From contig DATCTN010000028.1 in NCBI GenBank assembly GCA_036567965.1, positions 1-36,148 of the forward strand: DNA of 36,148 bases, given 5' to 3'. A program made the translations under genes and the position numbers. The notes beneath the pieces are model-generated. The model saw only the letters and a program-made list of their open reading frames with translations, ran no database searches and was not told where the DNA came from. The stretch's first letter is position 1; the number at the start of each line of letters is the position of its first letter. The DNA comes from Candidatus Kryptoniota bacterium. Its GTDB lineage: Bacteria; Bacteroidota; Ignavibacteria; Kryptoniales; JAKASW01. Shown piece after piece: positions 1-36,148 of this stretch.

Positions 1-288
1 CATCTCAAACTTCAATGGAACGTTGAACTTGTGCATCGCAATATCCATCCACTCTCTCGAGGTTGTGATCTCTTTTATCACAAAACAGGAACCGTTCACT
101 TCATATTTGAGAATTGTAACATCAATCGGCTCTAATTCTCCTTTTAGTTCCAGCCGTAAATGGATGTGTTTTGTCTCCGGGTTTATGCTTGCATCGGCCA
201 ACTCGCCGAGATCAGAGAGGGATTTCTTAAACATTAACCTTAAAGCTTTCGAGACAATCCAATCCTTGGTTCGTCTCACCATGCCCAT
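1..288 (-). CDS. Hypothetical protein, 3' truncated by window edge
   Basis: An open minus-strand frame runs from ATG at 288 to the first base of the window, giving 96 residues without a stop; the C-terminus lies outside. The protein begins MGMVRRTKDW. A second in-frame ATG lies at 282. I do not recognise the family. It has a basic N-terminus, then a region of alternating hydrophobic and charged residues (HIHLRLELKGELEPIDVTIL) that looks like beta strands, and no signal peptide or membrane segment. A GGAG sits nine bases before ATG 288, inside the last codons of the upstream gene (stop at 295-297), so the two genes are probably one transcript and translationally coupled. Plus-strand ORFs over the same bases look like shadows. 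Confidence 0.65.
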   Translation of the reverse strand, partial: MGMVRRTKDWIVSKALRLMFKKSLSDLGELADASINPETKHIHLRLELKGELEPIDVTILKYEVNGSCFVIKEITTSREWMDIAMHKFNVPLKFEM

Positions 289-294
289 GCTATG

Positions 295-837
295 CTACTC
301 CAGGTTGCTGCTTCCTGAAACGCCAAAGACGTGGAGATCCAGATCCTTTATCAGCGCCTGCGCCTCTTCCAACTGCCTGGTCGCGACAAAGAATCTGGTC
401 GGCTGAACTAACGGCCTGACGCTTAAGAACTCAGCGTCATAGACGTAGTAGTCTAAATCAGCATTGTCCAGGATCGATTCGAGAAGCGCCACGTCACCCT
501 GGTTCATTGTGGAAAGCAACGGGGAGAAGTTCTCGGTCTTAAGTATCCTGGGCGGATCGGAGTTGTAATCCAGGAACGCCTCGCACACGGGACAATGTAT
601 CTTCTTCGAAGACCTTTCTTTGTCAGTTAACTCAAGCTCGCTCGAGCAGTCGGGACAAATTATTTTTGTCGGCAATAAATCTGCGCCTGTTTCCTTCGTG
701 AGTAGCTCGTGACATGTCGGTTTTCTGCAGTAATAAAACTCTTTCCCTTCATCCAGGCATGACATGCAATAGTGCTTTCCGCAGCCGCGGCAAATTGAAT
801 ATGCTTTTTTGCCAGGATGATTCGCGCATTTGTCCAT
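295..837 (-). CDS. B-box-like zinc-finger / zinc-ribbon protein with DUF2007-like C-terminus
   Basis: A cytoplasmic protein of about 180 residues with three visible parts. The N-terminus carries paired Cys/His motifs (CANHPGKKAYSICRGC, then CMSC and a Cys-His pair) resembling the short B-box-type zinc finger seen at the N-terminus of many bacterial membrane or regulatory proteins. Next is a four-cysteine zinc ribbon (CPDC ... CPVC). The last 70 residues (MNQGDVALLESILDNADLDY and the VATRQLEEAQALI helix) resemble the DUF2007 'putative signal-transducing' fold. A GTG at 852 would add five residues, but GGAGG lies nine bases upstream of ATG 837, so 837 is preferred. The gene is followed at once by the truncated gene at 288. 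Its role is unknown; zinc binding is predicted from the cysteine spacing. Confidence 0.75.
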   Translation of the reverse strand: MDKCANHPGKKAYSICRGCGKHYCMSCLDEGKEFYYCRKPTCHELLTKETGADLLPTKIICPDCSSELELTDKERSSKKIHCPVCEAFLDYNSDPPRILKTENFSPLLSTMNQGDVALLESILDNADLDYYVYDAEFLSVRPLVQPTRFFVATRQLEEAQALIKDLDLHVFGVSGSSNLE

Positions 838-1006
838 GGTGCTCGCCTCCACTTCAGGATTCTTCTGCTTCTACCGCTTCAGGCATGAACGCGTCCATTG
901 ATCTCTTTAGTCGCATCCGTTCAAACAGCCTCCCTTTGCACTTTGAGCTCGCGGAACTGAATTGACGGGGAGCTCACCGCCGATCTCTGAGATATCCCAA
1001 CCGCCT

Positions 1007-1022
1007 GGGACCGGCCGGTCCC
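1007..1022. repeat. Perfect 16-bp palindrome GGGACCGGCCGGTCCC
   Basis: The sequence is identical on both strands. As RNA it could form a six-base stem with a GGCC loop; as DNA it is a candidate dyad for a dimeric regulator. It lies about 170 bases upstream of the zinc-finger gene start. No T-run follows on the minus strand; on the plus strand a short CTTTT follows after a few bases. Confidence 0.5.
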
Positions 1023-1118
1023 GTCCGCTTTTGAAAATGTAATCTGTTTCTGACGTAGTTTCAATTCCGGTTAGGGGATGGGCCGACTCATGGAGATGAC
1101 AATTGAACGATGGGACAA

Positions 1119-1143
1119 GGTCGGCCTGATCTTCCGGCCGACC
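1119..1143 (-). terminator. Possible hairpin terminator after the prolyl oligopeptidase gene
   Basis: GGTCGGCC and GGCCGACC form a perfect 8-bp stem around a 9-base loop, about 15 bases past the peptidase stop codon. On the minus strand the T-run precedes the stem rather than following it, so this is not a textbook intrinsic terminator. It may act as an RNA-stabilising 3' hairpin or a Rho-assisted terminator. Confidence 0.35.
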
Positions 1144-1158
1144 ATCCCGCGAAAAAAA

Positions 1159-3399
1159 TTACGGTGTTTGGCTTATCCCGAGATTGTGTGCCATGAATGC
1201 CATGACGTCTGCCAGCTGGGCAATCCGCTTGTCCGTCGGCATGTAGCCGTGACTCGTCTTTGTCTCTACACGTATCAATACCGGATTGTCACACGCCTGA
1301 TCGTGCTGCATCTCCGCGATGAATTTGTATGAATGACTCGGAACAACCCTGTCGTCGTGATCTGCGGTTGTGACAATCGTGGGTGGATAGCAAGTCCCCC
1401 GCTTTATGTTCTGGACGGGGGAGTACTTGATCAACGTCTGGAAATCGGTGGAATCGTCGGAAGAACCGTACTCAGGTACCCACCCGATCCCGGCAGAAAA
1501 TTTCTGGTACCTCAACATATCCATGACGCCTGCTCCGGCGTAAGCGGCACCGTACAGATCGGGTCGCTGAGTGACAACGGCGCCCACAAGAAGTCCTCCG
1601 TTTGAATAACCTTCTATGCCAAGTTTCCTGGGAGAGGTGTATTTTTCTTTTACCAGGTATTCTCCTGCGGCAATGAAGTCGTCGAAAACATTTTGCTTCT
1701 TCTCTTTCATTCCCGCATTATGCCATGCTTCTCCGTATTCGCCTCCTCCTCTTAAATTCGCGACAGCATATATGCCGCCCATCTCCAGCCAGATTATGTT
1801 CGTTGGGCTGAACGATGGAGTGATGCTTATGTTGAATCCGCCGTACGCGTAGAGATCCACGGGGTTGCTCCCGTCGAGTTTGGTCCCTTTCTTCATGGTA
1901 ATGAACATTGGGACCCGCGTCCCGTCTTTGGATTGGTAGAAAACCTGTTTTGTTTCGAACTCGTCGGGATTGAAGTCGACATGCGGTGCCTTGAAGACAT
2001 TCGTCTTGTCCGTTTTGAAATCATACCGAAACACAGTGGTGGGATAAAGAAATGACGTGAATCCGTAAAACAGTTCCGGCGTGTCATACCGTCCGTTGAA
2101 TCCGGCGAGAGTTCCTATACCCGGCAGCTTCAGGCTACCGTCTTGTTTTCCCTCGAGAGAATAAAAATCGACTTGACTTCTCGCGTCGACGAGATATCCC
2201 ACCACGACTCGTCCTGCGATCAATCCGAACTGTTCCATGACGTTCTTGGTTTCATTGACGACAACTCTCCAATTCTTTTGGTCGGGAGAGTTGATGTCGA
2301 ATGCTACAACCCGTCGTTTCGGCGCATCGAGCGTCGTTTCTACGTAAAGTGTCGTTCCGACATTCCCCAACACACCATATTCCGCATCGTCTTTTTCAAG
2401 GAGTGGTTTGACCGGTGAAGAGATATCGGGATGTTTAGGATTCTTCAGATCTACGTAAAAAAGTTTGTTCTTTGATTCGGTTCCTTTGTTCACGTAAATG
2501 AAGAGGTATCGCCCATCTTCTGTAACCGATCCACCAACATACCAGCCGGGGAGGTCTTTGAGGTCATAGAATTTCCTGTCGTCGCTCTGTGAAGTTCCAA
2601 GCCGATGGTAGTAGAGGGATTGTCCAACTCCTTCCGCCGTCAGAGCCTCTCCCTTTGGCGGTTCGGGAAAACGAGAGTAGAAAAAGCCGCGGTTATCGTT
2701 CGTCCATGAGATCCCGGAGAACTTTACCCAGTGTATTGTGTCAGCAAGGTCTTTTCCCGTTTCGACGTTGCGCACGTGGAGTTCCTCCCAGTCCGATCCG
2801 CCTTGTGAAAGACCATACGCAAGATATTTTCCATTCGGAGAGGGAGAATAATCGAGGAGGGCGATTGAACCGTCGGGGGAGAGCGCGTTAGGATCGAGGA
2901 TCATCCTAGGCTTTCCGGCGAGCGAAGTCTGCATGTAAACCGGGCTTTGGTTTTGCAATCCCGAGTTCTTACCGTAAAACAGTTTGTTTGAGTGTCGCTC
3001 GGGCACGCCGACCTTTTCATAATTCCATAACTTGGTGAGTCTATCACGAATCCAATTCCGAATCGGAATCTTGTCGAGATAATCAAACGTCATTTTATTC
3101 TCAGCCTCGACCCAGTCATCCACCTCACGACTATCCTGGTCTTCCATCCACTGATAAGCTGCGGTAACCTTTGTGCCGAAGTAGTCATCTATGGCTGTGT
3201 CCCTCCTGGCTGCGGGATAGTTCAGTGATTGAGATCTCGCTGCTATTGGCAAAAAGATGATGGCTGCAGTCATTAGTAATTGTGTCCTGAGAATTAATTT
3301 CAACCTAATTAAGTCCATTCCATTTCCATTGCTGCGGTCCATCCTGATTCCGTCGGCGACAACCGATTCCGGAATCGATCTGAAGATTGATGGATTCAT
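1159..3399 (-). CDS. Secreted prolyl oligopeptidase family protein (S9A)
   Basis: Serine peptidase of the prolyl oligopeptidase family, which cleaves short peptides after proline. An N-terminal beta-propeller (roughly residues 60-500) precedes an alpha/beta-hydrolase domain. The nucleophile elbow GYSNGG puts the catalytic Ser near residue 599. The acid lies in ADHDDRVV (about 682-683) and the His in KTSHGY (about 717). The oxyanion-side segment VANLRGGGEYGE is also family-typical. Length (746 aa) fits exported bacterial members. AGGAGG lies four bases before ATG 3399, which supports that start. However, the hydrophobic export-like stretch (LLMTAAIIFLPIAARSQS) begins only about 40 residues in, so a later start (for example the Met at residue 28) is possible. 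It is monocistronic, with a likely promoter in the divergent region 3400-3794. Natural substrate unknown. Confidence 0.93.
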   Translation of the reverse strand: MNPSIFRSIPESVVADGIRMDRSNGNGMDLIRLKLILRTQLLMTAAIIFLPIAARSQSLNYPAARRDTAIDDYFGTKVTAAYQWMEDQDSREVDDWVEAENKMTFDYLDKIPIRNWIRDRLTKLWNYEKVGVPERHSNKLFYGKNSGLQNQSPVYMQTSLAGKPRMILDPNALSPDGSIALLDYSPSPNGKYLAYGLSQGGSDWEELHVRNVETGKDLADTIHWVKFSGISWTNDNRGFFYSRFPEPPKGEALTAEGVGQSLYYHRLGTSQSDDRKFYDLKDLPGWYVGGSVTEDGRYLFIYVNKGTESKNKLFYVDLKNPKHPDISSPVKPLLEKDDAEYGVLGNVGTTLYVETTLDAPKRRVVAFDINSPDQKNWRVVVNETKNVMEQFGLIAGRVVVGYLVDARSQVDFYSLEGKQDGSLKLPGIGTLAGFNGRYDTPELFYGFTSFLYPTTVFRYDFKTDKTNVFKAPHVDFNPDEFETKQVFYQSKDGTRVPMFITMKKGTKLDGSNPVDLYAYGGFNISITPSFSPTNIIWLEMGGIYAVANLRGGGEYGEAWHNAGMKEKKQNVFDDFIAAGEYLVKEKYTSPRKLGIEGYSNGGLLVGAVVTQRPDLYGAAYAGAGVMDMLRYQKFSAGIGWVPEYGSSDDSTDFQTLIKYSPVQNIKRGTCYPPTIVTTADHDDRVVPSHSYKFIAEMQHDQACDNPVLIRVETKTSHGYMPTDKRIAQLADVMAFMAHNLGISQTP

Positions 3400-3794
3400 T
3401 TTCCCTCCTGTTTAATCCTTGTAATGGTTGAGATCCGGGCGTAACGGGCTCATACCCTAAACGATTTCGCCTTGAGAATAAATCCATAGGCCATGAACTT
3501 TTTTGGGATCAGCTCCGTTATTCCGTGTGAGTGAAAAAAGCGTCTTGGCTGGGCTTGCATCTCGATTCGATTCTTAGCGTACGTCCGAACGTTGGAAATG
3601 TTTCTCGCCGCGATGGGCCAGTCTGAGGAAAGAAAGCGGGGGAAAAATTAGCCCGTTACCCGCTTGATTTTTTTGCGTGACAGGCCTACTTTCATTTAAG
3701 CTTATCTTGGTGCATCTGTGCTGGTGTTCGAGCATGAACTTATTCGTTCTATCGTTTGTGCTGGCGAAATCTTTTACTTAAGAAGGAGGAGTTA
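3400..3794. other. Divergent intergenic region with a terminator-like hairpin
   Basis: This 395-bp interval separates the minus-strand peptidase from the plus-strand 125-aa exported protein and must hold both promoters. I see no convincing gene. A hairpin followed by seven T (3634-3674, plus strand) is the main structure. The frame upstream of 3795 is open back to 3756, but the SD places the start at 3795. Confidence 0.5.
3634..3674 (+). terminator. Intrinsic-terminator-like hairpin in the 5' leader of the 3795 gene
   Basis: AAGCGGG (3634-3640) pairs with CCCGCTT (3659-3665), and a run of seven T follows after two bases (3668-3674). No plus-strand gene lies upstream for it to terminate. It may end a small leader RNA, act as an attenuator for the downstream gene, or block readthrough from a promoter meant for antisense. 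These roles are inference; the structure is visible. Confidence 0.5.
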
Positions 3795-4172
3795 ATGAAG
3801 AGAACCCTTTTGCTGAGTGTGGCAGGATTAATGGGGGTCCTATTGTTGAGCGCCTTAAATTACACACCGAGCGATAACAAATCGGCTGTACTGACCATCG
3901 CTTCGTCGGGTCCGGATACGGTCGTATCATTTGATGCTGCGTACGTCGTAGGTGATGCATCGTCGTCCACCCCTCTTGCGGTGGCAAACCTCGCTACACC
4001 GATTACATTGACAATCGACTCGCCAAGCTTCATGGGAATTTTTAAGAGGAAAACCGGAGCGGGAACACTCGTCGTGAAACTGAGCAAGCCCGGTGTCGGT
4101 GACATCCAAGTGAAGGGGAACGTGACTTGTGTAACCCTGGTCAAAGATAAACTGACGGGGGCGCAGTTCTGA
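3795..4172 (+). CDS. Exported protein of unknown function, 125 aa
   Basis: ATG 3795 is preceded by AAGGAGG at five-base spacing, so the start is firm. The protein opens with a classical export signal (MKRTLLLSVAGLMGVLLLSA). The mature part is rich in Thr, Val, Ser and short hydrophobic strands, suggesting a small all-beta domain; there is one cysteine near the C-terminus (VKGNVTCVTL). I do not recognise a family. It appears monocistronic, with 327 bp before the next gene. The upstream leader contains a terminator-like hairpin. It could be periplasmic or surface-exposed. Confidence 0.75.
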   Translation: MKRTLLLSVAGLMGVLLLSALNYTPSDNKSAVLTIASSGPDTVVSFDAAYVVGDASSSTPLAVANLATPITLTIDSPSFMGIFKRKTGAGTLVVKLSKPGVGDIQVKGNVTCVTLVKDKLTGAQF

Positions 4173-4499
4173 GCTCCAATCGATTTGCGGTCGGGCTCGT
4201 GACCGGCCTGTGGGCCGGAATGATTCCGTGTTTCGTTCAATATCTTGAATAGGTCTTCGTGTTGATGAGAACAATCTTTCCCTGATCCTGTTTCGGCAAG
4301 TTTTCAAGTCCATTCATCGGAGTGTCGTGCTTTGGTCAATGAGATAAAATCATTAGGGTCTTCCAAAATTAATGAGGCAGCATAACGGCTTCCGGGTTTC
4401 TTAAAGTGTTTCCGCATTCGATAAACTCGGATTCGCCAAAATCTTTGAAGCAAACCGTGTACGTTGTAACCAAACAGATCACTAACAGTGGAGGCAGTC
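4173..4499. other. Intergenic region with a short GC-rich hairpin
   Basis: CCGGCC (4203-4208) and GGCCGG (4213-4218) form a 6-bp stem with a TGTG loop about 30 bases after the preceding stop codon. No T-run follows, so it is at best a weak or Rho-assisted terminator. I see no credible gene in the remaining 280 bp; a minus-strand open frame over 4304-4606 overlaps the start of the next gene and lacks an SD. Confidence 0.4.
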
Positions 4500-4760
4500 A
4501 TGGCAAGCGATATTAACGTCAATCGCCAATTAGCCGGCGAGCCGGCCGTTGGTTTCGGTGAATGGATGATCACCTTGCTCATCATGGTGATTCCTATCGT
4601 GAACATTGTGATGCTGCTCGTCTGGGCGTTCAGTCAGAACACGAATGAAAGCAAAGCGAACTGGGCAAAAGCAAGTCTCGTATGGATGGTCATTGGCCTG
4701 GTCGGATGGTTCCTGATCTTCGGAGCACTACTGACAACCTTCATGCACTTGGCGCGATGA
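4500..4760 (+). CDS. Small two-helix membrane protein, 86 aa
   Basis: ATG 4500 follows GGAGG with five-base spacing; an upstream in-frame start at 4488 has no SD and is rejected. The protein has a short polar N-terminus, a first membrane helix (WMITLLIMVIPIVNIVMLLV), a polar loop (FSQNTNESKANWAKAS) and a second helix (LVWMVIGLVGWFLIFGALL). This layout, with 'IPIVNIVMLLVWAF' followed by an N/K-rich loop, is seen in widespread uncharacterised small membrane proteins. No enzymatic residues are evident. It lies 66 bp upstream of the CPBP protease and may be cotranscribed with it. Confidence 0.75.
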   Translation: MASDINVNRQLAGEPAVGFGEWMITLLIMVIPIVNIVMLLVWAFSQNTNESKANWAKASLVWMVIGLVGWFLIFGALLTTFMHLAR

Positions 4761-4826
4761 AGCTGTCTCAGGAATTCAGCCCCGCATCTCGTATTGTGAC
4801 GCCCGGCGATACGGCTGCTTGTTAAA

Positions 4827-5570
4827 TTGACAGATCTCGTTGACAGGCCGGTCGTCGTTGCACATTCTGCATCGAAGACGGTTTTCCTTTCATTGGCGCC
4901 CGGCCTGTTGATCTTATTATTTTTCGTTTTCCTCGCTCCCGTAGCCGCAGTTCATTCCCTTCCGTCCATCCTCGTCCTGTTTGTCTTGATCATGCTGGTC
5001 CTTGTTCCATTCGAGCTTGGAGTCCTGTTGCGTGAAGGGAAGAAGCTGAACGGGAAATGGTCTCCGGAAGGAGTTGTTCTCTTTAGGGAGAAGATGCCTG
5101 CTGTCCGAACAATCGCCCTCGTTCTCCCCTTGCTGTTGTGGTGTCTCTTTGTTTTCGGTTTCCTGACTTCGTTTATCGACCCATTCATGATCAGGGAGTT
5201 CTTCCGCTGGCTTCCATCATGGTTCTTCGCTAATCAAATTCCTCAACCAAAGGGCGCGATATTTATTATCACGGCAATAATGGGTTTCGTGTTCAACGGA
5301 ATTATCGGCCCGATCGTCGAGGAATTATATTTCAGGGGATACCTGCTTCCAAGGATGAGTCGAATGAAGGCGTGGGCGCCGGCTGTAAATGTCGTCCTTT
5401 TCTCTGTCTATCATTTCTTTTCTCCCTGGCAGAATCCCGTCCGGATAATCGCACTTCTTCCTCTCGTTTATGTTGTCTGGTGGAAAAGGAACATTCTCGT
5501 GGGAATTATTACTCACTGTTCGCTCAATCTCCTTGGGATGATCGTGGCGTTCATACTGATGCCAAAATAG
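4827..5570 (+). CDS. CPBP family intramembrane metalloprotease
   Basis: Polytopic membrane protein of 247 residues with the CAAX protease/bacteriocin-processing (CPBP, Abi) signature. Motif 1 is EELYFRG (Glu165, Glu166, Arg170), motif 2 is a His in SVYHFF (His196), and motif 3 is HCSLN (His230, Asn234), all in membrane helices. Family members are intramembrane endopeptidases, some maturing or giving immunity to peptides. The start used is TTG 4827; the frame is closed by a stop at 4797-4799 and has no ATG candidate near, but no clear SD supports the TTG. Roughly six to eight helices are visible. Substrate unknown. Confidence 0.88.
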   Translation: MTDLVDRPVVVAHSASKTVFLSLAPGLLILLFFVFLAPVAAVHSLPSILVLFVLIMLVLVPFELGVLLREGKKLNGKWSPEGVVLFREKMPAVRTIALVLPLLLWCLFVFGFLTSFIDPFMIREFFRWLPSWFFANQIPQPKGAIFIITAIMGFVFNGIIGPIVEELYFRGYLLPRMSRMKAWAPAVNVVLFSVYHFFSPWQNPVRIIALLPLVYVVWWKRNILVGIITHCSLNLLGMIVAFILMPK

Positions 5571-5738
5571 TTCCTACTTTGATTTTCGAGCGGACGTTTC
5601 AGACTGGTACACTCTCCGTTCCGCAGCGTCTGGCTGGAGATCCGGAACCGGATGCACTGGAACAGTTCGTGGTGAAGTGATTGTTGTATAACAAATGGGT
5701 GTCTGAAGAAACATTGAATAATAAAAGGGAGATTTCAT

Positions 5739-6140
5739 ATGAATGAAGATCTAGGTAAGTTAATATTACGGCTGACGGTCGGCGGACTCCTGATATTTCA
5801 TGGCATATCGAAACTGGTTCATGGAATCGCGTGGATGGCGGGTCCGCTTGGAGCGTTCCATCTTCCGTTCTTTATCGGGTACGGAGTGTACATAGGTGAA
5901 ATAGTCGCGCCTGTCATGATAATCCTCGGTTACAAAGCCCGGCTCGCCGCGCTTGTGGTCGCATTTGATCTTTTCATGGCAATCGTTCTGGTAACAAACG
6001 GAGGCATCTTTGCTGTCAGACCCGGCGGCGCATGGGGAATTGAAACGGAGGCATTTTACCTTTTGACGGCAATCGCAATCTTCCTTCTCGGATCGGGAAA
6101 GTTCAAAGTATCCAAAGTCTCCGGGAACAAATGGGATTGA
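5739..6140 (+). CDS. DoxX family membrane protein
   Basis: Protein of 133 residues with four hydrophobic segments and the DoxX/YphA-like opening LILRLTVGGLLIFHGISKL, followed by GVYIGEIVAPVMIILGY. DoxX proteins are small inner-membrane proteins of poorly defined function, some linked to thiosulfate:quinone oxidoreductase or redox stress. ATG 5739 has GGGAG at about seven-base spacing. The next gene begins 70 bp downstream, so an operon with the ABC transporter is possible but not evident. Confidence 0.9.
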   Translation: MNEDLGKLILRLTVGGLLIFHGISKLVHGIAWMAGPLGAFHLPFFIGYGVYIGEIVAPVMIILGYKARLAALVVAFDLFMAIVLVTNGGIFAVRPGGAWGIETEAFYLLTAIAIFLLGSGKFKVSKVSGNKWD

Positions 6141-6210
6141 GCGGCGAGCGAAACCATAACCTCACCGAGTACGTAAGGTACATCGTGGGCACATTAAGTC
6201 CTGAAAGGGC

Positions 6211-7143
6211 ATGAGAAACAGCTGCATGATATCAGTTCAAGGTGTCTCGAAAAAATTTCCATCAGTCATTGCGGTCGACAACGTTTCGCTCGAAATAGGA
6301 GGCGGGGAATTCTTCGGACTTCTCGGTCCGAATGGTGCCGGTAAAACAACGCTTATGAGTCTACTTACCGGTTATTTCAATCCGGATTCCGGATCGATCA
6401 TGATCGATGGCGAACATATCTCACAGGAAAGTTTGAACATTAGAAATGAAATTGGTTATGTCCCCCAGTCGCTCGCTGTGTACGATGAGCTGGGAGCGCA
6501 GGAGAACCTTGAAGCGTTCGGGAGTCTTTATCGCGTTCCCAAAAAGATCCTGAAGCAAAGAATAGTCGAACAGCTTAATGCCGTCGGGCTCTACGACAGG
6601 CGCAAGGATAAGGTGAAGACGTTTTCCGGCGGGATGAAGCGCCGACTGAATCTTATTGCCAGTCTTCTCCACGATCCTAATGTTCTCATTTGCGACGAGC
6701 CGACGGTAGGGGTAGACCCCCAGTCCAGGAATGCCATCTTCGACTATCTCGAGTCGCTCAACAGGGCTGGGAAGACTATTGTATATACCACGCACTACAT
6801 GGAGGAAGCTGAGCGGCTCTGCACTCGTGTTGCGATCATCGATCATGGCATTATAATCGCCCTCGGTACTACCGACGAACTCCTTGAGAAGCTGCCGTAT
6901 GAGGAAGCGATAAGCATATCCAAGAATCAAATGACGACGGAGAACGGCAAGATCTTTCAGGCGTTTGGGAAGATCGTCGAGGAGAACGATCACTTCGAGT
7001 TGAATCCGTCTCCTGGATTCAAATTATCGTCTTTCTTCTTGAAACTGGAAGAACACGGGATCCATTACAAATCGATCGAGCTCCACCGCCCGACGCTGGA
7101 AGCCCTCTTCCTTCAACTGACCGGGAGGAGGCTGAGAGATTGA
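6211..7143 (+). CDS. ABC transporter ATP-binding protein (ABC-2 type)
   Basis: Cytoplasmic ATPase subunit of an ABC-2 exporter, 310 residues, similar in layout to DrrA/CcmA-type proteins. Visible motifs: Walker A GPNGAGKTT (39-47), Q-loop Gln86 in YVPQSL, signature FSGGM (138-142), Walker B LICDEP (159-164) and H-loop His195 in TTHYMEE. The C-terminal 90 residues form the usual accessory domain. ATG 6211 is used; an alternative ATG at 6226 lies closer to the conserved start (ISVQGVSKKF), and neither has an ideal SD. The stop overlaps the permease start by four bases, a strong sign of coupled translation. Transported substrate unknown. Confidence 0.93.
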   Translation: MRNSCMISVQGVSKKFPSVIAVDNVSLEIGGGEFFGLLGPNGAGKTTLMSLLTGYFNPDSGSIMIDGEHISQESLNIRNEIGYVPQSLAVYDELGAQENLEAFGSLYRVPKKILKQRIVEQLNAVGLYDRRKDKVKTFSGGMKRRLNLIASLLHDPNVLICDEPTVGVDPQSRNAIFDYLESLNRAGKTIVYTTHYMEEAERLCTRVAIIDHGIIIALGTTDELLEKLPYEEAISISKNQMTTENGKIFQAFGKIVEENDHFELNPSPGFKLSSFFLKLEEHGIHYKSIELHRPTLEALFLQLTGRRLRD

Positions 7144-8453
7144 GACAGGTCCTTCAGCTTTTCAAGAATTCGTACAGGATATTTTTCAACGACAGAATAT
7201 CGGTGTTACTGACCTTCATCGTCCCCGTGGTCTTGGTGTATATATTTGGATCGATCTTCGGCGGGTCAAATGCCGGACCGCAGGGAATTCCGCTTGCGTT
7301 CCTCAACCAGAGCAAGTCGGAGGTCGGCACGCGCATAGAATCAGCGCTCGATACGATGAAGTCTTTCCGGGTGATCAAGTCATTCAAAGACGATTCCGGA
7401 ATTGTGCGGACGTTCGACACGACTTCGATAAAAGAATATGTTATGAACGGGAATGCTACCGCCGCTCTGGTGCTTCCGATAGACGCTTATTCCGATACTT
7501 CTATGGCTCTGAAAATAAAGTTCTATTACGATCCGAAGAATGAGATCGAGATCCAGACAGTACAGGGATTAATCAAGCAGGTGGTATTCAGCCAGTTTCC
7601 GTCGATTATCGCGCAGAGCGGACTCAAGCAGGCGGAACGAGCGCTCGGGACAAAGAACGGACGCGAGTTCAACAGGGGCATGGCGTCGGTCGTGAGCAAG
7701 TATTTCAAAGTCGATACAAGCGTTTTCCTGCATCCGTCAAGATGGAAGTTCTCGGGAAAGGGCGGCGATTCTTCCAACAACACCGGAAATTTTTTCAACG
7801 AGATTGTGAAAATGGATGAAGAGCAGGTCGTCGGCAAACAACTCGCAAATCCCTGGGCAACGAGGAGTGTTGGGGGATGGGCAATTACATTTCTGCTCTT
7901 CAGCCTGACAGCGGCATCTTCTTCTCTCTTCGATGAGAAGAAATCCGGGGTGATGCTCCGGCTCCTCACATCTCCAGTTTCCAGGGTTCACATCCTCTGG
8001 AGCAAGTATCTTTTCAATATGTCGCTCGGTATCCTCCAGTTGTCCGTCCTCTTCTTCTTCGGCTGGGTAATCTTCAGGATAGACATCTTCTCAAACTTCA
8101 TTAATCTTTTCCTGATAATCATCGCGGCATCGCTTGCGTGTACATCGTTCGGGATGCTTCTCGCAGCATTCTCGAAGACGCGCCAGCAGGCGAACGGGCT
8201 CGGAACTCTTCTTATTCTTAGCATGAGTGCGATCGGCGGAGCCTGGTTCCCGGTCTCCTTCATGCCGTCCGGCATCCAGTTCTTCAGCAGGCTCACACCC
8301 GTATATTGGGCGATGGATGGTTTTCTCCAGGTTCTGTGGAGAGGCGTGGGCCTCTCCGGCATCGTCGAGCACATCGTGATCCTTGTCGGCATCGGCGCGG
8401 TAGCCAGCGTTGTCAGCTTGTGGCAGTTTAAAAGAGGAGATATCTTCTCCTGA
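7140..8453 (+). CDS. ABC-2 type transporter permease
   Basis: Membrane subunit paired with the upstream ATPase, 437 residues. It has an N-terminal membrane helix (LLTFIVPVVLVYIFGSIFGG), a long extracytoplasmic domain (about residues 45-230), and then five hydrophobic segments ending near the C-terminus, the usual topology of the YhgE/DrrB-like ABC-2 family. The start is TTG 7140, preceded by GGGAGGAGG about six bases away and overlapping the ATPase stop (TTGA). The segment WAITFLLFSLTAASSSLFDE with KKSGVMLRLLTSPVSR is family-typical. Substrates of such pairs include drugs, lipids and polysaccharides; nothing here decides which. Confidence 0.92.
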   Translation: MRQVLQLFKNSYRIFFNDRISVLLTFIVPVVLVYIFGSIFGGSNAGPQGIPLAFLNQSKSEVGTRIESALDTMKSFRVIKSFKDDSGIVRTFDTTSIKEYVMNGNATAALVLPIDAYSDTSMALKIKFYYDPKNEIEIQTVQGLIKQVVFSQFPSIIAQSGLKQAERALGTKNGREFNRGMASVVSKYFKVDTSVFLHPSRWKFSGKGGDSSNNTGNFFNEIVKMDEEQVVGKQLANPWATRSVGGWAITFLLFSLTAASSSLFDEKKSGVMLRLLTSPVSRVHILWSKYLFNMSLGILQLSVLFFFGWVIFRIDIFSNFINLFLIIIAASLACTSFGMLLAAFSKTRQQANGLGTLLILSMSAIGGAWFPVSFMPSGIQFFSRLTPVYWAMDGFLQVLWRGVGLSGIVEHIVILVGIGAVASVVSLWQFKRGDIFS

Positions 8454-8464
8454 TCCTAATCTTG

Positions 8465-8486
8465 CCTGCGGATTGACATGCGCAGG
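8465..8486 (+). terminator. Possible hairpin after the ABC permease
   Basis: CCTGCG (8465-8470) and CGCAGG (8481-8486) make a 6-bp stem with a 10-base loop, 12 bases past the permease stop. Flanking TTG and TCAA could extend it with one bulge. No T-run follows, so termination would be weak or Rho-dependent. Confidence 0.35.
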
Positions 8487-8535
8487 TCAATGAACTAATT
8501 TAATCCCGACGAACTCTCACACCGTCTTGAGGTCT

Positions 8536-8557
8536 GATTCCGTCTCGAAGCGGAATC
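8536..8557 (+). terminator. Hairpin just upstream of the PhzF-like gene
   Basis: GATTCCG (8536-8542) and CGGAATC (8551-8557) form a perfect 7-bp stem around an 8-base loop, followed by ATATCCTTTTTAT. It ends only about 13 bases before the SD of the next gene. It could be a terminator for the ABC operon or a 5' leader stem of the PhzF-like mRNA. Confidence 0.4.
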
Positions 8558-8579
8558 ATATCCTTTTTATCAGGAGTAA

Positions 8580-9374
8580 ATGGACAATTCAATTATGAAA
8601 ATTCCAATGTTTCAAATCGATGCTTTCACAAACAAAAGATTTCACGGGAATCCCGCGGCCGTTTGCGTTTTGGAAGAGTGGCTTTCGGACGAAATCATGC
8701 AGAATATCGCGGCTGAAAACAATCTGGCGGAAACTGCCTTTGTCGTTGCCAGGAACAACGTATTTGATCTTCGGTGGTTCACCCCGGCAATTGAGATCGA
8801 CCTTTGCGGCCATGCGACACTTGCTACCGCCTATGCTTACAAAGAGCACCTGGCTTATTCGCCGGATGAAATATCGTTCAGGACAAAAAGCGGTCTCCTG
8901 AAAGTCCTGTTCGCAGGCGATATGATGTCTATGATTTTTCCGCGGAGACCGGGCGAGATTTGTCCTGCTCCTGACAATCTTAAGGAAGCGCTCGGCGCCC
9001 AGCCGCGTGAGGTTCTTAAGGCACGGGATCTGATGGTTGTCCTTACTAATGAAGACGAAGTGCGTCACCTCAAACCGAATATTGACAAGATCAAATCTTA
9101 CGATTGCATTGGAGTGATCGTTACAGCCAAAGGAAATGAAGTTGATTTTGTCTCAAGGTTCTTCGCCCCTAAAGTAGGAATTGCAGAGGACCCGGTGACC
9201 GGTTCTTCACACTCCACTCTGATTCCGTATTGGTCGCAAAAGCTCCGCAAGTCCAAAATGACTGCCCGCCAGTTGTCTGCAAGAGGCGGTGAACTATTCT
9301 GCGAAGATCTTGAAGATAAAGTGAAAATTTCGGGAAGAGCGGTGACTTACTTCGTAGGCGAAATCGAAGTATGA
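8580..9374 (+). CDS. PhzF family isomerase-like protein
   Basis: Protein of 264 residues of the PhzF/YddE superfamily, diaminopimelate-epimerase-fold proteins that include the phenazine isomerase PhzF. The N-terminal signature FQIDAFTNKRFHGNPAAVC and the putative catalytic Glu51 in NNLAETAFV are present. The second half contains EDPVTGSSHSTL, the family's other conserved loop. No other phenazine genes are nearby, so phenazine synthesis is not implied; most homologues have unknown substrates. ATG 8580 follows CAGGAG with a short three-base gap; ATG 8595 is an alternative, with the SD less well placed. Confidence 0.93.
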   Translation: MDNSIMKIPMFQIDAFTNKRFHGNPAAVCVLEEWLSDEIMQNIAAENNLAETAFVVARNNVFDLRWFTPAIEIDLCGHATLATAYAYKEHLAYSPDEISFRTKSGLLKVLFAGDMMSMIFPRRPGEICPAPDNLKEALGAQPREVLKARDLMVVLTNEDEVRHLKPNIDKIKSYDCIGVIVTAKGNEVDFVSRFFAPKVGIAEDPVTGSSHSTLIPYWSQKLRKSKMTARQLSARGGELFCEDLEDKVKISGRAVTYFVGEIEV

Positions 9375-9516
9375 ACGGACCTACCGATGGGATTCGAATT
9401 GTCGGGCAATAAGTATTAAGCACGACACTGTGACTCTTCTCGCACACTGTCCTGTGCGTATGATGGTTTCATGTGTTCGAGTGATATAGAATAGTGACGT
9501 GGTGGGGAAACAGGTT

Positions 9517-10155
9517 ATGAGGAGAACACATATCAAGAAGCCGGACATCAAAGACCGCCTTGCCGCGCGTGAGTCTTTTGAAAAAGTCAAGGTGGAACCG
9601 GTTTCAAAAAGGAATTGGAACAAATTTGTCGAGCTCTTCGGAAAGAACGGTGCTTGTGGAAATTGCTGGTGCATGTATTACAGGCTTCCGATATCGGATT
9701 TCAAGAAGGGCAAGAAGCGAAGCGGCAACCGGAATGCGATGAAGAAGCTCATCGACAAAAGAATGCCGGTCGGATTGATCGGGCTCGTCAGCGGAAATCC
9801 GGTCGCGTGGATCGCGCTGGCACCGAGAGAAGATTTTCCGAGGCTTGAAAATTCAAGAGTCCACAAAAGGATCGATGGCGAGCCGGTATGGTCGATCCCT
9901 TGTATGTTTATCAGGAAGGAATTCAGACGACGCGGAGTGTCCGTCGCTATCTTGAGAGGAGCGATCGATTACGCTCGCTCGGCTGGAATACGAATGCTCG
10001 AAGCATACCCGACAATTCCGACAAAAGATAAGTATCCCGATTCATTTCTCTGGGTCGGGCTATACAAATCATTCCAGCGGGCCGGATTCAAGATCGTAGA
10101 CCGAACCTCGAAGTCAAGACCGATGGTGCGATTCAATCTTGGAGGAGAATCATGA
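9517..10155 (+). CDS. GNAT family N-acetyltransferase
   Basis: About 212 residues. The acetyl-CoA-binding core is visible as WSIPCMFIRKEFRRRGVSVA, where beta4 is followed by the R-x-x-G-x pyrophosphate loop and an alpha helix, then the C-terminal GLYKSFQRAGFKIV segment typical of GNATs. A Cys-rich N-terminal patch (GACGNCWCMYY) matches a subgroup often annotated as GNAT proteins of unknown substrate. GTG 9499 would add six residues but has no SD; ATG 9517 has a weak GGTGGGG about ten bases away. The choice of start is uncertain. Confidence 0.8.
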   Translation: MRRTHIKKPDIKDRLAARESFEKVKVEPVSKRNWNKFVELFGKNGACGNCWCMYYRLPISDFKKGKKRSGNRNAMKKLIDKRMPVGLIGLVSGNPVAWIALAPREDFPRLENSRVHKRIDGEPVWSIPCMFIRKEFRRRGVSVAILRGAIDYARSAGIRMLEAYPTIPTKDKYPDSFLWVGLYKSFQRAGFKIVDRTSKSRPMVRFNLGGES

Positions 10156-10248
10156 AGGGTTCTAGACTCGCCCGATGCCAGAGCCGAATGAGTAACGCGC
10201 AACACCGATATAAGAATTCCGTAGTCGATATTAAAAAGCGAGCTTGAG

Positions 10249-10449
10249 ATGCTTTACCTGATAGCGTTTCTTCTTCCGCCGTTGGCTGTGCTGCTGAGCG
10301 GCAAACCGATTCAAGCGCTCTTCAATATAGTTTTGTGCGTGTTTCTTTGGATTCCAGGTGTGATACACGCGCTCCTCGTCGTCCACGACCATTATGCTGA
10401 CAAACGCGCTCGGCGTGTGATTAAAGCTATCAACGCTACTAGGGTGTGA
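10249..10449 (+). CDS. YqaE/Pmp3 family small membrane protein
   Basis: A 66-residue proteolipid-like protein with two membrane helices. The first (LIAFLLPPLAVLLSGKP) is followed by a short basic/polar turn, and the second carries FNIVLCVFLWIPGVIHALLV, which matches the conserved 'WIPGxIHA' signature of the UPF0057 (Pmp3/YqaE) family. Members are membrane-potential or stress-associated. A charged C-terminal tail (DKRARRVIKAIN) follows. The SD is weak (GAG near ATG). It stands alone, upstream of the TetR control region. Confidence 0.88.
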   Translation: MLYLIAFLLPPLAVLLSGKPIQALFNIVLCVFLWIPGVIHALLVVHDHYADKRARRVIKAINATRV

Positions 10450-10603
10450 GGGCTGCACTTCTCCAATCTTCCAAAATAAACTTACTCGAGTTTCGTCTTG
10501 AGACTTGTTGGGCCTGATGGAAGCACAATTTACAGGCGCCTGAAATTGTTAATGGTTCCTTAACATGATGACTCTTGAATTGTCAGAGAAGGGTCGTTAA
10601 ATT

Positions 10604-10631
10604 GGAAACGTTCTAGACGTATATCGTTTCC
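10604..10631. promoter_or_regulatory. Operator-like dyad, copy 1 (GGAAACG-N14-CGTTTCC)
   Basis: GGAAACG (10604-10610) and CGTTTCC (10625-10631) are a perfect inverted repeat separated by 14 bases. A second copy with the same arm spacing lies 71 bp downstream at 10675-10702. The inner 14 bases of both contain ACGT at the same offset. The position upstream of a TetR regulator and an RND operon suggests autoregulation by the TetR protein; that is inference. Confidence 0.65.
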
Positions 10632-10642
10632 ATCGTAGGAAT

Positions 10643-10664
10643 CGCAGTTTATCTGCGTTTTTTT
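10643..10664 (+). terminator. Terminator-like hairpin between the two operator copies
   Basis: CGCAG (10643-10647) and CTGCG (10653-10657) form a 5-bp stem with a TTTAT loop, followed directly by seven T. It resembles a small intrinsic terminator and sits between the two operator-like dyads, upstream of the TetR start. It may end an upstream or leader transcript or attenuate the TetR mRNA. Confidence 0.5.
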
Positions 10665-10674
10665 AGGTTATCGC

Positions 10675-10702
10675 GGAAACGATGTAAACGTCATTCGTTT
10701 CA
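10675..10702. promoter_or_regulatory. Operator-like dyad, copy 2 (GGAAACG-N14-CGTTTCA)
   Basis: GGAAACG (10675-10681) and CGTTTCA (10696-10702) repeat the architecture of copy 1, with one mismatch at the last base. It ends about 21 bp before the TetR start codon and nearly abuts its SD (GGAGAAAGG), so bound protein would overlap the promoter or transcription start region. Confidence 0.65.
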
Positions 10703-10723
10703 CATGTGGAGAAAGGCCCTAGA

Positions 10724-11374
10724 ATGTCGTCAGACGAGAAGGAAAAAAGGGAGAGAATTCTGGCCGGAGCGGAGGGGATGTTCCTCGAACACGGTTATGC
10801 CAAAGTCACGATGGAGGAAATAGCCTCCAGTCTCGGGATCAGCAAGAAAACCCTCTACAAATTTTTTCCCAACAAGGAGAAGCTGGTTCGAGATCTGATC
10901 TCCGATCGTCAGTGCGAGTTCATGAATCACATCGATGGCATATGGCGACGAGATGATCTCGATTTTATCGGCAAGTTCAGGATAACCCTCGATTACTTTG
11001 GCGAACGGTCTTCTCGAGTCAACCGGTTTCATGATCTGCAGAAACTAGTCCCTGATGTTTGGAAGGATATACACTCTTTCAAGAAAGAAAAGGGCCTTGA
11101 GAAGATCAAACAAGTTCTTAACGACGGTTTCGAAACGGGAATCTTGAGGAAAGACATTAACCGCGACGTTATCGTCTTACTCTACACGAATGCAGTCGAG
11201 TCGATTATCACGCCGGATGTTCTCGCTGAACTACCTTTCAGCGGTCCGCAAGTGTTCGAAGCGATTTCAAAGATCATATTCGAGGGAATCCTGACGGAAG
11301 ACGGCAGAAAGCGGTACTGCTCATATTCGTTGCCGCAGGATAAGAAGATTGATAAAAGTGTCTTGCAAGACTGA
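10724..11374 (+). CDS. TetR/AcrR family transcriptional regulator
   Basis: About 216 residues. The N-terminal helix-turn-helix is clear: RERILAGAEGMFLEHGYAKV, then TMEEIASSLGISKKTLYKFF (about residues 29-48), the standard TetR pattern. The C-terminal ligand-binding/dimerisation domain is helical and variable, as usual. A GTG at 10706 is in frame, but GGAGAAAGG lies seven bases before ATG 10724, so 10724 is the likely start. The gene stands 212 bp upstream of an RND adaptor/pump pair, the usual arrangement for local repressors of efflux operons. Two dyad operators precede it, suggesting autorepression. Confidence 0.92.
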   Translation: MSSDEKEKRERILAGAEGMFLEHGYAKVTMEEIASSLGISKKTLYKFFPNKEKLVRDLISDRQCEFMNHIDGIWRRDDLDFIGKFRITLDYFGERSSRVNRFHDLQKLVPDVWKDIHSFKKEKGLEKIKQVLNDGFETGILRKDINRDVIVLLYTNAVESIITPDVLAELPFSGPQVFEAISKIIFEGILTEDGRKRYCSYSLPQDKKIDKSVLQD

Positions 11375-11586
11375 CGACTTGAAAGCTCAAGTCAGAACAC
11401 GCAGGATTGTTGGGCATCATGCAGAATGCGCGGATGACGAGTCCGTTTCTGAGAATGAAAGCAAAAGCGTTCCATCCGGACAAAATGAGTACAGTGATTT
11501 TCTCTATTCCATGTTTGCACTGAGTTATTCGATATTCTCGGGAACAAATACAGACTTAAATAAGGAACGAAAGACCAGGGTGAGTA

Positions 11587-12636
11587 ATGAAAAAAATTAG
11601 GATCTATTCGGTTGCAATCGTCGTGGTGGCGCTCATTATTGCCATACTGATGAGGAACCGATCTCAAATAAAAGCTGAAACGAAGAGACAAACCGTTGAT
11701 TCGTATCCCGTCAGTGTAGCTACCGTTGTGCAACGAGGACTTTCAGACAATATCGATCTCGTCGGGACAATAGACGCCAATAACGACGTGGCTATTGTAT
11801 CAGAGGCGCAGGGGAAGGTGACGAAAGTGCTGGCGCAAGTCGGAGATTTCAAGTCGGCCGGCTCGGTTCTGATCCAGATCGACGACGAGCTGGCACTTGC
11901 TGCAATGAACACGGCAAAAGTCAATCTTGATAAGGCAACCAAAGATTACGAACGGTTCCAGGAATTGTATAAAGAGAAAGCCGTGACAGATTCCCAGCTT
12001 GAAGGCGCTAATCTTGCTTACGAGTCGGCGAAGGATCAGTTTGTCATCGCCCGCCGTCAGTATGACGACACGAAAGTATCGACACCCATAGCGGGCATCA
12101 TGACTTCGCGGACTGTTGATGTTGGCAATTATGTCAACAGCAAAACGGTAGTCGCGGACGTCGTCGACATCTCCCGGCTTAAGATCACAGTCAACGTCGA
12201 CGAGCATGATGTGTTCAACTTGAGAACAGGCGAGCCGGCAGAAATTTCGACGGGGGTTTATCCCGGAAGTGAGTTTCATGGGATCATTAAGACTATCAGC
12301 GCTAAAGGAGATGCGTCGCATACATATCCGGTGGAAGTGGACTTTTCGAACAGCTCCGAACATCCCCTCAAGGCAGGAATGTTTGCGCATGTGCTCCTCA
12401 CACCCCATTCAGATGGGACCGCGCTCGTGATACCGAGACAAGCTCTGGTAGGAAGTGTGGAGCAGCCCCAGGTTTTTGCCGTCGAGAATGGAATTGCCAG
12501 ACTTAGAAATGTTGTCATCGGCTCCTCTTATGATAATTACCTGGAAGTGATAGACGGACTTCACAAGGGTGAAACGGTAGTTACTAACGGACAGAACAAT
12601 CTTCAGGACGGGAACAAAGTTACCATCGCCGGGTAA
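11587..12636 (+). CDS. RND efflux periplasmic adaptor (membrane fusion protein)
   Basis: Adaptor of 349 residues that would bridge the inner-membrane RND pump to an outer-membrane channel. An N-terminal hydrophobic anchor (VAIVVVALIIAILM) is followed by the split biotinyl-lipoyl domain (start: VSEAQGKVTKVLAQVGD; return: VSTPIAGIMTSRTVDVGNYV), an intervening alpha-helical hairpin (KATKDYERFQELYKEKAV onwards), a beta-barrel domain (VNVDEHDVFNLRTGEPAEI) and a C-terminal membrane-proximal domain ending in VVTNGQNNLQDGNKV. ATG 11587 is preceded by AGGGTGAG. It is 48 bp upstream of the pump gene, consistent with one operon. Confidence 0.93.
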   Translation: MKKIRIYSVAIVVVALIIAILMRNRSQIKAETKRQTVDSYPVSVATVVQRGLSDNIDLVGTIDANNDVAIVSEAQGKVTKVLAQVGDFKSAGSVLIQIDDELALAAMNTAKVNLDKATKDYERFQELYKEKAVTDSQLEGANLAYESAKDQFVIARRQYDDTKVSTPIAGIMTSRTVDVGNYVNSKTVVADVVDISRLKITVNVDEHDVFNLRTGEPAEISTGVYPGSEFHGIIKTISAKGDASHTYPVEVDFSNSSEHPLKAGMFAHVLLTPHSDGTALVIPRQALVGSVEQPQVFAVENGIARLRNVVIGSSYDNYLEVIDGLHKGETVVTNGQNNLQDGNKVTIAG

Positions 12637-12684
12637 CGGTACTTCACGCGGAATAAGATCTAGATTTGAAAAGGGAAATCCTAA

Positions 12685-15600
12685 ATGACTGTAACAGAGC
12701 TAGCTATAAAAAGACCGACACTTGTCGTGGTGGTATTCGGGGCATTGGCACTCATCGGCTTGTTCAGCCTTTCGAGGCTTAACTATGAACTGCTTCCGAA
12801 GATTACGCCACCAGTTGTAACGATTTCTACAATTTATCCGGGCGCTTCACCGAATGAAGTAGAGAATTCGGTGACCAAACCTATCGAGGATGTTGTCTCA
12901 TCTCTCGATCAAATAGACAACATAACATCTCGATCGAACGAAGGCGTGTCATTCGTGATGATTCAGTTCCTGCAGACTGCGGACGTGAACACTCAGATGC
13001 AAAGCGCGCAGCAGAAGATCGATCAGATCGTCGGCACGCTCCCGGCAGGCGTAAAGACGCCATCGATATCGAAATTCGAGCTTGATGCGATTCCCGTCCT
13101 CAGGATGGGCGTCACAAGCAACATGCCATCGACCGAATTTTACCAGTTCATTTTGGACAGAATCCAGCCGAGACTCGCTGAAGTCCCGGGAGTAGGACAG
13201 ATTACGCTTGTCGGCGGCGACGAAAGAGAAATCCGGGTCAACTTGAACGCAGACAGGCTCAAGTCGTACCATCTTTCGGTACTCCAGGTTTTGAATTCGA
13301 TAAGGAATTCCGACATAGACTTCCCAACTGGAAAACTGGAAAACAGCACCAATCAATTAGTTGTTCGATTGGCCGGAAAGTTCAGTTCTGTTGACGCGAT
13401 CAGGAATCTTATCGTCACCAAATCGCCGGGCGGCGGAGATGTAAAGCTTTCGGATGTCGCAGACGTGGATGACGGTCACAAAGAGTACACGACCATTAAC
13501 CGTATCAACGGAGTGACGTCGGTCGGAATACTGGTTCAGAAGCAAACGGACGCAAACGCGGTGGATGTGAGCCGCCTGGTTCGGACCGAGCTTGCGAGTA
13601 TCGAAAAGGATTACCAAGACAAGAATATTAAGTTCAATATTTCCCAGGACGCTTCTCAATTCACCATAGATGCCGCGAACGGTGTGAAGTTCGATCTAGC
13701 CCTTGCCGTTGTGCTCGTCGCTATCGTCATGCTGCTTTTTCTACACAGCATGAGAAATTCTTTTATAGTAATGCTTGCCATTCCCGCTTCAATACTCTCG
13801 ACATTTGTAGTAATGTACGCGTTCGGCTACACGCTAAATCTGATGACGCTGCTCGGACTCTCGCTCGTTGTGGGAATACTTGTCGACGATTCAATAGTCG
13901 TCATCGAGAACATCCATCATCACCTTGAGAAAGGCGAACCACCTAGAGATGCAGCGATAAAAGGGAGAAACGAAATTGGATTTGCAGCGCTCTCGATCAC
14001 GATGGTTGATGTTGTAATCTATGTGCCGCTTGCTTTGACGGGTGGTCTGATCGGAAACATCATAAGAGAATTCTCCGTTGTGGTGGTCATATCAACTCTT
14101 CTGAGCTTATTTGTCTCGTTCACTGTCACACCTCTCCTCGCATCGCGGATAAGCAAACTCGAAAGGATGACGGACGGGACTTTCATCGGACGCTTCGCGC
14201 TCCAGTTCGAGAAATACTTTCACAAGCTGATCGCGAACTACCTGGGAATATTGAAATGGAGTCTCAGTAACAGGTGGAAAGTAGTGACAATTTCGGCTGT
14301 CCTCTTTGTCGCTTCTCTTTCACTCGCGCCTCTCGGTTTCATTGGGGCGGAATTCATCACACAGTCGGACCGCGGGGAGTTCGCCGTCACGCTCGAAACG
14401 CCTTCCAATTACTCGCTCGAGAACACAAACTTCGTAACTCAAAAGGTTGAACAGTACATCAGCAGTCTGCCTGAAGTGAAGAGCGATTTCGTCGAGGTCG
14501 GCGCTTCAAATGAGGGCCTCATCGGCCAGACGTCGAACAACAGTTCCGAGCTGGACGTTGAACTGGTGCCGAAGGAAGAGCGCTCCAAATCAACAGACGA
14601 AGTCGGTCAGGAGATAAAAGATTTCGGTATGATGATGCCGGGGGTGAAGGTTCGGGTTAATCCGATCGGCCTCTTCGGAACGGCAAATCAAACTCCGATT
14701 CAGCTGATTGTAAACGGTCCCGACAGAAACGACGTGCTTAAGTCCGCCGATATCGTGGAGAGGGTCGTGAGGACGATACCTGGAACTGCCGACGTCCGGC
14801 TTTCGACCGAAGCGGCAAATCCGGAAATGAAGGTGGACATCGACAGGCAGAAACTTGCAGACTTCGGGTTGTCGATCGCCGATGTGGGTGCCGCGCTGCA
14901 GGTTGCAATGCAGGGCAATGACGACACGAAGTACAGGGAAGGAAACGACGACTACGACATACTCGTGTCGCTCGACAAATTCGATAAATCGAAAATCTCA
15001 GATTTGAAACAGATGACTTTCGTGAACGACAAAGGTCAATCCGTCGAGCTGCAGGAGTTTGCCAATGTGTACCAGGAAACCGGACCGACGGCACTCCAGA
15101 GGTTCAACAGGATAAACGCGGTAACAGTCTACTCGCAAGTCATCGGTCGTCCAACCGGAAGCGTCGGGGAAGACATTAAGAACGCGATGGCGAAGGAAAA
15201 ACTTCCTCCGGGCGTCGGAGTCGTTTATTGGGGAGATTTGAAAAATCAGGCCGACGCGTTCGGCAGCCTCGGACTTGCTCTTATCGCCGCAATAATTTTC
15301 GTGTACCTTGTTATGGTTGCGCTTTATGACTCCTACATCGATCCGTTCATCATTCTTTTTTCAATTCCTGTTGCGATGGTCGGCGCATTTCTCGCTCTAG
15401 CCCTAACGATGAAATCGCTAAACATATTCACGATACTTGGAATAATCATGCTTGTCGGGCTGGTCGGCAAGAACGCGATCCTGCTCGTCGATAGGACCAA
15501 CCAGAAGAAAAGGGAGGACGGACTCACGACTTTTGAAGCTTTGCTCGAGGCGGGAGAAAGCAGGATCAGGCCCATCTTAATGACAACGACTGCGATGGTC

Positions 15601-15825
15601 ATCGGTATGCTGCCTCTTGCGCTCTCGACAGATTCCGGATCCGAATGGAAATCAGGTCTCGCGTGGGGAATCATAGGCGGATTGATCAGCTCCATGTTCC
15701 TGACGCTCATCCTAGTTCCAGTTGTTTACGTGCTGGTCGAGAAGGTTCAATTGAGAGTGAGAGGTATTATTCGCAAGAGAGCAAAGGAACCTTTACAGGA
15801 GCTTCATCCCGATCTGGTGAAGTAG
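12685..15825 (+). CDS. RND family efflux pump, HAE1/AcrB-like permease
   Basis: Proton-driven inner-membrane transporter of 1046 residues, the normal length for the family. The N-terminus (ELAIKRPTLVVVVFGALALI) is the first membrane helix. The TM4 proton-relay aspartates are Asp401 and Asp402 in VVGILVDDSIVVIEN. TM10-TM12 follow in the second half, including FTILGIIMLVGLVGKNAILL with the relay Lys. Two large periplasmic loops (about 40-330 and 560-860) form the porter and docking domains. The pump belongs to the drug-type branch rather than the heavy-metal branch, judged by the DD pair. No TolC-like outer-membrane factor follows; the next gene encodes a VOC protein. Substrate unknown. Confidence 0.95.
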   Translation: MTVTELAIKRPTLVVVVFGALALIGLFSLSRLNYELLPKITPPVVTISTIYPGASPNEVENSVTKPIEDVVSSLDQIDNITSRSNEGVSFVMIQFLQTADVNTQMQSAQQKIDQIVGTLPAGVKTPSISKFELDAIPVLRMGVTSNMPSTEFYQFILDRIQPRLAEVPGVGQITLVGGDEREIRVNLNADRLKSYHLSVLQVLNSIRNSDIDFPTGKLENSTNQLVVRLAGKFSSVDAIRNLIVTKSPGGGDVKLSDVADVDDGHKEYTTINRINGVTSVGILVQKQTDANAVDVSRLVRTELASIEKDYQDKNIKFNISQDASQFTIDAANGVKFDLALAVVLVAIVMLLFLHSMRNSFIVMLAIPASILSTFVVMYAFGYTLNLMTLLGLSLVVGILVDDSIVVIENIHHHLEKGEPPRDAAIKGRNEIGFAALSITMVDVVIYVPLALTGGLIGNIIREFSVVVVISTLLSLFVSFTVTPLLASRISKLERMTDGTFIGRFALQFEKYFHKLIANYLGILKWSLSNRWKVVTISAVLFVASLSLAPLGFIGAEFITQSDRGEFAVTLETPSNYSLENTNFVTQKVEQYISSLPEVKSDFVEVGASNEGLIGQTSNNSSELDVELVPKEERSKSTDEVGQEIKDFGMMMPGVKVRVNPIGLFGTANQTPIQLIVNGPDRNDVLKSADIVERVVRTIPGTADVRLSTEAANPEMKVDIDRQKLADFGLSIADVGAALQVAMQGNDDTKYREGNDDYDILVSLDKFDKSKISDLKQMTFVNDKGQSVELQEFANVYQETGPTALQRFNRINAVTVYSQVIGRPTGSVGEDIKNAMAKEKLPPGVGVVYWGDLKNQADAFGSLGLALIAAIIFVYLVMVALYDSYIDPFIILFSIPVAMVGAFLALALTMKSLNIFTILGIIMLVGLVGKNAILLVDRTNQKKREDGLTTFEALLEAGESRIRPILMTTTAMVIGMLPLALSTDSGSEWKSGLAWGIIGGLISSMFLTLILVPVVYVLVEKVQLRVRGIIRKRAKEPLQELHPDLVK

Positions 15826-15930
15826 TGGTTAAGTGCGGCGTCATTCCGCCTTTTCCAGGTGCACTCGGCTTGGTGGAACTCATCAGGCCGGGCCCAACGT
15901 TTAAGATGATATAACAAGGAGGGATACAAG

Positions 15931-16383
15931 ATGGCACGCACATACATACCGAACGGATATCACGCAGTCACGCCCTACTTAATTGCCAGTGATGGTGAGA
16001 GGCTGATAGACTTCTTGAAGGAAGTGTTCTTGGCAAAGGAACTCGTCAGACAGACTACAGGCGGGGGCGGTACACATGTGGAGCTTTTAGTTGGGGATTC
16101 AAGAATCATGGTCGGAATCGGAGGGGATGTAGCGACGCCGTTAAGCGGGATGTATCTTGTGTACGTTCCAGAAGTTGATGCGGCGCATGCTCGCGCTGTC
16201 GCGGCGGGCGCGGTGTCCATCGAGGAACCCGGTGATCAGCCATACGGCGACCGGCGGGCAGGAGTCAAAGATGCTTTCGGCAACATGTGGTACATGTCCT
16301 CTCCACTGAAGAAACCGAGCGCAAGAAAATCGAAACCAGCAAAGCGATCCAAGGTGCGGACGACCGGACGGCGACGCAAGTAA
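15931..16383 (+). CDS. VOC (glyoxalase/bleomycin resistance) family protein, PhnB-like
   Basis: A 150-residue cytoplasmic protein with the beta-alpha-beta-beta-beta module of the vicinal oxygen chelate superfamily, resembling PhnB-type single-domain proteins: IPNGYHAVTPYLIASDGERL at the start, THVELLVGDSRIMVGIG in the middle, and VKDAFGNMWYMSSPL near the end. A basic tail (KPSARKSKPAKRSKVRTTGR) follows. AAGGAGG lies about eight bases before ATG 15931. It is separated from the RND pump by 105 bp and may be cotranscribed, but the function is not evident. Confidence 0.9.
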   Translation: MARTYIPNGYHAVTPYLIASDGERLIDFLKEVFLAKELVRQTTGGGGTHVELLVGDSRIMVGIGGDVATPLSGMYLVYVPEVDAAHARAVAAGAVSIEEPGDQPYGDRRAGVKDAFGNMWYMSSPLKKPSARKSKPAKRSKVRTTGRRRK

Positions 16384-16836
16384 GGCCGGCTTCGTACTCG
16401 CCTTCTCATTTCAAAACCATTATCTTCTTTACTGACGCGAAGGCGCCCAAGGCGACCCGGTGTAAATAATATTCGCCGGCTGCCGGCTTGCGGTACACAG
16501 AAAGAGACTCGTTCTTCCAAATGTCTAGCTCAGAAAGCCCTCCATCATGGACTCACATCCTAATCATGATCATCTTTAATAACCCTTTTCTCTCTTTTGT
16601 AATCCGTTTTATGTGCTCTCTTCGCGCAAGCTCGCAAGCAGCGGTAACGGCACTTTCAAATCGTAGGTAGCCGCACAAGGAAATTCATTTCGGTTGGCGA
16701 AGCTAAACTAACTGCGGGTGAAATGTGTTAACCTAATCTGTGACGAGAGTGAGAACTCATCCGCTCACCAATTATATTTACGATGCGTTCAAACCGTAAC
16801 CCGTTCATCATTCCATTGCCAAATCGAGGGAAAAAA
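16384..16836. other. Intergenic region, no gene seen
   Basis: Short frames here lack SDs and recognisable content. A GC hairpin (GCCGG-CTG-CCGGC, 16475-16487) without a T-run may mark the end of the VOC transcript. A TATATT at 16773-16778 could be the -10 box of the Asp-box gene, but its -35 region is poor. Confidence 0.4.
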
Positions 16837-19800
16837 ATGAAGAATCTTTCTATTAGCTCCTTGCTAGCCTTTTTGCTCGCAGCCATCAGCTCGGTGCAAA
16901 GCCAGCCAGTTCCTTCAGAGGCGTTTTCGAATTTACATTGGCGGCTTGTCGGTCCATACCGTGCCGGCTGGGCTACCATGGCCGTGGGAGTGCCGACTGA
17001 TCCGAACACTTTTTACTTCGGAGGGGCAGGAGGCGGAGTCTGGAAAACCACAGACGCCGGTCGGACCTGGGATGGATTAATGCAGCACCAGGCTGCTTCT
17101 TCGGTGGGCGCGATCGATCTTGCACCATCAAACCCGGATATCATTTATGTCGGTACAGGACAGGTCGACCTTCGTTGGGACATACTTGCCGGCGATGGAG
17201 TCTACCGCTCAACCGATGCGGGAAAAACGTGGAGCAACATTGGACTGAAAGAAACTGAACATGTCGGAAAAATTCTCATTGATCCGAAAAATCCTCAGAG
17301 AGTACTCGTTGCGGCCCTGGGAAATGTTTTCGCGCCGATTTCCGATCGCGGAATTTATCTTTCGGACGACGGAGGTGGAAATTGGAAGAGAGTTCTGTTT
17401 GTCAATGATAGTACCGGTGCCGTCGACCTTGCCTCTGACCCGCTCTATCCTTCTGTCGTATATGCTGCCACGTGGCAGATGCAGATGCACCCGTGGCTCG
17501 ACTATTTCATGCCGCAGACAGGAGCAGGATCGGGAATCTACAAGAGCACTGACGGCGGTGAGAGCTGGGCGAAGCTGATCGGCAACGGGCTCCCGTCCGG
17601 TCCGTTAGGGCGAATTGGATTGGGCGTAGCACGCGGAAGTTCGGGAAGAATCGTTTATGCGACTATCATCACCTCCGGCAGCGAAAGCGGACTATATAAG
17701 TCGGTTGATGGCGGCATGAATTGGGAATTCGTAAACAAAAACCCTGCGCTTGCTAATCCGTATTTCAGTAGAATAACGGTGGACCCGACGAATCCAAACA
17801 TACTATATGTGATGGACCGATCTATTCATCGCTCAGAAGACGGCGGAAAAACTTTTACGATCTTTAAAGGTGCGCCCGGCGGGGACGACTACCATTTTTT
17901 ATGGATCAATCCATCGGATAACCGTTATATGATCACCGCTTCAGATCAGGGATGCGTCGTCAGCGTCGACGGCGGAAAGAGCTGGTCAAGCTGGTACAAC
18001 CAGCCGACAGGCCAGTTCTATCACGTGGCGGTCGATCAGCAGTTTCCATACAAGATCTACAGCGGACAACAGGACAACGGAACGGTTGGGATCTTCACGC
18101 GCGGACCTTACGGTGTAATTGAGGATCGCGACTGGCACCCCGTCGGTGGCGACGAGCGCGACTATGATGTTCCTAAACCGGGGAATCCAAACTTGATATT
18201 CGGGAGCGGGCTTGGCGGACATGTGTCGAGGTTCGACGAAATGACGCGGCAAGTGGCGGAGATTTCTCCCTGGCCTGTTCCCAGCTACGGTGCTCGTCAA
18301 ACTTCGGTGAAGTATCGCTACACGTGGATAACCCCTCTTGTCTTCTCGCCGATTGGAAGACACGCCCTTTATTTCGGGAACCAGTATCTGTGGAAATCGA
18401 CTGACGACGGCGACCACTGGCAGATGATAAGTCCCGACCTCAGTGGAAAGAAAGAGGGAGCGAGAGATTATGTCGATCCCGATCCGCTGCAGGCGCGCGA
18501 CGCCGGTTACGGAGTCATCTTCAGCATCGCGCCGTCGCCCGTGTCTGAAAATGTCATCTGGACGGGTACCGATGACGGATACATCCAGGTGACCGCGGAT
18601 GGCGGGAAACATTGGAGAAACGTTACACCGATATCTGTCCCGGCGTGGGGGATGGTGAGTTCCATCGATGCGTCTCCGTTTTCCGCCGCTGGTGCGTATG
18701 TCGCGGTCAACACTCACCGACTCGGGTTCTCGAATCCGATAATCATCAAGACAAACGACGGCGGAAGAGCATGGAGAACCATCATAAACGGGATTCCGAA
18801 GAACGAATATGTCAACGTCGTTCGTGCAGACCCGTTCAGGAAGGACGTACTTTACGCCGGCACGAACAGAAGCGTTTACGTATCTTTTGACGATGGCGAG
18901 AACTGGGAACCGCTTACACTTAACCTACCGACAACGAGCATCACTGACTTGGTAATTTCGCCGGGGCCATTTGGCCGCGGCGACCTTGTAATCTGCACGC
19001 AGGGAAGAGGCATATGGGTACTCGACGATCCGGAACCGTTTAGAGAAATGACACCTGAAATTGCCTCGGAGGGCGTGCACCTGTACCAGCCCGACGATGC
19101 GTGGCGTCTACGAGCGAATGAGAATCGTGACACGCCCTGGCCCCCGGAAACCGCGCTCGGCCAGAATCCGCCCACAGGAGCAGTTATTGATTACTGGTTG
19201 AAAGAGAATGCTTCCGGGCCGATCAAGCTAACCATACACGATTCAAGGGGGAACATCGTTAGAGAATATAATTCAGACGAGAAGGTCAGCGAGCTTCCCA
19301 CTGAGACCCGGTATTTCCAGAGTGAATGGACGCGGCCTGAGACAGAGATTTCTTCAAAGGCAGGCGCTCATAGATTCGTATGGGATTTGAGGTACACGCG
19401 GCCGCCCGCGCTCGAGTACAATTACTCAATAGCGGCAGTCTGGGACCAGGACGATGGTGGTACACCTCTCGAACCCCAGGGACCGTTCGCGCTCCCAGGA
19501 AAATATTCTGTCACCTTGACAGTGAACGGCAAAGACTATACGAAGCCGATACTTTTGAGGCTCGACCCTCGCGTCCACGCCTCGGCAAAAGCGCTCGATG
19601 AACAACTCGCACTAGCGAGATCAATAGATGCGGGTCTTGTGGAAGGAGTGACGACCTGCAAGGACATGAAGAATGCGATCTCGGCCTCGGCCGGCAAGAC
19701 ACCTGCGGCGCTGGCCGACTCTATTTCTGTGATGTCTGAAAAGGGGCATCCGAACCTGTCGTCAGTCGTGGGCGTCCTCGCCGGACTTGCTTCTGCTGTG

Positions 19801-19917
19801 CAGGGCGCTGATGCAGCCCCCACTCAAGGCGAAAAAGATGTCTACCTGGAATACCGCAAACAGCTTGACGGTCTCCTCGCCAAATGGCAGAAGATTCAGG
19901 ACTCTCTTCAAAAGTAA
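16837..19917 (+). CDS. Secreted VPS10/BNR-like beta-propeller protein with about eleven Asp-box repeats
   Basis: Large exported protein (about 1026 residues). ATG 16837 follows GAGGG at six-base spacing and starts a good signal peptide (MKNLSISSLLAFLLAAISSV, cleavage near QSQ). The mature protein has repeated S/T-x-D-x-G-x-x-W/F Asp boxes: for example TTDAGRTW, STDAGKTW, SDDGGGNW, STDGGESW, SVDGGMNW, SEDGGKTF, SVDGGKSW, STDDGDHW, TADGGKHW, TNDGGRAW and SFDDGENW. These form sortilin/VPS10-like or sialidase-like propellers. The last 250 residues include an Ig-like region (SGPIKLTIHDSRGNIVREY) and a helical tail. Proteins of this kind are often labelled 'glycosyl hydrolase', but I see no sialidase catalytic signature, so no enzyme is claimed. 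Confidence 0.88.
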   Translation: MKNLSISSLLAFLLAAISSVQSQPVPSEAFSNLHWRLVGPYRAGWATMAVGVPTDPNTFYFGGAGGGVWKTTDAGRTWDGLMQHQAASSVGAIDLAPSNPDIIYVGTGQVDLRWDILAGDGVYRSTDAGKTWSNIGLKETEHVGKILIDPKNPQRVLVAALGNVFAPISDRGIYLSDDGGGNWKRVLFVNDSTGAVDLASDPLYPSVVYAATWQMQMHPWLDYFMPQTGAGSGIYKSTDGGESWAKLIGNGLPSGPLGRIGLGVARGSSGRIVYATIITSGSESGLYKSVDGGMNWEFVNKNPALANPYFSRITVDPTNPNILYVMDRSIHRSEDGGKTFTIFKGAPGGDDYHFLWINPSDNRYMITASDQGCVVSVDGGKSWSSWYNQPTGQFYHVAVDQQFPYKIYSGQQDNGTVGIFTRGPYGVIEDRDWHPVGGDERDYDVPKPGNPNLIFGSGLGGHVSRFDEMTRQVAEISPWPVPSYGARQTSVKYRYTWITPLVFSPIGRHALYFGNQYLWKSTDDGDHWQMISPDLSGKKEGARDYVDPDPLQARDAGYGVIFSIAPSPVSENVIWTGTDDGYIQVTADGGKHWRNVTPISVPAWGMVSSIDASPFSAAGAYVAVNTHRLGFSNPIIIKTNDGGRAWRTIINGIPKNEYVNVVRADPFRKDVLYAGTNRSVYVSFDDGENWEPLTLNLPTTSITDLVISPGPFGRGDLVICTQGRGIWVLDDPEPFREMTPEIASEGVHLYQPDDAWRLRANENRDTPWPPETALGQNPPTGAVIDYWLKENASGPIKLTIHDSRGNIVREYNSDEKVSELPTETRYFQSEWTRPETEISSKAGAHRFVWDLRYTRPPALEYNYSIAAVWDQDDGGTPLEPQGPFALPGKYSVTLTVNGKDYTKPILLRLDPRVHASAKALDEQLALARSIDAGLVEGVTTCKDMKNAISASAGKTPAALADSISVMSEKGHPNLSSVVGVLAGLASAVQGADAAPTQGEKDVYLEYRKQLDGLLAKWQKIQDSLQK

Positions 19918-20390
19918 TCGGTAGAGTGCCTGTCTCTGTGAGATGATTAGAGGTCATCGGGCGCGGATGATGACAAATCAACTCCGTCGCCGACGGTTTC
20001 GCTTGATGATCTGTGAATTGGTTGGACTAAATCAATAGAAGAGCTGGACGAGTACTCAGGCTTGACTATGGTCACGAGTTGATCTATTATTGCCTTGTAA
20101 CAAGTCTGCACAAAGATCCTTCGGGTCGTCTTCGCTGATAAACAAGAGATGCTTCCATCCAATACATCGAACGAACATTGGGCGTGAATTTTCATTTAGG
20201 CAATCTTGAGTCGTTTTCTTACGCCAACAGAATCAAGGCTTGACGTCTGCCAGACGGTTTCTCGTGCCATCTGACGCTGGGGCGCGAGTGAACTTCCTGA
20301 AAACTCTGTCAAAGTCGGCTTAGGGTTCGTCCAAGCTGGAATGTAGTGAGGCCTGAGGGTTTCCGGATATGTCCCGAAAGGAGCTTTAAG
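19918..20390. other. Intergenic region, no gene seen
   Basis: A minus-strand open frame (19947-20195) lacks an SD and resembles no protein family I know. A weak hairpin (CGTCT-GCC-AGACG) lies near 20246-20258. Nothing else stands out. Confidence 0.4.
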
Positions 20391-22013
20391 ATGAACAATG
20401 ATGATTCGTCGGCGCGTTTTGAATCGCTAGAGAAGCATGTGTCCGATCTGGAATCGCGCATCGCCAGGGTGGAGAAACAGCTGAGCATTGAAGGCGATGG
20501 AAAGTCCTCCGATTCAAATCAACCCGGCCAAATCGAGACAGCGGAATCTGGCGATAGTCTGGAACTGCGGATTGGGCTTTACCTATTTGCAAAGGCCGGC
20601 GTGCTGGCGTTTCTCATAGGCATGTTCTTCTTTCTTGTGCAGCCGTTCCATGACCTGCCGGATTTGTTCTCGCCGGTTGCGGGGTGTGTCATCGCGGGTA
20701 TTGTAATCATTCTATCCCGCCGCTTGCGAAGGAATGTTCCGTTTGTTTCCGGATATTTGCTCGGAGCAGGGTTGTGCCTGTTGTACTTATCCACAATGCG
20801 ACTCCACTTCTTCGGCGGAAATGCTGTTGAGAACGCTGTCGTCGAGACCTGCTTGTTGTTTGCGATCGCAGTCGCTTCGCTTTTGGTTTCAGTTCGGAAG
20901 AGATCTCCTTATCTGACCGGACTTAGCATGACAATGGGTTACATTGCTTCGCTCCTGGTTAACTCCGAGGAGGCATTCCTCATTCTTATTTCGGTTCTAG
21001 TAATCGGATCTGCATTCATTGCTGTCAAATATCATTGGCAAAATGTTTCGACGTTCTGTACGGGCTTGACGCTGATAAGTGTGATCGAGTGGTTATTGAA
21101 CAACCCGATACTCAGCCACAATGTACAGATCCGGTCCGCGTCACTTGCAGCCCCTGCATTCGTGATTCTATGGTTAGTAATATTCAGCGGCGAGAATTTG
21201 TTCCGCGCCGGGAAACCCCTTGAAAGCATTGCGCTCATCATGGGCTCCCTGCTGAATGGTGCCGGGATGTTCATTCTCATTCTTTTCATTTCCGTGACGG
21301 AATTGCAGCCGGAAATATTTCTCGTCAATGTTGCAGCCTCTTTGGTCTTCTTACTGCTTGCTGTGGGATTTTGGATTTCCGAGAAAAGCAGATATCAGAC
21401 ATTTTTTTATGCGATGCTCGGTTACGCTGCACTGAGTATTGCTATCGTGGCACGGTTCGGACTTTCAAACTCGATAATTTGGCTCTGCTGGCAGAGCATC
21501 CTTGTTGTCTCCACAGCCGTCTGGTTTCGATCGAAATTCATCGTTGTCGCGAATTTTGGTATCTACGTGATTATATTCATCTCTTACCTTGCTTTCACCG
21601 GTAGAGAAGGTATTACCGGAATTAGTTTCGGGCTTGCAGCGTTGCTCAGCGCAAGAATCCTGAACTGGCAGAAGCATAGGCTTGATCTGAAAACGGAGTT
21701 GATGAGGAACGCATATCTTACAGCTGCATTTGTCATGATCCCGTACGCGCTCTACTCAATACTCCCGGGGAAGTACGTGAGCCTATCATGGGTAGGCGTT
21801 GCTCTGGTGTACTATGTCCTTAGCCGTGTGCTTGAGAATCTGAAGTACAGATGGCTGTCTCTCCTGACATTTATTCTAACTGCTTTCTATTTGTTGTTCG
21901 TCGGGATAGGAGCACTTGAATCCTCTTTCAGAATCGTATCGTTCTTGGTGCTCGGCAGTGCCTTTCTCATCATCTCGGTGCTCTACGCCAAGAGTAGGAT
22001 CAGGTCACATTGA
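20391..22013 (+). CDS. DUF2339-like polytopic membrane protein
   Basis: About 540 residues. ATG 20391 follows AAAGGAG with seven-base spacing. The first 45 residues are a heptad-like, charged coiled coil (FESLEKHVSDLESRIARVEK), then a polar linker, then some fourteen hydrophobic segments to the C-terminus, beginning LYLFAKAGVLAFLIGMFFFL. This coiled-coil-plus-many-helices plan is that of DUF2339 ('predicted membrane protein'), whose function is unknown. It lies directly upstream of the respiratory gene cluster, with the next frame overlapping its stop by four bases, so it may belong to the same transcript. Confidence 0.75.
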   Translation: MNNDDSSARFESLEKHVSDLESRIARVEKQLSIEGDGKSSDSNQPGQIETAESGDSLELRIGLYLFAKAGVLAFLIGMFFFLVQPFHDLPDLFSPVAGCVIAGIVIILSRRLRRNVPFVSGYLLGAGLCLLYLSTMRLHFFGGNAVENAVVETCLLFAIAVASLLVSVRKRSPYLTGLSMTMGYIASLLVNSEEAFLILISVLVIGSAFIAVKYHWQNVSTFCTGLTLISVIEWLLNNPILSHNVQIRSASLAAPAFVILWLVIFSGENLFRAGKPLESIALIMGSLLNGAGMFILILFISVTELQPEIFLVNVAASLVFLLLAVGFWISEKSRYQTFFYAMLGYAALSIAIVARFGLSNSIIWLCWQSILVVSTAVWFRSKFIVVANFGIYVIIFISYLAFTGREGITGISFGLAALLSARILNWQKHRLDLKTELMRNAYLTAAFVMIPYALYSILPGKYVSLSWVGVALVYYVLSRVLENLKYRWLSLLTFILTAFYLLFVGIGALESSFRIVSFLVLGSAFLIISVLYAKSRIRSH

Positions 22014-22450
22014 AGCGAGAGCAGATTTCCGCGCGAAGTCTAATCGAGGGTTATGAATGTCAGTTTGCCTACTTGATCAGGGCTCCCGGTGCAGCTTCTG
22101 GAAAGTCGTTTCTAATCATGACAGGATTTGATTCCCACTTCAGCACGCTGAAATCCCGAATAAAAAGTGGAGGTTCGCCTCTCCGCTTACCTGTGAGCCG
22201 GCATTTTGCCGCACTTGTTCGTGAACTAGTGGAGAATCATGAGAATCTGAGGAGATTAGCGGCACAGGCATTGCAATACCTCGCTTCAAGCCGGAAAACT
22301 GAGATGCGATTGCATGCCGACTGCCACCATCAACCTGTTAATCAGAGGTCGGATTCTCTCAGGTTTTCGTCGACAATTGTGTTTGGCTCCTTCAGATGTG
22401 GTTTGGCCCGGAGAATTGAACTAGTCCTATTGGAGAACATGGCGGGATGA
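22010..22450 (+). CDS. Uncertain small ORF, 146 aa, between membrane protein and Rieske gene
   Basis: An open frame starting at TTG 22010 overlaps the preceding stop by four bases, and its own stop overlaps the Rieske start by four bases (ATGA). The overlap at both ends argues for a coupled gene. Against this, the translation has no recognisable family, is rich in Arg, Ser and Leu, has no clear secondary motif, and TTG is supported only by a weak AGG. It could equally be non-coding leader sequence of the Rieske operon. Reported because no competing frame covers the 430 bp. Confidence 0.4.
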   Translation: MKREQISARSLIEGYECQFAYLIRAPGAASGKSFLIMTGFDSHFSTLKSRIKSGGSPLRLPVSRHFAALVRELVENHENLRRLAAQALQYLASSRKTEMRLHADCHHQPVNQRSDSLRFSSTIVFGSFRCGLARRIELVLLENMAG

Positions 22451-22893
22451 TTGAGTCTGAAAATAAGAAGATGACGCGGCGGACATTCCTCGACTATCTG
22501 TTGGGGCTCGGCGCGCTGGCGTGGCTTGGTTCCGTTTTATACCCGATGTTCGAATATTTCAAAGTTCCCCCGCAGACGGAACCGACGCCCTCAAGCGTGG
22601 TGGCCGGTTCAATCAAAGAGTTGAAGAAGAATGAAGGGAAGGTCTTCCGGTTTGGAAATGAACCGGGCATCCTGATAAACACTCCGGACGGTCGACTCGA
22701 AGCCTTCAGTGCCGTCTGTTCTCATCTTCAATGCACAGTCCAGTATCGGCCCGACATGCAAAAAATATGGTGCGCGTGTCATGGAGGAGTATATGATTTG
22801 AACGGAAGGAATATTGCCGGTCCTCCGCCAAGGCCGCTCGAGCAGTTCAAGGTTGCAGTAAAAGGCGACGACATAATTGTGTCGAAGGGCTAA
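22447..22893 (+). CDS. Rieske iron-sulfur protein of a cytochrome bc/b6f-type complex
   Basis: A 148-residue membrane-anchored [2Fe-2S] protein that would accept electrons from quinol and pass them to a c-type cytochrome. The N-terminus has a twin-arginine-like motif ([11 protein letters not shown]) and one membrane anchor (residues 18-36). Cluster ligands are Cys91 and His93 in CSHLQC and Cys109 and His112 in CACHGG, with Cys96 and Cys111 as the expected disulfide pair. ATG 22447 overlaps the previous frame; Met9 is an alternative start. The cytochrome b gene follows after ten bases. Spacing and order match qcrA/petC-petB operons. Confidence 0.93.
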
Positions 22894-22903
22894 GGGGAAC
22901 CCA

Positions 22904-23977
22904 ATGAATACAAATTCCAGATTTGTCCGCTGGCTAGCCCAACGCTACGACATCAGTGCGATCGAACACTTCGCCGACAAGAAAAAGGTTCCGCAATTCA
23001 GAGGCTCGTTTTGGTACTACTTTGGAGGCGTGAGTCTGTTTCTCTTCATTGTGCAGGTGGTCACGGGGATCCTCCTTCTCATGTATTATCAGCCCGGCGC
23101 GCAGACAGCGTATGAGAGCGTCCGATTCATAGTGACGAAAGTTGAATTCGGGTGGCTGATCAGGTCGGTGCACAGCTGGTCTGCAAACCTTATGATATTG
23201 TCCGTCCTGATTCACATGTTTTCCGTTTTCTTTACGAAAGCATTTCGAACACCCAGAGAACTCACGTGGTATTCCGGATTCTTGCTTCTGGCTTTGTCTC
23301 TGACATTCGGTTTCAGCGGTTACCTCCTGCCGTGGAATACACTTTCATATTTCGCTACCAAGGTCGGGACGGAAATTGTCGGAGTGGTACCCGTACTTGG
23401 GCAACCTATCCTGCAGATCTTACGGAACGGATCTGACGTGACGACATCCACGCTGACGAGGTTTTTCGGATTCCACGTTGCTGTTCTCCCTGCAATCTTC
23501 ACAGTCATTCTGAGCGTCCATCTCCTAATGATCCAGGTACAAGGAATCAGCGAGCCGGAATCCTGGAAGGATCGTCCCGAATCGCAGAGGAAGCATATCC
23601 CTTTCTTTCCTAATTTTGTCCTTCGTGACCTTCTCCTCTGGCTGATCGTGCTGAACGTTCTGGCTATACTCGCTGTGTTCTTTCCGTGGGAGCTTGGGAA
23701 CAAAGCAGATCCTTTTGCACCAGCCCCGATGGGGATCAAACCCGAATGGTATTTCCTTTTCATGTTCCAGTCGTTGAAGTTTTTCCCCGCGCAAATATTG
23801 AGTCTCGATGGCGAAGTCGTGGGCGTCGGTCTCTTCGGACTCGCCGGACTCCTGTGGTTCCTCGTGCCATTCTGGGATTCGAAAACACCTAAGGGATCAA
23901 GAAACAGAATTATCACTTATGTCGGTATGGGCGTAGTCATTTACATCCTAGTCCTGACGGCAATAGGAGCAAGATAG
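22904..23977 (+). CDS. Cytochrome b (b6-like, fused N- and C-terminal domains) of a Rieske/cytochrome b complex
   Basis: A 357-residue integral membrane subunit holding two b haems and the quinol oxidation site. Haem ligands are His90 and His104 (13 residues apart) in one helix and His191 and His206 (14 apart) in another; the 14-residue spacing is the b6-type hallmark. GYLLPW (139-144) and the Qo-site motif PEWY (280-283) are present, so the b6 and subunit-IV parts are fused. The C-terminus ends after about eight helices, shorter than mitochondrial cytochrome b. ATG 22904 is preceded by AAGGGG at six-base spacing; TTG 22877 is rejected. The 11-haem cytochrome gene follows after two bases. Confidence 0.95.
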
Positions 23978-23979
23978 AA

Positions 23980-25449
23980 ATGGGACGTTTATCGATACTT
24001 CATCTCTCTTGTCTCTCTTTGCTTTGGGCGCCTTTGGTGACTTACGGTCAGGGGACCAAGGAAGTAGACAAGTGCTACAGTTGTCATACTGACATCGGGA
24101 GTACTGAGGCACAGATGTACTCGAACGATGTTCACTTCAAGGCGGGTGTCAAATGCTCCGATTGTCACGGTGGTGATCCAACTCTTGAGGACCAGGATGC
24201 TGCCATGAGCGTATCCAAAGGTTACATCGGTGTTCCCAAACCGTCGGCGATTCCCGCGATGTGTGCCAAATGTCATGGCTCTTCTAAATCGAGCATAAAG
24301 TCCGAGTACCATCTTAACGATGTTGTCGACGACTTCTCCGAAGGCGTCCATGGAAGAGCCCTTAGTCAGAACAGCGACGGTCCGCAATGCGTATCGTGTC
24401 ACGGCATTCACAATATCATGAAGATATCAGATCGGCGCGCCCCGGTCTTCGCTACGAATGTGACCAAGACGTGCGCAAAGTGTCACGCGGACCCGGACTA
24501 CATGAAGAAATTCAATCCGGGTATCCCCGTCGACCAGTTTGAAAAATATCTGACGAGTGTGCACGGGAAGAGAAATCAGGCCGGCGATGAGAAGGCGGCT
24601 ACATGCGTCAGCTGTCATTCGAATCATTTGATCCGTCCCGTGAAGGACCCGAGATCATCTGTCTATCCTACAAACATTCCTCTTACTTGCGCCAAATGTC
24701 ACAGCAACAAAACTTATATGGCCGAGTATCATATTCCCACAAATCAATATGAGAACTACAGTCAAAGCGTACACGGAATAGCACTTTTGAAGAATTCCGA
24801 TCTCAGCGCCCCCGCATGTAACTCCTGCCACGGGAACCATGGTGCAGTCCCCCCGGGTCTTTCGTCGGTCGCATCAGTTTGCGGAACCTGCCACCAGGCG
24901 AATGCCGACCTCTTTGACAAAAGCCCCCACATGGCCGCATTCGCAAAACGAAAGCTCCCAGGTTGCGTGGTTTGCCACAGCAACCATCTTGTTAAACCGC
25001 CGACGGATACTATGGTCGGATTCGACTCCAGTTCCGTCTGCGGATCGTGCCACCTGAACAACGGAGCAGATCCCGCGGATTCTGTCATCATTCTTGTTCG
25101 ACGGGCTCTTGACAGTCTTACATATGGCCGATCAGACGCTGCCGCATCCATCGAACGAGCCGAGCAGCTTGGAATGGATGTATCAGATGCAAAATACTCG
25201 CTGAAGGATGTCAATCAGTCTATTGTCGAGTCACGAGTTCAGGTCCACGGGTTGAACGCAGCTCAGGTTATGACAGCGGCTGGACCCGGATTGAAGATCG
25301 TTGCTGAAGCCCAACAGGGTGCCGCCGCTGCGATCTACGAGTTTTATTTCCGGAGGAAGGGGCTTGGTGTTGCGACTCTGGCGATAACTTTCCTGGTCAT
25401 CGTCCTGTTTTTGAAGATCAGGCAAATAGAAAGGAAAAGTCGAAGATGA
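23980..25449 (+). CDS. Membrane-anchored undecahaem cytochrome c
   Basis: A 489-residue cytochrome c with eleven CxxCH haem-binding motifs (Cys at 32, 59, 95, 137, 165, 209, 237, 280, 301, 329 and 354). It has a signal peptide (LHLSCLSLLWAPLVTYGQG) and a C-terminal membrane anchor (about 463-482). Repeats of the form 'SVHG ... CxSCHxxH' recur, as in doubled-CXXCH cytochromes. A helical, haem-free segment (about 370-455) precedes the anchor. Next to Rieske and cytochrome b, it most likely replaces cytochrome c1/f as the acceptor of quinol-derived electrons, working on the periplasmic face. ATG 23980 has AGGAG upstream at about ten bases. It overlaps the next gene by four bases. Confidence 0.93.
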   Translation: MGRLSILHLSCLSLLWAPLVTYGQGTKEVDKCYSCHTDIGSTEAQMYSNDVHFKAGVKCSDCHGGDPTLEDQDAAMSVSKGYIGVPKPSAIPAMCAKCHGSSKSSIKSEYHLNDVVDDFSEGVHGRALSQNSDGPQCVSCHGIHNIMKISDRRAPVFATNVTKTCAKCHADPDYMKKFNPGIPVDQFEKYLTSVHGKRNQAGDEKAATCVSCHSNHLIRPVKDPRSSVYPTNIPLTCAKCHSNKTYMAEYHIPTNQYENYSQSVHGIALLKNSDLSAPACNSCHGNHGAVPPGLSSVASVCGTCHQANADLFDKSPHMAAFAKRKLPGCVVCHSNHLVKPPTDTMVGFDSSSVCGSCHLNNGADPADSVIILVRRALDSLTYGRSDAAASIERAEQLGMDVSDAKYSLKDVNQSIVESRVQVHGLNAAQVMTAAGPGLKIVAEAQQGAAAAIYEFYFRRKGLGVATLAITFLVIVLFLKIRQIERKSRR

Positions 25450-26018
25450 GAAAGATAGTCTTATGGTTGGTGATTGTGTTCGCGTATATGGTTGCGGTGA
25501 GTCTCGTGTTTGCACAGTCTCCGCAAGGTTCAGCTCCCTCCACGCACAAATATGTCGGTGCATCCAAGTGCAAGCTTTGCCACAGCGCAGACAAGATCGG
25601 TGCCCAATTCAAAATCTGGCAGTCGTCTTTGCACGCCCAGGCATTCGCGGATCTCGCCTCTGATTCTGCCAAAGCAGTAGCTAAGGCTCGCGGCATAGCA
25701 GATCCGCAAAAAGCGGCTGAATGCCTGAAGTGTCACGAAACCGGCTACGGTCAGGCGGCGGAAATGTTCGACACGACATTCAATCCGCAGGACGGCATTC
25801 AATGCGAAGCTTGTCATGGCCCGGGAAGCGATTATTGGAAGATGTCTACCATGAAAGATCTCGCGGCTAAAAAAATTGATCCGTCTTCCGTCGGAATGGT
25901 AATCCCGACCCAGGAAGTCTGTGTCAAGTGCCATAATCAGGAGAGTCCGTTCTATCACGGATTTGATTTTGCTGCCTACAGCGCCAAGATAGCACACCCG
26001 GTTCCACCCGGGAATTAA
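25446..26018 (+). CDS. Periplasmic tetrahaem cytochrome c, cytochrome c554-like
   Basis: A 190-residue exported protein (signal MRKIVLWLVIVFAYMVAVSL, cleavage near VFAQ). Four CxxCH motifs lie at Cys 42, 93, 120 and 159. The layout KYVGASKCKLCH ... WQSSLHAQAF ... ECLKCHETGYG ... GIQCEACHGPG matches the cytochrome c554 family first known from nitrifiers and widely used as an electron shuttle. The overlap (ATGA) with the undecahaem gene suggests coupled translation and a shared electron path. It is probably the soluble carrier or a peripheral subunit of the complex; no nitrification enzymes are visible nearby. Confidence 0.92.
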   Translation: MRKIVLWLVIVFAYMVAVSLVFAQSPQGSAPSTHKYVGASKCKLCHSADKIGAQFKIWQSSLHAQAFADLASDSAKAVAKARGIADPQKAAECLKCHETGYGQAAEMFDTTFNPQDGIQCEACHGPGSDYWKMSTMKDLAAKKIDPSSVGMVIPTQEVCVKCHNQESPFYHGFDFAAYSAKIAHPVPPGN

Positions 26019-26061
26019 ATCTGATTCGGCAGCCGTACTTCGCGTGCGGTCTACCAACATG

Positions 26062-26115
26062 CCTCGCGGGTTATACTGATAGGGCCGTTACTAAACACCC
26101 GCGGGGAATTATTTT
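26062..26115 (+). terminator. Hairpin terminator after the cytochrome cluster
   Basis: CCTCGCGGGT (26062-26071) pairs with ACCCGCGGGG (26097-26106), allowing one G-U wobble, giving a 10-bp stem with a 25-base loop, followed by AATTATTTT. It lies about 45 bases past the tetrahaem cytochrome stop and would end the respiratory transcript. The right arm can also pair in an alternative GGGGAA/TTCCCC stem just downstream. Confidence 0.5.
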
Positions 26116-26221
26116 GCTTTCCCCCTCGAGCAGCGACGAGAGTCTAAGCATTTCATTCTGACCCGGTGCCCGATCCTGAGTCGCCGACTTCGTCAGGTCT
26201 CACGCTCGCACTACTCTCCTT

Positions 26222-26249
26222 TTTGCCGGACGAACAGATTTGTTATATT
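26222..26249 (+). promoter_or_regulatory. Candidate sigma-70-like promoter for the glycoside hydrolase cluster
   Basis: TATATT (26244-26249) is a good -10 box. TTTGCC (26222-26227), 16 bases upstream, is a moderate -35 box. It lies about 50 bases before ATG 26300. Confidence 0.35.
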
Positions 26250-26299
26250 CCTGAGTGCCGGAAATTAATCATCTCCCACCCTCGAAAGGCTCATCAAGG

Positions 26300-27685
26300 A
26301 TGACGACTCTCCAACAATCTTCCTCTCGGATGCTCCTTACGCTCATCTGCTCGTTCTCGATCCTGTCCGGAATTAACACTCATGACACTTATGGCAGGAC
26401 CAACGAACGAACCATGTACGCCGAAAAAGTGAAGCACGAATTCCTGCACGCATGGGACAATTATCGGAAATATGCGTGGGGACACGATGAACTTAAGCCG
26501 CTCACTAGATCATATCGCGACTGGTACACGCATTCTCTTCTAATGACTCCGGTCGATGCATTCGACACCATTTTCCTTATGGGTTTGAAAGATGAAGCGA
26601 AGAGAGACAAAGATCTGATCCTGAGCAAGCTTTCTTTCGACAGAGACATGGAAGTGCAGGCATTTGAAATTACAATACGTGAGTTGGGCGGACTCCTTTC
26701 TGCTTACGAACTTGATGGTGACAAACGATTTCTCAAGCTCGCGACCGACCTCGGAGACCGTCTCCTGCCAATTTTCAATTCTCCCACAGGCATGCCTTAT
26801 AGATACGTGAACCTTACGACAGGTGCCGTAAGAGACAGCATTTCTAATCCTGCGGAGATCGGATCCATGACACTCGAGTTTGGAACTCTGAGCAGACTCA
26901 CACGTGACCCGGTCTACTTCGAAAAGGCGAAGAAAGCCGTAGAAGCCGTATTCCACCGGCGGTCAAGAATAGGTCTGGTCGGAACATGGATAAATGTAAA
27001 CACCGGCCAGTGGACAGACAGGGACAGTCACATTAGCGGCGCCATCGACTCGTACTACGAATATCTTCTGAAGGCGTGGTTGCTTTTCCGTGACAAAGAT
27101 TTCAAGAAGATGTGGGACGAGTCAATAATTGCCATTAACAAATACCTTCCCGACACGGTAAACGGCGAGTTGTGGTACGGGCACGTTAACATGGACACAG
27201 GAGTGCGAGAAAGTCAGGAATTCGGCGCACTCGACGCTTTTTTTCCTGCGGTGCTCGCGCTCAGCGGCGATCTCAAAAGAGCGAGAGCCCTGGAAGAATC
27301 ATGCTATAAAATGTGGCTTTACTACGGTGTTGAACCCGAAGCGATCAATTACACAGACATGAAGATAACTTCGCCGGGATATGTCCTTCGACCCGAAAGT
27401 ATCGAATCCAATTTCTATCTTTACAGATTCACGCATGACGAGCAATATCTCTTCCGCGCAGAAACTTATTTCAGGACTTTGATGTACTCCTGCCGTATTC
27501 CGGACGGCTACGCATCGCTCAGCGACGTCGTGACAAAACAAAAAGTTGACGAGATGCCGAGCTTCTTCCTGGCGGAGACAATGAAATATCTCTACTTGAC
27601 TTTCACTTCCGAGAAAAAACTCAGCCTGAAGAAATATGTGTTTAACACAGAAGCTCATCCTTTGAAGAGGCGTGCGAAAAGGTGA
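26300..27685 (+). CDS. Exported GH47 family alpha-1,2-mannosidase
   Basis: About 461 residues of an (alpha/alpha)7-barrel glycosidase that trims alpha-1,2-linked mannose by inversion, a calcium-dependent class best known from eukaryotic N-glycan processing. Diagnostic segments are all visible (numbered from ATG 26300): FEITIRELGGLLSAY with acid Glu123, DSYYEYLLKAW with Asp250, LRPESIESNFYLYR with Glu366, and the calcium loop VFNTEAHPL with Thr450. An N-terminal hydrophobic stretch (MLLTLICSFSILSG) indicates export. GTG 26255 is rejected; ATG 26300 has GAAAGG ten bases upstream. It opens the glycan cluster. Bacterial GH47 enzymes are uncommon; this one appears complete. Confidence 0.94.
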   Translation: MTTLQQSSSRMLLTLICSFSILSGINTHDTYGRTNERTMYAEKVKHEFLHAWDNYRKYAWGHDELKPLTRSYRDWYTHSLLMTPVDAFDTIFLMGLKDEAKRDKDLILSKLSFDRDMEVQAFEITIRELGGLLSAYELDGDKRFLKLATDLGDRLLPIFNSPTGMPYRYVNLTTGAVRDSISNPAEIGSMTLEFGTLSRLTRDPVYFEKAKKAVEAVFHRRSRIGLVGTWINVNTGQWTDRDSHISGAIDSYYEYLLKAWLLFRDKDFKKMWDESIIAINKYLPDTVNGELWYGHVNMDTGVRESQEFGALDAFFPAVLALSGDLKRARALEESCYKMWLYYGVEPEAINYTDMKITSPGYVLRPESIESNFYLYRFTHDEQYLFRAETYFRTLMYSCRIPDGYASLSDVVTKQKVDEMPSFFLAETMKYLYLTFTSEKKLSLKKYVFNTEAHPLKRRAKR

Positions 27686-27749
27686 TTCGAGAGCGCTTAA
27701 ATCAGAATTTAAAGCGGCTCCAACAATCCCACTAGACGGAGTTATTCAA

Positions 27750-30344
27750 ATGAGGATTGGGATGTTTATTTTGGCGATCGCTCTTGCGAGTGCCGGTTCG
27801 AAAGCGTTTGCGCAGGATTCTAAGGAGATTACTCCTCTCCGGGGGTCGATTACCTCGTTTCCCATTGTTGAAAACCACATGGCGATAGGCAGGCCTGCCC
27901 GCCAATTCACACCCTTCGACAAAGTGGGAAGAAGGTTCGCCGTGTTGGGATATGAAAGCGGAACCTTCGAAGCCTGGGCTTACCCACTCAAACTATTTCG
28001 CAATTTTGAATTTTCATTTTATCTGGAAAACTCGACGCGCCCCATCAACGCAGCGGACATTGCGCGCGAAGTCAAGGTGACTCCGGAAGCCACGACCATC
28101 ACTTATGTGTACCAATCGTTCACCGTGAAGGCAGTCTTCGTTACCGCTGTGGACGAACCCGGCGCGATGATCCTTCTCGAAGTCGATTCTTTAGTGCCGC
28201 TGAAAATAGTCTGCGGCTTTCTCCCAGTCCTTCAGCCGATGTGGCCCGCGGGTCTCGGAGGTCAGTACGCTTACTGGGACGATGACCTGAAAGCATATGT
28301 CATCGACGAGGCGACGGGTCAGAACCACGGCATTGTAGGATCTCCGGCCGCGAACGGTATATCATACACGCCCGCCCATATGCTTTCGGATTACCCGAAT
28401 GAATTTACGATCGAAATAAAAGATCCCGCTTCTGTCCGCGGAAGGTTTGTCCCGATTTACATCGCAGGGGGAAAAGGGAAGTGGGAATCTGTGAAGGCCG
28501 TTTATGATTCGTTGAAGTCAGATCCCGAAAAACATTATCTGGAAAGCGTGAACCATTTCAAGGAAGTTGAAGACAACACACTTAAGCTCACCACTCCCTT
28601 GAGTGAAATAAATCTCGCCTTCGAATGGGCGAAAGTTGCTTACGATAATCTGGTGGTGAATAATCCTGATCTGGGGAAGGGAATTGTTGCCGGATTGGGA
28701 ATGTCGGGAACTGGCGGACGTCCCGGATTTGGATGGTTCTTCGGCGGCGACGCGTTCATAAACTCTTTCAGCCTGAATAGCTACTGCGCCTTCAGCACTG
28801 TGCGCGACGTGCTCGCGTTCACTGAAAAATGGCAGCGATCCGACGGCAAGATGGCACACGAGCTCTCTCAGGCGGCAGGATATGTCGACTGGTTCAAGAA
28901 TTACGGCTACGGATACATACATGCCGATACAACGCCGTTCTATATCGACGCCATGTATGACTATTACAAAATGACCGGGGACAGAGAATTCATTCTGAGA
29001 AGCTGGGAATCGTTGAAGAAAGCATACGACTGGTGCTTGACGACCGATTCTAATAACGATGGATTAATGGACAACAGCAAAGCAGGTCTCGGCGCACTTG
29101 AATTCGGTTCTCTGATCGGGATCGAGTCGGACGTTTATTTGTCTGCCATTTGGGTACGCGCGACCCATGCAATGGCACAACTCGCTCAGGTCGTCGGAGA
29201 TGAGACATATTTCAAGAATGCGTCTTCCGAAAATTCCAGAGCGGCAGATTCCTATGAGAAGAAATTCTGGAATCAGTCCAGAGGATTTTACGCTTACGCC
29301 TTCAACTCGAAAGGCGAACAGGTAGATGAGTTATCTCCATGGATGGCTGTCGGGCTTGCATGGGACATCGGGAGCCGCGATCACGACGATCTAGCGCTCG
29401 AGCGTCTCGCGTCGTCGGAACTGACAACTGACTGGGGAGTTCGCAGTATCTCCGCTAGGAGCAAGTACTACGACCCACTGAACTACAATTACGGGACGGT
29501 CTGGCCGTTCATAACCGGTTGGGCTGCGGCCGCCGAGTTTGAGCACAGGTTCAGCTTGCAGGGTTACGAATTGGTTCTCGCGTCCGTCAGGCACACGTTT
29601 GACAACGAGGCTGGTGATGTGACTGAAGTTTTTTCGGGCGCCACAAATACCTGGCTTGGCGAGGCTGTATCGCACCAGGGTTTCTCGACTGCCGGAGCGG
29701 TCCTTCCGCTGGTCAGGGGTCTTTTCGGACTCGATGGGAGCGTGATCGACAGTACCGTCACGTTTGCACCTCAATTTCCAGCAGACTGGGACAGCGCTTC
29801 GGCCTCTGATTTCAAAATTGGGAATGCGTCGTTCTCATTTGATTATCATAAGACAATGAGCAAAGTGACTATTGCAGTGAACAAGAAAAACGCGCGTGGA
29901 TTTTTCATCAAGATTGCTCCTGTCTTTGGCCCGGGGACCGTGATCGATTCTGTCATGGTCAACGGTAAGAGAGAAAAGTATGATCCTTCAAACTTCAATG
30001 AGGGAGTCGAACCATCTATCGAGTTACGAATGTCCGAGGAAAATAATAAAGTAGAATTTGCATACAGGAGGACAGTCGAGATTCTCCCTCCGAATCCTCA
30101 CACATGGACGGGCGCATCTGACGAGGGGTTAAAGATTATTTCTGTTATCAGAAACGGGAAGGAACTTCGGGTAAATGCCCAGGGCCTGAGTGGAAAATCA
30201 TATGAAGTATGCATAACGAATCAGGATCTGGTGGAAAGCGTGACCGGCGCAGCGATCGATCAAAACGTACTGAGTGTCACGGTACCGGGAAAGCAGGGAT
30301 CGGGATTTATCGACTGCGAATTCAGTATTCGCGTGAAGCAATAA
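27750..30344 (+). CDS. Exported six-hairpin glycosidase, glycogen-debranching-enzyme-like
   Basis: About 864 residues. ATG 27750 has GGAG eight bases upstream and begins a signal peptide (MFILAIALASAGSKAFAQ). An N-terminal beta-sandwich (to about residue 290) precedes an (alpha/alpha)6 catalytic barrel. The barrel carries FGWFFGGDAF with Asp334, HADTTPFYIDAMYDYYKMTG, and YNYGTVWPF (GTVWPF at 582-587), features of the amylo-alpha-1,6-glucosidase/GH15-GH63-like clan. A C-terminal beta domain follows. Exact specificity cannot be read; it could act on alpha-glucans or other alpha-glycosides. An upstream frame from 27672 overlaps the GH47 gene but lacks an SD. The genes are 64 bp apart and probably cotranscribed. 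Confidence 0.85.
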   Translation: MRIGMFILAIALASAGSKAFAQDSKEITPLRGSITSFPIVENHMAIGRPARQFTPFDKVGRRFAVLGYESGTFEAWAYPLKLFRNFEFSFYLENSTRPINAADIAREVKVTPEATTITYVYQSFTVKAVFVTAVDEPGAMILLEVDSLVPLKIVCGFLPVLQPMWPAGLGGQYAYWDDDLKAYVIDEATGQNHGIVGSPAANGISYTPAHMLSDYPNEFTIEIKDPASVRGRFVPIYIAGGKGKWESVKAVYDSLKSDPEKHYLESVNHFKEVEDNTLKLTTPLSEINLAFEWAKVAYDNLVVNNPDLGKGIVAGLGMSGTGGRPGFGWFFGGDAFINSFSLNSYCAFSTVRDVLAFTEKWQRSDGKMAHELSQAAGYVDWFKNYGYGYIHADTTPFYIDAMYDYYKMTGDREFILRSWESLKKAYDWCLTTDSNNDGLMDNSKAGLGALEFGSLIGIESDVYLSAIWVRATHAMAQLAQVVGDETYFKNASSENSRAADSYEKKFWNQSRGFYAYAFNSKGEQVDELSPWMAVGLAWDIGSRDHDDLALERLASSELTTDWGVRSISARSKYYDPLNYNYGTVWPFITGWAAAAEFEHRFSLQGYELVLASVRHTFDNEAGDVTEVFSGATNTWLGEAVSHQGFSTAGAVLPLVRGLFGLDGSVIDSTVTFAPQFPADWDSASASDFKIGNASFSFDYHKTMSKVTIAVNKKNARGFFIKIAPVFGPGTVIDSVMVNGKREKYDPSNFNEGVEPSIELRMSEENNKVEFAYRRTVEILPPNPHTWTGASDEGLKIISVIRNGKELRVNAQGLSGKSYEVCITNQDLVESVTGAAIDQNVLSVTVPGKQGSGFIDCEFSIRVKQ

Positions 30345-30422
30345 GCGAGTCAACGCATGTTCCGGTGGGACGAAATCGCAAGAGTCCGCCGAGAAGCGAA
30401 AAGTGAAAAGCCGCCTGCAGGC

Positions 30423-30464
30423 AGCTATCAGGTATCAGCTAACAGCTGAGAGCTAAAAGCTAAT
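30423..30464. repeat. Heptanucleotide tandem repeat, six units (AGCTNNN)
   Basis: Six consecutive 7-base units read AGCTATC, AGGTATC, AGCTAAC, AGCTGAG, AGCTAAA, AGCTAAT. Five begin AGCT; the second has one substitution. It is preceded by the palindrome GCCTGCAGGC (30413-30422). It sits in the spacer between two glycosidase genes. The same AGCT-heptad pattern recurs inside coding sequence at 34202-34229. Confidence 0.8.
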
Positions 30465-30537
30465 TGCAGGGATGTTAGAGCTGAAATCTTAAAGTGAACA
30501 GAGAAGATTGGTTTAATCCTACGAGAGAGTTGAGACT

Positions 30538-32502
30538 ATGAAACGCAGCAACCTGTTTGCATTCTCCTTGTTGATTTTTTTCGGAGCCATCCAGTTGGCT
30601 TCCGCCCAGACTGATCTTGACAAACTTTTCTCACCGTCTCAGATTCCATATATTCGGAACAGCCGCCTTTATCACGTGGGCAGTTACGATACGACCGGCA
30701 GGAACAGCGACTTCATTTCCATACCGGCCGGCAAATCAGTGTCGATCATGGACGTTCAGGGGCCAGGCGCCGTCGCGAGGATCTGGATGACTGTCGGTTC
30801 ATCGGATCCCTACTACTTACGCCGCATTCTAATGAGAATGTACTGGGACGGCGAACAGGATCCGTCAGTCGAAGTGCCGCTCGGAGATTTCTTCGGCACC
30901 GGATTCGGTTACAAACAGTACATCTCGAGATTTGTGGGAATGACGAGCGGCGGTTTCTACTCTTATTTCCCGATGCCCTTTAATAAATCTGCGAAAGTTG
31001 AAATAGTCAATGAGACAGGAAGCACAATTTCTTCGTTCTACTACAACATCGATTACCAGAAAGTGGACCAACCCTTCGGGATAGATGTGGGCTATTTTCA
31101 TGCATGTTGGAACAGGGACATCAGGACGAGATCGAAAGAAAATTATCTCATTCTTGATGCTGAGGGCCGCGGACAATTTGTCGGGTGCAACCTGAATATA
31201 CAGGGATACGACAATAACCTCTGGTTTCTCGAGGGTGACGAGATGATTTACGTCGACGGGGAGACCAAACCCTCGGTAAACGGGACCGGTACAGAAGACT
31301 TCTTCAATAGTGGCTGGTACTTCAATCGCGGCGAGTATTCAGCACCGTTCCACGGATTAATCTGGAAGATCGATTCTACTTCTCAAATTGCCGCGTATAG
31401 ATTCTTGGTGGGCGATGCGGTTCCGTTCAGCAAATCGATTCGCGTTACGATCGAACATGGGACTGAGAATACTGAAGCGGCGGATTACAGCAGCACGGCA
31501 TACTGGTACCAGTTGGATCCACACAAGAAATTTCCGCCTATGATCAAGGCGAGCTTGAGAATTCCGCTGAGGGTAGCAGTCCCCAACGGAGCGGTGGAGG
31601 CAGAGTCGCTCACCGCCATCGGTAGCGACATCCGAACTTTAGTTGAAGACATGACCGATTACGGTCCGGACTGGAGCGGCGGAAAGCAGCTGCGAATCAC
31701 CGCGGACAAAACCGGGTCGACGTTCATATTAAATGTTCCAACGCCCGGAGCCGATCGTTATCAGATGAACATATATTTTACAAAAGGTCCTGACTACGGC
31801 GATGCCGATATCTTACTCGGCGGTGAGAAAATCGGACGAATAGATGGTTACGCGAGTTCTGTGTTGCCGGGCGGGAGTGTAAGCGTCAAGGACCTTGTCT
31901 CCGACGGTGGACCGATCGGCTTGAAATTTGACATTACAGGAAAGGACAAATCGGCCTCGGGCTATTCGGTAGGGATCGACGCGATACTAATTTCGCCCGA
32001 GAAGAATTTCATTACGGACTGGAATATCATCGGCCCGTTTCCTAATCCTTCGGACGCACAGGGTAACAGGCTTGGGCTGGACATACCGTACCCGCCGGAA
32101 AAAGAAATTCGACTTTCAGGCACCTACTCCGGCGTCGGCGGCCAGAAAATAAAGTGGCAGAGAGTGAAAGCAGGAAACGATGGTATGGTGAATCTGCTCG
32201 GGCATTTCAATCCGGAAGAGCTCGTTGTATCGTACGCTACGACTCAGGTTTATTCTCCAAAAGAACAGGCATTGACATTCCTAATCGGCTCGGACGACGG
32301 AGTTAAGGTCTTCGTGGACGGGAAAGTCTTATTCAGAAAACTCGAGAATCGCGGGGCTCAGGCCGACCAGGACACAATGTCGGTCAAGTTGAAAAAAGGA
32401 TGGAACACGATTCTCATGAAGGTGGAGAATAATCTAGGAGGTTACGGGTTCTTCGCCAGAATAGCCGACCCGGCAAGAACTCTGAAGTATATAAGAAGAT
32501 AG
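30538..32502 (+). CDS. Exported DUF2961 (GH172-type) protein with C-terminal beta domains
   Basis: A 654-residue exported enzyme (signal MKRSNLFAFSLLIFFGAIQL, cleavage near SAQ). Residues about 35-350 match the DUF2961 double jelly-roll, now known as GH172, whose characterised members act on fructofuranosyl or D-arabinofuranosyl linkages. Typical segments are DFISIPAGKSVSIMDVQGPG, VEVPLGDFFGTGFG, EGDEMIYVDG (232-241) and GTGTEDFFNSGW (249-260); the acidic residues in the last two are candidate catalytic ones. The remaining 300 residues look like a carbohydrate-binding module plus a PA14-like region (FLIGSDDGVKVFVDGKVLFR). ATG 30538 has only a weak GAGAG upstream. Substrate unknown. Confidence 0.88.
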   Translation: MKRSNLFAFSLLIFFGAIQLASAQTDLDKLFSPSQIPYIRNSRLYHVGSYDTTGRNSDFISIPAGKSVSIMDVQGPGAVARIWMTVGSSDPYYLRRILMRMYWDGEQDPSVEVPLGDFFGTGFGYKQYISRFVGMTSGGFYSYFPMPFNKSAKVEIVNETGSTISSFYYNIDYQKVDQPFGIDVGYFHACWNRDIRTRSKENYLILDAEGRGQFVGCNLNIQGYDNNLWFLEGDEMIYVDGETKPSVNGTGTEDFFNSGWYFNRGEYSAPFHGLIWKIDSTSQIAAYRFLVGDAVPFSKSIRVTIEHGTENTEAADYSSTAYWYQLDPHKKFPPMIKASLRIPLRVAVPNGAVEAESLTAIGSDIRTLVEDMTDYGPDWSGGKQLRITADKTGSTFILNVPTPGADRYQMNIYFTKGPDYGDADILLGGEKIGRIDGYASSVLPGGSVSVKDLVSDGGPIGLKFDITGKDKSASGYSVGIDAILISPEKNFITDWNIIGPFPNPSDAQGNRLGLDIPYPPEKEIRLSGTYSGVGGQKIKWQRVKAGNDGMVNLLGHFNPEELVVSYATTQVYSPKEQALTFLIGSDDGVKVFVDGKVLFRKLENRGAQADQDTMSVKLKKGWNTILMKVENNLGGYGFFARIADPARTLKYIRR

Positions 32503-32596
32503 GGGCACTCACTTACTCGAGGCGCGTGAGGTTGTTCTGAAGCTGTAGCATCGGAGCGACAGTGGGTCACATTCACGAATTTAGGGTGGCGACTTC

Positions 32597-32625
32597 TTGA
32601 CATTCAATTGAATACCAGCTAATTT
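32597..32625 (+). promoter_or_regulatory. Sigma-70-like promoter TTGACA-N17-TAATTT
   Basis: A consensus -35 (TTGACA, 32597-32602) and near-consensus -10 (TAATTT, 32620-32625) are exactly 17 bases apart, the best such match I noticed in the window. It lies 64 bp upstream of the 68-aa ORF and about 270 bp upstream of the T9SS cargo gene. Confidence 0.45.
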
Positions 32626-32688
32626 TCGCCAGGGTCGTGGGACGAATCCTCCAGCGCGAGGCAGTGGCACACTAGACGGGAGGGAGCC

Positions 32689-32895
32689 ATGAATGAAGTC
32701 GTCACCACTATTTCCATTCTCCTATTTATCTCTTCTCAGATCCATGCTCAAACTAAATATAAGTCGCTCCTAAGCAACGGTGTATTTCCCGAGAGATCGC
32801 GATGGGGTTTCGCGAAATTGTCCCAGCTTTGTAAATGGGAACAAGGAAGCTTTCGATGTTGGAGCAATGATCAATCCATACTCAAGGGGGTGTAG
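32689..32895 (+). CDS. Short exported ORF or decayed gene start, 68 aa
   Basis: ATG 32689 has an excellent SD (GGGAGGGAGCC) and a convincing signal peptide (TTISILLFISSQIHA, cleavage after HAQ), but the frame ends after 68 residues, directly before the T9SS cargo start. After about residue 30, a second frame over the same bases reads a more protein-like stretch (CPSFVNGNKEAFDVGAMINP). The ORF may be a real short exported peptide, or the 5' remnant of a larger gene broken by a frameshift. Confidence 0.45.
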   Translation: MNEVVTTISILLFISSQIHAQTKYKSLLSNGVFPERSRWGFAKLSQLCKWEQGSFRCWSNDQSILKGV

Positions 32896-32896
32896 C

Positions 32897-34429
32897 ATGA
32901 AATGGGCAGTAATTTTTATAGTCGCGCTGGCTGTAAGACCGGCACTATCTCAATACGGCTGGCAGAAAGTTGACACTCTGACGGGAGGAGAATTCGATGA
33001 CCTTCATCCTCAGGTCACGTGTGGAGAATACACCGTCCTCCCCTACGGTACCGCCTCGGATCTGTGGGTCCTTTTCGAAAGATGGAATGCAGGCCTATCA
33101 TCTATAGCAGGAGTTCGCAACCAGGGACAAAATGGGAGTTGGGATACGACTGTCTACACCATCTCCCCCGCCACAATTGGCGTCACACAAAGACTTCCCC
33201 ATATCTGCTCGTTAGCATACTGGGTTCTGGCGGGCAATGACTACGAGCAGAAGTCGTTTTCGATCGCAGCATGGCAGGAAAAATCTGATAGTGTTTGGAA
33301 CATCTATTACTCAACTTGCGGACCGGACACCCAACTCTGGTCTGCTCCAGTCGCCTTGACGAGCGACTCAGTCAGCAACGAAAATCCTATAGTTCGATCT
33401 CTGAACGATTCAACTCTGATCGTGCTCTGGGAAAGGGACTCGTCTGTATACTACTCAATATTCTCGGGAACAGTCCCCACTCGATCAAGATTCCTGGTCA
33501 ATACGGGAGCCGACAGTTCTGAGTTCGACTTTTTCCATTACGATTACAGACAGTTTACCGGCGTCGCATGGACAGCTACGAACCGGGACGGGAAGAAAAT
33601 CTGTCTTGTCGGCACAATCGGTTATCCGGATTCGATGGGCATGACGACTGTGGACACTATCGTATTGAATGGAGACATCGATCGCCCCCGTTTTCGTCAG
33701 ATGTTTGCCACGCTCCTCACGTTCGACTTGAGCACAGCTGGAAGAAAGGAAGCATGGATGTCCGAGTTGTCCGGTACCTGGCAAAGCGACGTTGTTGCAG
33801 GCGATTCATTATCTGATAATTTTGGGCTGGCGTTCTTTTCGCCTCCTGAACTCGTTACGGAAGCTGGTCTTGGGAAAAAAATGTCAATTATTGCTCCGTG
33901 GGGATTTGGTTTGTGGGAGCGAACCACCGGGGAAGACACATCTCTGGTTTTCCTGAACTCCGATACCGTGAGCAGTCCCGGTTCAAACAGCGATCCTGAG
34001 ATGTCTACGTATGCCCGTGTCGAAAATTATTCCAATATCAGGGGCTTCGCTGTTTTTCAAAGCAGTCGTACGGGCCGTTCCCACATCTACTCCAGATCTT
34101 ATCTTTATTTTTTAGGTGCCGTTGAAATGCCGCGGCATCCAGTCTCGAGTTTTGATCTCCGTCAGAATTATCCCAATCCCTTTAATCCGGCGACCACCAT
34201 CAGCTATCGGCTCTCAGCTGTCAGCCAAGTGAATCTGAAAGTCTACGATGTGCTTGGCAGACTTGTACGATCGCTTGTGAATGAAAGGCAATCGCCGGGT
34301 GAACACTCCGCGATATTTGACGCCCGTTCGCTTGCCAGTGGGATTTACTTCTTCAGGTTGGAAGTATCTCCTCTTTCCAGTTCCCCCGGAATGGCGGTGA
34401 GTACAAGGAAAGCGCTGCTGCTGAAATGA
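32897..34429 (+). CDS. T9SS cargo protein with type A sorting domain
   Basis: A 510-residue exported protein. ATG 32897 has AAGGGGGT at five-base spacing and starts a signal peptide (MKWAVIFIVALAVRPALSQ). The body (20-410) alternates Trp/Asp-rich beta strands (for example YEQKSFSIAAWQEKSDSVWN, STLIVLWERDSSVYY), resembling a sialidase-like propeller without clear Asp boxes. The last 90 residues are a T9SS C-terminal sorting domain: FDLRQNYPNPFNPATTISY from residue 419, then VNLKVYDVLGRLVRSL and LASGIYFFRLEV. Such proteins are secreted across the outer membrane and anchored or released after domain removal. An extended frame from 32780 is rejected. Function of the body unknown; proximity to glycosidases suggests glycan binding. 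Confidence 0.9.
   Translation: MKWAVIFIVALAVRPALSQYGWQKVDTLTGGEFDDLHPQVTCGEYTVLPYGTASDLWVLFERWNAGLSSIAGVRNQGQNGSWDTTVYTISPATIGVTQRLPHICSLAYWVLAGNDYEQKSFSIAAWQEKSDSVWNIYYSTCGPDTQLWSAPVALTSDSVSNENPIVRSLNDSTLIVLWERDSSVYYSIFSGTVPTRSRFLVNTGADSSEFDFFHYDYRQFTGVAWTATNRDGKKICLVGTIGYPDSMGMTTVDTIVLNGDIDRPRFRQMFATLLTFDLSTAGRKEAWMSELSGTWQSDVVAGDSLSDNFGLAFFSPPELVTEAGLGKKMSIIAPWGFGLWERTTGEDTSLVFLNSDTVSSPGSNSDPEMSTYARVENYSNIRGFAVFQSSRTGRSHIYSRSYLYFLGAVEMPRHPVSSFDLRQNYPNPFNPATTISYRLSAVSQVNLKVYDVLGRLVRSLVNERQSPGEHSAIFDARSLASGIYFFRLEVSPLSSSPGMAVSTRKALLLK
34202..34229. repeat. In-frame heptad repeat within the T9SS sorting-domain coding sequence
   Basis: Four 7-base units read AGCTATC, GGCTCTC, AGCTGTC, AGCCAAG. 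They encode the segment SYRLSAVSQ just after the NYPNPFNP motif. The unit resembles the six-copy array at 30423-30464. Confidence 0.55.
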
Positions 34430-34447
34430 ATTAGCTTGCTGAGAAAA

Positions 34448-34888
34448 TTATAGTTTCCCGAAAATCTTCATGAAAAATCTGTGTATGTTGTGGAATCCGT
34501 TTACGGGCTGAGCGTACATAAGAATACATTTGCCGGCAACGACATTCAGTCCGAGCAGCTTGCCGAGTGTCGCGCTCTCGACGGTTTCCGATCCCTGTTG
34601 AAGCCAGACATTCATCATGCCTGATCGTGCGGCTTCACGGAGAACGGGCTCCACTTTTTCGGGCGATATGCAGATGACAATGCCGTCGATCTTTCCCCGA
34701 AGCGCGGAAATGTTTGGATAACATGCCTCTCCGTTAAGATCTTTTAGACAAGGATTCACACCGATAACTTCGTAACCGCGCTCCTTGAGCCCCCGATAAA
34801 TTGAGTTTCCGAACTTCTTCGGTTCACGGGAAACCCCGACAACCGCAATTCGCTTTGAGTTCAGAAATTCCCTTATAGCCTCTTTCAT
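34448..34888 (-). CDS. CoA-binding domain protein (Rossmann fold, YccU-like)
   Basis: A 146-residue cytoplasmic protein matching the CoA_binding family (succinyl-CoA synthetase alpha-like Rossmann domain). RIAVVGVSREPKKFGNSIY is the nucleotide-binding loop, followed by LKERGYEVIGVNP, IDGIVICISPEKVEPVL and VWLQQGS, then LNVVAGKCILMY. Stand-alone members bind CoA and have ill-defined roles. ATG 34888 has AGGAGG four bases upstream; an in-frame start at 34903 is rejected. It is convergent with the T9SS cargo gene (18 bp between stops) and lies next to the insertion sequence. Confidence 0.9.
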   Translation of the reverse strand: MKEAIREFLNSKRIAVVGVSREPKKFGNSIYRGLKERGYEVIGVNPCLKDLNGEACYPNISALRGKIDGIVICISPEKVEPVLREAARSGMMNVWLQQGSETVESATLGKLLGLNVVAGKCILMYAQPVNGFHNIHRFFMKIFGKL

Positions 34889-35020
34889 TATCCCTCCTGG
34901 CAATTTTTTTGGTTGCGAAGACTGATGATTGGGAGGAGTCCGGGACTCGCCTTCCGACTATCATCAACACGACCTGAGAGATATTAAACACCGAAGCGGA
35001 CGAAAACAAGATGGTGCGAT

Positions 35021-35045
35021 TGACATGCCCCTAAAAACTGGTCCA
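35021..35045. repeat. Putative IS3 terminal inverted repeat (right end)
   Basis: The 25 bases starting TGACATGCCCC resemble IS3-family ends and lie 80 bases past the orfB stop. The partner repeat is outside the window, so this is unconfirmed. Confidence 0.45.
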
Positions 35046-35125
35046 ATGTCATATTAGTAACTGACGATGAGGCGGTGCTCCCCATCTTTGATCCAAATTG
35101 AATAAGAACAAATTCGTGATTAATG

Positions 35126-35977
35126 TCAAGCGGATACGGTCCTTTGTCGTTCGATTTGGTTGATGAATTCCTCTGGTGTCTGGTAGTTCAGTGCACTGTG
35201 GGGTCGCTCGGAGTTGTATTCAATTCTCCATGCTTCGATCTTCTGGCGTGCATCATCCAGAGAAAGGAACCAGTGTTCGTTCAAACATTCCTGACGGAAG
35301 CGTGAGTTGAATGCTTCAATGAATGCGTTGTCGCTCGGTGTTCCCGGTCTGCTGAAATCCAGCTCCACCTTATTCCAGTATGCCCATCGGTCCAAATCCT
35401 TCGAAATGAATTCCGGTCCGTTGTCCACCTTGATCCATTTGGGAAATCCCTTATGCTCTGTGACGGCTTCCAAGACGTGGACGACATCCATGCTTCGAAC
35501 TCTCTGATCCGGGTACAGCGCGAGACTTTCACGGGTGTGATTGTCCACTATCGCCAGCACCCTTATTCTCCGGTTATCGAAGAGCTGGTCAGAGACAAAG
35601 TCCATGCTCCAGCATTCGTTCCGTTCTGCCGCCGTTGGATGCATCTCCCGCTTCTGAGCTGCAACCCGCCTCCGTGGCGTCTTTCTGCGTAATCCAAGTC
35701 CTTCTTCACGGTACAATCGGTACACTCGTTTGTGATTGATCTGCCAGCCTTCCCGCAGTAGGATCACATGAAGTCGGCGATATCCAAATCCAACACGGAT
35801 CCCTGCCAGTTCCTTCAAACGCATCCTCAGTGCCTCTTGCTTACCGGCAATGCTCTGATATCGGTGTGTCGACCGTGGCCATCCCAGCGCATCCAGGGCC
35901 TGCCTTTCGCTAGTCTGGTAACTGGTCATCATCTCTTGAACCAGACTTCGACGAACGGCAGGCCTTAGAGCTTTTTT
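35126..35977 (-). CDS. IS3-family transposase OrfB
   Basis: DDE recombinase part of the transposase, about 280 residues from the frameshift site. It begins KKALRPAVRRSLVQ, then an HTH_21-like region (LGWPRSTHRYQS; GYRRLHVILLREGWQINHKR), then the rve core: Asp in CWSMDFVSDQL, Asp in VDNGPEF, and Glu in NAFIEAFNSRFR, with the typical YNSERPHSALNYQTPEEF tail. The open frame continues to 36112, but that part runs out of phase over orfA and is a shadow; OrfB is normally made as an OrfAB fusion by -1 frameshifting. ATG 35932 is a possible independent start. The frame appears intact. Confidence 0.92.
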   Translation of the reverse strand, partial: KKALRPAVRRSLVQEMMTSYQTSERQALDALGWPRSTHRYQSIAGKQEALRMRLKELAGIRVGFGYRRLHVILLREGWQINHKRVYRLYREEGLGLRRKTPRRRVAAQKREMHPTAAERNECWSMDFVSDQLFDNRRIRVLAIVDNHTRESLALYPDQRVRSMDVVHVLEAVTEHKGFPKWIKVDNGPEFISKDLDRWAYWNKVELDFSRPGTPSDNAFIEAFNSRFRQECLNEHWFLSLDDARQKIEAWRIEYNSERPHSALNYQTPEEFINQIERQRTVSA

Positions 35978-36148
35978 GACAACACATCCTGGAGAATTTG
36001 CTTGTCCAGTGTCAGGTCTGCGACCAACTGCTTCAGCCGTCGGTTCTCTTCCTCGAGCTGTTTCAACCGCCGGACCTCGTTGATCCCCATCCCTGCATAC
36101 TCCTTCTTCCAACGGTAGAACGTTGGCTCGCTCACTCCCATCTTCCGG
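35965..36148 (-). CDS. IS3-family transposase OrfA, 5' truncated by window edge
   Basis: The C-terminal 60 residues of OrfA in the minus frame: the end of the helix-turn-helix (MGVSEPTFYRWKKEYAGMG), then a leucine-zipper-like helix (VRRLKQLEEENRRLKQLVAD, then LTLDKQILQDVLSKKL) and stop TAA at 35965-35967. The N-terminus lies outside. It overlaps OrfB, and the slippery A6G sits four codons before the stop codon ends. This frame was not obvious from longer ORFs because it touches the window edge. Confidence 0.9.
   Translation of the reverse strand, partial: RKMGVSEPTFYRWKKEYAGMGINEVRRLKQLEEENRRLKQLVADLTLDKQILQDVLSKKL
35971..35977 (-). promoter_or_regulatory. Programmed -1 frameshift site A AAA AAG
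   Basis: On the minus strand the OrfA frame reads TCA AAA AAG CTC TAA. Slippage by one base at A-AAA-AAG moves ribosomes into the OrfB frame, giving ...SKKALRPAV. A6G heptamers are the known frameshift signal in many IS3 elements. Confidence 0.85.

Follow-up and report, generated by a model that had tools for sequence, protein, structure and literature searches.

Why would a drug-efflux operon carry two copies of what is probably its repressor's DNA-binding site in the leader, with a small transcription stop signal between them? To answer this question, we examined a 36,148-nucleotide stretch of DNA from a Candidatus Kryptoniota bacterium (assembly GCA_036567965.1, contig DATCTN010000028.1, forward strand; hereafter the window), in which two 28-bp dyads precede a TetR-RND locus. 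The original prediction, made from the sequence alone, held that twin dyads of the form GGAAACG-N14-CGTTTC(C/A) flank a mini-terminator, that the layout suggests cooperative binding or looping by the TetR protein combined with termination in the leader, and that such a pair with an intervening terminator is unusual, since efflux repressors usually have one operator.

Results

Twin dyads and a hairpin precede a tetR-MFP-RND operon

The predicted arrangement is correct to the base. The first dyad, O1 (GGAAACGTTCTAGACGTATATCGTTTCC), lies at 10604-10631 and the second, O2 (GGAAACGATGTAAACGTCATTCGTTTCA), at 10675-10702, 71 bp apart start to start, with ACGT at positions 14-17 of both. Between them is a GC-rich hairpin with a 5-bp stem and 5-nt loop, CGCAG-TTTAT-CTGCG (10643-10657; about -5.9 kcal/mol), directly followed by seven T (10658-10664) that begin exactly 17 nt before O2. 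A ribosome-binding site, GGAGAAAGG (10708-10716), leads into a gene for a TetR-family regulator (10724-11374; Pfam TetR_N, PF00440, E = 2.3e-15, above the gathering score), which is the protein likely to bind O1 and O2. This gene is followed on the same (+) strand by an RND periplasmic adaptor (MFP; 11587-12636; TIGR01730, above cut-off) and an RND permease of the AcrB/AcrD/AcrF family (12685-15825; PF00873, E = 2.5e-260). Upstream lies a co-oriented 66-aa ORF (10249-10449) encoding a membrane protein that by eye, without a database search, looks like the Pmp3/YqaE family, and similar coding sequence seems to lie upstream in several same-genus loci. An ABC exporter pair (DrrA-like ATPase and ABC-2 permease; 6211-8453) is found about 2 kb upstream on the same strand, with no operator of this type in front of it.

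The dyads are unique in the genome and conserved with the regulator

Chance recurrence elsewhere in the genome and absence from orthologous loci had been named at the outset as outcomes that would count against the prediction, and neither was observed for exact matches. The exact pattern GGAAACG-N14-CGTTTC occurs only at these two places in the 4,145,171-bp genome, and a reversed-pattern control gives 0. When two mismatches are allowed the pattern is common by chance (161 strand hits versus 93 in the control) and therefore uninformative, such that rejection of chance palindromes rests on exact matches and conservation; other operators of the same TetR were sought by pattern only. Ten of 13 genomes of the genus, including that of the window, hold the TetR orthologue (54-100% identity) and all ten have the operator pair directly upstream of it, with MFP and RND genes following in each case, whereas the three genomes that lack the orthologue have no exact match.

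We next searched a profile of 20 orthologues against 391 genomes of the class and read the upstream DNA of 152 related TetR loci. Ninety-two loci (three duplicate records left out) have two operators 61-113 bp apart and 51 have one clear operator; contrary to the original prediction, twin operators are common in this group. The operator consensus is GGAAAC-N5-AAAC-N7-GTTTCC, that is, a 28-bp outer dyad plus a third, inner half-site that is almost always in the direction of the gene. ACGT itself is not the conserved feature; the conserved inner element is AAAC at positions 12-15 on the coding strand, with AC at 14-15 in 192 sites and GT in 4 (a count that used the outer bases only). The inner AAAC and right GTTT form a 15-bp inverted repeat of the usual TetR size, and that the whole site is bound by two dimers is an inference from size and symmetry. 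A paralogous TetR gene in the same genome as the window (contig C21, 221080-221728) has a single operator of the same type (GGAAACTCAAAACACTAAATTAGTTTC) directly upstream; the operator class is shared by a wider TetR subfamily and differs at position 7. The operator GGAAAC-N6-AAC-N7-GTTTCC also occurs in other classes of the phylum, mostly in the families we label f36 and f41 (e.g., genome G472, contig C31, position 20484, and genome G555, contig C14, position 70400), so the site may be older than the class, although the genes behind these sites were not read. In two of the related loci (L067 and L069, about 5600-6990), about 1.4 kb, room for another gene (perhaps the outer-membrane channel, not tested), lies between tetR and the MFP gene; the window has no such insert.

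A conserved promoter abuts O1 and operator distances are phased

Alignment of 70 nonredundant loci on O1 reveals TTGACA at -29 to -24, a 17-bp spacer, and TATATT ending on the base before O1 (T/A/T..T/T conserved at -6 to -1). In the window these elements are TTGAAT (10575-10580) and TAAATT (10598-10603), which match only 8 of 12 consensus bases and were missed by a sigma-70 scan. The transcription start is inferred to lie at about 10610, inside O1; O1 would then cover about -6 to +22, O2 would lie inside the transcribed region about 65 bp after the start, and everything from the terminator on would be in the leader.

Operator distances cluster at 65-67, 71-74, 82-85, and 91-94 bp, consistent with whole helical turns. 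With one value per genus (36 genera), the vector strength at 10.5 bp is 0.55, and none of 20,000 sets jittered by 6 bp reaches this value; relatedness between genera is not removed by this test. The genus of the window contains both the 71-73 and the 82-84 class and nothing between.

The terminator is measured off from the second operator

The telling feature, which the original prediction missed, is the fixed spacing from U-tract to O2. A T-run of five or more lies between O1 and O2 in 42 of the 70 nonredundant loci, and 31 of these start 15-19 nt before O2, versus a mean of 4.9 (maximum 14 in 10,000) on random placement. A stem-loop ends at the T-run in 32 of 38 cases within 13-19 nt, compared with 0.8 (maximum 3) in shuffles; stem sequences differ widely with compensatory changes, and all four Watson-Crick pairs occur at the first three stem positions. 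When the hairpin is required, all 44 terminators in twin-operator loci begin their U-tract 13-17 nt before O2 (30 at exactly 17) and none lies after O2; several of the 13-16 values arise where A-T pairs of the stem run into the T-tract. None of the 51 lone-operator loci has a terminator after its operator, and the four that have one within 30 nt before it are at 17, 17, 17, and 18 nt. In one lone-operator locus (L025; genome G021, contig C8), a long inverted repeat (CTTACCTTTCCAAGGT...ACCTTGGAAAGGTAAG) without a U-tract and of unknown function lies between operator and tetR. A scan of whole genomes for T6-N(0-30)-operator, which ignores TetR, again peaks at 16-17 nt (by our count 27 of 48 sites; reversed controls, 2 hits in all). 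Bases -8 to -1 before O2 carry little information, so the spacing is kept and not the sequence. In contrast, the O1-to-U-tract distance varies (mostly 23-29, 36-40, and 46-52 nt), and a terminator anchored to O1 or to the gene start was therefore rejected. About half of the twin-operator loci lack a terminator that our rules recognize, so this module is not essential to the regulator and is an option on a more widespread twin-operator plan. Terminators with this spacing occur in at least five families (f1, f4, f17, f18, and f22), with lone-operator cases also in f11 and f28; shared ancestry inflates these statistics, although several families and unrelated hairpins are involved.

The spacing can be compared with the size of a polymerase running into a bound protein. 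A polymerase stopped by EcoRI E111Q has its RNA end 14 nt upstream of the site (PMC5499547); by the same measure, protein bound from the first base of O2 would stop RNA synthesis at the fourth U, and protein bound three bases further in at the seventh. The terminator is thus placed where a polymerase colliding with TetR on O2 would pause.

Discussion

The interpretation first offered, cooperative or looped TetR binding plus termination in the leader, gains strong support from these comparisons, namely conserved twin operators, the phasing of their distance, and a conserved terminator between them. We favor, with a probability of about 0.6, a two-stage autoregulatory switch of the tetR-MFP-RND operon. 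In this view, TetR on O1 blocks initiation or escape, and a polymerase that does leave meets TetR on O2 about 60 bp later, where its active site would be in the U-tract of a short, leaky intrinsic terminator when its front collides with the bound repressor, so that the stalled complex is released as an RNA of about 50-55 nt. Inducer would remove TetR from both sites, and polymerase would pass the weak terminator without the added stall to make tetR and the pump. Because O1 and O2 lie on the same face of the helix, TetR molecules on the two sites may touch or loop and strengthen both blocks; looped repressors are stronger roadblocks than single ones (PMC5477534). What the analysis itself establishes is the anatomy, i.e., the sequences, their conservation, the phasing, the spacing, and the hairpin covariation, whereas TetR binding, stalling, termination, and looping are inferred. 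Operator binding and ligand release, arrest of polymerase, and looping or cooperativity were not measured, and no transcript or expression data exist. Many DNA-binding proteins are poor roadblocks (PMC10310618), and the sign of the effect is not settled, since a block ahead might delay RNA release if release needs forward translocation (discussed in PMC3913778). The broader reading, a class-wide device in which a repressor bound to double-stranded DNA sets the efficiency of an intrinsic terminator 17 nt upstream, and thus an attenuator gated by a DNA operator and not by RNA structure, translation, or an RNA-binding protein, is in our judgment as likely as not.

Of the alternatives, additive leak control survives best but is unlikely. 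Here, the terminator is a constitutive partial terminator and O2 an independent roadblock or cooperative partner of O1, both lowering basal expression without TetR altering termination efficiency. The short stems and modest folding energies (about -3 to -10 kcal/mol), as well as the many loci that keep phased operators without any terminator, are consistent with this model, but it does not explain why every terminator sits 13-17 nt before O2 rather than anywhere in the spacer, nor why the four lone-operator cases repeat 17-18 nt. Less likely still is a poised polymerase, in which TetR on O2 holds the enzyme in the U-tract and, by blocking forward translocation, delays RNA release, giving fast induction or protecting the complex. 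The collision geometry is the same and forward translocation is one accepted pathway of release (PMC3913778); however, a hairpin and U-tract would be needless for a plain stall, and release of TetR would then favor termination at the moment of induction. It is very unlikely that the terminator belongs to an upstream transcription unit or merely insulates a tetR gene with its own promoter; although the locus follows a co-oriented small gene, the only conserved promoter lies upstream of the terminator, no conserved promoter-like sequence is seen between terminator and O2, and an insulator would not be anchored to O2. An RNA attenuator or riboswitch, with the hairpin controlled by a ligand or leader peptide and the dyads acting as RNA, is equally improbable, since, although the dyads can fold in RNA and folding of the leader has z = -2.3, there is no Rfam match, no start codon between the predicted +1 and the hairpin, an O1-hairpin interval of variable length with no alternative pairing evident (an antiterminator was looked for only by a single-sequence fold and by eye), and the operator also occurs alone next to TetR genes without a terminator.

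Repressors and attenuators are usually treated as separate layers, and here they look fused, with the stop signal set at a fixed distance from the operator that matches the size of a polymerase running into a bound protein. If true, this arrangement gives a natural test of whether a downstream protein block helps or hinders intrinsic termination, a simple rule for finding such switches in genomes, and a compact low-leak design for reporters. Our literature searches, which did not extend to most subscription journals, returned no description of this operator or of an operator-positioned intrinsic terminator. A 2023 review of roadblocks (PMC10310618) lists LacI, PurR, GalR, ArsR, CcpA, CodY, and others but does not mention TetR, and we found in it no coupled intrinsic terminator.

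The closest described case is YtgR-dependent trans-attenuation at trpRBA of Chlamydia trachomatis (PMC6504234), where a DNA-bound repressor downstream of the promoter shortens transcripts at its operator and its release gives read-through. That regulator is iron-dependent, and its authors suggest that the mechanism may not depend on specific RNA structure, whereas here an intrinsic terminator at fixed distance is part of the design. LacI at O3 in lacI autoregulation (PMC3711431), and LacI roadblocking in general (PMC4132739), likewise involves a repressor with several operators that blocks elongating polymerase on its own gene, with looping, but without an intrinsic terminator, with removal of stalled polymerase in E. 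coli depending largely on Mfd, and with a different protein family. TetR efflux repressors of the QacR, TtgR, SmeT, and MtrR type are encoded next to a pump operon and have an operator of about 28 bp at the transcription start; in the present locus two phased operators and a terminator lie between promoter and gene, and sequence similarity is mostly in the DNA-binding domain. Finally, the TRAP attenuator of the B. subtilis trp operon (PMC3913778) shares protein-assisted termination at a weak leader terminator, but TRAP binds the nascent RNA, whereas the binding site proposed here is double-stranded DNA downstream of the terminator.
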